A stretch of 64,000 bases of DNA, from assembly GCF_029081005.1 (NCBI RefSeq), contig NZ_JAJQTQ010000016.1, positions 1 through 64,000 of the forward strand. Direction: 5' to 3'. The translations under genes were made by a program, and so were the position numbers. This document shows positions 1 to 64,000 of this stretch, piece after piece. The notes under the pieces are model-generated. The model was given only the letters and a program-made list of their open reading frames with translations, did not search any database and was not told the DNA's origin. This stretch comes from Halomonas elongata (GTDB lineage: Bacteria; Pseudomonadota; Gammaproteobacteria; Pseudomonadales; Halomonadaceae). The stretch's first letter is position 1, and every line of letters begins with the position of its first letter.

Positions 1-77
1 CTTCGAGCTTCGAGCTTCGAGCTTCGAGCTTCGAGCTTCGAGCTTCGAGCTTCGAGCTTCGAGCTTCGAGCTTCGAG
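1..77. repeat. Heptamer tandem array, 11 copies of CTTCGAG
   Basis: Eleven perfect head-to-tail copies of CTTCGAG, which is a rotation of GAGCTTC, run from the window edge to position 77. The array may extend upstream. It lies just 3' of the NlpC/P60 gene and is followed at 79-93 by the palindrome AGCCCCT-A-AGGGGCT, which contains that gene's stop codon. Two related arrays (GAGCTAC and GAGCCAC) occur at 1691 and 47207. Confidence 0.9.
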
Positions 78-83
78 TAGCCC

Positions 84-581
84 CTAAGGGGCTGGGGCGG
101 CGGCACCGAGAAACCGCTCCTGCCAGTAGTCCAGCCCCAGCGTCGTGGTGGTGACGCGCCGCCCTCGGCCGGGAGCATGGATCATCTGGTCATGACCCAG
201 GTAGATCCCCACATGGCTGGCATCGCCGCCTCCGGCGGTGTCGAAGAACAGCAGGTCTCCCGGGCGTGCCTCGTCGATCGGCGGCAGGGCCTCGAACTGT
301 TGACGTGAGGTGCGTGGCACCTTGATGCCCGCCCGGGCGTAGGCAAGTTGTACCAGACCCGAACAGTCCAGCCCGCTCGGGGTATCGCCGCCGAAGCGGT
401 AGGGCGTGCCGAGCGCCTGACGCGCCTCGGCGAGGATCATGGCGCGGTTCATGGAGAGGTTGCCGCCATCGCGGGTGGCCAGGTCGGGGCCGGCGCAACC
501 CGCCAGCCACGAGAGCCACAGCACTGCCAGCAGCCATCTCGGCAAGAAGATCGCAAGGTGGCGGATGGCGTGTGATGGCAT
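84..581 (-). CDS. NlpC/P60 family lipoprotein, putative peptidoglycan endopeptidase
   Basis: A 165-residue predicted cell-wall hydrolase of the NlpC/P60 family, which cleaves peptide stems of peptidoglycan. The N-terminus has a basic, hydrophobic signal segment ending in a lipobox (LAGC, lipidated Cys29), so it should be anchored to a membrane in the envelope. The papain-like catalytic residues are visible: Cys73 in LDCSGL, His123 in SHVGIYLG and His135 in MIHAPG. The start at 581 is preferred over a longer frame beginning at 680 because GGAG lies 8 nt upstream and the signal peptide then begins properly. It is of the small Spr/NlpC type without extra binding domains. The stop codon sits in a short palindrome next to the heptamer array. 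Confidence 0.88.
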   Translation of the reverse strand: MPSHAIRHLAIFLPRWLLAVLWLSWLAGCAGPDLATRDGGNLSMNRAMILAEARQALGTPYRFGGDTPSGLDCSGLVQLAYARAGIKVPRTSRQQFEALPPIDEARPGDLLFFDTAGGGDASHVGIYLGHDQMIHAPGRGRRVTTTTLGLDYWQERFLGAAAPAP

Positions 582-654
582 GCGCGGGGCTCCATGGCTG
601 TGAGGTTCCGTCTCCCTCGCATAGCCTAGGCGCTGATGTCGACGCTGGCGAGCA

Positions 655-999
655 TCAGCGAAAGGCGATGCGCGTGCCATGGGTCAAGCGTTCCTCGGGC
701 GTGATGGCGTGTCCCGGAACGCCGATCATCTCGTCGCCGCACTGGTCATCCCAGGTCAGTACACCGTGGGTCAGCCCCAGTTCACCGAGGCGCTCGCGGA
801 GCTCGCCGGTACCCAGGTAGGTGCAGGTATGCCCGGCCTTGTCGGTCAGGGTGGATACGCCGTTGGCATGATGGAAGCGCACCGTGTAGATGCCATCCTG
901 GGACTCGACCTCGACGATGGGCGAGAACCCGTGGGCCAGGGCGTGGGAGAGCTGCTTGTAGGTGATGCGATCACCTGGAGAAAGGTCGGTGGCGGCCAT
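655..999 (-). CDS. DUF6482-like small protein
   Basis: A 114-residue soluble protein with no signal peptide or membrane segment. The sequence alternates beta-type stretches (GIYTVRFHHANG, STLTDKAGHTCTYLG) with a short helix (TGELRERLGELG) and ends near the motif QCGDEMIGVPG. This order and the D-E-M motif recall the uncharacterised DUF6482 family found in Pseudomonas and Halomonas; the assignment is from memory of the family and is only moderately secure. The start at 999 is chosen because the longer frame runs antisense through the glyoxalase gene. It is divergent from gloA with a 144-bp gap. No function can be assigned. Confidence 0.7.
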   Translation of the reverse strand: MAATDLSPGDRITYKQLSHALAHGFSPIVEVESQDGIYTVRFHHANGVSTLTDKAGHTCTYLGTGELRERLGELGLTHGVLTWDDQCGDEMIGVPGHAITPEERLTHGTRIAFR

Positions 1000-1143
1000 G
1001 ATGAGCCCCCTTCGCGTGGTGGTGTCGTCTCTCAATGTAGAATCCCGCCGGGGTCGTCGCCATCCCGCCGGCGGGGTGGAAATTCCGGTGCTTCGCCCCC
1101 ATTCAGGCAGCACTACCCCACACGACGCGAAAAGGAGAGGGCC

Positions 1144-1677
1144 ATGAGCTTTGAGGGTGAGCAGTATCCCGGCGTGAAGGCACCGGCCGCCGAGACCGAT
1201 GGCTTCCGCCTGAATCACACCATGTTGCGGATCAAGGATCCGCAGACGGCGCTGGACTTCTATTCGCGTGTCTTCGGCATGCGGGTACTGCGCAGGCTGG
1301 ATTTCGAAGAGATGCAGTTTTCTCTGTACTTCCTGGCCAAGCTCGAAAAAGGCGATGAGGTGCCGGAGGACAAGGCGCAACGCAGCGTCTGGACCTTCAG
1401 CCAGAAGGGGCTGCTGGAGCTGACCCACAACTGGGGGACCGAGGAAAAGGCGGACTTCGCCTATCACGACGGCAACGCCGAGCCCCAGGGTTTCGGGCAC
1501 ATCTGCTTCTCGGTGCCGGACCTGGACGCCGCCGAGGCCTGGTTCGATGCCAATGAGGTCGAGTTCATCAAGCGTGCCGCCCAGGGCAAGATGCCGGATG
1601 TGGTCTTCGTCAAGGACGTGGACGGCTACTGGATCGAAGTGGTCGAGGCCGCGCGGATGGCCGACAAGGGCGACTAG
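1144..1677 (+). CDS. gloA: Lactoylglutathione lyase (glyoxalase I)
   Basis: Glyoxalase I converts the hemithioacetal of methylglyoxal and glutathione to S-lactoylglutathione in cytosolic methylglyoxal detoxification. The 177 residues form the usual two betaalphabetabetabeta repeats of the vicinal oxygen chelate fold. The four metal ligands expected from the human enzyme are visible: His25 (LNHTMLRI), Glu92 (LLELTHNWG), His119 (GFGHICFSV) and Glu165 (GYWIEVVEA). The length matches the longer human/Pseudomonas-like class rather than the 135-residue E. coli form, so zinc dependence is likely by family. AAAAGGAGAG precedes the ATG by about 5 nt. It appears monocistronic, followed by heptamer repeats and a GC hairpin. 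Confidence 0.95.
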   Translation: MSFEGEQYPGVKAPAAETDGFRLNHTMLRIKDPQTALDFYSRVFGMRVLRRLDFEEMQFSLYFLAKLEKGDEVPEDKAQRSVWTFSQKGLLELTHNWGTEEKADFAYHDGNAEPQGFGHICFSVPDLDAAEAWFDANEVEFIKRAAQGKMPDVVFVKDVDGYWIEVVEAARMADKGD

Positions 1678-1690
1678 CGTCGCCAGTGTC

Positions 1691-1718
1691 GAGCTACGAG
1701 CTACGAGCTACGAGCTAC
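1691..1718. repeat. Heptamer tandem array, 4 copies of GAGCTAC
   Basis: Four perfect copies of GAGCTAC lie 13 bp after the gloA stop codon. The unit differs by one base from the array at 1-77 (GAGCTTC in the same register) and from the array at 47207 (GAGCCAC). Confidence 0.9.
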
Positions 1719-1746
1719 GAGACAAGCCCCCGACACAAAGCGTAGA

Positions 1747-1815
1747 GGCCGCCCCCTTGGGGCGGCCTCTGTCATCGTGTGCTGATTCGGTGTGTGTTGA
1801 TTCGGTGTCTGGGCG
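1747..1815. repeat. Left direct repeat flanking the MNT/HepT pair
   Basis: This block begins with a GC hairpin (GGCCGCCCCC-TTGG-GGCGGCC) and runs through TGTCATCGTGTGCTGATTCG. About 40 bp (1754-1793) are identical to 2740-2779 on the other side of the nucleotidyltransferase/HepT pair. The left copy has an extra internal repeat of TGATTCGGTGT, making it about 15 bp longer than the right copy. The hairpin could have been the original 3' hairpin of gloA. Confidence 0.85.
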
Positions 1816-1816
1816 A

Positions 1817-2344
1817 TCAATCGAAGATGCGCTCGAACTCTTCCGAGAAATCCTGGCTGGAGGGAGATATCTGGAGCCAATCGATGCTCAAGGCAAGGAG
1901 ACGTCGGGCTGTATGAAAGAGTATATGGGATAGCTCATGCAGCAAGTTGAAATGCTCGGCAATCTCTGAGTAGTTGGTGGCATACTCATGCGCGGCCATG
2001 TTGCGGATGGCGTGACAGCGTTGCCAGTCGGCCGTGGAGTCGATGACCCCTTGTTTTTCGAAAAAGGCGAGTACTTTTAAGAAGTTATCACTTGGCTATC
2101 CCACAAGAAGAGCGCTATGTCGCATGGCGGAGGCCAGGGAATCCTGTAATTTGGCGAATCGCTCGTTGATGGCGGCGAGTGTCTCGAAGAGATCAATATC
2201 CTTCTTGTGTGCTTCGAGCCATGCGGCTTCGAGGGGCCAGGCTACCCGGGCCTCGGATTGGTGCAGGAACCAGGCACAACGCTGAATGGCTTCCAGGAGC
2301 TGTGCCAGATGGTGTTGTTGCCTATCGAGAATATCCTGGCTCAT
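1817..2344 (-). pseudogene. HepT-like nucleotidyltransferase partner interrupted by an amber codon
   Basis: HepT-like four-helix proteins (DUF86/HI0074 type) partner with minimal nucleotidyltransferases, often as toxin-antitoxin pairs. The frame starts at 2344 (MSQDILDRQQHHLAQLL), overlapping the nucleotidyltransferase stop, and reads 82 residues to a TAG at 2096-2098. The same frame then continues without a shift (PSDNFLKVLAFFEKQ, RNMAAHEYATNY, SEIAEHFNLLHEL) to 1817. Homologues as I recall them have Glu or Gln at the stop position, so one base change from GAG or CAG would explain it. The RNxxxH-type motif falls in the second half, so the truncated product should be inactive unless the amber codon is read through or is a sequencing error. 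Confidence 0.8.
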
Positions 2345-2649
2345 GCGGCATCCTCGAGCTTGATCGATCGGGCCTGGTACAGGGTGATGGCTTGAAAGGG
2401 CGTCGGCTCATCCCCTTGTGTATAAGTCAGAATATCCACAGGGAGTTGCAGGCTGGCCTCCAGGGCCTGCTTCAGTTCGGCACGTGCCAGAAGCGGGATG
2501 GGCGTGCTGGAAACCAGCAGCAGGTCCAGGTCGCCACCTCGCCGAGTCTCATCGAGGCGGGAACCAAAGAGTCGAATATCCACGTCACTACCCACCAGAT
2601 GTCTGGCAATGTCGAGGATACGATGACGTTGCTGGTGGCTAAGGCGCAC
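2341..2649 (-). CDS. Minimal nucleotidyltransferase (MNT-type), partner of HepT-like protein
   Basis: A 102-residue nucleotidyltransferase-fold protein. The signature FGSRLDETRRGGDLDLLL (residues about 28-45) is the GS...D-x-D motif of the pol-beta superfamily. In HepT/MntA systems the MNT protein AMPylates a Tyr of the HepT RNase and thereby neutralises it. The start is a GTG at 2649 with GGAG about 8 nt upstream. The stop overlaps the start of the HepT-like frame by 4 nt (ATGA), implying translational coupling. Since the partner frame carries an amber codon, this may be an orphaned antitoxin. The pair is bracketed by direct repeats. Confidence 0.85.
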   Translation of the reverse strand: MRLSHQQRHRILDIARHLVGSDVDIRLFGSRLDETRRGGDLDLLLVSSTPIPLLARAELKQALEASLQLPVDILTYTQGDEPTPFQAITLYQARSIKLEDAA

Positions 2650-2732
2650 GAGAATGCTCCGGAAAAGAATGACTCATGAGAAGTCTAGCACTCTGCCGGA
2701 TATCGCCGACACCTGGCGCCGGCTTGCCCATG

Positions 2733-2786
2733 GGCCGCTCCCTTGGGGCGGCCTCTGTCATCGTGTGCTGATTCGGTGTCTGGGCG
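2733..2786. repeat. Right direct repeat flanking the MNT/HepT pair
   Basis: This 54-bp block repeats the left copy at 1747-1815, including the TTGG-loop hairpin, the stretch TGTCATCGTGTGCTGATTCG and the end GGTGTCTGGGCG. It ends 9 bp before the stop codon of the ygiD-like gene on the minus strand. Confidence 0.85.
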
Positions 2787-2795
2787 TGGTGAGGA

Positions 2796-3533
2796 TCAAG
2801 TGAAGGCGTAGAGATCCATGGTCAGCACGCCGTGTTCCACGCTGTGGTGTCGTCGCTCGGCGCGCCCGCCGGCCCCCATGGCCACCAGCAATGGCTGGAA
2901 ATGTTCCGGGGTGGGGTGGTTGGCGAGCGCCTGTGGCGCTTTCTGCCAGTCGAGCAGGGCGTCGCGGTCGTCGCTGATCAGACGCTCGTGCACCCAGTCG
3001 GCGAAGGTGCTGACCCAATCGGGTACCGGTGCCTCGATGGCGTCAATGGAGCGCAGGTCGTGGGTCAGGCTGCCCGAGCCGACCACCAGGATGTTCTCCT
3101 CGCGCAGCACGGCGAGTCGTTCGCCGAGCGTGGCCAGTTCGGCATTGGACCAGCCCGTGGGCAGTGACAGCGATACCACCGGGACATCGGCTGCCGGGTA
3201 CATCAGTGACAGCGGCACCCAGGCACCGTGGTCCAGGCCGCGCTCCACCGGCATGGCATCGAGCTCGCGGGCCAGTCGGTTGGCCAGCTCGGGCTCGCCC
3301 GGCGCTGGATACTGGCACTCGAAGAGTTCGCGGGGGAAGCCGCCGAAGTCGTGAATGGTCTCGGGGCGCTCGCTGGTGCTGACCATCAGTTGTCGGCTGG
3401 CCCAGTGAGCCGAGATGACCACCACCGCGGCAGGGCGAAGGGTCCGGCCCAGCTGGCGCAGAAAATCGTGAGCCGGTGTGCGGGTCAGGGCCAGCATCGG
3501 TGAGCCGTGGGAAATGAAGAGGCTGGGTAGCAT
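2796..3533 (-). CDS. ygiD: YgiD/DODA-type extradiol dioxygenase family protein
   Basis: A class III extradiol ring-cleavage dioxygenase (LigB superfamily) resembling E. coli YgiD, a zinc enzyme reported to act on 4,5-DOPA-type catechols. The 245 residues show the family signatures: SLFISHGSPM at the N-terminus (His9 a likely metal ligand), VVVISAHWAS, and GLDHGAWVPLSLMYP. The start at 3533 is set by AGGAGG 8 nt upstream; a frame extended to 3560 lacks one. It lies downstream of a DoxX gene and a LysR gene on the same strand, a combination suggesting control by that LysR in response to an aromatic or redox compound. The natural substrate is unknown. Confidence 0.88.
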   Translation of the reverse strand: MLPSLFISHGSPMLALTRTPAHDFLRQLGRTLRPAAVVVISAHWASRQLMVSTSERPETIHDFGGFPRELFECQYPAPGEPELANRLARELDAMPVERGLDHGAWVPLSLMYPAADVPVVSLSLPTGWSNAELATLGERLAVLREENILVVGSGSLTHDLRSIDAIEAPVPDWVSTFADWVHERLISDDRDALLDWQKAPQALANHPTPEHFQPLLVAMGAGGRAERRHHSVEHGVLTMDLYAFT

Positions 3534-3587
3534 GGTGAGTACCTCCTGGCCAGGCGTCATGACGCGTGACCTTCATGGAATTCGGGT

Positions 3588-3971
3588 TCAGGCGATGCGC
3601 TGGTTCAGGACCAGGCGTCCTCCACCGAGACCTGCCTGCACGAGCAGAGCCAGCATCCAGAAGACCGGGAACTCCCAGCCCCCGCCTTCATTGGAGAATA
3701 GCCATCCATTGCCCGCGTGAACCCAGGTGGCGCCGAGCAGAAGCGGGACCAGTGCGAGGCTGATCCAGCGGGTATATATGCCGAGGATCAGAGCCAGGCC
3801 ACCGCCCACTTCCGCGAGAATGGTCGGGTAGGCGAGCAATCCTGGCAGGCCCAGCGACTCGAAGTAACCGACGGTGCCGGGCACGGTAAAGACGAAGACC
3901 TTGAGCAGGCCATGGGCCAGGGCGAGAGTGCCGAGGGAGAGGCGTAACAGCGTAATGGCGTAGGCTTGCAT
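3588..3971 (-). CDS. DoxX family membrane protein
   Basis: A 127-residue integral membrane protein of the DoxX family with four predicted helices: ITLLRLSLGTLALAHGLL, LLAYPTILAEVGGGLALIL, WISLALVPLLLGATWV and FPVFWMLALLVQAGL. Family members include small quinone-linked redox subunits and many proteins of unknown role. It lies between the LysR gene (84 bp upstream) and the ygiD-like gene (54 bp downstream), all on the minus strand, suggesting a doxX-ygiD transcription unit. The start at 3971 has GGA in its leader (AGGACATC). A candidate LysR-type dyad lies 70-90 bp upstream. Confidence 0.88.
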   Translation of the reverse strand: MQAYAITLLRLSLGTLALAHGLLKVFVFTVPGTVGYFESLGLPGLLAYPTILAEVGGGLALILGIYTRWISLALVPLLLGATWVHAGNGWLFSNEGGGWEFPVFWMLALLVQAGLGGGRLVLNQRIA

Positions 3972-4038
3972 GATGTCCTCCGATAGAGCGTGTGTTGGTC
4001 GATGGCCACACTCTATACCGGGACATTGTTGGGATAAT

Positions 4039-4060
4039 CAGTGATTTTTACACATCACTG
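4039..4060. promoter_or_regulatory. Inverted repeat upstream of doxX, candidate LysR operator
   Basis: The dyad CAGTGA-N10-TCACTG overlaps the stop codon of the LysR gene and lies 68-89 bp upstream of the DoxX start. Its size and A/T-rich centre suit a LysR-type binding site. Linkage to the adjacent regulator is inferred from position only. Confidence 0.45.
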
Positions 4061-4972
4061 TTGCGTTATAGGCGACAATTCGAGGTCATGCTCCCATGCC
4101 GGCGGGTCGCCCCAGGCGTCGGCGAGGAAATCCAGGAAGCGCGTTACCTTGGCAGGAAGGTGGCGTCTGGCCGGATAGATACCGTGCACACCCAGTACCT
4201 GGGGGGGCATGTCGGTGCAAAGCGGCACCAGGCGGCCGCTGCGGATACTGTCGGCCACCAGGAAACTGGGCTGGTGGACGATGCCGAGCCCGGCCTCCGC
4301 GGCCGGGGTGAGAACATCCCCATTATTGCTTTCCAGTGGCCCCGACGTGTCACGGCGCTGTCCATCCCATTGCCAATCGCTGCTGAAGGCGCCCAGATAG
4401 CGCAGGCAGCGATGCCCGGCGAGCTCCTCCGGGCGACGTGGTTCGCCATGGGTCGCCAGGTAATCGGGAGAAGCGCATAGCACCATCCGGCAACGGGTCA
4501 GGCGGCGAGCCACCAGGGTGGAGTCGGGCAGATTGCCAATACGAATGGCCAGATCGTAGCCTTCCTCCAGCAAATCGACGCGACGATCATTGAGGTCCAG
4601 GCGTACTCGCAATTCGGGGTGCTGGACCATGAAGTCAGCCACCAATGGCGACAGGTGACGAATACCGAAACTCATCGGCCCATTGAGGCGCAGGTGCCCA
4701 TGCATTTCGGTGACGTCGGCACTAACGTCGGTCCGGGCATCCTCCAGTGCCTGCAGGATGCTCTGGGCTCGGGCGAGATAGCGTTCACCGGCCTCGGTCA
4801 GGTGCAGGCGCCGCGTGGTACGTTGCAGCAGGCGCGCCTGTAGATGCTCTTCCAGTTCCATGATCAGTCGCGACACTCGAGTGCGCGACAAGTCGAGTGC
4901 TTCGGCCGCCCGGGTGTAACTGCCCAGTTCGGCGACTCGTACGAAGGCCGTCATGGCATCCAGCTGGTTCAT
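4055..4972 (-). CDS. LysR-family transcriptional regulator
   Basis: A 305-residue LysR-type regulator. The N-terminal winged helix-turn-helix covers about residues 1-60 (AFVRVAELGSYTRAAEALDLSRTRVSRLIMELEEHL), followed by a linker helix and a periplasmic-binding-protein-like effector domain (about 90-295). The composition resembles the AaeR/YhaJ/DmlR-like subgroup that often controls quinone- or aromatic-responsive genes. It starts 14 bp after the znuA stop on the same strand, so some read-through from the zinc operon is possible, and it precedes doxX and ygiD, its most likely targets. The effector is unknown. GAGGGG close to the ATG could serve as the ribosome binding site. Confidence 0.93.
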   Translation of the reverse strand: MNQLDAMTAFVRVAELGSYTRAAEALDLSRTRVSRLIMELEEHLQARLLQRTTRRLHLTEAGERYLARAQSILQALEDARTDVSADVTEMHGHLRLNGPMSFGIRHLSPLVADFMVQHPELRVRLDLNDRRVDLLEEGYDLAIRIGNLPDSTLVARRLTRCRMVLCASPDYLATHGEPRRPEELAGHRCLRYLGAFSSDWQWDGQRRDTSGPLESNNGDVLTPAAEAGLGIVHQPSFLVADSIRSGRLVPLCTDMPPQVLGVHGIYPARRHLPAKVTRFLDFLADAWGDPPAWEHDLELSPITQQ

Positions 4973-4986
4973 GAGCCCCTCGGTGG

Positions 4987-6000
4987 TCAGTGCTCGTGAT
5001 CGTGCTGCGTCTCGGAGTCGCCCCCTGCCAGGGCGTCGTGCAGCACGCGGGCATTGTGACGCATCATGCCGATATAGGTGCTGGCTTCGCCCTCGGGAGC
5101 CAGGGCGCCGGAGTAGAGGGTGCCGGCCACCGGGCGGCGGGTTTCCTCGGCCAACTGGTCGATGAGCGCCGAGCTGGTCATGTTCTCGTGGAACAGCGCA
5201 CGGACATCGTTGGCACGGATCACCTCGATCAGTTCGGCCATGCGAGCCGCGCTGGGGCCGGCCTCGGTGGACAGTCCGGCCGGCGACAGGAAGCTGACGC
5301 CGTAGGCGCGGGAGAAGTAGCCGAAGGAGTCGTGGCCGGTGATGACGCTGGTGGACTCGGGCAGTGCCGCCATCTGTTCGCGGATCTCGGCATCCAGGGC
5401 GTCGAGATCGGCGAGGTAGCCCTGGGCGCGCTCGCGATAGTCGGCCTCATGGGCCGGGTCGGCGGCGATCAGGCCGTCGCGGATGTTGGTCACATACGTC
5501 TTGCCGAGGCGCGGGTCCAGCCAGGCGTGCGGGTCGTCTCCGCCGTGATCATGCTTGGCATGGTCGTGCTCGTCATGATCATGGCTGGCGTGTTCATGGT
5601 CAGCGTGGTCGTGCTCACCATGGTCGTCGCCTGCAGCCGCGCCGTCCTGATCCGCGATGCCTTCGGTAGCGACCACCGTTGGCCCCTCGTAGTCGCCAGC
5701 GCCGAGCAGGCGCTCCATCCAGCCTTCGAAGTGCATACCGTTGAACACGACCAGGTCGGCCTCGGCCAGGTTGCGCGCGTCGATGGGACGTGGCGAATAG
5801 ACATGGGCATCGCCGTCCGGGCCGACCAGGGCGTCGACCTCGACATGTTCGCCGCCGACCCGCTCGACCATGTCGGCGAGGATGCTGAAGCTGGCGATGA
5901 CCTGCACGCGATCCTCGGCCAGGGCGCCGGGCATGGCCAGCAGGGCGGAGAGACCGGCGGCCAGCACGCTGTAGTGCTTCAAGGAAGTGATGGATGACAT
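4987..6000 (-). CDS. znuA: Zinc ABC transporter periplasmic binding protein ZnuA
   Basis: High-affinity zinc-binding protein of the ZnuABC importer. The 337-residue precursor has a signal peptide ending in AMPGALA. The cluster A-I zinc site can be followed: His in GDAHVYSPRPID, His in ITGHDSFGYF and the FHENMTSS segment. Between the two lobes is the long His/Asp/Glu-rich loop (about residues 120-150, with DHEHASHDHDEHDH repeats) typical of zinc-specific ZnuA proteins, and the C-terminus ends in QHDHEH. The start at 6000 gives a proper signal peptide; the longer frame is non-coding upstream. It is the third structural gene of the unit read znuC-znuB-znuA, 19 bp after znuB. Confidence 0.95.
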   Translation of the reverse strand: MSSITSLKHYSVLAAGLSALLAMPGALAEDRVQVIASFSILADMVERVGGEHVEVDALVGPDGDAHVYSPRPIDARNLAEADLVVFNGMHFEGWMERLLGAGDYEGPTVVATEGIADQDGAAAGDDHGEHDHADHEHASHDHDEHDHAKHDHGGDDPHAWLDPRLGKTYVTNIRDGLIAADPAHEADYRERAQGYLADLDALDAEIREQMAALPESTSVITGHDSFGYFSRAYGVSFLSPAGLSTEAGPSAARMAELIEVIRANDVRALFHENMTSSALIDQLAEETRRPVAGTLYSGALAPEGEASTYIGMMRHNARVLHDALAGGDSETQHDHEH

Positions 6001-6019
6001 CGGAGGATCTCCCGGAGAG

Positions 6020-6910
6020 TCAGTGAGGAGTGGGTGAACCCAGCGGCGCGGCGCGGCGCCGGTGACGAGCGAAGAGGCTGTGATGACGGCCGCACAGCGC
6101 CGAGACGATGTATGCCAGGCCGGCCAGCAGGATGATCGCCGGGCCGGAGGGCAGGCTGAAGTGGTACGACAGCAGCAGGCCACCCAGATTGGCGACCAGG
6201 GCGATGACGATGGCAATGGCGATCAGGCCTTCCAGTCGTTGGCTCCAGAAGCGTGCGGTGGTGGCCGGCAGCATCATCAGACCCACCGCCATCAGGGTGC
6301 CCAGGGTCTGGAAGCCGGCGGTCAGGTTGAGCACCACCAGGCCCAGGAAGACCCCATGCACCAGGCCGCCGCGCACGCCCTGCCCGCGCAGGAACAATGG
6401 ATCGAGACACTCGACCACCAGGGCGCGGAAAAGCACCGCCAGGGCCAGCACGATCAGCGAGGCGATGCCGGCGATCAACAGCAGGGCGGTGGTATCCACG
6501 GCCAGTATCGAGCCGAACAGCACATGGGTCAGGTCCACGCTGCTGCCGCCCAGCGAGACCATCATGACGCCGGCGGCCAGCGAGATCAGGAAGAAGCTGG
6601 CCATGGCCGAATCCTCGCGATGGCCGGTCATCTGCGAGACGCTGCCGGCCAGTATCGCCACCAGGATGCCCGACAGGATGCCGCCCAGGCTCATGATCGG
6701 CAGCGAGAAACCGGCGAACAGAAAACCCAGGGCGATGCCGGGCAGGATAGCGTGGGACATGGCGTCGCCGATCAGGCTCATGCCGCGCAGCATCAGAAAG
6801 ACCCCCAGGGGCGGGGCGGCCAGCGACAGGGCCAGGCCGGCAACCACGGCGCGGCTCATGAAACCGTACTCGAAGGGGGCGATCAGCCAGGCGTCAAGCA
6901 GTGCCAGCAT
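6020..6910 (-). CDS. znuB: Zinc ABC transporter permease ZnuB
   Basis: Inner-membrane permease of the ABC-3 family that forms the channel of the ZnuABC zinc importer. The 296 residues contain about eight hydrophobic helices, and the motif GMSLIGDAMSHAILPGIALGF is the characteristic loop contacting the ATPase. The start at 6910 (MLALLDAWLIAPFEYGFMSRA) lies inside the znuC 3' end, giving a 17-nt overlap and probable translational coupling. The C-terminus is basic and His-containing (CGRHHSLFARHRRRAAP), slightly longer than in E. coli ZnuB (261 residues). Confidence 0.95.
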   Translation of the reverse strand: MLALLDAWLIAPFEYGFMSRAVVAGLALSLAAPPLGVFLMLRGMSLIGDAMSHAILPGIALGFLFAGFSLPIMSLGGILSGILVAILAGSVSQMTGHREDSAMASFFLISLAAGVMMVSLGGSSVDLTHVLFGSILAVDTTALLLIAGIASLIVLALAVLFRALVVECLDPLFLRGQGVRGGLVHGVFLGLVVLNLTAGFQTLGTLMAVGLMMLPATTARFWSQRLEGLIAIAIVIALVANLGGLLLSYHFSLPSGPAIILLAGLAYIVSALCGRHHSLFARHRRRAAPLGSPTPH

Positions 6911-7628
6911 GAGGAAGATCCGAAAAGTCGATGGGCAGGCGAGGCGCGCGAGCGGGCTGGCCCGTGTGATGGTCGAGCAGGGCCTCGGGGCCGACCCAGC
7001 GGCCATGGCCGCCGGCCAGCAGCAGCACGTCGTCGGCCAGGCGCGACAACTGTTCCATGTCGTGCAGCACCACCAGGATGGTGGCACCGGCGGCGGCCAT
7101 GTCGCGCAGGACCTCCATCAGCACCTCGACGGTCTCGCCGTCGACGTTGGCGAAGGGCTCGTCGAGCAGCAGCAGTTCGGCCTCCTGCATCAGGGTGCGG
7201 CCGATCAGGGCGCGCTGGCGCTGGCCGCCGGAGAGCTCGCCCAGTTGACGGTGAGCCAGGTGAGAGATGCCCAGCCGCGCCATGATCTCCCGTCCCCGGC
7301 GATAATGCGCGGCGCAGTATCCCTTCAGGGCACCATGACTCGGCCAGGTGCCGGTCATGATCAGTTCCTCGACGCTCATCGGGAAGGTCAGGTCCAGGGC
7401 GAGCTGCTGGGGCAGCCAGGCGCAACGTTCCCGCGAGACGCTGCATGCCACACGGCCGGCCACCGGCGGCAGCATCCCCATGAGCGCCGAGATCAGGGTG
7501 CTCTTGCCGGCGCCATTGGCGCCGATCAGGGCGGTGATCGCCCCATCCTGAAAGCGGCCGTCCAGATGCTCGAGGACGGTCTGTCCGCCTCGGGCCAGCT
7601 GCAGGTCATGAAGCTGCAGGCGCGCCAT
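6894..7628 (-). CDS. znuC: Zinc ABC transporter ATP-binding protein ZnuC
   Basis: ATPase of the zinc importer, 244 residues. Walker A is GANGAGKST (about residues 35-43), the ABC signature is ELSGGQRQRAL, Walker B is LLLLDEPFANVD and the switch His is in VVLHDM. The chosen start at 7628 (MARLQLHDLQLARGG) has GGAGG 9 nt upstream inside the 3' end of a small upstream ORF, and its ATG overlaps that ORF's stop as TGATG. The longer in-frame extension to 7835 is rejected because it covers the operator region. It overlaps znuB by 17 nt. Confidence 0.95.
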   Translation of the reverse strand: MARLQLHDLQLARGGQTVLEHLDGRFQDGAITALIGANGAGKSTLISALMGMLPPVAGRVACSVSRERCAWLPQQLALDLTFPMSVEELIMTGTWPSHGALKGYCAAHYRRGREIMARLGISHLAHRQLGELSGGQRQRALIGRTLMQEAELLLLDEPFANVDGETVEVLMEVLRDMAAAGATILVVLHDMEQLSRLADDVLLLAGGHGRWVGPEALLDHHTGQPARAPRLPIDFSDLPHAGTA

Positions 7629-7777
7629 CAGCCCGCCCCTCCGAGTGCCCAGGCCACCGCCAGCCATAACAGGACCAGCGGTGCCGCGGCGAGCAACAGG
7701 CGTCGCGTCGCGGACAGCGACATCAGGGAAAAGTGACATGGCCCCTCGGGGCGGTGGCGGTGGGTGCGATGCGCCAT
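7628..7777 (-). CDS. Small His-containing single-pass membrane peptide at the head of the znu operon (hypothetical)
   Basis: A 49-residue frame starting MAHRTHRHRPEG, with three His in the first eight residues, and ending in one hydrophobic helix (LLLAAAPLVLLWLAVAWALGGAG). GGAGG lies 9 nt before the ATG. The stop codon overlaps the znuC ATG (TGATG), so ribosomes could pass directly to znuC. It lies about 30 bp downstream of the Zur-like palindrome and is thus the first frame of the predicted transcript. I do not recognise a family. It may be a genuine small protein or a translated leader that couples znuC expression. Confidence 0.45.
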   Translation of the reverse strand: MAHRTHRHRPEGPCHFSLMSLSATRRLLLAAAPLVLLWLAVAWALGGAG

Positions 7778-7805
7778 GGTGATGAACCTCCGGTAAGGCG
7801 CAAAG

Positions 7806-7818
7806 GTTATAACATAAC
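7806..7818. promoter_or_regulatory. Zur-box-like palindrome and znu promoter
   Basis: GTTAT-AAC-ATAAC fits the GTTATNNNATAAC core of gammaproteobacterial Zur operators, and another ATAAC half follows at 7819-7823. On the minus strand a -10-like TATAAC (7806-7811) lies inside the box with TTGGCC 18 bp upstream (7830-7835) as a possible -35. Repression of the znu operon by zinc-loaded Zur is inferred; no zur gene is present in the window. Confidence 0.7.
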
Positions 7819-8057
7819 ATAACAGGCGAGGCCAAACGGATCTGTTGCCCTGTCGAGGCAAAAGGTGTTCGAGGTTGAAAGACGCCGGGCCTGACGAGCA
7901 GCCGATGCCCGCAGCCGCAGTGTGTGCCGAGGGCGTTGCGTTGACATCATCGGGAAGAATTGTTGCGATGCAGCGCCCTTGGCCGGGTAGAGTCTGGCTA
8001 TGCGGCTATCATTACCCGCATGCCACTACCCTTCTTTCCACCAAACGAGTTCATTCC

Positions 8058-10118
8058 ATGACCACGGATACGCACAAGGAGGTCGAGGAGCGCGATCGTC
8101 TCAACCCGGTCGTCTTCTACAGCTCCGTTGTCGGTATCGTCGTCTTTTCCCTGTGGACGATGCTGGCCACCGAGCAGGCCAATGGCGTGATCGGCGCCAT
8201 ACTGGGCTGGATATCCCGGACCTTCGGCTGGTACTACTTCCTGACCGTCGTGATCTATCTGGGCTTCGTGATTTATCTGGGCTTTTCCCGCTACGGCAAG
8301 ATTCGCCTCGGCCCTGAGCACTCGCGACCCGACTTCAATCTGTTCTCCTGGTCCGCCATGCTGTTTTCGGCGGGTATCGGCATCGGGGTCATCTTCTTCG
8401 CCCTGGCCGAGCCGGTGACCCAGTTCTACAACGCGCCGGAAGCCCCCGACGGACAGGTTGCCGCGGCACGCCACGCCATGCAGTTGACCTTCCTGCACTG
8501 GGGCCTGTCCGGCTGGGGCATCTATACTCTGGTAGGCATGTCGCTGGCGTTCTTCAGCTATCGCCATAACCTGCCGCTGACCATTCGTAGTGCCCTGTAT
8601 CCGATCTTCGGACAGCGTATCTACGGGTTCATCGGCCATGCCGTCGACACGGCGGCCGTACTCGGCACGGTATTCGGTATCGCCGCCAGCCTGGGGATCG
8701 GCGTCATTCAGCTCAACTTCGGGCTGGATTACATGTTCGGCATCCCCGAAAGCACCTGGACCCAGGTCGTGCTGGTGCTGGGCATCGTGCTGTTCGCCAC
8801 CATTTCGGCGGTCACGGGGGTGGAGCGCGGCATTCGACGGCTCTCCGAGTTCAACATTCTGCTGGCCGTGTTGCTGCTGTTGTTCGTGCTGTTCGCCGGC
8901 AAGACCATCTTCCTGCTCAATGCGTTGGTGATGAACATCGGCGATTACCTCTCCGGTTTTGTCAGCATGTCGTTCAACACCTATGCCTTCGATCCTCCCG
9001 CCGACTGGCTCAACGCCTGGACGCTGTTCTTCTGGGCCTGGTGGATTGCCTGGGGGCCCTTCGTCGGCCTCTTCCTGGCGCGTATCTCGCGGGGGCGCAC
9101 CATCCGTACCTTTGTGCTGGGCACGCTGACACTGCCGATCATCTTCATGATCCTGTGGATGTCCCTGCTGGGTAACAGTGCCATCGACATGGCCATGCAC
9201 GGCGCCACCGACTTCGGCGAGAGCATCATGGCCAATCCGCCGGCGGGGATCTATCTGTTCCTCGAGGAGTATCCGGCCCCCATTGTCACCACCATGGCGG
9301 TCAGCATCCTGGCCATCGTGTTCTTCGTCACCTCGGGGGATTCCGGTGCCCTGGTGCTGTCGAACTTCACCTCGATCCTGAAGAACGTCAATTCCGATGC
9401 GCCGATCTGGATGCGCATCCTCTGGTCCATGGTGATCGGGGTGTTGACGCTCTCCCTGCTGCTCGCCGGGGGGCTGGGCGCCCTGCAGAGCGCCGTGGTC
9501 ATTACCGGCCTGCCCTTCTCGATCGTGCTGTTCTTCATGATCGCCGGGTTGCACAAGGCACTGAAGATGGAGGCCTTCAAGGAGGACAGCCGTCTGCTCA
9601 GCCTGTCGGGCCAACTCTCGGGCCGCACCGGCGGCGAACGTGGCCGACGCGATAATTGGCAGCACCGCCTCAAGCGATCCATGAGCTTCCCCAACGAGAA
9701 GCAGGCCAAGCGGTTCATGGATGACACCTGCCTGCCGGCGCTGGAGGCCGTGCGTGACTCCCTGGGCGAGCAGGGTGTCGAGGTGGAGGTCAATCAGGGC
9801 GTGCAGAACGGCTATGACTACATGTCCCTGAACGTCGACCTGCAGGACGAGCAGAACTTCACCTATCAGGTGTGGAGTCAGGGCTTCCCCACGCCAGGCT
9901 TCGCCATGCATACGCCCCAGGCCGACAAGCGCTACTACCGGGTCGAGGTCTACCTGATGGAAGGTAGCCAGGGATACGATCTGATGGGGTACAGCCAGGA
10001 GCAGGTCATCGAGGATGTGCTCGATCAGTACGAACGGCACATGCAGTTCCTGCACCTCAACCGGTTGGAGCCCGGCCATATCAACATGCCGGACAGCCCC
10101 GAGCAGCCACCGGCCTGA
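8058..10118 (+). CDS. betT: BCCT-family choline/betaine transporter (BetT-like)
   Basis: A 686-residue betaine/carnitine/choline transporter, a secondary carrier for quaternary ammonium compounds in the inner membrane. Twelve hydrophobic helices span about residues 15-520. The family signature WAWWIAWGPFVGLFLARISRGRTIR is present, along with the GIGIGVIFFALAEP segment. A long hydrophilic C-terminal domain of about 160 residues follows, as in proton-coupled BetT (677 residues) rather than short BetP/OpuD proteins, so choline import for osmoprotection is the best guess. A TTGACA lies at 7941-7946 with a poor -10 (TGCGAT) 17 bp on. The gene ends in a strong terminator. Substrate specificity cannot be read from sequence. 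Confidence 0.9.
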   Translation: MTTDTHKEVEERDRLNPVVFYSSVVGIVVFSLWTMLATEQANGVIGAILGWISRTFGWYYFLTVVIYLGFVIYLGFSRYGKIRLGPEHSRPDFNLFSWSAMLFSAGIGIGVIFFALAEPVTQFYNAPEAPDGQVAAARHAMQLTFLHWGLSGWGIYTLVGMSLAFFSYRHNLPLTIRSALYPIFGQRIYGFIGHAVDTAAVLGTVFGIAASLGIGVIQLNFGLDYMFGIPESTWTQVVLVLGIVLFATISAVTGVERGIRRLSEFNILLAVLLLLFVLFAGKTIFLLNALVMNIGDYLSGFVSMSFNTYAFDPPADWLNAWTLFFWAWWIAWGPFVGLFLARISRGRTIRTFVLGTLTLPIIFMILWMSLLGNSAIDMAMHGATDFGESIMANPPAGIYLFLEEYPAPIVTTMAVSILAIVFFVTSGDSGALVLSNFTSILKNVNSDAPIWMRILWSMVIGVLTLSLLLAGGLGALQSAVVITGLPFSIVLFFMIAGLHKALKMEAFKEDSRLLSLSGQLSGRTGGERGRRDNWQHRLKRSMSFPNEKQAKRFMDDTCLPALEAVRDSLGEQGVEVEVNQGVQNGYDYMSLNVDLQDEQNFTYQVWSQGFPTPGFAMHTPQADKRYYRVEVYLMEGSQGYDLMGYSQEQVIEDVLDQYERHMQFLHLNRLEPGHINMPDSPEQPPA

Positions 10119-10141
10119 TCAGACTCAGGCTCTCGCCGATA

Positions 10142-10175
10142 CGCCGCCGGTCCCTTCAGGGGCCGGCGGCGTTTT
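10142..10175 (+). terminator. Rho-independent terminator after the BCCT gene
   Basis: The stem CGCCGCCGG...CCGGCGGCG, extended by CCC/GGG around a short loop, is followed by TTTT. It lies 24 bp after the stop codon. Confidence 0.85.
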
Positions 10176-10241
10176 CCATAGCCCCCGTCGGCGGGGCTGA
10201 CTGGTAAACTGTGCACTCACTCTTGCTGCAAGGATGACGCG

Positions 10242-10793
10242 ATGTCTCTCGAACGCGCATTGCCGACGCTCGGCGCCCTGGGCGTGGCCGGCCTGCTGGC
10301 CCTGGCGGCCCCCAATGCCTTTGCCACCGGCGATACCGGCCTCTACCTCGGGGGCGGCGTCGGCCAGACCCATGGCGACGGCAATTTCGACGACGAAGCC
10401 GAGCACTGGAAGCTGGTGGGCGGCTACAACGTTGGCTGGCTGCCCTTCCTCGATGTGGGCGCGGAGCTTGCCTACGTCAACGCCGGTACCCTCGATGGCC
10501 AGGCGAACGGTCAGTCGGCCAGTCTCGATGTCGATAGTGTCCAGGCCACCGGCGTACTGGGCTGGAGCCTCGGGCCGCTGGGCCTCTATGCCAAGGCCGG
10601 CATGGCCGACTGGGATGCCGAACGGCGCGGCCATGGCGTCGGCGGCGATCTCTCCGGTACCGACCCCGTCTACGGCGTGGGCGCGCGGTTCGGCCTGCTT
10701 GGGTTGACCGGGCGTCTGGAACTCGAGCGCCTCGATACCGACGAGATCGGTGACCTGGACATGGTGACGGCCGGCGTGGTCTACACCTTTTAA
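10242..10793 (+). CDS. Small outer-membrane beta-barrel protein
   Basis: A 183-residue predicted outer-membrane protein. A signal peptide ends at NAFA before TGDTGLYLGGGVG. The mature part alternates short amphipathic strands rich in Gly and aromatic residues (HWKLVGGYNVGWL, LGWSLGPLGLYAKAG, DPVYGVGARFGLLG) and ends in VVYTF, the C-terminal Phe recognised by the BAM machinery. The size suits an eight-stranded barrel of the OmpA/OmpX/OmpW-like kind. The function is unknown. A ribosome binding site is present (AAGGATG about 7 nt before the ATG). It is flanked by terminators and probably monocistronic. Confidence 0.82.
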   Translation: MSLERALPTLGALGVAGLLALAAPNAFATGDTGLYLGGGVGQTHGDGNFDDEAEHWKLVGGYNVGWLPFLDVGAELAYVNAGTLDGQANGQSASLDVDSVQATGVLGWSLGPLGLYAKAGMADWDAERRGHGVGGDLSGTDPVYGVGARFGLLGLTGRLELERLDTDEIGDLDMVTAGVVYTF

Positions 10794-10817
10794 CCCTGGC
10801 CCGGCACGGGGCCAGGG
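10794..10817. terminator. GC hairpin between convergent genes
   Basis: CCCTGGCC...GGCCAGGG forms a strong stem between the barrel gene (+) and the WYL regulator (-). There is no T-run on the plus strand, and only a short TTAAAAGG on the minus side. Confidence 0.5.
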
Positions 10818-10818
10818 G

Positions 10819-11688
10819 TCAGGACCAGAGGATCCAGGAGGCCAGGGACTCGCGGTTGGCGATCTCGATCTGCTGAGCGCGGGGGTTGGCCTCCGCATGG
10901 TGCGGGTTGATGCCCAGCTCGCGCAGGGCGTAGCGCGCCAGGGGGCCACGGCAGTGCAGCTCCAGCTCGCCATCTTGCATGCCGTAATCCAGTGCCAGCA
11001 GATCACGCTCGGCCTGAGGCAGGCGTCGGTCGGGAATCAGGCGTACCGCCACGCGGGTCTGCCAGCGCTCATCGTGCTCGACCCCATGCTCACCGAGCAT
11101 GGGGCCTGCATCCTCCGGCACGCCGCGAAAGCGGCTGAGCACGAAATCCCGATAATTGCGGTGTTTCTCGCAGTAGGCCCTGACATGCCAGCGCCCGGCG
11201 GCGAACACCAGGGTGTGCGGCACGAGAATACGATCCTCGCCCTCCGGACTCGAGAAGGACGCATACGTCACCTCCAGCCGGCGTCCCTCCCGGGCCGCCT
11301 TGACCACCTCACGCACTACATTCGGGGATATCGTCCGGCTCGGCATCGGCAACGACTCGGTGTTCGCCGCCCCCACGCCGAGCCCGGCGAAGGGCGACCC
11401 CAGGGTGTCGTGAGCATTCAGCAGGTGTAGATACTCATCGACCCGGCCCTGGGTGAAGCGAGGCAGGAAATCGGGGCTCGGCAGGAAACCGTGGCGCGTA
11501 TCGTCGTACCCCAGATTCTCCGGGGCCAGCTCCCGGTAGCGACGCAGCACCTTCTGCGCCTGCTGGCGTCCGATACCGAACGCCTCACCGATCTGACCGG
11601 CCACGACCCGGCCTTCCCACAGCGCCAGAATCTCGATCAGCCGATAGCGTGCCAGGGTGTCCCAGGCAAGGGGCGTGTGCGCACTCAT
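10819..11688 (-). CDS. WYL-domain transcriptional regulator of BrxR/CapW type
   Basis: A 289-residue regulator. The N-terminal winged helix-turn-helix (about residues 8-60, ARYRLIEILALWEGRVVAGQIGE) is followed by a WYL domain (about 125-200, with LEVTYASFSS, HTLVFAAGRWHVRAYCEKH and RDFVLSRFRG) and a C-terminal WCX-like extension. This architecture and length match BrxR/CapW proteins, which repress phage-defence operons and are thought to respond to a nucleic-acid-like ligand through WYL. It is divergent from the type I-F cas operon with 154 bp between starts and an inverted repeat in the gap. The start at 11688 has GGAGG 5 nt upstream, better than 11700. A direct role in cas control is inference. 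Confidence 0.85.
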   Translation of the reverse strand: MSAHTPLAWDTLARYRLIEILALWEGRVVAGQIGEAFGIGRQQAQKVLRRYRELAPENLGYDDTRHGFLPSPDFLPRFTQGRVDEYLHLLNAHDTLGSPFAGLGVGAANTESLPMPSRTISPNVVREVVKAAREGRRLEVTYASFSSPEGEDRILVPHTLVFAAGRWHVRAYCEKHRNYRDFVLSRFRGVPEDAGPMLGEHGVEHDERWQTRVAVRLIPDRRLPQAERDLLALDYGMQDGELELHCRGPLARYALRELGINPHHAEANPRAQQIEIANRESLASWILWS

Positions 11689-11714
11689 GACGGCCTCCAT
11701 CCTTGGTTGCCATG

Positions 11715-11755
11715 TTCAACCCGACGATCATGCCCCGAAGTGTAGCCGGGTTGAA
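11715..11755. promoter_or_regulatory. Long-spaced inverted repeat, candidate WYL-regulator operator
   Basis: TTCAACCCG (11715-11723) and CGGGTTGAA (11747-11755) are perfect inverted 9-mers separated by 23 bp; their centres are 32 bp apart, about three helical turns. The dyad lies between the WYL gene start and the cas1 start, where it could control both promoters. Confidence 0.55.
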
Positions 11756-11842
11756 GAGTATCGTGGATGGATGTCCATGGGTGGCGGGGATAGGGAGCGC
11801 GTGCTTGGATGGGGGAGACGACAGGGCAGTAAGGGCAACAGC

Positions 11843-12817
11843 ATGGATGATCTTTCTCCATCGGATCTCAAAACGATTCTGCACTCGAAGCGTGCAAACC
11901 TGTACTACCTCCAGCATTGTCGCGTGTTGGTGAATGGTGGCCGTGTCGAGTATGTGACCGACGAGGGCAAGGAGTCGCGTTACTGGAACATTCCCATTGC
12001 CAATACCACTTCATTATTACTGGGCACGGGAACCTCGATTACCCAGGCCGCGATGCGCGAGCTGGCCAAGGCAGGGGTGCTGGTCGGTTTCTGCGGAGGT
12101 GGCGGAACGCCACTTTTCGCAGCCAACGAAGTGGATGTCGATGTTGCCTGGTTAACACCGCAGAGCGAATATCGCCCGACTGAATATCTGCAGTACTGGG
12201 TGCGCTTCTGGTTTGACGACGAAAAGCGTCTAGAGGCCGCCCGCACCTTCCAGATGGCGCGGTTATCGCGTATCGAGACGCTATGGAAAAGTCGACCTCT
12301 CAAGGAAGCGGGCTTTGAAATATCCGCACAGCACCTGGGTGATGTACTGGCACAGCATAGAAGCGCGATTGGCAATGCCGCCGATACGGTCGAATTGCTG
12401 ACCCTCGAAGCGCGTTTGACCAAGACGCTCTTCAAAGTGGCGACGCAAGCGGTGGGTTACGGCGAATTCACGCGTGCCAAACGTGGCAGTGGAACCGACC
12501 CCGCCAATCGGTTTCTCGACCATGGCAATTACCTGGCCTATGGGTTAGCGGCAACCGCGACATGGGTATTGGGGATTCCCCACGGCTTGGCGGTGCTGCA
12601 TGGCAAGACCCGCCGGGGTGGTCTGGTCTTCGATGTCGCTGACCTGGTCAAGGATGCCATCATTCTCCCGCAAGCATTTTTGTCAGCCATGCGGGGCGAC
12701 GAGGAGCAAGAGTTCCGCCAGGCCTGTATCGAGCGGTTAACGCGTACCGAGTCTCTCGATTTCATGATCGATACGCTAAAAGCCGTGGCCCTCGACCTCG
12801 GAGGGCCGGACGCATGA
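11843..12817 (+). CDS. cas1: Type I-F CRISPR integrase Cas1
   Basis: Cas1 is the metal-dependent integrase that inserts new spacers next to the leader, acting in type I-F with the Cas2-3 fusion. The 324 residues match the family length. Recognisable segments are SKRANLYYLQHCRVLVNGG, NTTSLLLGTGTSITQAAM, VGFCGGGG, LLTLEARLTK (candidate catalytic Glu), FLDHGNYLAYG, and GIPHGLAVLHGKTRRGG with following Asp residues (candidate His/Asp ligands). The ATG at 11843 is chosen because longer in-frame starts run into the regulator's promoter. The stop overlaps the cas2-3 start by 4 nt. Codon use is more AT-rich than in flanking metabolic genes, as in the rest of the cas operon. Confidence 0.97.
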   Translation: MDDLSPSDLKTILHSKRANLYYLQHCRVLVNGGRVEYVTDEGKESRYWNIPIANTTSLLLGTGTSITQAAMRELAKAGVLVGFCGGGGTPLFAANEVDVDVAWLTPQSEYRPTEYLQYWVRFWFDDEKRLEAARTFQMARLSRIETLWKSRPLKEAGFEISAQHLGDVLAQHRSAIGNAADTVELLTLEARLTKTLFKVATQAVGYGEFTRAKRGSGTDPANRFLDHGNYLAYGLAATATWVLGIPHGLAVLHGKTRRGGLVFDVADLVKDAIILPQAFLSAMRGDEEQEFRQACIERLTRTESLDFMIDTLKAVALDLGGPDA

Positions 12818-15800
12818 ATGTGCTGTTGGTCTCTCAATGTCACAAGAATGCCCTCAAGGAAACCCGGCGTATTCTGGATCAGTTCGCTGAGCGTCGTGGT
12901 GAACGCACCTGGCAGACCCCGATTACGCTCGAGGGACTCGAAACGTTACGCAAGTTGCTGCGCAAGACGGCCCGCAAAAATACCGCCGTGGCGTGTCACT
13001 GGATTCGTGGTCACGACCACAGTGAACTGGTGTGGGTGGTAGGCGATGCCAAGCGCTTCAACCTGCAAGGAGCGGTGCCCACCAATACGACGTCGCGGGA
13101 TATCCTTCGTCGTGAAGACGAAAACGACTGGCATAGTGGCGAGGATATACGGCTGCTGGCGTCCATGGCGGCACTGTTGCACGACTTGGGGAAAGCGTCC
13201 GTAGCCTTCCAGCAACGCCTGCAAGGCAAGTTGGAAGGGCGCAACTTGTACCGCCATGAGTGGGTGTCGCTGCGTCTTTTCCAGGCCTTCGTCGGTGATG
13301 ACGATGACGTAACCTGGTTAACGCGGCTCGCCAAAGGCCACTATCAAACGCAAGACTGGCTAAAGAAGTTGGAGCGCGACGGGCTCGATGCCAACCCCTC
13401 CGCAGTATTCCGCCGATTGCCGCCGTTAGCGGCTGCGCTTGGCTGGTTGGTCATTAGCCACCATCGTTTACCTCTCAAACCTCCCGATGACACTTCGGAC
13501 ACGGCGACCCGCTGGGGGAGCCGCAATGTCACGCTACAAATGGAGCAGTTGGATGATCTGCTAGGACTCATCGACGCGCAGTGGAATGAAATTCCCTCGA
13601 CGCAAGAGTCGGCACGCATCACGCCCTATTGGCAATTCAAGCATGGCTTGCCGGTGGAGACACGGCGTTGGCAGGAGCGGGCGGCCAAGCAAGCGAAGCG
13701 CCTTTTGACACGTCTTTTCGGCGACACCTGCTGGCTCGATAGTCCTTATGTCATGCACCTTTCCCGCTTGTGCTTGATGCTTGCCGATCATCACTATTCG
13801 AGCCTCGAAGACCCTATGCACCGTGTGCCCGGTGAGCCTCAGTATCCGCTGGTAGCCAATACCGTGCGCAAGACGGGGCAACCGAATCAATTGCTGGATG
13901 AGCACATTCTGGGTGTCGAGAAACATGCGGCAGTGGTGGCGCGAGCGCTCCCCAGTGTTGATAGTCACCTGCCTCGCCTGGCTCGACATAAAGGCTTTCG
14001 CAAACGTAGTAACCATGTGCATTTTCGCTGGCAGGACAAGGCGTTCGATCTTGCCCAATCGCTGCGTGAACGCAGCCAGCGCCAAGGCTTTTTCGGAGTC
14101 AATATGGCCTCCACGGGCTGCGGTAAGACGCTGGCCAACGGACGTATCCTGTATGCGCTGGCCGACCCGGAGCAGGGTGCACGCTTTTGTATCGCGCTGG
14201 GACTCCGCACGCTCACCTTGCAAACCGGTCAAGCCTTGCGTGAACGCCTCAACCTGGGAGAAGACGAACTCGCGGTGAGGGTCGGTGGCAGTGCCAACAA
14301 AGCGCTTTTCGATCACTACGAACGTGAAGCCGAGGCCAGCGGTTCCGCCTCTCGTCAGGGACTGATCGATGAGGATGCCCACGTCGTGTTCGAGGGCAAT
14401 TTCGAGGGTCACCCGCTGCTTAAACGTCTGGGAGATGAGCCGGGAACACGCTCACTGGTTGCTGCCCCCATTCTGGTATGCACAGTGGATCACTTGGTGC
14501 CGGCGACCGAAAGCACGCGAGGGGGCCAGCAGATTGTCCCCATGTTGCGCCTGATGAGCAGCGACCTGGTGCTTGATGAAATCGACGACTTCGATATCAA
14601 CGATCTGCCCGCGCTAACACGCTTGGTCCATTGGGCGGGGCTGCTGGGCTCGCGCGTGTTGCTGTCATCGGCCACCTTGCCTCCCGCTCTGGTGCGAGGC
14701 TTGTACGATGCCTACCGCAGTGGGCGCGAAGCCTACCAGCGCCATCGCGGCGAGCTTGGCTTGCCAGTCGATATCTGCTGCGCATGGTTCGATGAGAATG
14801 ATCGCCAGCATCACGACAGTGCCGATGGTGATGCATTCAGCGCCGCGCATGCCGCTTTTGCTGAGCGTCGACTCAAGCGCTTGGCCGATAGCCCTGTGCG
14901 GCGGCGAGGGGAGCTCATCCCCATGCCGTCTCTGGGAAAACGACCGGAAGAGATTCGCGCTGGCCTGGCCGGATTGCTACGTGACCAAGCTGGCCAGCTG
15001 CACGAGCGTCACCATTCTTGCGACCCGATAACGGGCAAACGCGTGAGCTTTGGCCTGATACGCATGGCCAATATCGACCCTCTGGTGGATGTCGCCACTG
15101 AACTGTTCCAGTTGGGCGCCCTCGATAGCCAGCGGATTCATCTTTGTGTCTATCACTCCCGACATCCGCTCGTTATGCGCTCGGCGATCGAACGACGCCT
15201 GGACCAGACGTTGCAACGTGCTGAGCCGGACAGAGTGTTCGAGCAGGCCGATATTCGGCGTTTACTCGATGACAGTGAGGAAGAAGATCATTTGTTTATC
15301 GTGCTTGGCAGCCCGGTCACTGAGGTTGGGCGGGACCACGATTACGATTGGGCCATTGTCGAGCCCTCTTCCATGCGTTCGATCATTCAGCTGGCCGGGC
15401 GGGTATGGCGTCATCGCGACAAGCGCTGCGACACGACGAATGTCCAACTCCTGGAGTCCAACCTCAAACATCTGGAAGACCCCGGGCACCTCGCCTTCCA
15501 GCGCCCGGGGTTCGAGACGGACGAATCCTGGCGACTCAATAGCCATTCGCTGAAAGCATTGCTTGCGCCGGAAGACTATCAGGTCATCGATGCTCGGCCG
15601 CGTGTGCTGGCGCATGAGGCCTTGCAGCCGCGTGACAGCCTGGTGGATCTGGAGCATCAACGTCTGACAACGCAGATGATCGAACAATCCGCCCCACCGT
15701 TGACCAAAAAAGAGCGCCGGTTAGGCAAGGCGCCGTCACTACCACCGCTAGGGGCTTATAGCTGGTATGTCGTGCCGCGCATGCATTTGACCGGCGTGCT

Positions 15801-16158
15801 CACCCAGCGTCAGCCATTCCGTCAGCAAACACAGACGGATGTGGCCTTGGCCCTGTTGCCCGACGAGGGCGGTGAAACCTGGACGCTGCACCGGGTTGAG
15901 GACGGCACCAAGCATGGCGAAACGCTCTATGTGGAAGTGGAAGAGAGCCTGTTGACGCGAATCGACCTGGCGACAGAGCAAGGCGACAGGATTCAGCCCT
16001 GGGGAGACGACGACTATCTGACGGCGCTTGCCGACCTCGCCGAGGATCTGGAGATCCCGCTTGATAGAGCTGCGCGGACGTTTGGCATCGTCAGCGCACC
16101 CGAGAATACGCGTGGGTGGCGTTATCACCCTGTGCTGGGGTTTGTGAACAGAAGGTGA
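12814..16158 (+). CDS. cas3: Cas2-Cas3 fusion nuclease-helicase (type I-F)
   Basis: The 1114-residue fusion typical of type I-F. The N-terminal Cas2 domain (about residues 1-90, MNVLLVSQCHKNALKETRR) supports adaptation. An HD nuclease domain follows, with ALLHDLGK placing the HD pair at residues 123-124. The SF2 helicase shows Walker A STGCGKT (residues 433-439), the DExx-type box VLDEIDDFD (Asp588-Glu589), motif III SSATLPP and motif VI QLAGRVWRHR. It is recruited by target-bound Csy complex to degrade DNA and joins Cas1 for spacer acquisition, including primed adaptation. It overlaps cas1 by ATGA, and a 78-bp AT-rich gap separates it from csy1. Confidence 0.97.
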   Translation: MNVLLVSQCHKNALKETRRILDQFAERRGERTWQTPITLEGLETLRKLLRKTARKNTAVACHWIRGHDHSELVWVVGDAKRFNLQGAVPTNTTSRDILRREDENDWHSGEDIRLLASMAALLHDLGKASVAFQQRLQGKLEGRNLYRHEWVSLRLFQAFVGDDDDVTWLTRLAKGHYQTQDWLKKLERDGLDANPSAVFRRLPPLAAALGWLVISHHRLPLKPPDDTSDTATRWGSRNVTLQMEQLDDLLGLIDAQWNEIPSTQESARITPYWQFKHGLPVETRRWQERAAKQAKRLLTRLFGDTCWLDSPYVMHLSRLCLMLADHHYSSLEDPMHRVPGEPQYPLVANTVRKTGQPNQLLDEHILGVEKHAAVVARALPSVDSHLPRLARHKGFRKRSNHVHFRWQDKAFDLAQSLRERSQRQGFFGVNMASTGCGKTLANGRILYALADPEQGARFCIALGLRTLTLQTGQALRERLNLGEDELAVRVGGSANKALFDHYEREAEASGSASRQGLIDEDAHVVFEGNFEGHPLLKRLGDEPGTRSLVAAPILVCTVDHLVPATESTRGGQQIVPMLRLMSSDLVLDEIDDFDINDLPALTRLVHWAGLLGSRVLLSSATLPPALVRGLYDAYRSGREAYQRHRGELGLPVDICCAWFDENDRQHHDSADGDAFSAAHAAFAERRLKRLADSPVRRRGELIPMPSLGKRPEEIRAGLAGLLRDQAGQLHERHHSCDPITGKRVSFGLIRMANIDPLVDVATELFQLGALDSQRIHLCVYHSRHPLVMRSAIERRLDQTLQRAEPDRVFEQADIRRLLDDSEEEDHLFIVLGSPVTEVGRDHDYDWAIVEPSSMRSIIQLAGRVWRHRDKRCDTTNVQLLESNLKHLEDPGHLAFQRPGFETDESWRLNSHSLKALLAPEDYQVIDARPRVLAHEALQPRDSLVDLEHQRLTTQMIEQSAPPLTKKERRLGKAPSLPPLGAYSWYVVPRMHLTGVLTQRQPFRQQTQTDVALALLPDEGGETWTLHRVEDGTKHGETLYVEVEESLLTRIDLATEQGDRIQPWGDDDYLTALADLAEDLEIPLDRAARTFGIVSAPENTRGWRYHPVLGFVNRR

Positions 16159-16236
16159 GTGAAGTGGAAAATAAAGCAAGGTAATGTGAACAGTAAAATG
16201 TTATTCATTCAATGAGTGTGCCGATTAAGGTGATCT

Positions 16237-17613
16237 ATGGCAATGACACAACAAGCAGCAGGGATACGTGAGGTCATCGATCGATTCATAAAGGAACGTT
16301 TCGATACCAAAGCGGAAAAATTAGCCCCCGATGATCCCAAGTACCAAGAACTAGTTGAACAGTTTCAGCGTGATACCTGGCTTGATGATGCCGCTCGGCG
16401 TGTCAGTCAGCTGCAAGTCGTGACCCATTCCCTAAAACCCATTCATCCGGATGCCAAGGGCTCTAACCTATATGCACCCCCTGAGTCTCTTGATAAGCAT
16501 TCCGCGGTGGGAAGTCATGTGTTGTCAATAGACTTCGACGGCGATGTCGTGGGCAATGCCGCGGCTCTCGATGTGTATAAGTTCCTGAAGCTCGAGTACG
16601 ACGGCAAATCATTGCTGGAGCGGGTGCTTGAGGACGACGCTGAGCTGGCGCGTGCCTTGAGCGATACTCCTGAGCAGTCACAAGTCTGGATGCAGTCCTT
16701 TTTTGCCATTACCGAGCCTCGCGGTGAGCATGCTTCTCATACCCGTGCCAAGCAGGTGTATTGGCTGACAGGCGAAGATGCGGTCGATAATGACGACTTC
16801 CACCTACTGGCGCCGCTCTATGCGACCTCGCTGGCGCACCGAGTCTTTCAGACAATCAATCATGATCGTTTCAGCGATATGGCCAAGGAGGCTCGCAAGG
16901 CAAAGCGCGAGGGTCGTGCTGGCGAACAAGAAGTTCATGATTACCCCAATATAGCCGCACAAAAAATGGGCGGTACAAAGCCACAGAATATTTCGCAATT
17001 GAATAGCGAGAGGGGCGGAAATAATTACTTGCTGGCCTCGTTGCCACCCCGCTGGAATGTACGCGATATCCGTCCGCCGCTAAAGGTGGATTCGGTACTA
17101 GACGAACCCGGGATATTTGGTCGGCGAAAGGAAGTGAGGTCGTTGGTCGGTGACTTGAAGCACTTTCTTGAAGCCGCCCCCAAAACGGATATGCATACCC
17201 GTGATCTGCGCGATGACTACACTGCGATGATCCTGGATGAGCTCGCGTTGTTTACGATGCAGATGCATGAACTCTCGCCGGGCTGGAGTGCTGACGAAAA
17301 CTGTCGCCTGTCGATGGAAGAAGCTTTCTGGCTTGACCCTGGCCGCGCACAGGATGATAGCGACTTTCGTGAAGCGCGTAATAATACCGACTGGCCTGGC
17401 GAGGTTCGGCGACGATTCGCCAATTGGCTCAATAAGGCGCTTGGCGGAAAGTTGCCCTTGGGCGATGTGGAATTTCGCCACTGGCACAAGGAACTTTCCC
17501 GGGATGCCAATCAGCAACACTTGTTGGATAGCGACCGCCGTTGGATGGAAGCCTTGATGGACGACCTGGAAAGTATCGACGATTGGCAGGAGGAAGGTGA
17601 TGAGCAGGGTTAA
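16237..17613 (+). CDS. csy1: Csy1 (Cas8f), large subunit of the type I-F surveillance complex
   Basis: Csy1/Cas8f of 458 residues. In the Csy complex it pairs with Cas5f at the crRNA 5' end and recognises the CC PAM. The sequence starts MAMTQQAAGIREVIDRFIKERF and contains the family segments TWLDDAARRVSQLQVVTHSLK, SHVLSIDFDGDVVGNAAAL, and the GGTKPQNISQLNSERGG block. AAGGTGAT lies just before the ATG. It is followed by csy2 with a 14-nt overlap. The length agrees with Pseudomonas Csy1 (about 434 residues). Individual PAM-contact residues were not assigned. Confidence 0.95.
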   Translation: MAMTQQAAGIREVIDRFIKERFDTKAEKLAPDDPKYQELVEQFQRDTWLDDAARRVSQLQVVTHSLKPIHPDAKGSNLYAPPESLDKHSAVGSHVLSIDFDGDVVGNAAALDVYKFLKLEYDGKSLLERVLEDDAELARALSDTPEQSQVWMQSFFAITEPRGEHASHTRAKQVYWLTGEDAVDNDDFHLLAPLYATSLAHRVFQTINHDRFSDMAKEARKAKREGRAGEQEVHDYPNIAAQKMGGTKPQNISQLNSERGGNNYLLASLPPRWNVRDIRPPLKVDSVLDEPGIFGRRKEVRSLVGDLKHFLEAAPKTDMHTRDLRDDYTAMILDELALFTMQMHELSPGWSADENCRLSMEEAFWLDPGRAQDDSDFREARNNTDWPGEVRRRFANWLNKALGGKLPLGDVEFRHWHKELSRDANQQHLLDSDRRWMEALMDDLESIDDWQEEGDEQG

Positions 17614-18559
17614 TAATCTTCTGGTACTGCCGCGTCTCCGTGTACAAAACGCTAATGCGATTTCGAGTCCGATGACGTGGGGATTCCCGGCCATGAGTGC
17701 TTTTGTGGGCATGATGTATGCGTTGGAGCGCAAGTTGGCTGCAGCGGATATCAACGTATCGCTGAATCGTATTGGGGTGGTATGTCATGACGTCGAGCCG
17801 CAAGCGACCGAGGGCGGTTATACCCGAGCCTTTCATCTCACGCGCAACCCCGTCGATAAAACCGGCGCTACGGCCGCGATTGTCGAAGAAGGGCGTATCC
17901 ATCTGGATATCACCCTGATATTCGCTATCGATGCCGCGGCTTCGGACGAACAGCGCCGGCATATCGCGCAACAGGCGGGGGATACCGTTGCCGGAATGCG
18001 CATCGCGGGTGGCAGCGTAATGCCCAACCCTCGTGTTTCCCCTGACCGGCAACGCCCCATGTGGATTGCGCTGGATGACGATTCCAGTGAACGTGAAAAA
18101 CAGTTCAAGCGCCTGAAACGCCGCTGGTTGCCAGGCTTCGCCCTGGTATTACGCGATGATCGTCTTGCCGAGCACACCGGGACTCTACAAGCCAAAGACG
18201 TTGACGCGACAGCGCTGGATGCCTGGCTCGACCTTTCGCGCCTCAACCATCAGTGCCATGTCGCTTCCGAAGGTGAAGAGGTGCGTTGGGAAATACGGCG
18301 CCCTTACCCGGGTTGGCTAGTTCCGGTTCCGGTGGGCTATAGCGCGATCTCTGAGCACTTCGAGCCGGGCAGCGTGGCAAATGTGCGAGATATGCAGATC
18401 CCGTTTCGTTTCGTGGAAAGCATTTACTCCATTGGCGAGTGGGTTAGCCCTCATCGTTTGACGTCCCCTGAGGACTTGCTCTGGTATGTCGATAACGATC
18501 TCGATGCCGGCTTGTATCGACTCAATAATGACTATACCCAGCGTGCACATAGCACTTAA
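17600..18559 (+). CDS. csy2: Csy2 (Cas5f)
   Basis: Cas5f of 319 residues, the RAMP-like subunit that holds the 8-nt crRNA 5' handle in the Csy complex. Family features are NLLVLPRLRVQNANAISSPMTWGFPAMSAF at the N-terminus (the conserved GxPA/F block) and GYSAISEHFEPGSV near the C-terminus. The ATG at 17600 is preferred over the preceding GTG at 17597 because GGAGGAAGG lies directly upstream. It overlaps csy1 by 14 nt. Confidence 0.95.
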   Translation: MSRVNNLLVLPRLRVQNANAISSPMTWGFPAMSAFVGMMYALERKLAAADINVSLNRIGVVCHDVEPQATEGGYTRAFHLTRNPVDKTGATAAIVEEGRIHLDITLIFAIDAAASDEQRRHIAQQAGDTVAGMRIAGGSVMPNPRVSPDRQRPMWIALDDDSSEREKQFKRLKRRWLPGFALVLRDDRLAEHTGTLQAKDVDATALDAWLDLSRLNHQCHVASEGEEVRWEIRRPYPGWLVPVPVGYSAISEHFEPGSVANVRDMQIPFRFVESIYSIGEWVSPHRLTSPEDLLWYVDNDLDAGLYRLNNDYTQRAHST

Positions 18560-18576
18560 TGACAAGGAGCTGAAAG

Positions 18577-19608
18577 ATGGCTAAGAAAGACGATGCACTC
18601 AAGACCGCTTCCGTTCTCGCTTTCGAGCGCAAGCTCGACCCTTCCGATGCGCTGTTATACGCCGGGCAGTGGTCACAGCGCGACGCGCTGGACGACTGGC
18701 AGCCGGTCACGGTTCGTGAAAAGTCGGTACGCGGTACGATCTCCAATCGCCTCAAGGCCAAGGAGCAGGATCCGGCAAAAGTTGATGCAAAAATCGAGGA
18801 TCCCAACCTCCAGACCGTCGATGTCGCTACCTTGCCCCATAAGGCCGACACCTTGATGGCACGTTTTACGTTGCGGGTGCTTGGTGGCGCCGGTACACCA
18901 TCGGCGTGCAATAACGCCGACTATCAAGCCAAGCTGCAACAGGCCGTTGCGGAGTATGTGCAAACGCAAGGGTTTAACGAGTTGGCACGCCGTTATGCCC
19001 ACAATCTGGCGAATGGCCGTTTCCTGTGGCGTAACCGTGTCGGTGCCGAGCAAGTCGAAGTACGCATTCGACGCATGGAGTACGGCAAGGTTGCGAAAGA
19101 GTGGACATTCGATGCACTGAGTCTATCGCTGCGAGGTTTTGATGATGACGAGCAGACCCAGGCACTTGCGCAAGATATTGCCGATGCCTTGGCGGGTGAA
19201 CGTCATCTGATTCTTGAGGTTATCGCGTTTGCTCATGTCGGCATGGGACAAGAAGTCTTTCCGTCACAAGAACTGATTCTCGAGCGCGGGCGCGGTGACA
19301 AGAGCAAGACACTTTATCAAGTGGATGGCGTGGCAGGAATCCACTCCCAAAAGCTGGGCAATGCCATTCGCACCATCGATACCTGGTACCCAACGCCGGA
19401 AGATGGCAGCGACCTCGGCCCCATCGCCGTCGAACCTTATGGCTCCGTGACGACTCAAGGCACGGCCTACCGTCAGCCCAAGCAGAAGGTGGACTTTTAC
19501 TCGCTTTTGGACAACTGGATGATCAAGGATCAAGTGCCGAGTACGGAACAGCAACACTTCGTGATGGCGACCTTGATCCGCGGTGGTGTCTTCGGCGAAG
19601 CGGGGTAA
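18577..19608 (+). CDS. csy3: Csy3 (Cas7f), backbone subunit
   Basis: Cas7f of 343 residues (Pseudomonas Csy3 has 342). Six copies form the helical backbone over the crRNA spacer. Diagnostic segments are [19 protein letters not shown] near the start, [21 protein letters not shown], the [10 protein letters not shown] region and the C-terminal [26 protein letters not shown] lies about 6 nt before the ATG. It sits 17 bp after csy2 and 3 bp before cas6f. Confidence 0.97.
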
Positions 19609-19611
19609 GCC

Positions 19612-20181
19612 ATGGACCATTATCTCGATATTCGGCTACGCCCTGACCCGGAGTTTCCCGCGGCGATGCTGATGAATGCACTCTACAGCAAGCTCCACCG
19701 GGCGCTTTACGATCTGCAGGCCGATGACATCGGCGTTAGCCTGCCCGATCACAAGACCGGCGTGCGAGCACGCACACCGGGGGGCCGGTTACGACTGCAC
19801 GCTCAGCGGAGTCGGCTCGAAGAACTCATGGCTCTCTCCTGGTTGGCGGGTATGCGTGACCACGTAGAGTTGGCGGACATTGCGCCGGTTCCGGCGGAAG
19901 CGCGCCACTGTCGTGTGTTACGACGTCAGTTCAATACAGGCGGCCTCAGCCGGGTTAAGCGTTACGCGCGCCGCCACGACATCAGCGAAGAAGAGGCGCG
20001 CCAATGCATGTCGGCACCCGCTGAACGCAAGATCTCACTGCCCTTCGTGCAGGTGAACAGCCGCTCAAGCGGGCAACGTTTTGCGTTGTTTATTGAGCAC
20101 GGGCAGCCACAGGAGATACCGGTGGCAGGGCGCTTCAATCATTACGGACTGAGCCGTGAAGCGACCGTGCCCTGGTTTTGA
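19612..20181 (+). CDS. cas6f: Cas6f (Csy4) crRNA endoribonuclease
   Basis: A 189-residue CRISPR RNA-processing endonuclease. It cleaves each repeat 3' of the stem-loop and stays bound to the hairpin. The catalytic His of Pseudomonas Csy4 (His29) is conserved in place (YSKLHRALYD, His29), and the Ser-rich active-site loop appears as VNSRSSGQRFALF (Ser150-Ser153). The arginine-rich groove helix is RQFNTGGLSRVKRYARRHD (about residues 105-123). It is the last gene of the operon, followed by a terminator-like hairpin and the CRISPR leader in the same orientation. Confidence 0.96.
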   Translation: MDHYLDIRLRPDPEFPAAMLMNALYSKLHRALYDLQADDIGVSLPDHKTGVRARTPGGRLRLHAQRSRLEELMALSWLAGMRDHVELADIAPVPAEARHCRVLRRQFNTGGLSRVKRYARRHDISEEEARQCMSAPAERKISLPFVQVNSRSSGQRFALFIEHGQPQEIPVAGRFNHYGLSREATVPWF

Positions 20182-20215
20182 CCCTTTTCCGAGAGGCCTC
20201 TGTTGAGGCCTAATA

Positions 20216-20228
20216 AATCAATAAGTTA
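20216..20228 (+). promoter_or_regulatory. Distal IHF-consensus site in the leader
   Basis: AATCAATAAGTTA matches WATCAANNNNTTR at every defined position. It ends 83 bp before the first repeat. IHF-dependent bending of the leader is known for type I-F adaptation. Confidence 0.65.
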
Positions 20229-20265
20229 GCGCCACTTCCTGGAAAAGGGTGTGGCGCTTTCTTTT
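20228..20265 (+). terminator. Hairpin terminator after cas6f
   Basis: AGCGCCAC...GTGGCGCT (8-bp stem, 15-nt loop) is followed by TTCTTTT. It would end cas mRNAs before the array, implying that the array uses its own promoter. Confidence 0.7.
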
Positions 20266-20277
20266 CAGGAATGCTCT

Positions 20278-20306
20278 TTAACAATCAGTTGGTTAGCTGT
20301 GATAAG
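20278..20306 (+). promoter_or_regulatory. Candidate array promoter
   Basis: TTAACA (20278-20283) and GATAAG (20301-20306) are separated by exactly 17 bp. Transcription would start near 20313, at the first repeat. Confidence 0.55.
20283..20295 (+). promoter_or_regulatory. Proximal IHF-consensus site in the leader
   Basis: AATCAGTTGGTTA matches WATCARNNNNTTR fully. It ends 16 bp before the first repeat and lies inside the promoter spacer, so bound IHF might also affect array transcription. Confidence 0.6.
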
Positions 20307-20311
20307 CTCTA

Positions 20312-22808
20312 GTTCGCTGCCGCCCAGGCAGCTCAGAAAACCGTCGAGGAGAAGACCGGCGACGAGAACATGTTCGCTGCCGCCCAGGCAGCTCAGAAAA
20401 ATGAGCTGTACGAGGTGGTGAACAACGCTCAGTTCGCTGCCGCCCAGGCAGCTCAGAAATTGTTGCGCGGTATGCCGGTATCAGCCGCCAGGTTCGCTGC
20501 CGCCCAGGCAGCTCAGAAAAGCCGGCGCTGCTCGAACCATCGGTCGATGTCGTTCGCTGCCGCCCAGGCAGCTCAGAAAGAGCCCGCACAGCCCACTGAG
20601 CCGTCCAATCCGTTCGCTGCCGCCCAGGCAGCTCAGAAATGAGTTCGTGCGCCATCAGCTTCATTACGCGGGTTCGCTGCCGCCCAGGCAGCTCAGAAAA
20701 TTGGCGACCGGATGACATTGCTCTGTGGCGTGTTCGCTGCCGCCCAGGCAGCTCAGAAAAGAAAGAACGCCCACTTCTCCAATTTGAGAAGGTTCGCTGC
20801 CGCCCAGGCAGCTCAGAAAAACCTGGAGGACGCCAACCTGCGGGGCGCCAAGTTCGCTGCCGCCCAGGCAGCTCAGAAAATTCCGTACGCACCTCCAGCT
20901 CTTTGGCGATCGTTCGCTGCCGCCCAGGCAGCTCAGAAAAACAGTCATGGCGCGGCCCACGGCCCCCCGACGTTCGCTGCCGCCCAGGCAGCTCAGAAAA
21001 CTCGCCGGTGACGCGCTGCATGAGGCGTTTGGTTCGCTGCCGCCCAGGCAGCTCAGAAAAAGTAATGGGCCGCGGCGGCGTCGCGGTCGGGGTTCGCTGC
21101 CGCCCAGGCAGCTCAGAAAACCACGGCCTCTGCCTGTTCTTCGGTCGGCATGTTCGCTGCCGCCCAGGCAGCTCAGAAATCGGCGGTGTTGTAGCGGTTG
21201 GTGTCGAACGCGTTCGCTGCCGCCCAGGCAGCTCAGAAAACGCTCATCAGTCGCTGAGTGACTTGCTCAAGGTTCGCTGCCGCCCAGGCAGCTCAGAAAA
21301 GCATACTATTGAGACGCTTGAGGAGCTGGAAGTTCGCTGCCGCCCAGGCAGCTCAGAAATCGGCCATGGTGCGCGTGCTCTGATACTTCTTCGTTCGCTG
21401 CCGCCCAGGCAGCTCAGAAAATTCGCTATCGCGAGAGCGGTACGTCCCAGTGGTTCGCTGCCGCCCAGGCAGCTCAGAAAATAAGCCTCGGCCATGGTGC
21501 GCGTGCTCTGATGTTCGCTGCCGCCCAGGCAGCTCAGAAATCACGCTGTCGCCCGGCTCGGCACTGCTGACGGTTCGCTGCCGCCCAGGCAGCTCAGAAA
21601 ATCGGGAATCTCGGCGGTGTAGAGGTCAGAGCGTTCGCTGCCGCCCAGGCAGCTCAGAAATCGAACGAGCCGAAAACGCCACGACCGCTGTAGTTCGCTG
21701 CCGCCCAGGCAGCTCAGAAAGTGAGCGCCCGGGCAAGAGGACGAATCAATGAGTTCGCTGCCGCCCAGGCAGCTCAGAAAGGACGACAGCGCGATCGGCA
21801 CCGGTGCCAACTGTTCGCTGCCGCCCAGGCAGCTCAGAAATCGACGATCACGTCCTGGGGCATCGGCGGCGCGTTCGCTGCCGCCCAGGCAGCTCAGAAA
21901 AATCACGTCACTATCCACGCCAGCCGTTTCGCGTTCGCTGCCGCCCAGGCAGCTCAGAAAGATGGCGAGTGGAGCTCTATCGAGGGCGGCGAGTTCGCTG
22001 CCGCCCAGGCAGCTCAGAAAAGTCGACAACGGGGGGTTCGGGTTGCCGATTAGTTCGCTGCCGCCCAGGCAGCTCAGAAAGGCTGAATGGCTGCGCCTGC
22101 CCGAAACCGAGAGTTCGCTGCCGCCCAGGCAGCTCAGAAAGGTGGAGAGTCCACAGGCTCTACCAATATCGAGTTCGCTGCCGCCCAGGCAGCTCAGAAA
22201 AGCCGTAACGCCACCAGCAGCAGGACCCCCCAGTTCGCTGCCGCCCAGGCAGCTCAGAAAAGCGTCGGTGATACCGTTGACCGGATCACCAGGTTCGCTG
22301 CCGCCCAGGCAGCTCAGAAAAGGTGCTGCCGGAAGGTGCGAATACGCCGCACGTTCGCTGCCGCCCAGGCAGCTCAGAAAATCGGTGGCCACGATGCCCC
22401 AGGGCACACCACGTTCGCTGCTGCCCAGGCAGCTCAGAAAAGAAATGTTGCTGATGACGGCGCTCGGGTCGTGTTCGCTGCCGCCCAGGCAGCTAAGAAA
22501 TACAACCGGAGTGACTGCAAATACCTGAGCGAGTGAGCGAGTTCGCTGCCGCCCAGGCAGCTCAGAAATGGCGGATAGCGTTATGGTGCGTGGCATCGTT
22601 GTTCGCTGCCGCCCAGGCAGCTCAGAAATCGAGGCCGAGATCCTCTCCAACAACAGTTGGGTTCGCTGCCGCCCAGGCAGCTAAGAAAAGGAGCGGCTGG
22701 CCCAGAGGGATAGCATCGGCGTTTGCTGCCGCCCAGGCAGTTCAGAAACACAGCGTTGACAGGCATGCTTCGCGACGCTCGTTCGCTTCCGCTCAGGCAA
22801 TTCAAGAA
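20312..22808 (+). CRISPR. Type I-F CRISPR array, 42 repeats and 41 spacers
   Basis: The 28-bp repeats begin GTTCGCTGCC, contain a 5-bp stem CTGCC/GGCAG with loop GCCCA, and end CTCAGAAA, the future 8-nt crRNA handle. Repeats 1-18 start at 20312 and recur every 60 bp; repeats 19-37 start at 21393 and recur every 60 bp; repeats 38-42 start at 22541, 22601, 22661, 22721 and 22781. Spacers are 32 nt except spacer 18 (33 nt, 21360-21392) and spacer 37 (40 nt, 22501-22540). Repeats 36, 37, 40, 41 and 42 carry substitutions, worst in 42, marking the old trailer end. Spacers 18 and 20 share 25 nt. Orientation agrees with the cas operon. Confidence 0.99.
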
Positions 22809-22835
22809 AAGAAAAAGCCGCCTCGCGGGCGGCTT
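22803..22835 (-). terminator. Terminator for glpQ inside the CRISPR trailer
   Basis: On the minus strand the stem AAGCCGCC...GGCGGCTT is followed by TTTTTCTTTTC, giving a good intrinsic terminator 27 bp after the glpQ stop. On the plus strand there is no T-run. Confidence 0.75.
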
Positions 22836-22841
22836 GGAGGG

Positions 22842-22864
22842 TGCGTTGCTGTCCAGGCAGCTCA
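22842..22864 (+). repeat. Decayed CRISPR repeat remnant beyond the array
   Basis: GCGTTGCTGTCCAGGCAGCT followed by CA aligns with the CGCTGCCGCCCAGGCAGCTCA part of the repeat with a few changes. It lies 33 bp after repeat 42, about one spacer length, and overlaps the glpQ stop codon. Confidence 0.6.
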
Positions 22865-23800
22865 CTCTCCCCTGACGTCCTTCAACCGGTCGGGGAAGTT
22901 GGTGAAGAGGCCGTCGACGCCCCAGCCGAGCAGTTGGCGCATCTGGTCTTTCTCGTTGATGGTGTAGATGTGCACCAGCAGGTCGTTGGCGTGGGCCTGG
23001 TCGATGAAGTCGGCGTCGATCACCGGCTGGCCGTCGTAGAGGTAGTTGGGGCCGACGCCTGTGGCGTAGTCGGCGATGGCCTGGAAGTCGGCGTCGGTGA
23101 TGTTCTCCGGGCTGGGGGTGACGCCGGTCCATTCCTCGAGCGTCTCGCCGTCTTCGCCGGGGGAGTACCAGAGCAGCTGGACCAGCGGGATGTCGGGGTT
23201 GAGATCGTGCACTTCCTTCAGGCTGGCCTGGCTGAAGGACTGGATGACCACCGAGCCCGATTGCACCAGGCCTTCGGCTTCGACCTTGCTGACCAGGGCG
23301 TCCTGCAGCTCGGGGTAGTCCTCGGGGGATTTGGTCTCGATGTAGTAGCGCACGTCCTGGCCGTAGCGGTCGATGACCTCGTCCAGGGTGAGGATCTCGG
23401 CGCCGGCGTAGGCATCGTCGGCGCGTTCGGGGTGGGCCTCGTTGAACCAGCTGCCGGCGTCCAGCGCCTTGAGTTCGTCGAGGCTGCGTTCCTTCACCGG
23501 CCCCTGAGCGTCCGTGGTGCGGTCCAGGGTGGTGTCGTGAATGGCGACCAGTCGTCCATCGGCGCTCATGTGCACGTCCAGCTCGAGGTAGTCGGCGCCC
23601 ATGGCCAGTGCCTTGTCGTAGGCGGGCCAGGTATGTTCGGGCGCGTGGCCGCTGGCACCACGATGGGCGATGACCTGAAAGCCTTCGAGGTCCTGGCGCT
23701 GCTGTTCGAGCGCGTCGGCCTGGGCGGCGAGCGGTGCCATGAGGGTGGCGCTGCCCAGCAGGACGAGCGTGGACGACAGGGCGGGGCGATGGGAAAACAT
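22862..23800 (-). CDS. glpQ: Periplasmic glycerophosphodiester phosphodiesterase
   Basis: GlpQ-type enzyme hydrolysing glycerophosphodiesters to glycerol 3-phosphate and an alcohol in the periplasm. The signal peptide ends LAAQADA. The GDPD signature follows: QVIAHRGASGHAPEHT (catalytic His and Arg with Glu), YLELDVHMSADGRLVAIHDTTLDRTT (metal ligands Glu/Asp and second His) and YYIETKSPE. The mature protein ends in the usual TIM-barrel Trp/Asn-containing segment (WGVDGLFTNFPDRL). The start at 23800 is preferred to 23806 because AAAAGG then stands 6 nt upstream. The gene is convergent with the CRISPR array, and its stop codon overlaps a remnant repeat. Confidence 0.92.
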   Translation of the reverse strand: MFSHRPALSSTLVLLGSATLMAPLAAQADALEQQRQDLEGFQVIAHRGASGHAPEHTWPAYDKALAMGADYLELDVHMSADGRLVAIHDTTLDRTTDAQGPVKERSLDELKALDAGSWFNEAHPERADDAYAGAEILTLDEVIDRYGQDVRYYIETKSPEDYPELQDALVSKVEAEGLVQSGSVVIQSFSQASLKEVHDLNPDIPLVQLLWYSPGEDGETLEEWTGVTPSPENITDADFQAIADYATGVGPNYLYDGQPVIDADFIDQAHANDLLVHIYTINEKDQMRQLLGWGVDGLFTNFPDRLKDVRGE

Positions 23801-23935
23801 AGGCATCCTTTTGTTGAATGGTCGTGCAATAACCTAACTGCCCTATGGGGCTTCCTGCAAATCGGTGCCCTGGCAGGCGCGGCGTGTTTACATGGGGGGC
23901 GACCGTTTCTATAAGGCCTTGAGTTGGAGATCATC

Positions 23936-24526
23936 ATGACATCATCGTCTGCCTATCAGCGGGCACTCGACGCTCTGGATGCCCTGCACGCGGAGGATCC
24001 GCGCCGGGTAGAGGTCGAAGGGCAGTCCTTGCCCAAGGAATTGTGGCACGCCGGGCGCATGAGCGCCTGGCTGGAGCGTCTCGAGGCATCGCCCGATGAG
24101 CTCGTGCGCCTGGCGGTGCGTGGCCAGCATCTGCAGCGCTGGGAGGTGCCGCGCGATGCGTATCCCGAGGGCCGCGTGGGGTATCTCACCTGGCGGCGCG
24201 ATCAGGGGCAGCGGGCCGGCGAGACCACGGCGAAGCTGATGCGCGAGGCGGGCTTCGATGATGAGGATGCCGAGCGTGTGGCGAGGATGATCCGCAAGCA
24301 GGGGCTGGGGCGCGATGCCGGTACCCAGGCGGTGGAGGATTGTGCCTGTCTGGTGTTCCTGGAGAGTTATTTCGCGGATTTCTCGCGTCAGGTGGAACGC
24401 GAGCACTTGATCCGCATCGTGCGCAAGACGTGGGGAAAGATGTCGCCGCAGGCGCGTGAGCTGGCCCTGGGGCTGCCGATGAGCGAGGAGGCGAGGGGAA
24501 TCGTGGAGGCCGCTCTCGGGGAGTGA
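23936..24526 (+). CDS. DUF4202 domain-containing protein
   Basis: A 196-residue soluble, mostly helical protein. The order of motifs fits DUF4202: YQRALDALDALHAEDP near the N-terminus, ELWHAGRMSAWLERL, AVRGQHLQRWEVPRDAYP, GRVGYLTWRRDQ, and AVEDCACLVFLESYFADF. The His residues in the second and third motifs and the acidic ED pair suggest an HD-like metal site, but no activity is established for the family that I know of. GGAG lies 7 nt before the ATG at 23936. It is divergent from glpQ with a 135-bp gap. Confidence 0.85.
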   Translation: MTSSSAYQRALDALDALHAEDPRRVEVEGQSLPKELWHAGRMSAWLERLEASPDELVRLAVRGQHLQRWEVPRDAYPEGRVGYLTWRRDQGQRAGETTAKLMREAGFDDEDAERVARMIRKQGLGRDAGTQAVEDCACLVFLESYFADFSRQVEREHLIRIVRKTWGKMSPQARELALGLPMSEEARGIVEAALGE

Positions 24527-24563
24527 TCGTCTTGACAGATTGTCATACCCTGGCCAAGCTTAA

Positions 24564-24584
24564 AAATGATAATTGTTATCATTT
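24564..24584. promoter_or_regulatory. Fur-box-like palindrome
   Basis: AAATGATAA-TTG-TTATCATTT is a perfect 9-bp inverted repeat resembling the Fur consensus built on GATAAT/ATTATC hexamers. It lies 52-73 bp before the ATG of the 92-residue gene. A TTGACA occurs upstream at 24532-24537. Confidence 0.75.
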
Positions 24585-24636
24585 ATAGGGTCGATCGGGA
24601 TCGGCCTGGAGAGCGAGCAACGCGAGGGAGAGTGGC

Positions 24637-24915
24637 ATGGCCTATCACATCAAGACGGCGTTTCGCGGCACGAACCCTATCCTGCAGATCTGCGATGTCA
24701 GCTCGGGCTCGGTGCGCATGGCCTGGGAGTATCCGAAGGACGACCTGGAGCGTGACGAGGATCCGGAGCTGCTGGCGATGCGCCGGGAGGAGGCCATCCA
24801 TGATCTCTTTCGGCGCCTGTTTCTGTTGACCACCGAGCAGTATCTCAAGGGCGAGCTTGAGCCAATGCCTCGGCTGGGGGCCTGGCGCCGGGCGCCTCGG
24901 CCTGGTGCGGAGTGA
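24637..24915 (+). CDS. Small hypothetical protein, predicted Fur-regulated
   Basis: A 92-residue soluble protein of unrecognised family, starting MAYHIKTAFRGTNPILQICDV. The first part looks beta-rich, the middle is acidic (YPKDDLERDEDPE), and a helix follows (AMRREEAIHDLFRRLFLLTTEQYL); the tail is basic. There is no signal peptide, and one Cys (Cys19). GGGAGAG is the ribosome binding site. The upstream Fur-like palindrome and downstream terminator indicate a monocistronic gene induced on iron limitation. A role as a siderophore-linked or iron-sparing factor would be speculation. Confidence 0.75.
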   Translation: MAYHIKTAFRGTNPILQICDVSSGSVRMAWEYPKDDLERDEDPELLAMRREEAIHDLFRRLFLLTTEQYLKGELEPMPRLGAWRRAPRPGAE

Positions 24916-24944
24916 GCATCCGGTTGCGGGGCCGCAATGGCCAG

Positions 24945-24977
24945 GGCCGCCACGTCAGTTTCCTGGTGGCGGCCTTT
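24945..24977 (+). terminator. Rho-independent terminator
   Basis: GGCCGCCAC...GTGGCGGCC, a perfect 9-bp stem with a 12-nt loop, is followed by TTT. It lies 30 bp after the small Fur-linked gene. Confidence 0.75.
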
Positions 24978-25002
24978 CTGCTTCCGGCGGGCGGGGAAGG
25001 GA

Positions 25003-26259
25003 TCAGCGCTGGGTTCTGGCGTTGTAGACGCTCTCGTCCAGTTCGCCTTCGCTCTTGCCGACCAGGGTGGTGACCATCAGGTCACCGGCCACGTTGACGC
25101 TGGTGCGGGCCATGTCGAGGATGCGGTCGATGCCGGCGATGACGGCGATGGCCTCCAGCGGCAGGCCAATCTGGGCCATGACGATGGATAGCATCACCAG
25201 GCCCGCGCCCGGTACGCCGGCGGTGCCGATCGAGGCCAGGGTGCCGGTGACGATGATCATGCCGTAGTCGGTCATGCTCAGGTCGACGCCCAGCAACTGG
25301 GCGATGAACACCGCGACCACGCCCTGATAGATGGCGGTGCCGTCCATGTTGATGGTGGCGCCCACCGGCAGCACGAAGCCGGCGACACCTTCCGAGACGC
25401 CGAGATTGTTACGGGCGCACCGCAGCGAGACCGGCAGGGTGCCGGAGGAGGACGCCGAGGAGTAGGCCACCACCAGGGCGTCGAGGATGCCTTGCAGGTA
25501 ACGCAGCGGGTTGAGGCGGCCCAGCAAGGCCAGCAGGCCGGAGTAGACCAGCAGAATATGCAGCGCGCTGGCCAGGTAGGCCACGCCGATCACCTTGGCC
25601 AGCGGCAGCAGCACCTCGAGGCCGTAGCTTCCCGCCACATGGGCGATCAGCCCGAAGACGCCGAAAGGCGCGAAACTCATGACGATATTGGTCAGCTTGA
25701 CCATCGCTTCAGCGAAGCTTTCGAACACCTTCACCACGGGCTCGCCCTTCTCGCCGATCAAGGTCAGCGAGATGCCGAGCCCGATGGCGAAGACGATGAT
25801 CTGCAGGATGTTGCCGTTGGCCAGGGCGTCGATGGGATTCTGGGGCACCAGGCCGACCAGGATCTCCACCAGGGTGGGGGCTTCCTTGGGTTCGACGCCG
25901 GACTCGAAGGTCATGTCCAGCCCCACGCCGGGCTGGAAGATCCAGGACGCGAGCAGGCCGATGGCGATGGCGAAGGCGGTGGTCAGCAGGTAAAGGGCGA
26001 TGGTGCGCAGGCCGATGCGCCCCATCTTCTGCGGGTCGCGCATGGCGGTGATGCCGACCACCAGGGTCGAGAAGACCAGCGGCACGATCAGCATCTTGAT
26101 GGCGTTGATGAAGATATCGCCGAGGGGCTTGAAGAGGCTGGCCTGTTCGCCCATCAGGGCGCCGGCCAGCACGCCGAGCACCAGGCCGGCGAGGATCTTC
26201 TGCCACAGGGGGATGCGCTGCCAGAGATTGGGGCTGGCGGCCGGTTCGTGATTGGACAA
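25003..26259 (-). CDS. Dicarboxylate/amino acid:cation symporter (DAACS family)
   Basis: A 418-residue sodium- or proton-coupled carrier of the DAACS/SLC1 family (DctA, GltP, SstT relatives). Eight helices and two re-entrant hairpins are expected. The HP1 motif SSASSSGTLP and the TM7 motif GATINMDGTAIYQ are present, as is the TM8/HP2 segment GTLASIGTAGVPGAGL. An Arg after GIDRILDMARTSVNV in TM8 favours acidic substrates such as dicarboxylates, glutamate or aspartate. The start is TTG at 26259 with AAGGAG 9 nt upstream. It appears monocistronic. Exact substrate is not determinable. Confidence 0.9.
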   Translation of the reverse strand: MSNHEPAASPNLWQRIPLWQKILAGLVLGVLAGALMGEQASLFKPLGDIFINAIKMLIVPLVFSTLVVGITAMRDPQKMGRIGLRTIALYLLTTAFAIAIGLLASWIFQPGVGLDMTFESGVEPKEAPTLVEILVGLVPQNPIDALANGNILQIIVFAIGLGISLTLIGEKGEPVVKVFESFAEAMVKLTNIVMSFAPFGVFGLIAHVAGSYGLEVLLPLAKVIGVAYLASALHILLVYSGLLALLGRLNPLRYLQGILDALVVAYSSASSSGTLPVSLRCARNNLGVSEGVAGFVLPVGATINMDGTAIYQGVVAVFIAQLLGVDLSMTDYGMIIVTGTLASIGTAGVPGAGLVMLSIVMAQIGLPLEAIAVIAGIDRILDMARTSVNVAGDLMVTTLVGKSEGELDESVYNARTQR

Positions 26260-26377
26260 GGGGTGACTCCTTTCTGTGTCGGCGCTCTTGGGTAGTGAAT
26301 TTTAATGGTGAGCGCAGGATTCTACAGAAAGGAGTCTTGTGAAACTTGCAGGAATGCGTCCTTGTGGACTGCGTTGG

Positions 26378-27154
26378 CTACAGGGCTTCGTCGAGCAGGG
26401 AATGGAAAGCCGCCCAGGATTTCTCGTCGGCGCGGGCCTGGTAGCGGTCGCCGCCGATGACGGTGAAGGCATGGGGCGCGCCGGAGTAGACCTCGATCTC
26501 GTAGGTGACGCCGGCGGCTTCCAGCTCTTCGGCGAGAGTGGCGACGTCGGACATGGTGATGGAGGTGTCGGCACCGCCATGGGCGACCAGGATGGGCGGG
26601 GTGTCGGCGGAATACGATTGTCCTTCCGGTGTGCCGAGACCGCCGTGGAAGGTGGCGTAGCCGTGCACGTCCTCGGCCTGTCCGGAACGGGCCAGTTCCA
26701 GCACCACGGCGCCGCCGAAGCAGTAGCCCATGACCACGGTCGGTTGCGCGACACCCTGTTGGCGTGCTTCTTCCAGGCCGGCCAGGGTCAGGCGGCGCAT
26801 GCGTTCGCGGTCGTCGTAGAGCCGTGCGGTCTCGGCTTTCCTGGCGTCGGTTTCCACGGGGCGATTGCCCTTGCCGTAGAGGTCGATGGCGAAGGCGTCG
26901 TAGCCCCGGGCGGCGAGCATATCGGCGCGCTGGCGCTCGTAGTCGGTCAGGCCGTCCCAGTCGTGGATGATCAGCACGGTGCCTCGGGCTTCGTCCGGGG
27001 CGCTGGCGAGATAGCCGGTGAAGGCCTCGTCGCCCACCTGGTAGTCGATGCTGTGGCCATCGGGGGCATCGGCCAGGGCGGTGCCGGTGAATCCGGAGAG
27101 CAGCAGACTGCCGAGCAGCAGGCCTCGAAGCGGCGGCATTGCGATGCGTCTCAT
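26378..27154 (-). CDS. Secreted dienelactone hydrolase family protein
   Basis: A 258-residue alpha/beta hydrolase of the DLH family. The signal peptide MRRIAMPPLRGLLLGSLLL... ends near GTALA, so the enzyme should be periplasmic, unlike cytosolic ClcD. The nucleophile is Cys in MGYCFGGAV, the catalytic Asp is likely in VAHGGADTSI and the His is in SGAPHAFTV. The start at 27154 has GGGAG 8 nt upstream. It is divergent from a branched-chain amino-acid binding protein with a 250-bp gap in which I see no clear operator beyond a short dyad CTTCC-N7-GGAAG at 27353-27369. The natural substrate is unknown. Confidence 0.88.
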   Translation of the reverse strand: MRRIAMPPLRGLLLGSLLLSGFTGTALADAPDGHSIDYQVGDEAFTGYLASAPDEARGTVLIIHDWDGLTDYERQRADMLAARGYDAFAIDLYGKGNRPVETDARKAETARLYDDRERMRRLTLAGLEEARQQGVAQPTVVMGYCFGGAVVLELARSGQAEDVHGYATFHGGLGTPEGQSYSADTPPILVAHGGADTSITMSDVATLAEELEAAGVTYEIEVYSGAPHAFTVIGGDRYQARADEKSWAAFHSLLDEAL

Positions 27155-27404
27155 GGTAGGGCTCCCGTATGTCGTGGTGATCAACACTCGATGGCCAGGG
27201 CTTGGTGGCCAGGTCCTGACATCAGCACGCGGTGGTCAGGCAATGAACGGAAATCGTGGCTCCCGGCGGGGGGAGTGGCACCTCAGTATAGGACGACATC
27301 CCCGCGTGGTGCCGAGCGTTGGCAGACCCGGCTTGTGTTTTGCCGTCTCCCCTTCCAGATTGTGGAAGTGTGATCCTGTGTAACCAGAAGCGAGACCAAC
27401 AATC

Positions 27405-28640
27405 ATGAACAAGCGCATTCTTGCGATGGCGGTGGCAGCGTCCTCCGTGGCATTTTCCGGCCTGGCCCAGGCCGAGGTGAAGATTGGTTTCCTCGGTGGC
27501 TTCACCGGGGGCATCGAGAGCCTGACGCCGCCGATCTATGACGGCGCCCAGCTGGCGGTGAAGCAGATCAACGAGCAGGGTGGACTGCTGGACGGCGAGG
27601 ACATCGCCATGCCCACCGGGGACACGACCTGTTCCGATGCCTCGGCGGCATCCAACGCGGCCGATCGCATGGTCAACACCGAGGAGGTCACGGCCATCGT
27701 CGGGGCCCTGTGTACCGGTGCCACCGTCGCTGCAGCCAACAACGCGGCGGTACCTGGCGGCGTGACCATGGTATCGCCGGCTTCCACGGCGCCGGCGGTG
27801 ACCGATATCGACGACAACGACCTCGTCTTCCGCACGGTGCCCTCGGATGCCTTCCAGGGTAAGATGCTGGCCAAGCTGTTGCTGGACAAGGGCATCGAGG
27901 AGGTCGTGGTCACCTACGTCAACAATGACTATGGCAGTGGCCTGGACGAGGCCTTCACGACGGCCTTCAAGGAAGGCGGCGGCACGGTGGCGGAGAATCT
28001 GCCTCACGAGGACAACCGTGCCGACTACCGTGCCGAACTGGGCCGACTCTCTTCTGCCGGGGTGCCCAACCTGGTGGTTCTGGCCTATGCCGACACCTCG
28101 GGCCAGACGGTACTGCGTCAGGCCTACGAGAGCGGCATGTTCACCCAGTATATCGGGGCCGACGGCATGGTCGGCGACAGCCTGATCGAGGCCATCGGCG
28201 CCGATGTGCTCGACGGCATGATCGCCACGCGGCCGGGTAGTCCCGAGTTGCCCGGTACCGAGATCTTCAACGAGGACGCCAAGGCCGCCGAGATCGACCC
28301 CAGCGCGGTGTTCGCCGCCCAGGCCTATGACGCGGCCTTCCTGCTGGGGCTGGCCATCGAGCAGAACGGTAATGCCGAGCGCGAGGGGCTTTCCGAGGCG
28401 CTGCGCAGCGTTGCCTCGGCGCCGGGCGAGGTCATCCTGCCGGGTGAGTGGGAGAAGGCTAAGGAGCTGATCGCCGCCGGCACCGAGATCAACTACGAGG
28501 GCGCCTCGGGCACCCACGAGTTCGACGAGAACGGTGACGTGCCGGGCGTGGTGCTGGAGATGGTGGTCGAGGACGGAGCCTTCACCAGCCAGGGGTACGT
28601 CAACGAAGACAGCGAGGGCGGAGAGGACAGCGGTTCCTGA
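27405..28640 (+). CDS. Branched-chain amino acid-type ABC transporter substrate-binding protein
   Basis: A 411-residue LivK-like periplasmic binding protein. The signal peptide ends SGLAQA. Mature-domain features of type I binding proteins of the HAAT family are KIGFLGGFTGGIES, GAQLAVKQINEQGGL, and TAIVGALCTGATVAAAN. The C-terminus is acidic (NEDSEGGEDSGS), as expected for halophile exported proteins. It is convergent with the permease/ATPase genes livM-H-F-G on the minus strand rather than in the same unit, but is probably their partner. The acidic surface and unusual size allow ligands other than leucine/isoleucine/valine, for example amides or urea. A strong terminator follows. Confidence 0.88.
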   Translation: MNKRILAMAVAASSVAFSGLAQAEVKIGFLGGFTGGIESLTPPIYDGAQLAVKQINEQGGLLDGEDIAMPTGDTTCSDASAASNAADRMVNTEEVTAIVGALCTGATVAAANNAAVPGGVTMVSPASTAPAVTDIDDNDLVFRTVPSDAFQGKMLAKLLLDKGIEEVVVTYVNNDYGSGLDEAFTTAFKEGGGTVAENLPHEDNRADYRAELGRLSSAGVPNLVVLAYADTSGQTVLRQAYESGMFTQYIGADGMVGDSLIEAIGADVLDGMIATRPGSPELPGTEIFNEDAKAAEIDPSAVFAAQAYDAAFLLGLAIEQNGNAEREGLSEALRSVASAPGEVILPGEWEKAKELIAAGTEINYEGASGTHEFDENGDVPGVVLEMVVEDGAFTSQGYVNEDSEGGEDSGS

Positions 28641-28691
28641 CGCGATGCGATGGGCTCACGATCGAGCCCATCCTCCGCCCCGACACGACGA

Positions 28692-28722
28692 GGGCCCCGG
28701 TCATGCGACCGGGGCCCTTTTT
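28692..28722 (+). terminator. Rho-independent terminator after the binding-protein gene
   Basis: GGGCCCCGGTC-ATGC-GACCGGGGCCC is a perfect 11-bp stem followed by TTTTT. It separates the convergent genes. Confidence 0.9.
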
Positions 28723-28743
28723 CGTGCGCCGTCTCGGCCGAGG

Positions 28744-30048
28744 TCAGCCGTGATGACGCACCGTCTCGGGCAGCATGCCCTTGGGGGCGAAGCGTAGCAC
28801 CAGGCTGATCAGCAGGCCGATCACGAAGACCCTGGCCTGCAGGGCGCGGCTGTCGAGGTTGGTGGGAACCTCCCAGCCGAAGGTGTCGGCGCCGGCATGG
28901 GCCGCCCACTCCATCACCGACAGGGCCAGTGGCCCCGACATGATCCAGATGACGTAGACCGCCACGGCGCCGAAGATGGTGCCCAGGTTGTTGCCCGGCC
29001 CGCCGAGGATCACCATCACCAGCACCAGGAAGGTGTGGTTCAGGGGCAGGTAGCCCTGGGGGTCGAAGATGCTGTTGAAGCTGGCCATCACGGCGCCGCC
29101 GATGCCCATCAGGATGCAGCCCAGCACGAAGATCTCCAGGCGGCGCTTGTTGATGTCCTTGCCCATGGCGGCGGCGGAGACCTCGTTGTCGCGAATGGCG
29201 CGGATCATGCGCCCCCAGGGGGCGTTGTAGGCGCGATGCAGCAGGAAGAAGATCGCCGCGATGATCACTGCGGTGACCGACAGGTACAGGGCCCGTGCCA
29301 GGGTGAAGCCCACCTCGGAGGGCCCGGGAACCGGCCAGGGCAAGGGGGAGACCGTGGCGGTACCTCGGGTCAGCCAGTCGGCGTTCTTGAGGAAGGCCTT
29401 GATGATCTCGGCGATGCCGATGGTGGCGATGGCCAGGTAGTCGCTGCGCAGTCCCAGGCAGACATGGCCGATGAAATAACCGACCCCGCCGGCCAGCGCG
29501 CCGCCGATGATCCAGCCGAACCATACGGGGAGGGCCATGCCGCCGATGAAGCCGGCCTGTGATTCGATCTGGCCGGCGACCTCGCGGAAGTGGGTGATCA
29601 CCACCAGGTAGAGCACCACACCGAGAGCCACGGCAATGGCGGTGCGCAGCACCCTGGGGACGCCGATCCGGTCGAGGCGGGTGGCGGCGACGACCAGGAC
29701 GATGGCGGCGACCATGTAGAGCAGTACGCGCCCCAGCTCGCCGGGCAGTTCGCTGTTCCAGAAGGCGTCGTTGACCGGAATGCTGAAGAACATGGCGCAG
29801 AAGCCGCCGAGGGCGACGAAGCCCATGACACCGGCGTTGAACTGTCCGGCATACCCCCACTGGATGGTCAGCCCCAGGGCCAGGATGGCGTAGCAGGCCG
29901 ACTCCACCAGCATGCGGGTGCCGTAGGCGGGGCCCATGGCGGTGTAGACCACCAGCACCACGGCCAGCAGCCCCAGGAAGAGGATCAGCTCGCGCAGCGG
30001 AAAACGACGTGGCGCGGCGACGGTATCGGAGCGTTGTTGTTCTGTCAT
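28744..30048 (-). CDS. livM: ABC transporter permease, LivM type
   Basis: Inner-membrane permease of the branched-chain amino-acid (HAAT) class, 434 residues with about ten helices. The LivM family segments NAGVMGFVALGGF, GLRSDYLAIATIGIAEI and the EAA-like loop APWGRMIRAIRDNEVSAAAMGKD are visible. The ATG at 30048 overlaps the livH stop as ATGA; the longer frame to 30174 is inside livH and rejected. A loop with extra hydrophobic segments between residues 90 and 160 makes it longer than typical LivM. It is the last gene of livG-F-H-M. Confidence 0.92.
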   Translation of the reverse strand: MTEQQRSDTVAAPRRFPLRELILFLGLLAVVLVVYTAMGPAYGTRMLVESACYAILALGLTIQWGYAGQFNAGVMGFVALGGFCAMFFSIPVNDAFWNSELPGELGRVLLYMVAAIVLVVAATRLDRIGVPRVLRTAIAVALGVVLYLVVITHFREVAGQIESQAGFIGGMALPVWFGWIIGGALAGGVGYFIGHVCLGLRSDYLAIATIGIAEIIKAFLKNADWLTRGTATVSPLPWPVPGPSEVGFTLARALYLSVTAVIIAAIFFLLHRAYNAPWGRMIRAIRDNEVSAAAMGKDINKRRLEIFVLGCILMGIGGAVMASFNSIFDPQGYLPLNHTFLVLVMVILGGPGNNLGTIFGAVAVYVIWIMSGPLALSVMEWAAHAGADTFGWEVPTNLDSRALQARVFVIGLLISLVLRFAPKGMLPETVRHHG

Positions 30049-31052
30049 GTGATCACCTTGCCCTTGAAGATGCCCGTGGGGCGCCACACCAGGATGGCAA
30101 CGAGGATGAAGAAGGGCACCACGATCTTGTATTCGGTGCCGACGAAGGCCAGGTTGTGCGGCAATTCCAGCCATGCGGGCAGGCTGTCGCGGAAGGGCCG
30201 TAGCAGCAGGCCCCAGTTGAAGACGGCCAGGGACTCGGCGAAGCCGACCACGAAACCGCCGGCGATGGCGCCGAAGGGGTGGCCCACGCCGCCGACGATG
30301 GCCGCGGCGAAGATCGGCAGCAACAGGAAGAAGCTGAGATCGGGCTTGAAGGTCACGTCCAGCGACAACAGGGTGCCGGCGATGGCGGCCAGTCCGCCGG
30401 CGAGTACCCAGGTCACCGCCACGATGGTATTGGTGTTGATGCCCGAGGCCTGGGCCAGGTCGGGGTTGTCGGACATGGCGCGCATGGCCTTGCCCAGCCG
30501 CGAACGGCTGAGGAAAAAGTGCAGGGCAATCACGCAGATGATCGTCAGCGCGAACAGGTAGAGCTGGGGTTCGGTGATCACCACCGGTACCCGCACGCCC
30601 TCGATGGGGATGGGCAGGCGGAAGATTTCCTTGCGATCATCCACATAGAGGCTGGAGCCGCCGGTGCCGGCGAACACCCGGATCAGTCCCTGCAGCATCA
30701 GGGTCACGCCCAGCGAGGCGATCACCATGACGATGGGCTTGACGCCGTGGGCGCGCAGCGGCTTGTAGAAGGTGCGGTCGATGCCGACCGCCAGCCCCGC
30801 GGTCAGCACCATGGCCAGGGGCATCATGAGGATCGGCGTGGGCACGCCGATGGCGCTCCCTGCGCCCGGAAATAGCGTCGTGAGCAACAGCACCATGAAG
30901 GCGCCGAAGGTCATCATGTCGCCATGGGCGAAGTGGGCGAAGCGCATGATGCTGAAGATCAGCGTCACGCCCACGGCGCCCATGGCATAGATCGAGCCGG
31001 AGACGCTGCCGGCGATCACCACGTTGTTGATGAAAAAGACGAGTTCGTTCAA
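30045..31052 (-). CDS. livH: ABC transporter permease, LivH type
   Basis: The partner permease of LivM, 335 residues with about eight to nine helices. Diagnostic segments are GSIYAMGAVGVTLIFSIM, RFAHFAHGDMMTFGAF, and the ATPase-contact loop SRLGKAMRAMSDNPDLAQASGI. The start is TTG at 31052 with GGAGG 7 nt upstream. The stop overlaps the livM start. Confidence 0.92.
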   Translation of the reverse strand: MNELVFFINNVVIAGSVSGSIYAMGAVGVTLIFSIMRFAHFAHGDMMTFGAFMVLLLTTLFPGAGSAIGVPTPILMMPLAMVLTAGLAVGIDRTFYKPLRAHGVKPIVMVIASLGVTLMLQGLIRVFAGTGGSSLYVDDRKEIFRLPIPIEGVRVPVVITEPQLYLFALTIICVIALHFFLSRSRLGKAMRAMSDNPDLAQASGINTNTIVAVTWVLAGGLAAIAGTLLSLDVTFKPDLSFFLLLPIFAAAIVGGVGHPFGAIAGGFVVGFAESLAVFNWGLLLRPFRDSLPAWLELPHNLAFVGTEYKIVVPFFILVAILVWRPTGIFKGKVIT

Positions 31053-31092
31053 GGCACAGCCTCCAGATGGTTTCGTCGACGTCGAGCGAGGC

Positions 31093-31797
31093 TCAGCCGC
31101 CCAGAAAGCTCTTGGCGACGTCCGGGTCGGCCAGCAGGGCCGCGCCGGTGTCGGTGAAACGGTTCTGGCCGGCGGCCAGCACGAAGCCCTTGTCGGCGAT
31201 GCCGAGCGCCTGCTTGGCGTTCTGCTCGACCATCAGGATGCCGACGCCGGCGGCGTTGATCTCCTTTACCCGGGCGAATATCTCGTTCATGTAGCGTGGT
31301 GACAGCCCGGCGGTCGGCTCGTCGAGCAGCAACAGGTCGGGTTCGGCCATCAGGGCACGCCCCATGGCGACCATCTGTCGTTGTCCGCCGGACAGTTCGC
31401 CGGCGGGCTGGTGGCGCTTGTCGTGCAGGGGCGGGAAGAACTCGTAGATGCGCGCGAGCATGCGCTTGACGTTGTCGGGCTTGAGATAGGCGCCCATCTG
31501 CAGGTTTTCCTTCACCGTGAGGCTCGGGAAGATATTGTGCTCCTGAGGCACGAAGCCCATGCCGCGCCGCACCAGCTTGTTGGGCGGCTGGTTCTGGATG
31601 GGGTCGCCGTTCAACAGGATCTCGCCCTGGCTGACATTGAGCAGGCCGAAGATGGCCTTGAGCATGGTCGACTTGCCGGCGCCGTTGGGGCCGACGATGA
31701 CGCCGACCTCGTTGGCCTCGATCGCCATGTCCACCCCGTTGAGGATGTTCATGCCGCCATAGCCGCCGTGCACGTTGCGTGCGTCGAGTAGAGGCAT
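31093..31797 (-). CDS. livF: ABC transporter ATP-binding protein, LivF type
   Basis: A 234-residue ATPase with Walker A GPNGAGKST (residues about 37-45), Q-loop in MGFVPQEHNIF, signature ELSGGQRQMVAM, Walker B LLLLDEPTAGLSP and switch region MVEQNAKQAL. This matches LivF rather than LivG. It lies 40 bp before livH and 90 bp after livG. Confidence 0.93.
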   Translation of the reverse strand: MPLLDARNVHGGYGGMNILNGVDMAIEANEVGVIVGPNGAGKSTMLKAIFGLLNVSQGEILLNGDPIQNQPPNKLVRRGMGFVPQEHNIFPSLTVKENLQMGAYLKPDNVKRMLARIYEFFPPLHDKRHQPAGELSGGQRQMVAMGRALMAEPDLLLLDEPTAGLSPRYMNEIFARVKEINAAGVGILMVEQNAKQALGIADKGFVLAAGQNRFTDTGAALLADPDVAKSFLGG

Positions 31798-31887
31798 ATA
31801 AAGGGTCTCTGCGTTGTGTCGGGCGCGCCTCGGCGTCGCCCTCTGCTGTTGTTATCCGCGATGTTCCAGGGGGCGTGTGCGTCGCCC

Positions 31888-32658
31888 TCAGGCCACGTTG
31901 GCCCCGAAGTAAGCCTCGATCACCCGCTGGTCGTTGCGTATTTCCTCGATGCTGCCTTCGACCATCACGCTGCCCTGGGCGAGCACGATCACCGGGTCGC
32001 AGAGGCGCGCGATCATGTCCATGTCGTGTTCGATGACCAGGAAGGTGTAGCCGACCTCGCGGTTGAGCCGTTCGATGTTGTGCATGAGATCACCGAGCAG
32101 GGTGCGGTTGACGCCGGCGGCGATCTCGTCGAGCAGCACGACCCGGGCGTCGGTCATCATGGTGCGACCCAGCTCGAGGAGTTTCTTCTGGCCGCCGGAG
32201 AGGTTGCCGGCCAGCTCGTTGCGGACATGGTGCAGGCCGATGAAGTCGATGACTTCCAGGGCCCGGCGGCACACTTCGGCCTCTTCGCGACCCACGGCAC
32301 CGGGCTTGAACCAGGTGCTGAACAGGTGCTCGCCGGCCTGACGGGGCGGGACCATCATCAGGTTTTCCAGTGCCGTCAGGTTGGCGAACTCGTGGGCGAT
32401 CTGGAAGGTGCGCAGCAGCCCCTTGTGGAACAGGTCGTTGGCGGAGCGGTTGGTGATGTCCTCGCCGTCGAGCCATACCTGACCGCTGTCCAGCGGCAGG
32501 GCGCCGGCGATGATGTTGAACAGGGTCGACTTGCCGGCGCCGTTGGGCCCTATCAGGCCGGTGACCGAGCCCTGCTCGACCTGGATCGAGCAGTCGTCGA
32601 TAACCTGCAGGCCACCAAAGGCCTTGTTGACGTGCTGTACGTCGATGATGGCAGACAT
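31888..32658 (-). CDS. livG: ABC transporter ATP-binding protein, LivG type
   Basis: A 256-residue ATPase with Walker A GPNGAGKST, the long LivG insertion (TWFKPGAVGREEAEVCRR), signature NLSGGQKKLLELG, and Walker B VVLLDEIAAGVN, in which Ile replaces the usual Pro after DE. The switch His is in VIEHDMDMI. The ATG at 32658 is chosen because homologous sequence begins there. It is the first gene of the livG-F-H-M unit on the minus strand. Confidence 0.92.
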   Translation of the reverse strand: MSAIIDVQHVNKAFGGLQVIDDCSIQVEQGSVTGLIGPNGAGKSTLFNIIAGALPLDSGQVWLDGEDITNRSANDLFHKGLLRTFQIAHEFANLTALENLMMVPPRQAGEHLFSTWFKPGAVGREEAEVCRRALEVIDFIGLHHVRNELAGNLSGGQKKLLELGRTMMTDARVVLLDEIAAGVNRTLLGDLMHNIERLNREVGYTFLVIEHDMDMIARLCDPVIVLAQGSVMVEGSIEEIRNDQRVIEAYFGANVA

Positions 32659-32731
32659 GGTGATTCCGTCTCTGTTTGTTCGTTGTTGTATCCCGAGGGG
32701 GAACTGGTTGCCGCTCGTCACGTTGGCATCT

Positions 32732-34177
32732 TCAGGGACTCTGATGGTGCTCCGCCAGGAAGGTGCGGCTGGCGGCGAAGGCTCCCACGATCACCACGGC
32801 GCCGATCATGGGCAGCAGGTAGCCTTCCACCTGCGGGATGGCTCTCAGGAACACGAAGGCCACCGCCGCCGGGGAAACGAAGCGTACCAGGAAGCGCCAG
32901 GTGTGAAGCCAGCCTTCGCTGGTGCGCAGCTCCTTCATGACCTCGCCGTGGGTCAGTGCCCAGCCGGCGAAGAGGGCAATCATCAACCCGCCCAGGGGCA
33001 TGAGTATATGGGTCAATAGTTCCAGCAGGCTGAAGGCGCTGATCCCCAGGATGTCGTGGAAGGGGCTGTTTTCGGCCCAGACATTGAAGCTGAACACGGT
33101 GAGCAGGCCCAGTGCCCAACTGGCGATGGCCATCACGGCCACCGCCTGGGCACGATTGAGATCGAAGCGTTCCACCAGGAAGGCGGCGACCGGTTCGATC
33201 ATCGAGATCGCCGAGCTGATGGACGCGCCGAGCACCAGGATGAAGAAGATGGCGCCCACCAGTGAGCCACCGGGCATCTCGGCGAAGGCCAGCGGCAGGG
33301 TGATGAACATCAGTCCCGGGCCTTCATCCGGATCGAGGCCGGCGCCGAATACCAGCGCGAAGATCGCCAGCCCCGCGATCAGCGCCACGGCGGTATCGAT
33401 CACGACGATGGCCAGGGCGGTACGGCTCAGCGAGGCTTCTCCGGGCATATAGGCGCCGTAGGCCATGATCGCGCCCATGCCGAGACTCAGGGTGAAGAAG
33501 GACTGGCCCATGGCGGCCAGCCAGCCTTCGAGACTGAGGTCGCTGAGCTGGAAGGTGAACAGGAAGCGTGATGCCGTGCCCATGTCGCCGTTCATGGCGC
33601 TGTAGGCCAGGATGACCAGCAGGATCGCGAGCAGCGCCGGCATCAGGACGCGCAGGCCGTTCTCGATGCCACGGTGGATACCGAGCCCGACGATCAGGCC
33701 CGAGGCGGCGATGAACAGGGTGTGGTAGAGCGTCAGCAGGGCCGGCGAGGCGAGCAGGGTATCGAAGCCGCTGGCGATGGTGGCGGCATCGGCACCGGCC
33801 AGCGAGCCGGTGAGCATGCGCCAGATGTAGTGCAGGGCCCAGCCGGCGATCACCGAGTAGAAGCTGAGAATGATGAAGGCCGAGGCGGCACCCACCCAGC
33901 CGATCGATTCCCAGGCTCGCGAGGTGTCATGAGTGCGGCTCAGGAAGCGCATGCCCATGATCGGGCTGCGACGGCTGCTGCGGCCGAGCAGGATCTCGGC
34001 GATCAGGATGGGGACGCCGACCGCGAAGAGTGTCGCGATGTAGATCAGCAGGAAGGCACCGCCGCCGTTCTCGCCCGCCAGGTAGGGGAAACGCCAGAGA
34101 TTGCCGAGCCCCACCGCCGAGCCGACGGCGGCCAGCAGGAAGGTGCCCTTGTGCGTCCAGATGTTGTTCGTACTCAT
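32732..34177 (-). CDS. Sodium-dependent transporter, NSS/SNF family
   Basis: A 481-residue neurotransmitter:sodium symporter with 11-12 predicted helices. The sodium/substrate site in TM1 is clear: LAAVGSAVGLGNLWRFPYL with following ENGGGAF. TM6 carries FFTLSLGMGAIMAYG. Bacterial NSS proteins such as LeuT, Tyt1 and MhsT import amino acids with Na+. It is located upstream of livG on the same strand with a 73-bp gap, so it could be co-transcribed, but no ribosome binding site stands out at 34177. The substrate is unknown. Confidence 0.92.
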   Translation of the reverse strand: MSTNNIWTHKGTFLLAAVGSAVGLGNLWRFPYLAGENGGGAFLLIYIATLFAVGVPILIAEILLGRSSRRSPIMGMRFLSRTHDTSRAWESIGWVGAASAFIILSFYSVIAGWALHYIWRMLTGSLAGADAATIASGFDTLLASPALLTLYHTLFIAASGLIVGLGIHRGIENGLRVLMPALLAILLVILAYSAMNGDMGTASRFLFTFQLSDLSLEGWLAAMGQSFFTLSLGMGAIMAYGAYMPGEASLSRTALAIVVIDTAVALIAGLAIFALVFGAGLDPDEGPGLMFITLPLAFAEMPGGSLVGAIFFILVLGASISSAISMIEPVAAFLVERFDLNRAQAVAVMAIASWALGLLTVFSFNVWAENSPFHDILGISAFSLLELLTHILMPLGGLMIALFAGWALTHGEVMKELRTSEGWLHTWRFLVRFVSPAAVAFVFLRAIPQVEGYLLPMIGAVVIVGAFAASRTFLAEHHQSP

Positions 34178-34326
34178 GGAGGTCCCACGATTGCCCAGGG
34201 CTGGAAGATGTCCGCGCCGGGGGGCCAGCCGAATCGCCGTCAACTTTGCGACACAGGGGCGGTGCTTGGCTAGTGGGCGAGCGTTTAGGCGTCGTTGGCG
34301 GCGGTGGATGGTAACCGCGCACGGAA

Positions 34327-34650
34327 TCAGTCCTCTTCTTCCGCATCGTCCTCGTGGGGGTGGTTCGGCTCCATGGCGCGGTCGGTGTCGGCGAGGCGTA
34401 CGGTATCGCCCAGCTCGAGCTTGCCGTGGGACTTGAGGCGGCGGCCATTGTCGGCGGCGATCAGCGCCACGACGTCACCAATGCTGGTGCCGTCCACGTA
34501 GGCCTCTACCTTGATCCGGACAATCGTGCCCTGGTGGCGTGCCGAGAGGATATCGCCGGGGCCGGGATCGGCGTGATGATGGGGGTGCTTGGCGAAGTAT
34601 TGCATCACGCTGTCGGCGCCGGGGTCGTCCCAGTCGATGTGCTTGTGCAT
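34327..34650 (-). CDS. Small acidic, His-rich hypothetical protein
   Basis: A 107-residue protein of unrecognised family. It starts MHKHIDWDDPGADSVMQYFAKHPHHHADPGPGD; the middle (TIVRIKVEAYVDGTSIGDVVALIAA) looks like a small beta-rich domain, followed by LELGDTVRLADTD. The tail is strongly acidic with His (NHPHEDDAEEED). The His clusters at both ends suggest metal binding, which is not proven. Coding potential is supported by an acidic halophile-like composition. It stands alone between the NSS gene and typA. Confidence 0.65.
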   Translation of the reverse strand: MHKHIDWDDPGADSVMQYFAKHPHHHADPGPGDILSARHQGTIVRIKVEAYVDGTSIGDVVALIAADNGRRLKSHGKLELGDTVRLADTDRAMEPNHPHEDDAEEED

Positions 34651-34766
34651 GGTGGTATCTCGCGCTGCGGGAGTGTCCCTCTAGACTAGTCGCTGTCGGG
34701 CAAGGGACAAAAGGGCGTTGCCTCAGGGAGGGGCCTGGGTGACCCGCCCTCGAGGCCCGGCCAATG

Positions 34767-34791
34767 AAAAGCCCACCGTGTAGGTGGGCTT
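34767..34791 (-). terminator. Terminator after typA
   Basis: On the minus strand AAGCCCACC-TACAC-GGTGGGCTT is followed by TTCATT. It lies about 40 bp after the typA stop. Confidence 0.7.
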
Positions 34792-34829
34792 CGATTCTGC
34801 CTGGTGCCTGGACGTGGCTCAGGGCCGCG

Positions 34830-36656
34830 TCACTTCTTCTTGGCGCGCTTGCGCTCGTTTTCGGTGAGCAGTTTCTTGCGCAGGCGAATGTGGTTGGGGG
34901 TGACCTCCACCAGTTCGTCGTCGTCGAGAAATTCGACGGCTTGCTCCAGTGAGAAGCGTACCGGCGGTGTCAGAATCAGGGCCTCGTCACTGCCGGAGGA
35001 GCGCATGTTGTCGAGCTTCTTGGCCTTGGTCGGGTTCACGACCATGTCTTCGGCACGGTTGTTGATGCCGATCAGCATGCCTTCGTAGACTTCGGTGCCG
35101 TGCTCGACGATCAGCTTGCCGCGGTCCTGCAGGGCAAAGAGCGCGTAGGCCAGGGCCTTGCCGCTGACCATGGACACCAGCACGCCGTTGCGCCGCTCGA
35201 CGGAGGCGTCGGGCTTGAGGGGGCCATACTGATCGAAGCGGCTGGTCAGGATGCCGGTGCCGGATGTCAGGGTCAGGAACTGGCCGCGGAAGCCGATCAG
35301 CCCGCGCGCGGGGATGATGAAGTCCAGGCGCACTCGGCCCTTGCCGTCGGGGTTCATGTTCTTGAGCTCGCCCTTGCGGTAGCCGAGCTCTTCCATGATG
35401 GCGCCTTGGTGCTCCTCCTCGCAGTCGATGATGACTTCTTCGTAGGGCTCCTGAGACACGCCGCCGATCTCGCGGATGATCACTTCGGGGCGGCCGACGG
35501 CCAGCTCGAAGCCTTCGCGGCGCATGCTCTCGATCAGCACGGAGAGGTGCAGCTCGCCACGACCGGAGACCTTGAACTTCTCGGGGCTGTCGCCTTGCTC
35601 GACGCGCAGCGCCACGTTGTGGATCAGTTCCTGGTCGAGGCGGTCCTTGATGTTGCGGCTGGTGACGAACTTGCCATCCTTGCCGGCGAAGGGCGAGTCG
35701 TTGACCTGGAAGGTCATGGAGACGGTCGGCTCATCGACGGTCAGGGCGGGCAGGGCTTCGACGTTGCTCGGATCACAGATGGTGTCGGAGATCGCCAGGT
35801 TCTCGATGCCGGTGATGCAGACGATGTCGCCGGCGGTGGCTTCGTCGGTCTGCACGCGTTCAAGGCCGAGGTGAGTCATCACCTGGCCGATCTTGCCACG
35901 CCGTTCCTTGCCTTCCTTGGTGACCACGGTGACCTGCTGGCCGGGGCGCAGGGCGCCACGCGTGATGCGGCCCAGGCCGATGACGCCGACGTAGCTGTTG
36001 TAGTCCAGCGCCGAGATCTGCATTTGCAGCGAGCCGTTGAGCTCGACCTTGGGCGGCTCGACGATGTCGACGATGGCGCGGAACATCGGCGTCATGTCGT
36101 CGGTGAGCTGCTCCGGCTCTTCACCGGCCACGCCATTGAGGGCCGAGCAGTAGATGATCGGGAAGTCGAGCTGTTCGTCGCTGGCGCCGAGGTTGTCGAA
36201 CAGGTCGAAGATCTGGTCGATGACCCAGTCAGGGCGTGCACCCGGGCGATCGATCTTGTTGACCACGACGATCGGCTTGAGGCCCTGGTCGAAGGCCTTC
36301 TGGGTGACGAAGCGAGTCTGCGGCATCGGGCCATCGACGGCGTCGACCATCAGCAGTACCGAGTCGACCATCGACATCACGCGCTCGACTTCGCCGCCGA
36401 AATCGGCGTGTCCCGGCGTGTCGACGATGTTGATGTGGTAGTCGCGGTCTTCCGGACTATGCCAACGAATCGCCGTGTTCTTGGCCAGGATGGTGATGCC
36501 GCGCTCCTTTTCCTGATCGTTGGAGTCCATGATGCGTTCCTGGCCCTCAGCCTTGCGGTCCAGGGTGCCGGACTGCTGGAGGAGCTTGTCGACCAGGGTG
36601 GTCTTGCCGTGGTCGACGTGAGCGATGATGGCGATGTTGCGAAGATTCTCGATCAC
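34830..36656 (-). CDS. typA: Ribosome-associated GTPase TypA/BipA
   Basis: A 608-residue translational GTPase that binds the ribosome and supports 50S assembly and growth under stress. The G domain has G1 AHVDHGKTT, switch [15 protein letters not shown], and G4 [16 protein letters not shown]-like domains III and V and the BipA-specific C-terminal domain follow, ending in basic NERKRAKKK. The start is a GTG at 36656 (read [17 protein letters not shown] as in E. coli), with AGGA 7 nt upstream; this gives nearly the E. coli length (607), while the longer frame to 36689 adds non-homologous residues. Confidence 0.97.
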
Positions 36657-36687
36657 GACGGGATCCTGCTGGGAAAAGTGGGGCCGC

Positions 36688-36693
36688 ATTATA
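36688..36693 (-). promoter_or_regulatory. Perfect -10 hexamer upstream of typA
   Basis: TATAAT on the minus strand, 32 bp before the GTG start. No good -35 is seen at the usual distance, so this call rests on the -10 alone. Confidence 0.4.
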
Positions 36694-36854
36694 GGGTCAG
36701 GGCCGTGACGCTACCAGCCTTGTGGTTGGAAATCCGTTCCCGAACGTCGTGGAATCCGCTTCGATACGGTGAAGAAAAGGCCTGACCGCGCCGGTCGTCG
36801 GCGATCCATGTCTTGGGTAAGATGGTTGATCCTGTCGACCGGGCGAGCAACGCC

Positions 36855-37739
36855 ATGCTGGATATCAAGTTCTATGTGCTGATCGATGCCATCGCGACGC
36901 ACGGTACTGTCCATGAGGCGGCCGCGGCGATCGGCGTGACACAACCGGCGGCGACGCATCGCATTCGCGAGATGGAGCGACGGCTGGGGGTATCCCTGTT
37001 CCTGCGGGAGGGGCGGCGTCTGGTGTTGACGGCATCCGGCGAGCGTCTGGTGGCTGCCGCCCGGGATACCCTGCCGAGGCTGCGTAGTGCGGAAATCGAG
37101 GCCTGGCAGCTGGCGCGTCATGGCGAGCCGCCCATACGCCTGGGCATTGGTCCCTACGATACGTTGTCCCGGGTGGTGCCCCATCTCTACGATCAGCCGT
37201 ATGGCGACATCGACCTGGTGAGCCTGCCGATGCCCGAGATGACGGGCGCCTTGCTGGCCAGGCGGGTCGACATGATTCCCATGATCGAGGTACCCGTTCA
37301 GCGGGGCCTCGACTATCGCGAGCTGTTCGAGGAACCGCTGATGGCGGTGCTGCCGCCATCTCATCCCTATGCCGACCGCGAGTCGGTGCCGCCCGAGGTG
37401 TTCGATCGGGATCGCCACTTCACCTACAGCGTGGCGCCGGAAGCGGGGCATGAGTTCGAGCACTTCTTCCAGCCCGCCGGTATCTATCCCTCGCACATGG
37501 TGCAGGTCGAGTCCGTGAGCCTGATTCTCGACCTGGTGGCGGCCGGCAAGGGGGTGAGCATCCTGTCTCGCTGGGCGGTGCGTGATGCCGCCCGTTCGGG
37601 CCGGGTGGTCATGCGTCCGCTGGCCGGTGAGCTGCCTCGCATTCCCTGGTACCTGGCCTTTGCCGATGAGCCGCGCGTCGCGGAGGTCGCCAGTCCACTG
37701 GCGTCGCTGATGCGCAAGCTATATCGGCAAGCGTCTTGA
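36855..37739 (+). CDS. LysR-family regulator of the oxygenase/M24 cluster
   Basis: A 294-residue LysR-type regulator. The helix-turn-helix covers about residues 1-60 (MLDIKFYVLIDAIATHGTVHEAAAAIGVTQ followed by PAATHRIREMERRLGV). The effector domain starts near residue 90 (PIRLGIGPYDTLSRVVPHL). The start at 36855 is chosen by homology; a longer frame to 36813 is possible and no strong ribosome binding site distinguishes them. It is encoded just upstream and co-directional with the oxygenase gene, separated by 137 bp that contain an A/T-rich stretch, so it may be a local activator. Effector unknown; a quaternary amine would fit the context. Confidence 0.9.
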   Translation: MLDIKFYVLIDAIATHGTVHEAAAAIGVTQPAATHRIREMERRLGVSLFLREGRRLVLTASGERLVAAARDTLPRLRSAEIEAWQLARHGEPPIRLGIGPYDTLSRVVPHLYDQPYGDIDLVSLPMPEMTGALLARRVDMIPMIEVPVQRGLDYRELFEEPLMAVLPPSHPYADRESVPPEVFDRDRHFTYSVAPEAGHEFEHFFQPAGIYPSHMVQVESVSLILDLVAAGKGVSILSRWAVRDAARSGRVVMRPLAGELPRIPWYLAFADEPRVAEVASPLASLMRKLYRQAS

Positions 37740-37876
37740 GAGTCATTTTCAACTGACTGAATCGATTGATAAAAAAGTCATGACATCGGCGACGGAATTC
37801 TGATTGGAGTTGCTGAGAGGGGCTGCCTAGCCTATGGCGCAGTGTTCACCTCCCCCACCCAAGAGGAGACGAGTCG

Positions 37877-38773
37877 ATGACACCTTCTACCCTCCGCGAA
37901 GAACGCTCGCCGACCACCGAGGCGCCCGCCGAGGCCTCTCTGGCACGGTTGGTCGACCTGGCGCAGTACCCGATCGACCGGCAGGAAAGCGATGCCTATC
38001 GCCATGCCGTGGAGCGGGTGCGCGCCCAGCTGAGGCAGGACGGCTGCGCCCTGTTGTCCCGGTTCATTCGTGACGATGTCGTCGAGGCGCTGCGCCGGGA
38101 AAGCGAAGCCCTGGCGCCCCTGGCCTACTACTCCGACAACAACGTCAATCCGTATGTCACCCAGGACGATCCCAGCCTGCCCGAGGATCACCCGGTGCGT
38201 TGCTTCCAGCACTACACCAATGGCTTCGTGGCCAAGGACCTCATTCCCGAGGACGCCATCGTCAAGTCGCTCTATCGCGATCCGTCGTTTCAGCGGTTCA
38301 TCGCCGACTGCCTCGAGGAGCCGGTGATCCACGAATTCGCCGATCCCATCGCCGGGCTGGTGATCAATGTCATGCCCGACGATACCGAGCTGCCCTGGCA
38401 CTTCGACACCAATGAATTCATCGTCAGCCTGATGACGCGGCGGCCCCACAGCGGCGGGGAGTTCCAGTATGCGCCCGGCATCCGGCGGCCCGGCGAGGAG
38501 AACTTCGCCGGTGTGCAGCGCATTCTCGAAGGTGACCACTCCGAGGTCGAATCGCTGACGCTCGATACCGGTGACCTGCAACTCTTCAAGGGTCGCTATT
38601 CGATGCACCGCGTGGCCGCCGCCCAGGGGCAGCGCCTTTGCACCCTACTGGGCTACGCCAAGACGCCCAACATGATGGGCAGTCTGGAGCACACCGAAAA
38701 GATCTATGGTCGCGTGACCCAGGCTCACATCGATGCGCACAATCAGCGTCGTCATGACAATCTCATGGGCTAG
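37877..38773 (+). CDS. 2-oxoglutarate/Fe(II)-dependent oxygenase (ArpA/BesD-like)
   Basis: A 298-residue cupin-fold oxygenase. The iron triad is readable as His175-x-Asp177 in ELPWHFDTNEF and His244 in GRYSMHRVAA, and Arg253 (GQRLCTLL) can bind 2-oxoglutarate. The surrounding sequence recalls proteins annotated ArpA and the BesD-type amino-acid oxygenase/halogenase group. Because Asp177 is present rather than Gly/Ala, it should hydroxylate or demethylate, not halogenate. AGAGGAG precedes the ATG. It is followed by a MITE-like element, a DddP-like hydrolase and a quaternary-amine binding protein, suggesting a substrate such as a betaine, amino acid or related osmolyte. No substrate is proven. 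Confidence 0.85.
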   Translation: MTPSTLREERSPTTEAPAEASLARLVDLAQYPIDRQESDAYRHAVERVRAQLRQDGCALLSRFIRDDVVEALRRESEALAPLAYYSDNNVNPYVTQDDPSLPEDHPVRCFQHYTNGFVAKDLIPEDAIVKSLYRDPSFQRFIADCLEEPVIHEFADPIAGLVINVMPDDTELPWHFDTNEFIVSLMTRRPHSGGEFQYAPGIRRPGEENFAGVQRILEGDHSEVESLTLDTGDLQLFKGRYSMHRVAAAQGQRLCTLLGYAKTPNMMGSLEHTEKIYGRVTQAHIDAHNQRRHDNLMG

Positions 38774-38989
38774 GGAAGTACTGCATAAATGCCTGTGCAT
38801 GCAAATCGCTTCGCTATAGCCGCCATCCCTGGCGGCTACCCTGCGGGCCCGCCTAAAGGCGGTTCAAATTCGCTCCCGGCGAATTTGTACGCGGTGCTCG
38901 AAAGCTCGCCTAACCCTTCGTTATGTCTCGCTTTCTGTGCTCCGGGCGCCTCGCGCTTCACTATGCTCGGCAATTTATTCAGCACTTCC
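38774..38989. repeat. MITE-like palindromic intergenic element with 17-bp terminal inverted repeats
   Basis: The 216-bp element begins directly after the oxygenase stop with GGAAGTACTGCATAAAT and ends with ATTTATTCAGCACTTCC; the two are inverted with 15 of 17 matches. Inside are several small stem-loops: GCCGCCATCCCTGGCGGC, CCGCCTAAAGGCGG and AATTCGCTCCCGGCGAATT. No coding frame is convincing. Another dyad, AGGCGCTCCTTGGCGCCT, lies just outside at 38992-39009. Confidence 0.65.
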
Positions 38990-39047
38990 ATAGGCGCTCC
39001 TTGGCGCCTAAAGGTAATTTGCCCGCGAACCAACGAGAGTTTTTCCC

Positions 39048-40325
39048 ATGAGCCAGATCGTGGCCCTCGCCGACGCTCCTCGAGACGGTCGGTCATACGC
39101 TGACGGTGACTTTCGCCGCCAATCCATCGATGCCGAGCTGTTGTCGCGGGTCGAGCGCTATCGTCTCGGCCGCCTGCGTCAGCAGATGCGCCACCACGAG
39201 ATGGATGCGGTCATCCTGTTCGACCCGATCAACATTCGATATGCCTGCGGTTCGCGCAACATGCAGGTCTACTCGCAGCGCAACCCCGCACGTTACCTCT
39301 ATGTGGCCCTGGACGGCCCGATCGTGCTCTTCGAGTTCAGTGCCTGCCTGCACCTGGCCAACGGGCTTCAGTTGCTGGACGAGGTCCGTCCGGCGCGGGC
39401 GGTCATGCCGCAATATAGCGGGCCGCGCTGCCCGCAGCACACGGCCGCTTTCGTCGACGATATGCAGTCCCTGTTCGCGCGCTCGGTCACCCGGGGCAAG
39501 CGGCTGGGTATCGAGTCGGCGCCCACCGCCGCCGTGTCCGCCCTCGGCGAGGCGGGATTCGAGCTGGTCGATGCCGCCGTTGCCGTGGAAGGGGCCAAGT
39601 CCATCAAGAGCATCGATGAACTGAGCCTGATCCATCGCTCGGTGACACTGACCGAATCCGCCATGGCGCGCATGGAAGCCGCCTTGAGGCCGGGCATGTC
39701 CGAAAATGAGCTGTGGTCCATTTTCAACCAGCACGTGCTGGCCACGGGGGGCGAATACGCCGAGACTCGGCTGCTGGCCTCGGGGGCACGCACCAACCCG
39801 TGGTTCCAGGAATGTTCCGACAAGGTCATTGCGCCGGGCGAGCTGGTGGCCTTCGACACCGACATCGTCGGCTGTTTCGGCTATTACACCGATTTTTCGC
39901 GGACCTTCCATGTGCCCGGACGTGGTGGGCCCACCCAGGAACAGCAGCGGCTCTATCGTATGGCGGCCGATCAACTGGAAAGCAATATTGCCCTGCTCGA
40001 TCCCGGCATGAGCTTTCGCGAGTATTCGCGCCGTGCCTGGCCGATTCCCCAGGGGTATCGCGAGAACCGTTATCTGGACATCGTGCATGGCTGCGGGATG
40101 ACCGGTGAGTGGCCCCTGATCGCCCATGACATGGACTGGGACGACGTCGGCTACGACGGCCACATCGAGCCGGGCATGACCCTGTGCGTGGAAGCCTATA
40201 TCGGGCACCGCGATGGCAGTGAAGGGGTCAAGCTCGAGGAGCAGGTATTGATTACCGAACGGGGCATCGACCGCCTCTCGACCTATGGCTATGACGAGAC
40301 ACTGCTGGGCTCGCCAGCATCATGA
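39048..40325 (+). CDS. M24-family metallohydrolase, DddP-like
   Basis: A 425-residue protein with the pita-bread fold of the M24 (creatinase/aminopeptidase P) family. All six metal ligands of the DMSP lyase DddP can be placed with near-identical spacing: Asp270, Asp272, Asp282, His347, Glu382 and Glu397. The segment ETRLLASGARTNPWFQEC is very DddP-like. However, the Asp that I recall as the DddP catalytic base (six residues after the His ligand) is Gly353 here, so DMSP cleavage is doubtful. Alternatives are hydrolysis of an amidino or amide bond in an osmolyte. It overlaps the leader of the next gene and lies within the oxygenase/binding-protein cluster. Confidence 0.88.
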   Translation: MSQIVALADAPRDGRSYADGDFRRQSIDAELLSRVERYRLGRLRQQMRHHEMDAVILFDPINIRYACGSRNMQVYSQRNPARYLYVALDGPIVLFEFSACLHLANGLQLLDEVRPARAVMPQYSGPRCPQHTAAFVDDMQSLFARSVTRGKRLGIESAPTAAVSALGEAGFELVDAAVAVEGAKSIKSIDELSLIHRSVTLTESAMARMEAALRPGMSENELWSIFNQHVLATGGEYAETRLLASGARTNPWFQECSDKVIAPGELVAFDTDIVGCFGYYTDFSRTFHVPGRGGPTQEQQRLYRMAADQLESNIALLDPGMSFREYSRRAWPIPQGYRENRYLDIVHGCGMTGEWPLIAHDMDWDDVGYDGHIEPGMTLCVEAYIGHRDGSEGVKLEEQVLITERGIDRLSTYGYDETLLGSPAS

Positions 40326-40345
40326 CCGTAAACGCAAGGAGACTC

Positions 40346-41206
40346 ATGAAATCGATCACTTCCCTCTTCGTTGCCCTCGGCGCCCTGGGGATTGCCGGCA
40401 CGGCATCGGCCGACGAGAAACTGACCATCGGCACCAACAACTGGTCGGAGAACATCGCCGTATCGCACCTGTGGCAACAGTTGCTGGAGGAACGCGGATA
40501 TCGCGTTGCCCTGACCACGACGGGCAAGAGCATCATCTTCAGCGCGCTGGCCCAGCGCGATATCGACATATCGCTGGAAGTCTGGCTGCCCAATGGTGAT
40601 GCCCAGTACCTGGAGCCCTATCAGGATCGTATCGACGTCCATGACGCCTGGTACAACGGCGCCCAGGACGAGCTGGTGGTGCCGGCCTATCTCTCCGACA
40701 TCGATACCATGGCGGACCTGAAGGCCAATGCCTCGCGATTCGAGTATCAGGGGGAGCCGACGATCATGGGCATCGAGTCGGGCTCTGCCATCGCGGGGGA
40801 AACGGAAACCGCCATCGAGCGCTATGACCTGCCGTTCCGCCAGTTGAACAGCTCGTCACCCGCCATGCTGGCCTCGCTCGAGGAGGCGTATCGCAAGGAG
40901 GCGCCCATCGCGGTCACCCTCTGGCAGCCGCACTGGGCCTATGCCGAGTATGACCTCAAGGCCATCGAGGATCCCAAAGAAGCCTATGGCGGCGGTGACG
41001 ATATCAAGTGGATGTCCAAGGCCGGGTTCGCCGACGAACACCCCGAGGTGACGGATATCCTCAATGGCTGGCACATGAGCCATGCGCAGCTCTCGGACCT
41101 GATGCTGACCATCGAGGATGTCGGCAGCCCGGAAGAAGGGGTGCGTCGCTGGGTCGACGACCATCCGGCACTCATCGAAGAGTGGCTGGGCGACGCCGAT
41201 TCATAA
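40346..41206 (+). CDS. Glycine betaine/quaternary amine ABC binding protein (OpuAC/ProX-like)
   Basis: A 286-residue periplasmic binding protein of the OpuAC family. The signal peptide ends GTASA. Aromatic residues that could form a cation-pi cage are in GTNNWSENIAV, LEVWLPNGDAQYLEPY and VTLWQPHWAYAEYDL. AAGGAG lies 5 nt before the ATG at 40346, favouring it over the ATG at 40322 that overlaps the M24 gene stop. No permease or ATPase gene is adjacent, so it is an orphan component that may feed a transporter encoded elsewhere. The position after the DddP-like gene suggests the ligand is that enzyme's substrate or precursor. Confidence 0.88.
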   Translation: MKSITSLFVALGALGIAGTASADEKLTIGTNNWSENIAVSHLWQQLLEERGYRVALTTTGKSIIFSALAQRDIDISLEVWLPNGDAQYLEPYQDRIDVHDAWYNGAQDELVVPAYLSDIDTMADLKANASRFEYQGEPTIMGIESGSAIAGETETAIERYDLPFRQLNSSSPAMLASLEEAYRKEAPIAVTLWQPHWAYAEYDLKAIEDPKEAYGGGDDIKWMSKAGFADEHPEVTDILNGWHMSHAQLSDLMLTIEDVGSPEEGVRRWVDDHPALIEEWLGDADS

Positions 41207-41335
41207 CGCGGAGCGCGTTCCCGGATCCATCCCGAATATCCCGTCACGCTTGGCGCCCGCCGTCGGCCGTATCGACCCGGTCGATTCGGTCGATTCGGTC
41301 GAGGGGCAGTCATGGTGAGGCGGGATACCTTTTTG

Positions 41336-41529
41336 TGCACGGTTTTGGTGCTTTTGCGGTTTTTTGCGCTCCATTTTGGTTCATGGCGGAGCGCCTGTGC
41401 CGCATCGATATAGGGCGGTCGGTGAACGAGCGTGGCACGAAAAATGCGTCTCCGGAATTTTTCCTCTTCAAGATCAGTGTGCTATGCAGATATCTGGTTC
41501 GAATGCGCCATTTTGGCACGCTTTATGCT
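41336..41529 (+). promoter_or_regulatory. glnA control region: NtrC-like boxes and two sigma-54 promoters
   Basis: The 466-bp gap before glnA holds TGCACGGTTTTGGTGCT (41336-41352), matching the NtrC consensus TGCACC-N5-GGTGCA at 10 of 12 positions, and a weaker copy at 41367-41383. Two sigma-54 elements follow: TGGCACGAAAAATGC (41433-41447) and TGGCACGCTTTATGCT (41514-41529), each with the GG and GC doublets at correct spacing. A 9-bp direct repeat (GGTCGATTC) occurs at about 41277-41303. The rest of the gap shows nothing clear. Confidence 0.7.
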
Positions 41530-41672
41530 TCTTCATCGCAAACGCCATGGTCGCCACGGCGGTTGTGGGCAGCCAGCTTACGGCATGCTACAACATTCGC
41601 TACCCGACCAGCGGTCAAGACGCTTTGAATTCGCTTCAGAGTCAACGAGCCAAGCTCATTGTGGAGGACCTC

Positions 41673-43079
41673 ATGTCTGACAAGACACTCGCCCTGATTG
41701 AAGAACATGATGTGAAGTGGGTCGATCTGCGCTTCACCGACACCAAAGGCAAGGAACAACACGTCACCATCCCGGCTCGCGATGTGGATGAAGAGTTCTT
41801 CGAGAACGGCCAGATGTTCGATGGCTCCTCCATCAATGGCTGGAAGGGGATCAACGAGTCGGACATGATCCTGCGCCCGGAGGATGGCACCGGCTTCCTC
41901 GACCCGTTCACCGAAGACGCCACCCTGGTACTGCGCTGCGACATCATCGAGCCGGCCACCATGCAGGGCTATGAGCGCGATCCGCGTTCCATCGCCAAGC
42001 GCGCCGAGGCGTATCTGGAGTCTTCCGGCCTGGGCGATACCGCTTTCTTCGGGCCGGAGCCCGAGTTCTTCGTCTTCGACGAGGTGCACTGGAAGGCCGA
42101 CGCCGAAGGTGCCATGTACAAGATCAGCTCCGAAGAGGGGGCCTGGGCCACCGACCGTCAAGTCGAGGGCGGCAACATGGGCCACCGTCCGCGGGTCAAG
42201 GGCGGCTACTTCCCGGTGCCGCCGGTGGACAGCTTCCACGATATCCGTGGCGCGATGTGCAACACCCTGGAGGCCATCGGCCAGAGCGTCGAAGTGCATC
42301 ACCACGAGGTGTCCAACGCCGGCCAGAACGAAATCGGCGTCAAGTTCAACACCCTGGTGAAGAAGGCCGACGAGCTGCAGGAAATGAAGTACGTGGTGCA
42401 CAACGTGGCCCACGCCTTCGGCAAGACCGCGACCTTCATGCCCAAGCCGGTGGTCGGCGACAACGGTTCCGGGATGCACGTCCACCAGTCTTTCTGGAAG
42501 GATGGCCAGAACCAGTTCGCCGGTGACGAGTACGCCGGTCTTTCCGAGATGGCCCTGTACTACATCGGTGGCATCATCAAGCACGCTCGTGCCCTCAACG
42601 CCTTCACCAACGCCTCTACCAACTCCTACAAGCGTCTGGTGCCGGGCTTCGAGGCGCCGGTGATGCTGGCTTACAGCGCGCGCAACCGCTCTGCGTCAAT
42701 CCGTATCCCCTACACCGCCAGCCCGAAGGGCAAGCGTGTCGAGGCCCGCTTCCCGGACCCGACTGCCAACCCCTACCTGTGCTTCGCGGCGATGCTGATG
42801 GCCGGTATCGATGGCATCAAGAACAAGATCCATCCCGGCGATGCCATGGACAAGAACCTCTATGATCTGCCGCCGGAAGAGGGCAAGTCCGTCCCGACCG
42901 TGGCCGAGAGCCTCGATCAGGCGCTGGAAGCCCTGGACGCGGATCGCAGCTTCCTCACTGAGGGTGGTGTCTTCACCGACGAGACGATCGATGCCTACAT
43001 CGAGCTCAAGTCCGAGGATATCGAGCGTCTGCGCATGACGACTCACCCGATCGAGTTCGACATGTACTACAGCTGCTGA
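41673..43079 (+). CDS. glnA: Glutamine synthetase, type I (GSI-beta)
   Basis: Glutamine synthetase makes glutamine from glutamate, ammonium and ATP and is the entry point of ammonium assimilation. The 468 residues fit the dodecameric bacterial type. Visible signatures are [17 protein letters not shown], the N-terminal catalytic block, [11 protein letters not shown], the ATP-binding segment [16 protein letters not shown], and NRSASIRIP. The adenylylation site Tyr397 is present in NLYDLPPEE, so GlnE control is expected. TGGAGG lies upstream of the ATG. It is transcribed from predicted NtrC/sigma-54 promoters and ends in a strong terminator. Confidence 0.98.
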
Positions 43080-43116
43080 TCGTCGGCGCTTCGGCGCCGC
43101 GCTACCGCGACAGCAA

Positions 43117-43149
43117 GAGGCGCGCCCCACCGGGCGCGCCTCTTTTTTT
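43117..43149 (+). terminator. Rho-independent terminator after glnA
   Basis: GAGGCGCGCC...GGCGCGCCTC (10-bp stem) is followed by a run of seven T. A second small hairpin (CGGCGCTTCGGCGCCG) precedes it. Confidence 0.9.
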
Positions 43150-43190
43150 CATCATGTTGTTTTCAAGTGCATGCTCTTTTGAGAGCTTTT

Positions 43191-43222
43191 ATATCAAATT
43201 GCCATGTATAGCATTTTGATAT
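43191..43222. promoter_or_regulatory. Inverted repeat upstream of higB, candidate HigA operator
   Basis: ATATCAAA and TTTGATAT form an inverted 8-mer with a 16-bp spacer, starting 64 bp before the higB ATG. Autoregulation by the HigA helix-turn-helix is inferred from family behaviour. Confidence 0.6.
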
Positions 43223-43254
43223 ATTCTTGCCCATGACGACACAGGGACGCGCGC

Positions 43255-43548
43255 ATGCACATCATCACGCAGAAGCGTATCTGGGAGGCCATGGAACAAT
43301 GGTCGCAGACCGCCACTGCCCTGGAGGCATGGTATCGGGTCATGAAGGCCAGTGAGCCTGGAGACTTTGCGGCTATGAAGCGCATTTTCCCGGCAACCGA
43401 CAAGGTGGGATGCCATCACGTCTTCGATATCGGTGGCAACAAGGTCAGGCTGATCGCCGTTGTGCATTATCGTGCAAAGCGCGTGTATATCCGCGCTATT
43501 CTCGACCATCGCGGGTATGACAAGGGCAAATGGAAGGAGTCGTCATGA
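43255..43548 (+). CDS. higB: HigB-family mRNA interferase toxin
   Basis: A 97-residue RelE-superfamily toxin of the HigB type, a ribosome-dependent mRNA endonuclease. Characteristic parts are MHIITQKRIWEAMEQW, the middle block GCHHVFDIGGNKVRLIAVVHY and the C-terminus RVYIRAILDHRGYDKGKW with the conserved His and terminal Lys/Trp. The toxin gene precedes the antitoxin gene, as is usual for hig loci, and its stop overlaps the higA start by 4 nt. The pair is placed between glnA and the ntrBC unit. Confidence 0.92.
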   Translation: MHIITQKRIWEAMEQWSQTATALEAWYRVMKASEPGDFAAMKRIFPATDKVGCHHVFDIGGNKVRLIAVVHYRAKRVYIRAILDHRGYDKGKWKESS

Positions 43549-43994
43549 ACGCTACCCTCGATCAAGCGGCCATGCACTGGGCATACATTGCGCCTCTGCT
43601 CACCGAGCCCGAGAACGATGCGGAGTATGCCGCCAAGGTAGAGGCACTGGACGACCTCGTCGACATGGTGGGCGATGACGAGGAGCATCCACTGGCCGGT
43701 CTTGCCGCTCGTCTGGGGGATCTTATCGAAGCCTACGATGAGAAACACCGGCCCATGCCTCAGGCATCCGGAACCGACGTGCTGAGGTATCTCATGCAAG
43801 CGCATGAGGTGACGCAGAGTGAGCTTCCCGAGGTCGGCGCACAGCCGGTGGTTTCGGCCATCCTTTCCGGCAAGCGCTCCTTGAACTGGCGTCAGATATG
43901 CGCACTGTCCGATCGCTTCGGGGTGCCGACGGATGTGTTCAAGGAGCCGCCTTCCCGAGCGTTTCCCGACCCTTCGATGACCGGGAGATCATGA
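43545..43994 (+). CDS. higA: HigA-family antitoxin
   Basis: A 149-residue antitoxin. The N-terminal part (ATLDQAAMHWAYIAPLLTEPEND) is the HigA-type dimerisation/neutralisation region, and the C-terminal Xre helix-turn-helix is LRYLMQAHEVTQSELPEVGAQP followed by VVSAILSGKRSLNW. It should neutralise HigB and repress the operon. The ATG at 43545 overlaps the higB stop; a longer frame to 43530 is not needed since GGAG lies about 6 nt before 43545. Its stop overlaps the next gene (DUF4124) by 4 nt. Confidence 0.9.
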   Translation: MNATLDQAAMHWAYIAPLLTEPENDAEYAAKVEALDDLVDMVGDDEEHPLAGLAARLGDLIEAYDEKHRPMPQASGTDVLRYLMQAHEVTQSELPEVGAQPVVSAILSGKRSLNWRQICALSDRFGVPTDVFKEPPSRAFPDPSMTGRS

Positions 43995-44590
43995 GCAGGG
44001 AATCCATGAAGAGGGCGCGTCTGGTGCGGTTCATCGGGTTGTGGGTGGCGCTGCTGGTGAGCTCGTCGGCTTCTGCCGAAACCCTCTACCGCACCATCGA
44101 TGCACGGGGCCATGTGTTCTTCACCGATGATCCCTCGCGGGGCGGCGAGCCGGTCGAGTTTGCGCCGATCAGCGTGGTGCCGTCGCTGCCGCCATCGCCA
44201 ACATTGACGCGTGCCGCCCCGGACCGCGACGGCACACCTCCCCCGACGTATGAGGCTTTCGCGATTGCCTCGCCCGGAGACGAAACCACTCTGCCCACCG
44301 GGGCCGCCGGCGATGTACGGGTACACCTCGAACTCCGGCCGGCATTGCGGGAAGGGCACCGGTTGCGTCTGCTGCTCGATGGGGAGATCGCGCGGCCCGC
44401 CTCGCGCGAGCCGCTCATCGAGCTCACCAATCTGGCGCGTGGCGAGCACCGGTTGCGGGCGGAACTGCTCGACGGCCGCGGCCAGGTGCTGCGGCGCACC
44501 CCCGCGGTGACACTTCATGTGCAACGGGCCAGCGTGAATCTGCCTCAGAATCCCCAACCCCCCGATTCCCGCGGCCAGGCCGATCATTGA
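43991..44590 (+). CDS. DUF4124 domain-containing exported protein
   Basis: A 199-residue protein with a signal peptide ending SSSASA, followed directly by the DUF4124 motif ETLYRTIDARGHVFFTDDP. A Pro-rich linker leads to a second domain that looks like an immunoglobulin-type fold (VRVHLELRPALREGHRLRLLLDGE). Proteins of this type are often found beside ntrBC in Pseudomonas-like genomes, but no role is known to me. GGAG stands 6 nt before the ATG. Here its start is fused by a 4-nt overlap to higA, so translation may depend on the TA transcript. Confidence 0.85.
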   Translation: MSRESMKRARLVRFIGLWVALLVSSSASAETLYRTIDARGHVFFTDDPSRGGEPVEFAPISVVPSLPPSPTLTRAAPDRDGTPPPTYEAFAIASPGDETTLPTGAAGDVRVHLELRPALREGHRLRLLLDGEIARPASREPLIELTNLARGEHRLRAELLDGRGQVLRRTPAVTLHVQRASVNLPQNPQPPDSRGQADH

Positions 44591-44618
44591 GAGGACGCCG
44601 GCTGCCCAGGATCGTGCA

Positions 44619-44648
44619 TGCACCATAATAGTGCACTAGGATGGTGCA
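44619..44648 (+). promoter_or_regulatory. Two overlapping NtrC-binding sites upstream of ntrB
   Basis: TGCACCATAATAGTGCA (44619-44635) and TGCACTAGGATGGTGCA (44632-44648) each match TGCACC-N5-GGTGCA at 11 of 12 positions and share TGCA. They lie 52-81 bp upstream of a sigma-54 promoter, a good distance for enhancer action and autoregulation. Confidence 0.8.
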
Positions 44649-44699
44649 CAGTCCTGGTGCTCGCTGCCCACCAGCGCCCGCATGTCGGCCGTACCGAAG

Positions 44700-44715
44700 T
44701 GGCGCGCTTCTTGCA
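44700..44715 (+). promoter_or_regulatory. Sigma-54 promoter of ntrBC
   Basis: TGGCGCGCTTCTTGCA fits TGGCACG-N4-TTGCA with one mismatch (A to G). The predicted start site is about 35-40 bp before the ntrB ATG. Confidence 0.7.
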
Positions 44716-44762
44716 CCGGACTTCTCCAGTTGGAAACTTCTTCGTGCATCGCGGGATCGTCC

Positions 44763-45801
44763 ATGTATCAACGTTTGATGGAACACCTCACCACCGCCGT
44801 CCTCCTGCTGGACGGCCGGCTGCGGCTGCAATGGATGAACCCGGCGGCCGAGGCGCTGTTGGCGCTCAGCCGCTCGCGGGTGACGGGCCAGTCTCTGCCT
44901 GAGCTGGTCGTCGGCGAGGAGGACATCGGCGAGCTGCTGGCCAAGGCGAGGGACGAGTTTCATCCCTTCACCCAGCGCGAGGCGCGCCTGACCCTGGTCA
45001 CCGGGGATGTGCTGACCGTGGACTACACCGTCACGCCCCTGACCCGGGACGAGCTCTTGCTGGAAGTGGAGCCTCGCGACCGACTGCTGCGCATTTCCCG
45101 GGAGGAGGCCCTGCAGACGCGCCAGGAAACCATCAAGGTGCTGGCGCGAGGTCTGGCCCATGAAGTCAAGAATCCTCTCGGGGGCATTCGTGGCGCGGCC
45201 CAGTTGCTGGAGCGCGATCTCGACAGCCCGCAGCTCACCGAATTCACCCGAATCATCGTCGAAGAGGTCGATCGCCTGCGCGACATGGTGGATGCGATGC
45301 TCGGGCCGAACCAGGTCGAGCGTCATGAGCCGCTGAACATCCACAAGGTGCTGGAGCGGGTGCGCTCGCTGCTGTCCGTCGAGCATCCGAGCGTGACGAT
45401 CATTCGGGATTACGACCCGAGCCTGCCGGACCTCGTCGGCGACGAGTCGCAGATGATCCAGGCCATGCTCAATGTGGCGCGCAATGCCGTCGAAGCCATG
45501 ACCGAGGCCGATGTGCCGGCTCCCAGCCTGATGCTGCGGACGCGCGCCCGACGCCAGTTCACCCTGGGGGCCGAGCGGCATCGGCTGGTCTGCGAGGTGT
45601 CGATCATCGACAACGGCCCGGGCATTCCCGAGCGACTGCGCGAAACCCTGTTCTACCCGATGGTCTCGGGGCGTGCCGAGGGCAGTGGACTGGGGCTGTC
45701 CATCGCCCAGTCGATCCTTCATCAGCACCAGGGGCTGATCGAATGCGATTCCGCGCCCGGCCACACCGAATTCCGCCTGCTGATACCGCTGGAGAGATCC
45801 C

Positions 45802-45809
<8 letters not shown>
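44763..45809 (+). CDS. ntrB: Nitrogen regulation sensor kinase NtrB (GlnL)
   Basis: A 348-residue cytosolic histidine kinase/phosphatase that senses nitrogen state through PII and controls NtrC. It has a PAS domain (about residues 1-110, LLDGRLRLQWMNPAAEALL), the phosphoacceptor His133 in LAHEVKNPLGGIRGAAQ, N-box NVARNAVEAM, and ATP motifs DNGPGIP and GSGLGLSIAQ. The start at 44763 (MYQRLMEHLTTAV) is chosen because the longer frame to 44682 is inside the promoter. It overlaps ntrC by 8 nt. Confidence 0.95.
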
Positions 45810-47206
<1,397 letters not shown>

Positions 47207-47208
<2 letters not shown>

Positions 47209-47262
47209 GCCACGAGCCACGAGCCACGAGCCACGAGCCACGAGCCACGAGCCACGGGCTAC
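47207..47262. repeat. Heptamer tandem array, 7 copies of GAGCCAC plus a degenerate unit
   Basis: Seven perfect GAGCCAC units start inside the ntrC stop codon and are followed by GGGCTAC. Isolated related units (GGCTACGAGC, GAGCTACGAGC at 47340-47350) lie downstream. The array belongs to the same sequence family as those at 1-77 and 1691-1718. Confidence 0.9.
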
Positions 47263-47350
47263 GAGCAGGAAGCTTCAGCTCTGGAGGCGGTTGTCGGGGT
47301 TCGGATCTCGCATCTCGCTGCTCGTATGCGTTGGGTTTCGAGCTACGAGC

Positions 47351-47386
47351 GAGGGGCGCCGGTCATGCCGGCGCCCCTCGTTGTTG
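47351..47386. terminator. Strong hairpin between ntrC and the aminopeptidase gene
   Basis: GAGGGGCGCCGG-TCATG-CCGGCGCCCCTC is a perfect 12-bp stem followed by GTTGTTG. It may end transcription from both sides of the convergent pair. Confidence 0.65.
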
Positions 47387-47418
47387 CGGGACAGCTCGAT
47401 GGTAGGGCAGAAGCTTTC

Positions 47419-49236
47419 CTAGCCGCGTTCGAGCGGCTGGGTGCGCTTCTCGAGCCAGGCCAGGGCGTCGCCCTCGAGCTTGGGCGCGAGTCGTTCGCGG
47501 ACCTCGGCGTGGTAGGCGTCGAGCCAGTCGATTTCGCTGTCGTCGAGCAGGGAGGGCTCGATGCAGCGGGTGTCGATGGGGCACAGCGTCAGGGTCTCGA
47601 ACCGCAGGAAGTCACCGAACTCGCTCTCGGCGGCGGGACGGTTGGCGACCAGGTTCTCGATGCGGATGCCCCACTGGCCCGGGCGGTAAACGCCGGGCTC
47701 GATGGAAGTGATCATGCCGGGCTGCATGGCGGTATGCGGCGCCACCGGGGCGTGCCAGGCGATCACCTGCGGCCCTTCGTGAACATTGAGGAAGTAACCT
47801 ACGCCATGGCCGGTGCCGTGGCCGTAGTCGCGTCCGCTGGTCCACAGGGGCGCGCGGGCGATGGGATCGAGCTGCGCCGAGGGAATGCCGCGCGGGAAGT
47901 GAGCACGGGACAGCGCAATGGTGCCCTTGAGCACCAGGGTGTAGTCCTTGCGGTGGGCATCGCTGATGCGGCCCACCGGGACCACCCGGGTGATGTCGGT
48001 GGTGCCGCCCGGGTACTGGCCGCCGGAGTCGATCAGCAGTAGACCGTCGCCTTCGATGGTGGCGTGGGCCTCCGGCGTGGCGTGGTAGTGCGGCAGGGCG
48101 CCGTTGGCGTTGAAGGCGGCGATGGTGGAGAAACTGCGGCTGACGAAACCGGGGCGACGGGCGCGGGCGGCAGTAAGTTCCTCGTCGACGGTCAGCTCGG
48201 TGACCGTCTCGCCGCGCTCGAGTGCCGCTTCCAGCCAGGCGAAGAAGTTGCACAGCGCCGCGCCGTCCTCCTCCATGGCATGACGCACCTGGGCCAGGTC
48301 GGCGTCGCTCTTGCGGCCCTTGGCCAGGGTGCTGGGCTGGAAGGCCTCGACCAGGGTGGCGCCGTCCGGCAGGGCCTCCCGAGTGCCCAGGGTCAGCTTG
48401 GCCGGGTCGAGCAGTATCCTGGACTCGGTGGTCAGCTCGCCGAGGCGGTGATGCCAGTCGGCGTAGTCCGCCACCGCGATGCCGTCGTCGGCCAGCGCCG
48501 CCGTGAGTTCGTCGTCGAGCTTGCCGGGGGCGACGAACAACGTGGCCGTCTGGCGGCCGATCAGCAGGTGGGCGAGGAAGACCGGATTGAAGTCGACATC
48601 GTCGCCGCGCAGTTGGGTCAGCCAGGCGATGTCGTCGAGGGTCGAGATCGGGTGCCAGTCGGCCTCGTGCTCGGCCATGGTCTCGCGTATCCGGGCCAGC
48701 CGCTCGCCGCGGCTCTCGTCCAGGTAGGCCCTGTCATGGGCGTAGATCGGCGCCTCGGGCAGCGATGGGCGGTTGGGCCAGATGGTGTCGAGCAGGTCCA
48801 GGTCGCCGCGCAGGCGAATGCCGGACGGCGACAGCGCCTCTTCCAGGCGCCGAGCGCTGGCCAGAGCGACGACATCGGCGTCGAAGCCCAGGGTGGCACC
48901 GGAGTCGAGCTGTTCGGCCAGCCACTGCATGGGGGCATCGCTCTGGCCGGGATGCAGTTTCATCAGCTCGATGCCGGTGCCGGCCAGTTGCGCCTCGGCC
49001 TGCACCCAGTAGCGGCTGTCGACCCAGACACCGGCGGCGTGCCGGGTGACCACCAGGGTGCCCACCGAGCCGTCGAAACCGGACAGCCAGGCCCGGCCGG
49101 CCCAGTGTTCCGGCAGATACTCGGAATTGTGCGGATCGGAGGACGGCAGCCACCAGGCGTCGATGCCGTGCTCGTGCATGGCGTTGCGCAAGGCCGCCAG
49201 GCGTTCCGCCGGGGTGTTGGGGGCTTCACTGGACAT
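47419..49236 (-). CDS. pepP: Xaa-Pro aminopeptidase (M24B, three-domain form)
   Basis: A 605-residue aminopeptidase P that removes an N-terminal residue preceding proline. Two creatinase-type N-terminal domains (residues about 1-160 and 165-315) precede the M24 catalytic domain. The metal ligands are visible as Asp in LLLIDSGGQY, Asp in GTTDITRV, His in GTGHGVGYFLNVHEGP, Glu in TSIEPGVYRPG and Glu in GIRIENL. The length and C-terminal extension match the eukaryotic XPNPEP1-like class rather than E. coli PepP (441). GGAG lies 8 nt before the ATG. It begins 3 bp after the peptide transporter gene, consistent with a peptide-use operon. Confidence 0.93.
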   Translation of the reverse strand: MSSEAPNTPAERLAALRNAMHEHGIDAWWLPSSDPHNSEYLPEHWAGRAWLSGFDGSVGTLVVTRHAAGVWVDSRYWVQAEAQLAGTGIELMKLHPGQSDAPMQWLAEQLDSGATLGFDADVVALASARRLEEALSPSGIRLRGDLDLLDTIWPNRPSLPEAPIYAHDRAYLDESRGERLARIRETMAEHEADWHPISTLDDIAWLTQLRGDDVDFNPVFLAHLLIGRQTATLFVAPGKLDDELTAALADDGIAVADYADWHHRLGELTTESRILLDPAKLTLGTREALPDGATLVEAFQPSTLAKGRKSDADLAQVRHAMEEDGAALCNFFAWLEAALERGETVTELTVDEELTAARARRPGFVSRSFSTIAAFNANGALPHYHATPEAHATIEGDGLLLIDSGGQYPGGTTDITRVVPVGRISDAHRKDYTLVLKGTIALSRAHFPRGIPSAQLDPIARAPLWTSGRDYGHGTGHGVGYFLNVHEGPQVIAWHAPVAPHTAMQPGMITSIEPGVYRPGQWGIRIENLVANRPAAESEFGDFLRFETLTLCPIDTRCIEPSLLDDSEIDWLDAYHAEVRERLAPKLEGDALAWLEKRTQPLERG

Positions 49237-49239
49237 GGA

Positions 49240-50811
49240 TCAGGCTCCGGTTGAATGAGTGGACGGCGCCGGCTCGGCGTTCGCTTCGCCCTTGAGCATA
49301 CGCTTGATGAGCGGTGTCAGCAGCGCCAGGACGATGGCACACAGCACCAGGGCGATGGCCGAGCGGCCGAACAGGTCGGGCAACTGCTGGAGTTCCTCGC
49401 CGTTGACATGTCCGCCGATCAGGCCGGCCACCAGGTTGCCGAGCGCCAGCGAGGTGAACCACAGGCCCATCAACTGGCCGCGCAGGCGCATCGGTGCCAG
49501 CTCGCTCATGGTCGAGAGGCCCACCGGACTCAGGCACATCTCGCCGAGCGTCAGCAGCAGGAAGCTGCTGGTGATCCATAACGGCGAGACCCGGGTGTCG
49601 CTGCCGATCACCTGCTGGGCGGCCAGCATCATCAGGCCGAAGCCGGCGGCGGCGAACAGCAGGCCGAGGGTGAACTTGGTGGCACTGCTGGGCTCGAGGC
49701 CACGACGCCCCAGTGCCGGCCACAGCCAGCCGAACAACGGGCCGAGCAGGACGATGAAGATCGAGTTGAGCGACTGGAACCAGACGGTGGGGATCTCCCA
49801 GCCGAACAACGCACGGTCGGTATAGTCGTGGGCGAACAGGTTGTAGGACGTCGGCTGCTGTTCGAAGGAGGCCCAGAAGAAGGCCGAGGCCACGATCAGC
49901 AGGAAGGCCACGACCACACGGGCTCGCTCGCGATTGTCGAGACCGGCGAAACACAGCAGGTAGATGAAGAAGGCCAGCGCACAGACGATGATCACGCTGG
50001 TCATGCCCTCGGCGATGGCGACCGGATCCAGCGCGATCACGCCGGTGGCGACCAGCGCCACGAACAGTGCCGTCAGGGCGGACAGGGCGGACACGGTCAG
50101 GCCCACGCCGCGGCGGCGAACGGCCGGTGCATCCCAGCTGGAGGCACGGCCTCGCAGGCTGTCGGAACGGCGCATGGCGGGGATCGCCCATAACCGGAAG
50201 ATCAGCAAGGCGGCCAGCATGCCGAGCCCGCCGAGGCCGAAGCCCCAGTGCCAGCCGTGTTCGCGCATCAGCAGGCCGGTGAGCAGCGGCGCGAGGAGTC
50301 CACCGATGTTGATGCCCATGTAGAAGATCGCGAAACCGCCGTCGCGGCGGGCATCGCCCTCGTCGTAGAGGCTGCCCACCATCACGGTGATGCAGGTCTT
50401 GAACAGCCCCGAGCCGAGCACGATCAACAGCAGGCCGATGAAGAACAGGGTGGCGCCCCAGAGGGCGGAGAGCGCGATGGCCAGATGGCCCAGGGCAATC
50501 AGGATGGAGCCGTACCAGACGGCGCGCCGTTGGCCGAGCCAGTTGTCGGCGAGCCAGCCACCGGGCAGCGCCGACAGATAGATCGCCCCGGCGTAGATGC
50601 CGACGATGGCGGCAGCATCCGCGCGACTGAAGCCCAGGCCGCCGTCGTAGAGGCTGGCCGCCATGAACAGTACCAGGAGCGGGCGGATGCCGTAGTAGGA
50701 GAAGCGCTCCCACATCTCGGTGAAGAAGAGCGATCCCAGGGCCCCGGGATGACCGAAGAAGCCGTTGTCGCGTCGGGACGCGCTGTCCGGCGTCGGGGAT
50801 GTCGAATGCAT
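49240..50811 (-). CDS. Proton-dependent oligopeptide transporter (POT/PTR2 family)
   Basis: A 523-residue di/tripeptide:proton symporter of the POT family with 12-14 helices. The family signature is FFTEMWERFSYYGIRPLLVLF, containing the ExxER motif, and GAIYLSALPGGWLADNWLGQR follows in helix 3. The start at 50811 is favoured by AAGG 10 nt upstream; an upstream ATG at 50847 is possible. It is directly upstream of the Xaa-Pro aminopeptidase gene (3-bp gap) on the same strand. The two likely act together: peptide import followed by intracellular hydrolysis of proline-containing peptides. Confidence 0.93.
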   Translation of the reverse strand: MHSTSPTPDSASRRDNGFFGHPGALGSLFFTEMWERFSYYGIRPLLVLFMAASLYDGGLGFSRADAAAIVGIYAGAIYLSALPGGWLADNWLGQRRAVWYGSILIALGHLAIALSALWGATLFFIGLLLIVLGSGLFKTCITVMVGSLYDEGDARRDGGFAIFYMGINIGGLLAPLLTGLLMREHGWHWGFGLGGLGMLAALLIFRLWAIPAMRRSDSLRGRASSWDAPAVRRRGVGLTVSALSALTALFVALVATGVIALDPVAIAEGMTSVIIVCALAFFIYLLCFAGLDNRERARVVVAFLLIVASAFFWASFEQQPTSYNLFAHDYTDRALFGWEIPTVWFQSLNSIFIVLLGPLFGWLWPALGRRGLEPSSATKFTLGLLFAAAGFGLMMLAAQQVIGSDTRVSPLWITSSFLLLTLGEMCLSPVGLSTMSELAPMRLRGQLMGLWFTSLALGNLVAGLIGGHVNGEELQQLPDLFGRSAIALVLCAIVLALLTPLIKRMLKGEANAEPAPSTHSTGA

Positions 50812-51138
50812 GAAACCGTGCCTTGTGATGATATGCGAGCCGCTCATGGCAAAGAACAGCGTTCGCTTAGATAAGGAAACGTCGTTAGGCGCACGATATT
50901 GATGATTTGTTCTGTCGATACCGCCTTTGGCAGGGGATTCTATGGCAGATGCTTAGCGAGCGAAATGCTCGGGTGGTGAAGGTGACGCGATCCTGTAATT
51001 TGTAAACACCCTCCAAGGAGGCCCAAAGTCGGGCGGGCTCTGCCGGTTCACCAACAAAAGGCGAATGTGAGCCGGTCGACCTGGTGCCTATAGTGGGTTG
51101 GTGCGCCCCCCGAGGGCATTCGTCGACAGGAGCACTCC
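50812..51138. other. Divergent intergenic region without a gene
   Basis: These 327 bp separate the peptide transporter (-) and HMG-CoA lyase (+). I see no coding frame or clear operator. A TATAGT hexamer at 51089-51094 could be a -10 for the lyase operon, but no matching -35 is evident. Small dyads such as CGAGCGAAATGCTCG near 50957 are present. Confidence 0.6.
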
Positions 51139-52092
51139 ATGCCCGCCAGCGCCGAGCGTCTGCCACGACGCGTTCAGGTCACCGAAGTGGGTCCCCGCGA
51201 TGGGTTGCAGAACGAGCCGGTGACCTTGAGCACCGCCGAGAAACTCGAACTGATCCATGCCCTGCTGGATGCCGGCGTGAAGGCCTTCGAGCTGACCTCC
51301 TTCGTCAGCCCCAGGGCAGTGCCGGCGCTGGCCGATGCCGACGAGCTGACGGTCGCGCTGCGTGATCGCCGGGGAGCACATCTCTCGGCCCTGGTGCCCA
51401 ATCCGCGTGGTGCCGAGCGAGCGCTGGCGGCCGGCGTCGATGCCGTCGTGCTGTTCGTCTCGGCTTCGGAGACGCATAACGCCAAGAACGTCAATCGCTC
51501 GGTGGATGCGTCACTGGAAGGCTTCGAGGCGGTGGCCAGGACACTGGAAGGCAGCGGCATCGAGCTGCGCGGGGCGATTGCCACCAGCTTCGGTTGTCCT
51601 TTCGAGGGGGATGTGGCGGTGCGCGATGTCGGGCGCATCGCTCGACGCTTCGCCTCGCTCGGCATCCGCCATGTCTCGCTCGGCGACACCACCGGCATGG
51701 CCACGCCGCCGCTGGTTACCGAGCGCGTGCGTCACCTTCGCGACGTCGCGCCGGAGATCGTGCCGACCCTGCATTTCCACAATACTCGAGGCATCGGACT
51801 GGCCAATGTCATGCAGGGGCTCGCCCTGGGCGTGGATCGTTACGAAAGCGCCATCGGTGGACTGGGTGGCTGCCCCTTCGCGCCCGGCGCTTCGGGCAAT
51901 ATCGCCAGCGAGGATCTGGTCTATCTGCTCGACGAGATGGGCATCGAAACCGGCCTGGATCTCGAAGGCATGATCGCGGCCGCCAGGGTCGCCACGCGCC
52001 TGATGGGGCGCCCCTTGCCGGCCCAGGTGTCCAGGGCCGGGCCGCGCCTGGCGCTCAGTGACTGTTCCGCCGTTCCCACCGCGAGAGGATGA
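51139..52092 (+). CDS. Hydroxymethylglutaryl-CoA lyase family protein
   Basis: A 317-residue TIM-barrel lyase that splits HMG-CoA into acetyl-CoA and acetoacetate. Family motifs are TEVGPRDGLQNEP (catalytic Arg/Asp), ELTSFVSPRAVPALAD, TLHFHNTRGIGLAN (metal His-x-His), and the signature GGLGGCPFAPGASGN with the catalytic Cys. AGGAG lies 8 nt before the ATG. Its stop is overlapped by a downstream ATG and a CoA-transferase follows, then a tricarboxylate-type transporter. The leucine-degradation genes usual for this enzyme are absent, so the substrate may be an imported acid activated by the CoA-transferase. Confidence 0.9.
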   Translation: MPASAERLPRRVQVTEVGPRDGLQNEPVTLSTAEKLELIHALLDAGVKAFELTSFVSPRAVPALADADELTVALRDRRGAHLSALVPNPRGAERALAAGVDAVVLFVSASETHNAKNVNRSVDASLEGFEAVARTLEGSGIELRGAIATSFGCPFEGDVAVRDVGRIARRFASLGIRHVSLGDTTGMATPPLVTERVRHLRDVAPEIVPTLHFHNTRGIGLANVMQGLALGVDRYESAIGGLGGCPFAPGASGNIASEDLVYLLDEMGIETGLDLEGMIAAARVATRLMGRPLPAQVSRAGPRLALSDCSAVPTARG

Positions 52093-52094
52093 AG

Positions 52095-53300
52095 ATGTCG
52101 GATACGCCGCCCCACGCCGAGGGTGCCCTGCGAGGCATTCGCGTCATCGACCTGACCCGAGTGATCTCCGGACCGTTCTGCACCCAGATCCTCGGCGATC
52201 ATGGTGCCGAGGTGATCAAGATCGAGCCGCCCGGGCGCGGCGATATCGTGCGTTCCCAGGGCAACATGGTGAACGGCTTCAGCTGGTACTTTGCCCAGTT
52301 CAATCGCAACAAGCGCTCCCTGACCCTGGACCTGCGCCAGGAGGAGGGCAAGGCGATCCTGTGCCGGCTGCTGGAGGACGCTGACGTGCTGGTGGAGAAC
52401 TTCCGCCCCGGTGTCATGGGCAAGATGGGGCTCGATGATGCCTCCCTGCGCGAGCGCTTTCCTCACCTGGTGGTCGGGCGCATCAATGGTTTCGGCTCCA
52501 CCGGCCCCTATCGGGACCGACCCGCCTACGACTTCATCGCCCAGGCGATGAGCGGCTTCATGGGCGTCAACGGCCCTGCCGACGGCGAGCCCATGCGCGC
52601 CGCACCGCCGATCAGCGACATGGTGGCCAGCCAGAACCTGGCCTTCGGCATCAGCGCGGCGTTGGTCCGACGCGAGCGTACCGGCGAGGGCGATATCGTC
52701 GAGACCGCCCTGACCAATGGCCTGATCAGCATGATGGGCTACCTGGCGGCGGAGTACTTCGCCACCGGGGAGGTGCCCAGGCGTACCGGCAACGATCATC
52801 CCATGCTCTATCCCTACGGCCTGTTCCAGGCCAGCGACGGCGAGGTAGCCATCGCGCCCAGCAACGACATCATGGTCGAGCGTTTCCTCGATGCCCTGGA
52901 CATGCGCTCGTTGCTGGAAGACGAGCGCTTTGCCGACAACCAGCGGCGCATGGCCAACCGCGAGGCGCTGCGCGAGATCCTGACCCGGGTGACCGAGCGG
53001 CGCAGCGTGGCGGAATGGATCGAGCACCTCAACGAGGCCGGCGTGCCCTGCGGGCGCGTCCATGACCTGCGCGAGACCTTCGACGATCCTCAGGTCCAGG
53101 CCCAGCAGATGACCCTGGAGCTCGATCAGGGCGAGCATGGCAAGGTGCCCACCACCGGCTTCCCGGTGAAGATGAGCGAGGCGCCCGCGGCGGTGCATCA
53201 CCCGGTGCCGGGGCTCGGCGAGCACACCGAGGTCATCCTCGCCGAGCTGGGGGTGAGCGACGCAGAACGTAGAGCGTTACGGGGAAAAGGCGTCATCTGA
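52095..53300 (+). CDS. CaiB/BaiF (class III) CoA-transferase
   Basis: A 401-residue family III CoA-transferase that moves CoA between acyl groups. The sequence opens GIRVIDLTRVISGPFCTQILGDHGAEVIKIE, and the catalytic Asp is Asp146 in PAYDFIAQAMSG. The start at 52095 is preferred over 52089 because AGAGG then has a 6-nt spacing. In mitochondria a related protein (SUGCT) forms HMG-CoA or glutaryl-CoA from succinyl-CoA, which would fit the adjacent HMG-CoA lyase. Other acids such as citramalate or itaconate are possible. Confidence 0.92.
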   Translation: MSDTPPHAEGALRGIRVIDLTRVISGPFCTQILGDHGAEVIKIEPPGRGDIVRSQGNMVNGFSWYFAQFNRNKRSLTLDLRQEEGKAILCRLLEDADVLVENFRPGVMGKMGLDDASLRERFPHLVVGRINGFGSTGPYRDRPAYDFIAQAMSGFMGVNGPADGEPMRAAPPISDMVASQNLAFGISAALVRRERTGEGDIVETALTNGLISMMGYLAAEYFATGEVPRRTGNDHPMLYPYGLFQASDGEVAIAPSNDIMVERFLDALDMRSLLEDERFADNQRRMANREALREILTRVTERRSVAEWIEHLNEAGVPCGRVHDLRETFDDPQVQAQQMTLELDQGEHGKVPTTGFPVKMSEAPAAVHHPVPGLGEHTEVILAELGVSDAERRALRGKGVI

Positions 53301-53398
53301 GAGAGACTCTCCACCCTCGCGGTGACAATGGGCGCCGGACAGGCCCGCCCCGGGAGCCGCGATCGATACGACAAGGTACAACAAGAAGGAGCGACGAT

Positions 53399-54397
53399 AT
53401 GCCGATCACTACCACGAAGATCATCCCGCGCCTGGGCGCCTCCGCCCTGCTGGGCCTTGGCCTGGCGGTCAGCCTGCCGAGCCAGGCACTGCCCATCGAC
53501 GAATGCATCGCGCCCGCCGATCCGGGGGGCGGCTGGGACTTCACCTGCCGTTCGGTGGGCAAGCTGATGAGGGAGCTGGACCTGGTGGACGGCAATGTCC
53601 AGGTCACCAACATGCCGGGCGGCGTCGGCGCCGTGGCGTTTTCCAACGTGGCCGGCAAGCGGGCCGACGACAGCAACCTGATGGTCGCCACCAGTACCGT
53701 GGGCATGACCCAGATCGCCCAGGGGCGTTATCCGGGCGGTGCCGACACCATGCGCTGGCTGGCCATGCTGGGCACCGACGTGGGCGTCATCCTGGTCGAT
53801 GACGACAGCCCTTACGAGACCCTCGACCAGCTGCTCGAGGCCATCGTCGAGGATCCGACCTCGGTGGCCATGGCCGGCTCCAGCGGCGCCGGCGGCTGGG
53901 ACCACATTCGCGCCCTGCGACTGGCCAAGGCGGCGGGGCTGCCCGGTGACCAGATCGGTGCCCTGCGCTGGGTGCAGTTCGATGGCGGCGGTCCTGCCGT
54001 GACCCAGATGATGGGAGGGCACGTGGACGCGGTGTCCACCGACCTGGGCGAGATCGCCGGCTTCATCGAGTCCGGCGATGTCCGCGCTCTGGCGGTGCTG
54101 GCTGAAGAGCCGCTGCCCGAGCCCTTCGAGGAACTGCCGACGGCCGTGTCTCAGGGCTATGACGTGACCGGCTACAACTGGCGCGGCTTCTATACCGGCG
54201 GCGAGGTGTCGGACGATGATTATGCCGCCATGGTCGATACCCTCGAGACGCTCTACGAGAGCGACGAGTGGAAGGAGGTCGCCGCACAAAACGGCCTGGT
54301 ACCGCTGTGGCGGGGCGGCGAAGCGTTCAATGACTTCGTGCGCGAGTCGATCGATGACGTCGAGGCCATTTCCCGGGAGATCGGAGTCATCCAGTGA
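53399..54397 (+). CDS. tctC: Tripartite tricarboxylate transporter binding protein (TctC/Bug)
   Basis: A 332-residue periplasmic binding protein of the Bug/TctC family. The signal peptide ends SLPSQA. The conserved ligand loops are APADPGGGWDFTCRSV near the mature N-terminus and NMPGGVGAVAFSNV. AAGGAG precedes the ATG by 7 nt. It is followed by tctB with a 4-nt overlap and tctA, completing a transporter. Ligands of the family are mostly di- and tricarboxylates. Confidence 0.92.
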   Translation: MPITTTKIIPRLGASALLGLGLAVSLPSQALPIDECIAPADPGGGWDFTCRSVGKLMRELDLVDGNVQVTNMPGGVGAVAFSNVAGKRADDSNLMVATSTVGMTQIAQGRYPGGADTMRWLAMLGTDVGVILVDDDSPYETLDQLLEAIVEDPTSVAMAGSSGAGGWDHIRALRLAKAAGLPGDQIGALRWVQFDGGGPAVTQMMGGHVDAVSTDLGEIAGFIESGDVRALAVLAEEPLPEPFEELPTAVSQGYDVTGYNWRGFYTGGEVSDDDYAAMVDTLETLYESDEWKEVAAQNGLVPLWRGGEAFNDFVRESIDDVEAISREIGVIQ

Positions 54398-54858
54398 GTG
54401 ACGAGGGGGCGTCCGACCGCGCCGTCCTCGGCGACCGCATCGCCGGGGCGGTACTCGCCTTGCTGGCACTGGGTGCCTGGTGGCATGCCCAGACCTTCGT
54501 CACCGGCTTCATGCAGCCGGTAGGGCCGGGGGTCTTCCCCCGGCTGGTCAGCGTGCCGCTGGGGCTTCTGGCGCTCTATCTGATCGTTCGCCCCGGCCTC
54601 AACCATCGCTGGCCGGGTGCGGCGGCACTCTGCCGCCAGCTCGGCGTGTTGCTGTTGCTGGGGGCCTATGCCGCCTTCCTCGAACCCTGGGGCTTCGTGC
54701 CCTCGACCCTGGTGGCCACCGTCGTGCTGATGCGCCTGTTCGGGGCGAACTGGCGCCAGGCCCTGCCGTACGGCGTGCTGCTGGGGCTGGCGCTCTACGT
54801 GCTGTTCGAGTTCGCCCTGGGCATTCCCTTGCCCGACATGCCCGGCCTGAGTGTGTAG
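54394..54858 (+). CDS. tctB: Tripartite tricarboxylate transporter small membrane subunit TctB
   Basis: A 154-residue membrane protein with four predicted helices, the usual TctB size. It starts at a GTG (GTGAGTGAC) that overlaps the tctC stop. Segments RIAGAVLALLALGAWWHA, LVSVPLGLLALYLIV, LGVLLLLGAYAAFLEPWGF and LPYGVLLGLALYVLFEFAL are the helices. It ends 9 bp before tctA. Confidence 0.9.
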   Translation: MSDEGASDRAVLGDRIAGAVLALLALGAWWHAQTFVTGFMQPVGPGVFPRLVSVPLGLLALYLIVRPGLNHRWPGAAALCRQLGVLLLLGAYAAFLEPWGFVPSTLVATVVLMRLFGANWRQALPYGVLLGLALYVLFEFALGIPLPDMPGLSV

Positions 54859-54867
54859 CCTTTCTCT

Positions 54868-56364
54868 ATGGAAATTCTCGATTTTCTCGCCCATGGTTTC
54901 GCGGTGGCGCTGCAGCCGGATCATCTGCTGCTGGCGCTGATCGGCTGCACCATCGGCACCCTGATCGGTGCCCTGCCGGGGCTCGGCCCGGTCAACGGCG
55001 TGGCCTTGCTGATTCCCCTGGCCTTCAACTTCGGCCTGGCGCCCACCGCGGCGCTGATCCTGCTGGTCAGCGTCTACTATGGCTGCATGTACGGTGGGCG
55101 GATCAGTTCCATCGTGCTCAATATTCCCGGCGACGAGCCGGCGATGATGACGACCCTGGACGGCTATCCGATGGCCCGCGCCGGCCGTGGCGGCGAGGCG
55201 CTTGGGCTCTCTGCCGTGGCGTCCTTCGTCGGCGCGACCGTTGCCACCATCGGTCTGACGCTGTTCGCGCCCCTGCTGGTGAAGGTGGCGATCCGTTTCG
55301 GCCCCGCCGAATACTTCGCCCTGTTCGTGCTGGCCTTCGCCACCATCGGCGGGGTGACCAGCGGCAGTTTCACCAAGAGTTTCATCGCCGCCTGCCTGGG
55401 GCTGCTGCTGGGCACCGTGGGGATCGATCCGGTCTCCAGCGTGGCGCGCTATACCTTCGGCTGGTACGAGCTGTACGACGGCATCGACTATATCGTCGCC
55501 CTGGTCGGGCTGTTCGCGGTTTCCGAGTGCCTGCTGTTTCTCGAGCGCGACCGCGACAAGGCGACCGCCGCGATGCGGATCGGCTCGGCCATTCCGGGCA
55601 TGCGACGGTCGCTCGACTGCGCCTCGACCATCGGGCGGGGTTCGGTGATCGGCTTCATCTCCGGCGTGCTGCCCGGTGCCGGGGCCTCGCTCGGCAGCTT
55701 TCTCTCCTACGTGCTGGAGAAGCGCTGGTGGGGCGCCAGGGGCAAGTTCGGCGAGGGAGACCCTCGGGGTGTGGCGGCGCCGGAGGCGGGCAACAACGCC
55801 GCCGCCGGGGGCGCACTGATCCCCATGCTCTCGCTGGGCATCCCCGGCAGCGGCACCACGGCGATCCTGCTGGCGCTGTTGCTGTCGATGAACATCACGC
55901 CGGGCCCGCTGCTCTTCGAGCAGCAGCCGGACATGGTCTGGGGGCTGGTGGCGGCGCTGTTCATCGGCAACGTCATGCTGCTGGTGCTGAACATCCCGCT
56001 GGTGGGCTTCTTCGCCAAGGTGCTGCAGGCGCCGTCCTGGTTCCTGATGCCGATGGTGACGCTGGTGGCCTTCGTCGGGATCTACTCGCTCAACAACAGC
56101 CCCTTCGATCTCTACATGATGCTGGCCTTCGGGGTACTCGGCTATGTGCTGCGCAAGCTCGAGATACCCACGGTGCCGGTGGTGCTCGGCCTGCTGCTGG
56201 GCGGTCAGATGGAATTCAACCTGCGACGTGCCATGTCCATCTCCGGCGGCGACTGGAGCATCCTGTGGAGCAGCGGCATCTCGATCGGCATCTACCTGCT
56301 CGCCATTGCCCTGCTGCTCGCCGGGCTGGTTTATGCGCTGATGATCAAGAAACGGCTGGAATAA
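54868..56364 (+). CDS. tctA: Tripartite tricarboxylate transporter large permease TctA
   Basis: A 498-residue permease with about 12 helices that couples solute import to an ion gradient. Family motifs are IGTLIGALPGLGPVNGVALLIP near the N-terminus, YYGCMYGGRISSIVLNIPGDEPA, and GNNAAAGGALIPMLSLGIPGSGTTA in the second half, the duplicated TctA signatures. It completes the tctCBA unit downstream of HMG-CoA lyase and CoA-transferase genes. Confidence 0.95.
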   Translation: MEILDFLAHGFAVALQPDHLLLALIGCTIGTLIGALPGLGPVNGVALLIPLAFNFGLAPTAALILLVSVYYGCMYGGRISSIVLNIPGDEPAMMTTLDGYPMARAGRGGEALGLSAVASFVGATVATIGLTLFAPLLVKVAIRFGPAEYFALFVLAFATIGGVTSGSFTKSFIAACLGLLLGTVGIDPVSSVARYTFGWYELYDGIDYIVALVGLFAVSECLLFLERDRDKATAAMRIGSAIPGMRRSLDCASTIGRGSVIGFISGVLPGAGASLGSFLSYVLEKRWWGARGKFGEGDPRGVAAPEAGNNAAAGGALIPMLSLGIPGSGTTAILLALLLSMNITPGPLLFEQQPDMVWGLVAALFIGNVMLLVLNIPLVGFFAKVLQAPSWFLMPMVTLVAFVGIYSLNNSPFDLYMMLAFGVLGYVLRKLEIPTVPVVLGLLLGGQMEFNLRRAMSISGGDWSILWSSGISIGIYLLAIALLLAGLVYALMIKKRLE

Positions 56365-56437
56365 GCGAAAAACCGCCTCGTGTGGCTGGGCGAGCCGGGG
56401 TCCCGGTGCCAGAATGGGAGCCTCAAGGAGGTCGCCC

Positions 56438-57775
56438 ATGACGCAGATGACCTGGGAGCGCCTGCTCGACCCTGCCCGGCTGCACGATGAGCGCGGTGCG
56501 GCACGGGGCGAGATCGGACGCAGCCCGTTTCACAAGGACCATGATCGCATTGTCTTCGCCGGTTCATTCCGCCGCCTGGGCCGCAAGACCCAGGTGCATC
56601 CCCTGACCGACAACGACCATATCCACACCCGCCTGACGCATTCCCTGGAAGTCGGCTGCGTGGGCCGTTCGCTCGGCATGAGCGTCGGCGAGGAACTGCG
56701 TCATCGCCTGCCGTCGGACATCACCCCGGCGGATCTGGGCGTGATCGTCCAGGCCGCCTGCCTGGGGCACGATATCGGCAACCCGCCCTTCGGGCATGCC
56801 GGCGAATATGCCATCCGCGACTGGTTCAAGCGCGCCGAGGCCGATGGCAGCGGCTTGCTCGATGGCCTCTCGGACATGGAACGCGAAGACCTGCTGACCT
56901 ACGAGGGCAACGCCCAGGGCTTTCGCATCGTCACCCAGATCGAATACAACCAGTTTCGCGGCGGCATGCGGCTGACCGGCGCGACCCTGGGCACGCTGCT
57001 CAAGTATCCCTGGACGGTGGCCCACGGCGGGACCGCGGGCAAGTTCGGCTGCTATCAGAGCGAGTTGCCGCTGTTGAATCAGGTGGCCGAGCGTCTGGGG
57101 CTGCTGCCTCATGGCGAGAACCGCTGGTGCCGGCATCCGCTGGCCTGGCTGGTGGAGGCCGCCGACGACATCTGTTATGCCCTGCTCGATCTCGAGGATG
57201 GCCTGGAGATGGGCATCCTGCGCTTCGAGGAGGTCGCCGAGGTGCTGACCCAGATTGCCGGCGGCGAACCTCCGGACTATGCCACGATGCAGAGCGAAGG
57301 GGTTTCCCAGCGTCGGCGCATCGCCGCCCTGCGTGGCGCCGCCATGGAACAGGCAGTCAACGAGGTGGCCAAGGTCTTCGTTCAGCACGAGGGCGAGTTG
57401 CTGAGCGGCACCCTGCGTCATGACCTGCTGGAACTCTGCCACCCGGACCTGGACTGGGGCGTCAAGTCGGCCAAGGATCTGGCGCGCAAGCGCATCTTCC
57501 GCAACGAGCGCAAGGCCAAGCTGGAGATCGGCGCCTACACGACCCTAGGGATCCTGCTCGAGGCCTTCATCGGTGCCGCTCATGAGCTGCACCATACCGG
57601 CCATTCCAACTTCAAGCACCAGCGGGTGCTGGCGTTGATCGGCGAGAACACCCCCCTGCCGTCATGGTCGCTCTACGACAGCTATCGGCGCATGCTCGAC
57701 TTCATCGGCGGCATGACCGATCACTTCGCCGTCGATCTGGCGCAGGAGATGGGCGGGCGTCTCAAGGGCGATTGA
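56438..57775 (+). CDS. dgt: Deoxyguanosinetriphosphate triphosphohydrolase-like protein
   Basis: A 445-residue HD-domain dNTPase releasing triphosphate from dNTPs; members can restrict phage by lowering dNTP pools. The HD site is visible as HTRLTHSLEVGCVGRSLG (first His) and ACLGHDIGNPPFGHAGE (His-Asp pair). The N-terminus FRRLGRKTQVHPL is typical of dGTPases. AAGGAG lies 8 nt before the ATG at 56438. It is separate from the tctA unit (73 bp) and 27 bp before the RNase T2 gene. Confidence 0.92.
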   Translation: MTQMTWERLLDPARLHDERGAARGEIGRSPFHKDHDRIVFAGSFRRLGRKTQVHPLTDNDHIHTRLTHSLEVGCVGRSLGMSVGEELRHRLPSDITPADLGVIVQAACLGHDIGNPPFGHAGEYAIRDWFKRAEADGSGLLDGLSDMEREDLLTYEGNAQGFRIVTQIEYNQFRGGMRLTGATLGTLLKYPWTVAHGGTAGKFGCYQSELPLLNQVAERLGLLPHGENRWCRHPLAWLVEAADDICYALLDLEDGLEMGILRFEEVAEVLTQIAGGEPPDYATMQSEGVSQRRRIAALRGAAMEQAVNEVAKVFVQHEGELLSGTLRHDLLELCHPDLDWGVKSAKDLARKRIFRNERKAKLEIGAYTTLGILLEAFIGAAHELHHTGHSNFKHQRVLALIGENTPLPSWSLYDSYRRMLDFIGGMTDHFAVDLAQEMGGRLKGD

Positions 57776-57802
57776 GCAGACTGATGAGGCAGGGAGATTG
57801 CG

Positions 57803-58615
57803 ATGTCCAGATGTTTGGCGACGCGAACCGCAACGCCGCCGGTCCGGGGCTGGCAAGCGCTACTGTCGATACTGCTGCTGGGGATGGTGCTGTTCGGCGT
57901 CTCGCCGGCCAGGGCCGAGGTGCCGTCGATCGAGGCGAGCGGTTTCGATCACTACACCCTGGCGCTGACCTGGCACCCCGGCTTCTGCGCCAGTCGCTCC
58001 CGGCCGCCCCGGGAATGTCGCGAGCCGGAGCTGAGGCGTGGCACGGAGGAGGGCTTCGTGCTGCACGGGATCTGGCCCTCGTTGCCACACCGGCTGAGCG
58101 AGCGCGGTGTCGAGCGCCGTCGATGGTGGCGTCAGGGGTGCTTCATCGAGCGTGAGCGTCCAGACGGCGGTTTCTGTCGCCACCCTGCCCTCGGGCTACC
58201 CGATGACCTGGCGGGGGAGCTGGATGGCGTCATGCCGGGCCGGGCCAGTTGCCTGGGGCGTTATCAGTACGCCAAGCATGCGGCCTGTCTGAATGTGACG
58301 GCGGAAGATCTGTTCGACACCTCGGTGGCCCTGGTGGACGTCGTCAATGCCAGTGCCTTCACCGATTTCCTGGTGATCCATCGCGGCGGCGAGGTGGCGC
58401 GCAACGCCTTGATCGAGGCCTTCGAGGCGGCGTTCGGGGAGGGTACGGGGCGGGCCCTGAGGCTGGAGTGCAGCGGGCGCGGCAACCGGCTGCTGACCGA
58501 GGCTCGGATCGGCATCGATGCCCGGTCACTGACGGATTTCCCCGCGTCGGACAGTCTGGCGAGACTGGGTCGAGGCGATTGCGCCACCCGTGTCAGGATA
58601 GCGGCGTTCGATTGA
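57803..58615 (+). CDS. Ribonuclease T2 family protein (periplasmic)
   Basis: A 270-residue endoribonuclease of the T2 family, like E. coli RNase I. The signal peptide ends SPARA. The two catalytic segments are FVLHGIWPSLP (CAS I, first His) and RYQYAKHAACL (CAS II, Lys-His), and the N-terminal strand YTLALTWHPGFC is characteristic. Cys residues support exported folding. It is 27 bp after dgt. The 3' end overlaps the convergent NERD gene by 23 bp. Confidence 0.9.
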   Translation: MSRCLATRTATPPVRGWQALLSILLLGMVLFGVSPARAEVPSIEASGFDHYTLALTWHPGFCASRSRPPRECREPELRRGTEEGFVLHGIWPSLPHRLSERGVERRRWWRQGCFIERERPDGGFCRHPALGLPDDLAGELDGVMPGRASCLGRYQYAKHAACLNVTAEDLFDTSVALVDVVNASAFTDFLVIHRGGEVARNALIEAFEAAFGEGTGRALRLECSGRGNRLLTEARIGIDARSLTDFPASDSLARLGRGDCATRVRIAAFD

Positions 58616-59498
58616 GCGCCGCCCCGGCGACGCGCTGGCGAAGGGCGCGAATCACGGCATCGTGGGTGGCGGTGTCGAGCTCGCCGGGATGTTGCAGCGG
58701 CAGGTGATCCGCCAGGCCGTCGCCGCTGACCACCAGCAGGTCGCTGGTCGCGGCGGCGTCCTCGATGCGCCAGCCCGGCAGGACCAACACGCCTTGTACC
58801 GGAACCGTCCGGCCCACTTCCTTTTCCAGCCAGGTCGCCAGCCAGCGCACGGCGCGCCGGGTCTCGCGCAGGGGGCGTCGCTCCTTCCAGCCGGGAAAGC
58901 GCAGTCGCTCGCTCTCCACGACGACGACATTGTGTTCCTCGCCCGAAGGCAACACGGCCGGCGTGCGGGCGCGCGTCTCGATGGCGAAGACACCGTGGGG
59001 TGTCACCGCCACGTGATCCAGGGTATCGCCGGCTCCCGGCACGTCATGAAAGACGTAGTAGGGATGCGCCTCGGGACGGATCAGGCGCGAGAGTTCCTGG
59101 CCCACGGCCAGCTCGCAGGCCAGGCCCAGCTTGAGGCGTCGGATACGCTGGAAATCGCGAATCAGGCGCAGGCAGAAGACCAGTACCAGCAGGGTGGAGA
59201 GTGCCCCGTACAGCCCCCATTCCAGCCAGTTCTGCTGGCTGGCGAAGAGCATGCGTCCCATGCCGTAGACCAGCGGCGTCAGGGTGATGATGGGGCCCAG
59301 GGCGCCGTTGAGGAACAGGCCGGCGAAGGCACGGTCGAGCCGATCACGCAGTGACTGGCCCGGTTCGCGCAGGCGATGGGCGTCGAAGGGGGAGCTGACC
59401 CGGGCGTCGTGCAGGTTGCGCAGGGCCACCACGATCACCGCGGTCGCCGCCAGGGGGAACAGAAAGATCAGCGGAAGCAGGTATTCCAGCCAGGCCAT
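58593..59498 (-). CDS. NERD-domain membrane protein
   Basis: A 301-residue protein. The N-terminal half has membrane helices (LEYLLPLIFLFPLAATAVIVVAL, ALGPIITLTPLVYGMG, WGLYGALSTLLVLVFCLRLI), then a nuclease-related (NERD) domain from about residue 150: ELAVGQELSRLI, YYVFHDVPGAGDTLDHVAVTP, GVFAIETRARTPAV. The E...D...E-x-K-type pattern is altered, with ETRAR in place of the usual ETKN, so nuclease activity is uncertain. AAGGA lies 7 nt before the ATG. It is divergent from cobB. Confidence 0.87.
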   Translation of the reverse strand: MAWLEYLLPLIFLFPLAATAVIVVALRNLHDARVSSPFDAHRLREPGQSLRDRLDRAFAGLFLNGALGPIITLTPLVYGMGRMLFASQQNWLEWGLYGALSTLLVLVFCLRLIRDFQRIRRLKLGLACELAVGQELSRLIRPEAHPYYVFHDVPGAGDTLDHVAVTPHGVFAIETRARTPAVLPSGEEHNVVVVESERLRFPGWKERRPLRETRRAVRWLATWLEKEVGRTVPVQGVLVLPGWRIEDAAATSDLLVVSGDGLADHLPLQHPGELDTATHDAVIRALRQRVAGAALNRTPLS

Positions 59499-59591
59499 CG
59501 GGAGTCCTTGCCCGTGGGAGATCCTGCCCATTCTAGACAACCTTGTGCCCCGGGGGCCATGCTCGGTTCGTGTGAGGAGTGAGGAGTCGAG

Positions 59592-60443
59592 ATGAGCGAC
59601 ATTGAGACACTGGCGGCGTTCGTGGCGCGCACGCCGGGGCTGGCGGTGCTGACCGGCGCCGGTGTCAGTACGGCCAGCGGCATTCCCGACTACCGTGACG
59701 ATGCGGGCGACTGGAAGCGTTCGCCGCCCATGCAGCACCAGGTGTTCATGGACAGTCATGCCGCCCGCCAACGCTACTGGGCGCGGGCCCTGGTCGGTTT
59801 TCGTGCCCTGCGCGAGGCGCGCCCCAACCCGGCACACAGGGCCCTGGCCGAGCTCGAGACGACGGGGCATGTGGCGGGGGTGATCACCCAGAACGTCGAT
59901 GGCCTGCACCAGCGGGCCGGTTCCCGACGAGTGCTCGATCTGCATGGTCGGGCCGACGTGGTGCGCTGCATGGGGTGTGGGGCGCGTCGCATGCGCCACG
60001 ATCTGCACGACGAACTGGGCGACCTCAATCCCGACTGGCTCGAGCTGGGGGCCAGTGTCGGTCCGGATGGAGATGCCGACCTGGAGCGCGACTTCGCCGA
60101 CTTCCGGATTCCTTCGTGCGAGCGATGCGGTGATGGGATCTGGAAGCCGGATGTCGTGTTCTTCGGCGACAGCGTGCCGCGGGGGAGGGTGGACGATGCC
60201 TTCGCCCTGCTGGAGGAGGCCAGCGGGCTACTGGTCGTGGGCTCGTCGCTGATGGTCTATTCGGGGTTTCGTTTCGCCCGGCGGGCGGCAAGGGACGGCA
60301 AGCCGCTAGCCTGCCTCAACCTGGGCCGCACCCGGGCCGACGACCTCTATACACTCAAGGTGGCGGCCAGCGCCGAGAACGGGCTGGCCGCGTTGGTCGA
60401 GTCGCTGGAGGTCATGGCACTGCGTCCAGCCGACCAGGCCTGA
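59592..60443 (+). CDS. cobB: Sir2-family NAD-dependent protein deacetylase
   Basis: A 283-residue sirtuin removing acyl groups from lysine with NAD+. Motifs are LTGAGVSTASGIPDYR (NAD binding), TQNVDGLHQRAGS, catalytic His in VLDLHGRADVVRC, and the zinc site CMGCGARR with CERCGDG. VVFFGDSVP and VVGSSLMVYSGFR complete the Rossmann fold. The sequence resembles the class II (SIRT4-like) bacterial group by length and by the inserted zinc-module segment. AGTCGAGATG has only a weak GAG ribosome binding site after GTGAGGAGTGAGGAG. Confidence 0.94.
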   Translation: MSDIETLAAFVARTPGLAVLTGAGVSTASGIPDYRDDAGDWKRSPPMQHQVFMDSHAARQRYWARALVGFRALREARPNPAHRALAELETTGHVAGVITQNVDGLHQRAGSRRVLDLHGRADVVRCMGCGARRMRHDLHDELGDLNPDWLELGASVGPDGDADLERDFADFRIPSCERCGDGIWKPDVVFFGDSVPRGRVDDAFALLEEASGLLVVGSSLMVYSGFRFARRAARDGKPLACLNLGRTRADDLYTLKVAASAENGLAALVESLEVMALRPADQA

Positions 60444-60505
60444 TCCGAAAAGTCGACGAGCCCGACACGTTTTCGACTCCTGGGAAGCGCAGGCACTTTT
60501 CGGCC

Positions 60506-60880
60506 CTAGCCGCCGGCCAGCTTGACCTTATACCCCCGTTTTTCCAGCTCACCCTTGAGCACGTCGCGCTGGTCGCCCTGAATCTCGATCACGCCTTCCT
60601 TGAGCGCCCCGCCGGTGCCGCAGCGCTTCTTGAGCTCCTTGGCCAGTGCCTTGAGATCTGCGGTCTTGAGCGGCACGCCTTCGACCAGGGTCACGCCCTT
60701 GCCCTTGCGACCCTTGGTCTCGCGACGCAGCCGGACAATACCGTCCAGATCCGCCAGGCGAGCCTCCTCGGCGGCCTCTGCGCAGCGGCAGTCATCGATC
60801 GGCTGGCGACAGTCGGGGCAGGTGTCGCCGTGTTCGGTGGAGTAGACCAGGCCGCGCAGCTGGTCCTGCAGGGATGCCAT
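60506..60880 (-). CDS. yciH: SUI1/eIF1 family translation factor YciH
   Basis: A 124-residue relative of eIF1/SUI1. A four-Cys cluster (DTCPDCRQPIDDCRC) at the N-terminus precedes the SUI1 domain with RRETKGRKGKGVTLVEGV, KKRCGTGGALKEGVIEIQGDQ and the C-terminal EKRGYKVKLAGG. In E. coli YciH is thought to affect start-codon discrimination. AGGAGG lies 5 nt before the ATG at 60880. It is downstream of the LuxR regulator gene on the same strand, with a 50-bp gap. Confidence 0.94.
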   Translation of the reverse strand: MASLQDQLRGLVYSTEHGDTCPDCRQPIDDCRCAEAAEEARLADLDGIVRLRRETKGRKGKGVTLVEGVPLKTADLKALAKELKKRCGTGGALKEGVIEIQGDQRDVLKGELEKRGYKVKLAGG

Positions 60881-60930
60881 GGGGCCTCCTGGACGATGCG
60901 GATGTATCGCCGATGATAAAGCGGGGAGCC

Positions 60931-61821
60931 TCAGCGGTCGATCCAGTCGATGAAGATCGAAAAGAGCTCGGCCTGAGAGCTCACCGCGAACTTGGCGTAG
61001 AGGTTCTTGCGGTGCATGCGTACCGTCTCCGGGGAGATATCGAGTTCCCGGGCGCTGGACTTGGCCGAGTGGCCGCGCAGCAGCAGCCGGCACACCTGCT
61101 GCTCGCGTTCGGTAAGCCGCTCGGCGCCGAAGCGCTGGAAGGCGCCGCGCAGGCGGTCGGTGAGCGGATTCGGCGAGGCATCGGCCGGCGGCGTGTCGGC
61201 GGTCTGCCAGTGGTGATGCCCCAAGGCCAGGACCATGGGCGCCAGGGCGCGCAGGGTGTCCAGTTCCGGCTGGGTGAAGGGTGCGGCGCTCAGGCCATGG
61301 TAGAGGCAGATGGAGATGCGCTGCCCGGGCGCCAGGTCGAGCAGGAAGTAGCAGTCCTCCACCGAGCCCGCCTCCAGGTAGTAGACCCGATAGTATTCGC
61401 TGCGGAAGAAGTCGTCCGGGGCGATCTCGGCCAGATGGTGGAAGCCCTCGCCGAGGCCCTGGTCGACGGCCAGGCAGAAGGGGTCGAGCAGATAGCCGCG
61501 GGAGAAGTAGCGCCCGAGGATCCGGTCGCGACCCTCGGGCGGAATGCCTCGCTGGTACAGCAGCCGGGGCGCCTGGCGGGCGTCCTCGAGGATCACCAGG
61601 GTCGATTCGGTGGGTACCAGACGGTCGATGGCCGCGATCAGGGCTTCGGTAAAGCCTGGCTGGCGGCACCGGGCATGGGCCTCGGCCAGGGCGCGGTGCC
61701 AGCCTTCGAGGGCGGCGAGCGAGAGGGCTGGCGAGGACGTGTCGGACGTGCGGGGTGATGGCGTCGCGATGGTCGGCCTCCGGGGCGGAGCAGGGGCGCG
61801 GGGCGCCCTCGCCCCACCCAA
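60931..61821 (-). CDS. LuxR-family HTH regulator, start uncertain
   Basis: A regulator of about 280-296 residues with a C-terminal LuxR/GerE helix-turn-helix ([21 protein letters not shown] followed by [22 protein letters not shown]) and an N-terminal GAF-like sensing region ([42 protein letters not shown]). No ATG or GTG lies at a fitting place. An in-frame TTG at 61821 lacks a ribosome binding site, whereas a perfect GGAGG lies 6 nt before an ATC at 61770, so initiation may be non-canonical. It is divergent from the aminotransferase gene it probably controls. Confidence 0.85.
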
Positions 61822-61890
61822 TTGGGGTATGGGGGCGGCGTCGAGAGGCTGCCTATACTGCCGCCACTCTTTGCCGCCGACAGGATGCGT

Positions 61891-63303
61891 ATGACTAATA
61901 TCACCGAATCGAAACGTTTTTCCAATTTCGACAAGGACCGCCTCATCGACGCCGACAAGGCGCACTACATGCACGGCTACCACGTCTTCGACGACCATCG
62001 CGAGCAGGGCTCGCTGACCATCGTCGACGGTGACGGCGCCCATATCCAGGACGCCGAGGGCCAGCGCTATCTGGATGCCGTGGGTGGCATGTGGTGCACC
62101 AACATCGGCCTGGGCCGCGAGGAGATGGTCGAGGCCATCGCCGACCAGACCCGCCGTCTCGCCTACTCCAACTCCTTCGCCGACATGGCCAACGACCGCG
62201 CCATCGAGCTCAGCGAGAAGCTGGCCGAGCTGGCGCCAGGTGACCTGAACCGCGTCTTCCTGACCACCGGCGGCTCCACTGCGGTCGACACCGCCATCCG
62301 CCTGGTGCACTTCTACCAGAACTGCCGCGGCAAGCCCGAGAAGAAGCAGGTCATCACCCGCATCAATGCCTATCACGGCTCGACCTACCTGACCATGTCG
62401 CTGGGCGGCAAGCAGGCCGATCGCCCGCCGGAGTTCGATTTCCTCTCCGAGGGCATTCACCATCTGAGCTGCCCCTACCCCTATCGCGAGGCCCGGGGAC
62501 GCAGCGAGGCCGAGTTCCTCGACGCCCTGGTCGCGGAGTTCGAGGCCAGGATCGCCGAGGTCGGCGCGGAACGGATCGGCGCCTTTCTGGCCGAGCCGAT
62601 CATGGGCTCCGGCGGCGTGATCATTCCTCCCGAGGGCTATCATCGCCGCATGTGGGAGGTCTGCCAGCGCCACGATATCCTCTATATCTCCGACGAGGTG
62701 GTGACCTCCTTCGGCCGCCTGGGCCATTTCTTCGCTTCCGAGGACGAGTTCGGCGTGGTGCCGGATATCATCACCACCGCCAAGGGCCTGACCTCTGGCT
62801 ATCAGCCGTTGGGCGCCTGCATCTTCTCGGAGCGGCTGTGGGAGGTGATCGCCGAGCCCGGTACGGGGCGCTGCTTCAGCCACGGCTTCACCTATTCCGG
62901 CCACCCGGTGGCTTGTGCCGCGGCGCTGAAGAACATCGAGATCATCGAGCGCGAGGCGCTGCTGCCGCGGGCCCGCGAGGTGGGGCGCTACTTCGAGGAG
63001 CGCCTGGCCACCCTGGCCGAGCTGCCGATCGTCGGCGAGGTGCGCGCCAAGCGCTTCATGGCCTGCGTGGAGTTCGTTGCCGACAAGACCACCCGCGAGC
63101 TGTTCCCCGAGGAGCTCAATATCGGCGAATGGGTGCACCTGCGCGCCGAACGGCGCGGTCTGCTGGTGCGGCCGATCGTGCACCTCAACGTCATGTCCCC
63201 CGCCGTGACCCTGACCCACCAGGAAGTCGATTTCATCGTCGACGTGCTGCGCGACAGCATCCTCGAGACCGTCGAGGACCTGCGCGCCGCCGGGCACTGG
63301 TGA
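61891..63303 (+). CDS. Class III PLP-dependent aminotransferase
   Basis: A 470-residue omega-aminotransferase, fold type I. The PLP lysine is Lys298 in [14 protein letters not shown], and the cofactor Asp is in [29 protein letters not shown] near the N-terminus and [12 protein letters not shown] are conserved in taurine:pyruvate, putrescine and beta-alanine:pyruvate aminotransferases. The start at 61891 has AGG 6 nt upstream; ATG at 61885 is an alternative. It is divergent from a LuxR regulator and followed by an APC permease, suggesting use of an imported amine or omega-amino acid as amino donor, with pyruvate as a likely acceptor. Confidence 0.92.
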
Positions 63304-63308
63304 GGCCC

Positions 63309-63336
63309 GCCCGCGCGGCATGACCACCGCGCGGGC
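63309..63336 (+). terminator. GC hairpin after the aminotransferase gene
   Basis: GCCCGCGCGG...CCGCGCGGGC is a 10-bp stem with an 8-nt loop but no T-run; it may attenuate rather than end transcription before the permease gene. Confidence 0.35.
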
Positions 63337-63423
63337 CCCTCGTTCATTCCCGCTTCGCGTATCGGGCGTTCGGCGGCCGATGCGCGCGTCACGCTGCATT
63401 TCCTCCTGGCTGGAGTCTTTCTC

Positions 63424-64000
63424 ATGGAAGTCAACAAGAACAAGGTACTGCGGTGCCGCGACGTCACCCTGTACACCGTCTCGGCGATGCTGTTCATGGA
63501 CCAGATCGCCCTGGCCGCCTCGCTGGGCTCGACAAGCCTGTTCTGGTGGGCCTACGTGCTGGTGCTGCTGTTTCTGCCCATGGCCATGATGACCTCGGAG
63601 CTCGGGACCGCCTATCCGAGCAACGGCGGCGTCTATCACTGGGTGCGCCTGGCCTTCGGCTTTCGCTGGGGCGCCCGGGTGTCCTGGATGTACTGGGTCA
63701 ACAACGCCCTGTGGATGCCCTCGGTCTACATCCTGTTCGCCAGCATGCTCAGCGCCTTCTATTTCCCCGACATGAGCCTGTGGCTGCAGATCTTCATCGG
63801 CTGCAGCCTGGCATTGGTGACCTCGCTGTGCACCAGCGCGAGCCTGCGCTTCGGCAAGTGGCTGCCTAACCTGGGCGCGGTACTGAAGCTGATCTCGGTG
63901 CTGGTACTGGTGGTGGGCGGCCTGCGCTACGGCTTCAACGAGGGCTTCGCCAATCCCTTCACCCTGGAGGGGATCGTGCCGTCCGCGCCGGCGTCCATCG
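63424..64000 (+). CDS. APC-superfamily amino acid/amine permease (truncated by window end)
   Basis: The first 192 residues of an amino acid-polyamine-organocation permease. It begins MEVNKNKVLRCRDVTLYTVSAMLF and contains TM1 QIALAASLGSTSLFWWAYVL, TM2 LPMAMMTSELGTAYPSNGGVYHW with the conserved ExGxxYPxxGG motif, and a Trp-rich helix VSWMYWVNNALWMPSVYILF. The frame runs off the window. Position after the class III aminotransferase suggests import of that enzyme's substrate. Confidence 0.88.
   Translation, partial: MEVNKNKVLRCRDVTLYTVSAMLFMDQIALAASLGSTSLFWWAYVLVLLFLPMAMMTSELGTAYPSNGGVYHWVRLAFGFRWGARVSWMYWVNNALWMPSVYILFASMLSAFYFPDMSLWLQIFIGCSLALVTSLCTSASLRFGKWLPNLGAVLKLISVLVLVVGGLRYGFNEGFANPFTLEGIVPSAPASI

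Follow-up and report, generated by a model that had tools for sequence, protein, structure and literature searches.

Spacers 18 and 20 of a CRISPR array carried by Halomonas elongata overlap in sequence, which raises the question of how one array came to hold two pieces of what looks like the same target, and from which invader they were taken. We addressed this question in the stretch of 64,000 nucleotides that contains the array (the window) and in the rest of the same genome, a draft of 170 contigs.

The type I-F locus and its array

The window contains the following CRISPR-Cas features:

11657..12817, plus strand: Cas1f, profile match of 513 bits
12814..16158, plus strand: Cas2-3f fusion, 1339 bits, covering positions 1-1109 of the 1110 of the profile
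16237..17613, plus strand: Cas8f (Csy1), profile match; the protein that AcrIF11 modifies, according to PMC12421852
17597..18559, plus strand: Cas5f (Csy2), profile match
18577..19608, plus strand: Cas7f (Csy3), profile match
19612..20181, plus strand: Cas6f (Csy4), profile match
20182..20311, plus strand: probable leader, placed here by its position between cas6f and the first repeat and by the decay of the distal repeats
20312..22808, plus strand: CRISPR array of 28-nt repeats (GTTCGCTGCCGCCCAGGCAGCTCAGAAA) with 41 spacers

All six Cas proteins of type I-F1 are present with near full-length profile matches, and the array lies directly downstream of the operon. Judged by the cas set, the 28-nt repeats, the spacers of about 32 nt and the 5'-CC PAM, the locus is an apparently complete type I-F1 CRISPR-Cas system. 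Spacers are numbered from the cas6f-proximal end. Since the repeats decay toward the distal end (22.8 kb), from 22413 on, the leader should lie at the cas6f side and a higher spacer number should mean an older spacer; the earlier view that spacer 20, being farther from the leader, is the older of the pair is upheld by this placement.

Spacers are uniform in length (39 of 41 have 32 nt), spacer 18 being the sole 33-mer and one other having 40 nt, and 34 of 41 start with A or T. The 40-nt spacer is number 37 (window 22501-22540), 8 nt above nearly all others. A candidate 'spacer 42' (22809-22840) was left out of all counts, as it lies behind the decayed repeat 42 and resembles a terminator hairpin; its phage matches are weak (24-26 of 32 letters) and adjoin GC, not CC.

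Overlap of spacers 18 and 20

21360..21392, plus strand: spacer 18, 33 nt, whose first 25 nt equal the last 25 nt of spacer 20
21481..21512, plus strand: spacer 20, 32 nt, whose first 7 nt close with CC, the expected PAM of protospacer 18

The original prediction was that these two spacers have 25 nt in common at an offset of 7 nt, and a letter-by-letter comparison of the array confirms this. The common word is exact (21360-21384 = 21488-21512), both spacers read on the same strand, and the merged target spans 40 nt. The ends that are not shared are ATAAGCC, in spacer 20 only, and ACTTCTTC, in spacer 18 only. As ATAAGCC precedes the 25-nt word in spacer 20, CC stands immediately 5' of protospacer 18, just as had been proposed. 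This CC is what protospacer 18 should have; at any given place, CC is met by chance in about 8% of cases. A PAM for spacer 20 itself is presumed.

When all pairs of the 42 inter-repeat stretches were compared on both strands, the next longest word common to any two was 12 nt on the opposite strand and 10 nt on the same strand. From base composition, about 1.7e-10 pairs with a common 25-mer would be expected, and chance cannot explain the overlap. Both the exact 25-nt word and this expectation support the earlier claim that spacers 18 and 20 derive from one protospacer region, as overlapping spacers whose free ends presumably continue a single target. Overlapping spacer pairs are a known kind of event, as are all other parts of this case, and we claim no novelty for it.

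A pair of this sort could in theory stem from a single acquisition, with spacer 18 or 20 derived from the other by recombination or slippage within the array; the repeats are identical there and the two spacers lie one unit apart, which makes a rearrangement feasible. However, each spacer has letters that are missing in the other (ATAAGCC in 20, ACTTCTTC in 18), and the seven extra letters of spacer 20 end in the exact PAM for 18. Because a rearrangement cannot supply flanking invader DNA, these unique ends lead us to reject a single acquisition as having next to no probability.

Two acquisitions could also have been separated by escape of the invader. A mutation in the PAM or the first five seed letters of protospacer 20 would have let a phage evade that spacer, and spacer 18 would then have been captured 7 nt further in. 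The shared 25 letters are identical, which confines any such mutation to the PAM or to letters 1-5 of protospacer 20; the CC belonging to spacer 18 occupies letters 6-7. The sequence is compatible with this course of events. Resampling of an unmutated target fits equally well, however, and we consider re-immunisation after escape improbable; it is a special form of the explanation favoured below, and the odds of the two overlap.

Matches of the other spacers

The array was compared with its own genome, 90 genomes of the genus, 33 related virus records and a phage collection, and the DNA fetched in this way was then scanned letter by letter. The PAM tally covers the fetched DNA only, with a threshold of at least 27 of 32 letters. 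At this threshold 17 of the 41 spacers have a match, 12 of them in a prophage resident in the same genome and five elsewhere (7, 14, 34, 35 and 39). CC stands beside the match in 16 of the 17, the exception being spacer 34 (CG), compared with a CC frequency of 8% in the resident prophage; shuffled spacers gave 0 of 820 matches above 25 letters. Together with the complete I-F cas set, the tally bears out the identification of CC as the I-F PAM. Among weaker matches of 25-26 letters, CC is found at spacers 9 and 36 and is lacking at spacers 1, 11 (in genome G075), 13 and the 40-nt spacer 37.

The five spacers with matches outside the resident prophage are:

20700..20731, plus strand: spacer 7, 32/32 in a related prophage of genome G015, CC PAM; no match of at least 24/32 in the resident prophage
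21120..21151, plus strand: spacer 14, 28/32 near a related prophage of genome G025, CC PAM
22321..22352, plus strand: spacer 34, 29/32 in the minor tail protein L gene of Rhizobium phage RHEph10, with CG, not CC
22381..22412, plus strand: spacer 35, 30/32 in the tail tip assembly gene of Halomonas phage vB_HmeY_H4907 (OQ832096.1), CC PAM
22629..22660, plus strand: spacer 39, 32/32 in contig 4 of genome G015, CC PAM

RHEph10 infects another, distant host, and its sequence may be merely related to the true target of spacer 34. The array is aimed largely at a single phage family but not throughout, as the match of spacer 35 to phage H4907 indicates; this match also points to a Halomonas-like host.

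The resident prophage

The resident prophage is lambda-like, about 50 kb long and split over two contigs, C90 and C100. The right end of C90 is a phage early region with integrase, methyltransferase, helicase, recombination and pentapeptide-repeat genes, along with genes for a CI-like repressor, a CII-like activator, an O-like replication protein and a RusA-like protein. C100 starts with an anti-CRISPR and helix-turn-helix (HTH) gene pair, followed by lysis and packaging genes, head genes, the tail tape measure gene, tail fibre gene J and a further tail fibre gene. C90 and C100 share 45 nt of tandem repeat at their ends; this overlap and the complementary early and late modules are our reasons for reading the two contigs as one prophage of about 50 kb, and the repeat probably broke the assembly between them. 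By eye, the repeat unit is about 39 nt; it lies at the end of C90 (51 kb) and the start of C100, with the early region on one side and the acr-HTH genes on the other. A HigB/HigA-type toxin-antitoxin pair is located between the prophage tail genes (L024:13805-14373).

Twelve spacers match this prophage:

20520..20551, plus strand: spacer 4, 32/32 in the early region (C90:39591, plus strand), CC PAM
20580..20611, plus strand: spacer 5, 32/32 in the early region (C90:36855, minus strand), CC PAM
20640..20671, plus strand: spacer 6, 32/32 in the early region (C90:47483, minus strand), CC PAM
20820..20851, plus strand: spacer 9, 32/32 in the pentapeptide-repeat gene (C90:40501, minus strand), CC PAM
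20940..20971, plus strand: spacer 11, 29/32 just upstream of J (C100:19687, minus strand), CC PAM
21180..21211, plus strand: spacer 15, 32/32 in the early region (C90:39770, plus strand), CC PAM
21300..21331, plus strand: spacer 17, 32/32 just behind J (C100:26771, plus strand), CC PAM
21421..21452, plus strand: spacer 19, 32/32 in tail gene J (C100:20965, plus strand), CC PAM
21541..21572, plus strand: spacer 21, 32/32 in gene J (C100:23525, plus strand), CC PAM
21601..21632, plus strand: spacer 22, 32/32 in gene J (C100:20054, minus strand), CC PAM; also 32/32 in the G025 prophage
22261..22292, plus strand: spacer 33, 29/32 in gene J (C100:23185, plus strand), CC PAM
22441..22472, plus strand: spacer 36, 27/32 in gene J (C100:22922, minus strand), CC PAM; the oldest match to the prophage

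Nine of these matches are perfect and three have 3 to 5 mismatches, and CC is present at 12 of 12. The imperfect ones belong to spacers 36 and 33, the two oldest that match, and to spacer 11. Gene J contains 5 of the 12 (binomial P = 0.009). Further 32/32 matches of spacer 5, again beside CC, lie in a relative from IMG/VR and in contig 7 of G015. Besides its perfect match, spacer 9 has 12 near copies within or next to the pentapeptide-repeat gene (90-100% identity over 26-32 aligned letters); this gene occupies C90:40053-41099 (L027:53-1099, minus strand), and one spacer-9 crRNA could have many targets there. Should the assembly be a MAG or stem from a mixed culture, array and prophage could in principle belong to separate cells.

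Read from old to young, the part of the array around the overlapping pair runs 22 (J), 21 (J), 20, 19 (J), 18 and 17 (just behind J). Spacers 17, 19, 21 and 22 thus interleave with 18 and 20, and all four map to one end of the prophage. Repeated sampling, which the original prediction supposed for one invader, is supported for one phage family by the 12 of 41 spacers that match a single prophage, including these four.

Search for the 40-nt target

The merged 40-mer has no match in the resident prophage (best 23 of 40 letters) or in the fetched prophage relatives (best 26 of 40). Its 25-nt core, at up to three mismatches, does not recur elsewhere in the own genome and is absent from 90 genomes of the genus and 390 genomes at order level. 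No record of the phage collection covers 80% of the 40-mer; one record of the plasmid collection does so, at 80% identity and E = 6, which we judge unconvincing. In IMG/VR, a 22-mer seed gave 0 matches and two 17-mer seeds gave 0 and 3, the latter with 19, 25 and 28 of 40 letters identical when the seed is counted, which we judge to be chance; the central 16-mer gave 40 matches, in which at most 10 of the 24 letters flanking the seed agreed.

Five frames of the 40-mer are free of stops, and only the reverse-strand frame KKYQSTRTMAEAY has codons of GC-rich type (G or C at 10 of 13 third positions). This codon composition makes KKYQSTRTMAEAY the most likely coding frame, to which the 40-mer would be antisense. 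Degenerate patterns derived from this peptide were found in 0 of 275 family genomes, and the long pattern had 0 matches in IMG/VR; short patterns gave 6 and 6 matches that look like chance. No convincing relative of the peptide was seen in C100 or in the part of C90 examined. The J protein as an IMG/VR query confirmed no relatives, with the major head protein 33 were confirmed, and the 40-mer is absent from the parts of these 33 that were examined. A blastn search of L025:1-8000 against the phage collection returned nothing at E 1e-5.

As the 40-mer is absent from the resident prophage itself, spacers 18 and 20 probably come from a relative of it. Spacers 7 and 14 match DNA at related prophages (G015 and G025) and not the resident one, so targets in variants of this prophage family are to be expected. 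We infer that 18 and 20 were taken from the phage family of the resident prophage.

Order and geometry of acquisition

The type I-F system of Pectobacterium atrosepticum provides the closest comparison. According to PMC5059440, Cas1:Cas2-3 is brought to the displaced strand by priming as well as by interference, and new protospacers are located 5' on it; spacers of odd length are mostly found at canonical PAMs, and spacers starting with A or T are overrepresented. PMC4117759 is a further reference for type I-F adaptation in this species. Compared with the system of PMC5059440, the present locus has the same Cas1, Cas2-3 and Csy proteins, mostly 32-nt spacers, the same 5' CC PAM (GG on the other strand), the excess of A/T starts, a spacer of odd length (18) beside a canonical PAM, and apparent clustering near earlier targets. 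It differs in being a natural array without an experimental time course, in which the pair is known from the spacers alone.

In a post hoc test on the 12 mapped prophage spacers, 8 of the 11 later ones have an older partner on the opposite strand, on the PAM side, within 4 kb. Random strands give a mean of 3.9 (P = 0.014) and shuffled order a mean of 6.6 (P = 0.13). The count is likewise 8 of 11 within 7 kb (P = 0.023 for random strands, 0.22 for shuffled order) and falls to 3 of 11 within 1 kb, which is not significant (P = 0.25 and 0.66, respectively). Steps that fit the geometry include 36 to 33 (263 nt), 36 to 21 (603 nt) and 22 to 19 (911 nt). Along the array, the spacers of the early region and those of the J region fall into 4 runs (P = 0.07). 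Positions and strands of the prophage spacers thus fit published I-F targeted acquisition only moderately.

The step from 20 to 18 departs from the published geometry. It had been suggested that the pair reflects priming close to the original site or targeting of a PAM-rich hotspot. Direct priming of 18 by 20 is excluded, because both lie on the same strand and the published model needs the other, displaced one; two captures at a PAM-rich site fit better, which favours the second half of that suggestion. When CC sites were drawn at random from a 50-kb target, a same-strand pair this close arose in 2 to 5% of simulations with 14 to 20 spacers and in 20% with 41. Such a pair would be slightly uncommon if targets did not cluster, and is nothing remarkable if they do.

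These frequencies also bear on whether an unrelated element, another phage or a plasmid, was sampled twice at a hot spot of naive acquisition, its interleaving with prophage spacers being coincidental. The 40-mer is in none of the fetched prophage relatives, the array holds a spacer (35) against at least one further phage, and a pair this close is no rarity at the 20% simulated for 41 spacers. Yet that figure presupposes a single 50-kb source for all 41 spacers, and with 14 to 20 spacers it drops to 2 to 5%; moreover, the other four spacers in the stretch from 17 to 22 all fall at one end of a single phage. We therefore regard an unrelated source as rather unlikely, if the most serious of the competing explanations.

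What we consider probable, as a whole, is that overlapping protospacers were captured twice from one invader lineage, a relative of the resident prophage. The ordinary type I-F adaptation machinery would have taken protospacers 7 nt apart on the same strand, first spacer 20, then 19, then 18. Their source would most likely be a relative of the resident lambda-like prophage, sampled at a time when the older spacers 36, 33, 22 and 21 already steered acquisition to this phage. The PAM-rich site was likely hit on two separate occasions while older spacers were targeting the phage, and acquisition would then have been primed or targeted, not naive.

An AcrIF11-family gene in the prophage

The prophage carries an AcrIF11-family gene of 152 aa at C100:371-829 (L024:371-829), minus strand, which adjoins the C90/C100 junction. 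Its product scores 186.1 bits against the family model NF052490.1 (cut-off 50), 191 bits against PDB entry 8dwq and 39 bits against 6kyf (named AcrF11), and has no Pfam match. A gene for a 68-aa HTH-like (Aca-like) protein (L024:168-374, minus strand) overlaps the end of the acr gene; the protein has a weak match to a PHROG regulator (20.6 bits) and none in Pfam or NCBIfam. A perfect inverted repeat, GATAACT-g-AGTTATC, was read by eye upstream of acr. The pair recurs in the same order in contig 29 of G015, where the Acr is 94% identical, and this Acr is present in 2 of the 90 genus genomes, the own one included.

AcrIF11 is reported to protect DMS3m lysogens from I-F self-targeting and to resist targeting by multiple spacers (PMC12421852). 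By analogy, this lysogen most likely tolerates nine perfect, PAM-correct self-matches through the AcrIF11-family protein of its prophage, a predicted ADP-ribosyltransferase that would act on Cas8f and inhibit interference. As in the lysogens of that paper, a prophage with PAM-matched I-F targets is combined with an AcrIF11-family protein. In contrast to them, host and phage are different, nine spacers match perfectly and the role of the Acr is a prediction from sequence.

Taken alone, the overlapping pair is a routine record of one invader sampled repeatedly. In its setting it belongs to a clear natural case, in which an apparently complete I-F system, 12 ordered spacers against a resident prophage, CC at 12 of 12 and an AcrIF11-family gene occur together, and which offers a natural test bed for the interplay of anti-CRISPR phage, targeted spacer acquisition and lysogeny. 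One might go further and imagine a long fight with a single lineage of anti-CRISPR phages: AcrIF11 would inhibit the system only in part, and targeted acquisition would keep resampling the phage genome, the same 40 nt twice, until a lysogen arose whose nine perfect, PAM-correct self-spacers are held by a single enzyme. We offer this history as speculation and think it unlikely.

Repeat copies in other genomes

Lone copies of the I-F repeat occur in three other genomes, at L144:2797-2824 (G041; 28/28 letters), at L145:2497-2524 (G039; 27/28) and on the minus strand of L146 (G006; 26/28). No second copy of at least 21/28 lies beside any of them in the 5 kb fetched. They are possibly solitary repeat units of the RNA anti-CRISPR kind, as described in PMC10651486, or remnants of arrays. 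The L144 copy sits within a predicted ORF. On the minus strand of L149 (contig 1 of G075) there is a mini-array of two repeats (24/28 and 26/28) with one spacer between them.
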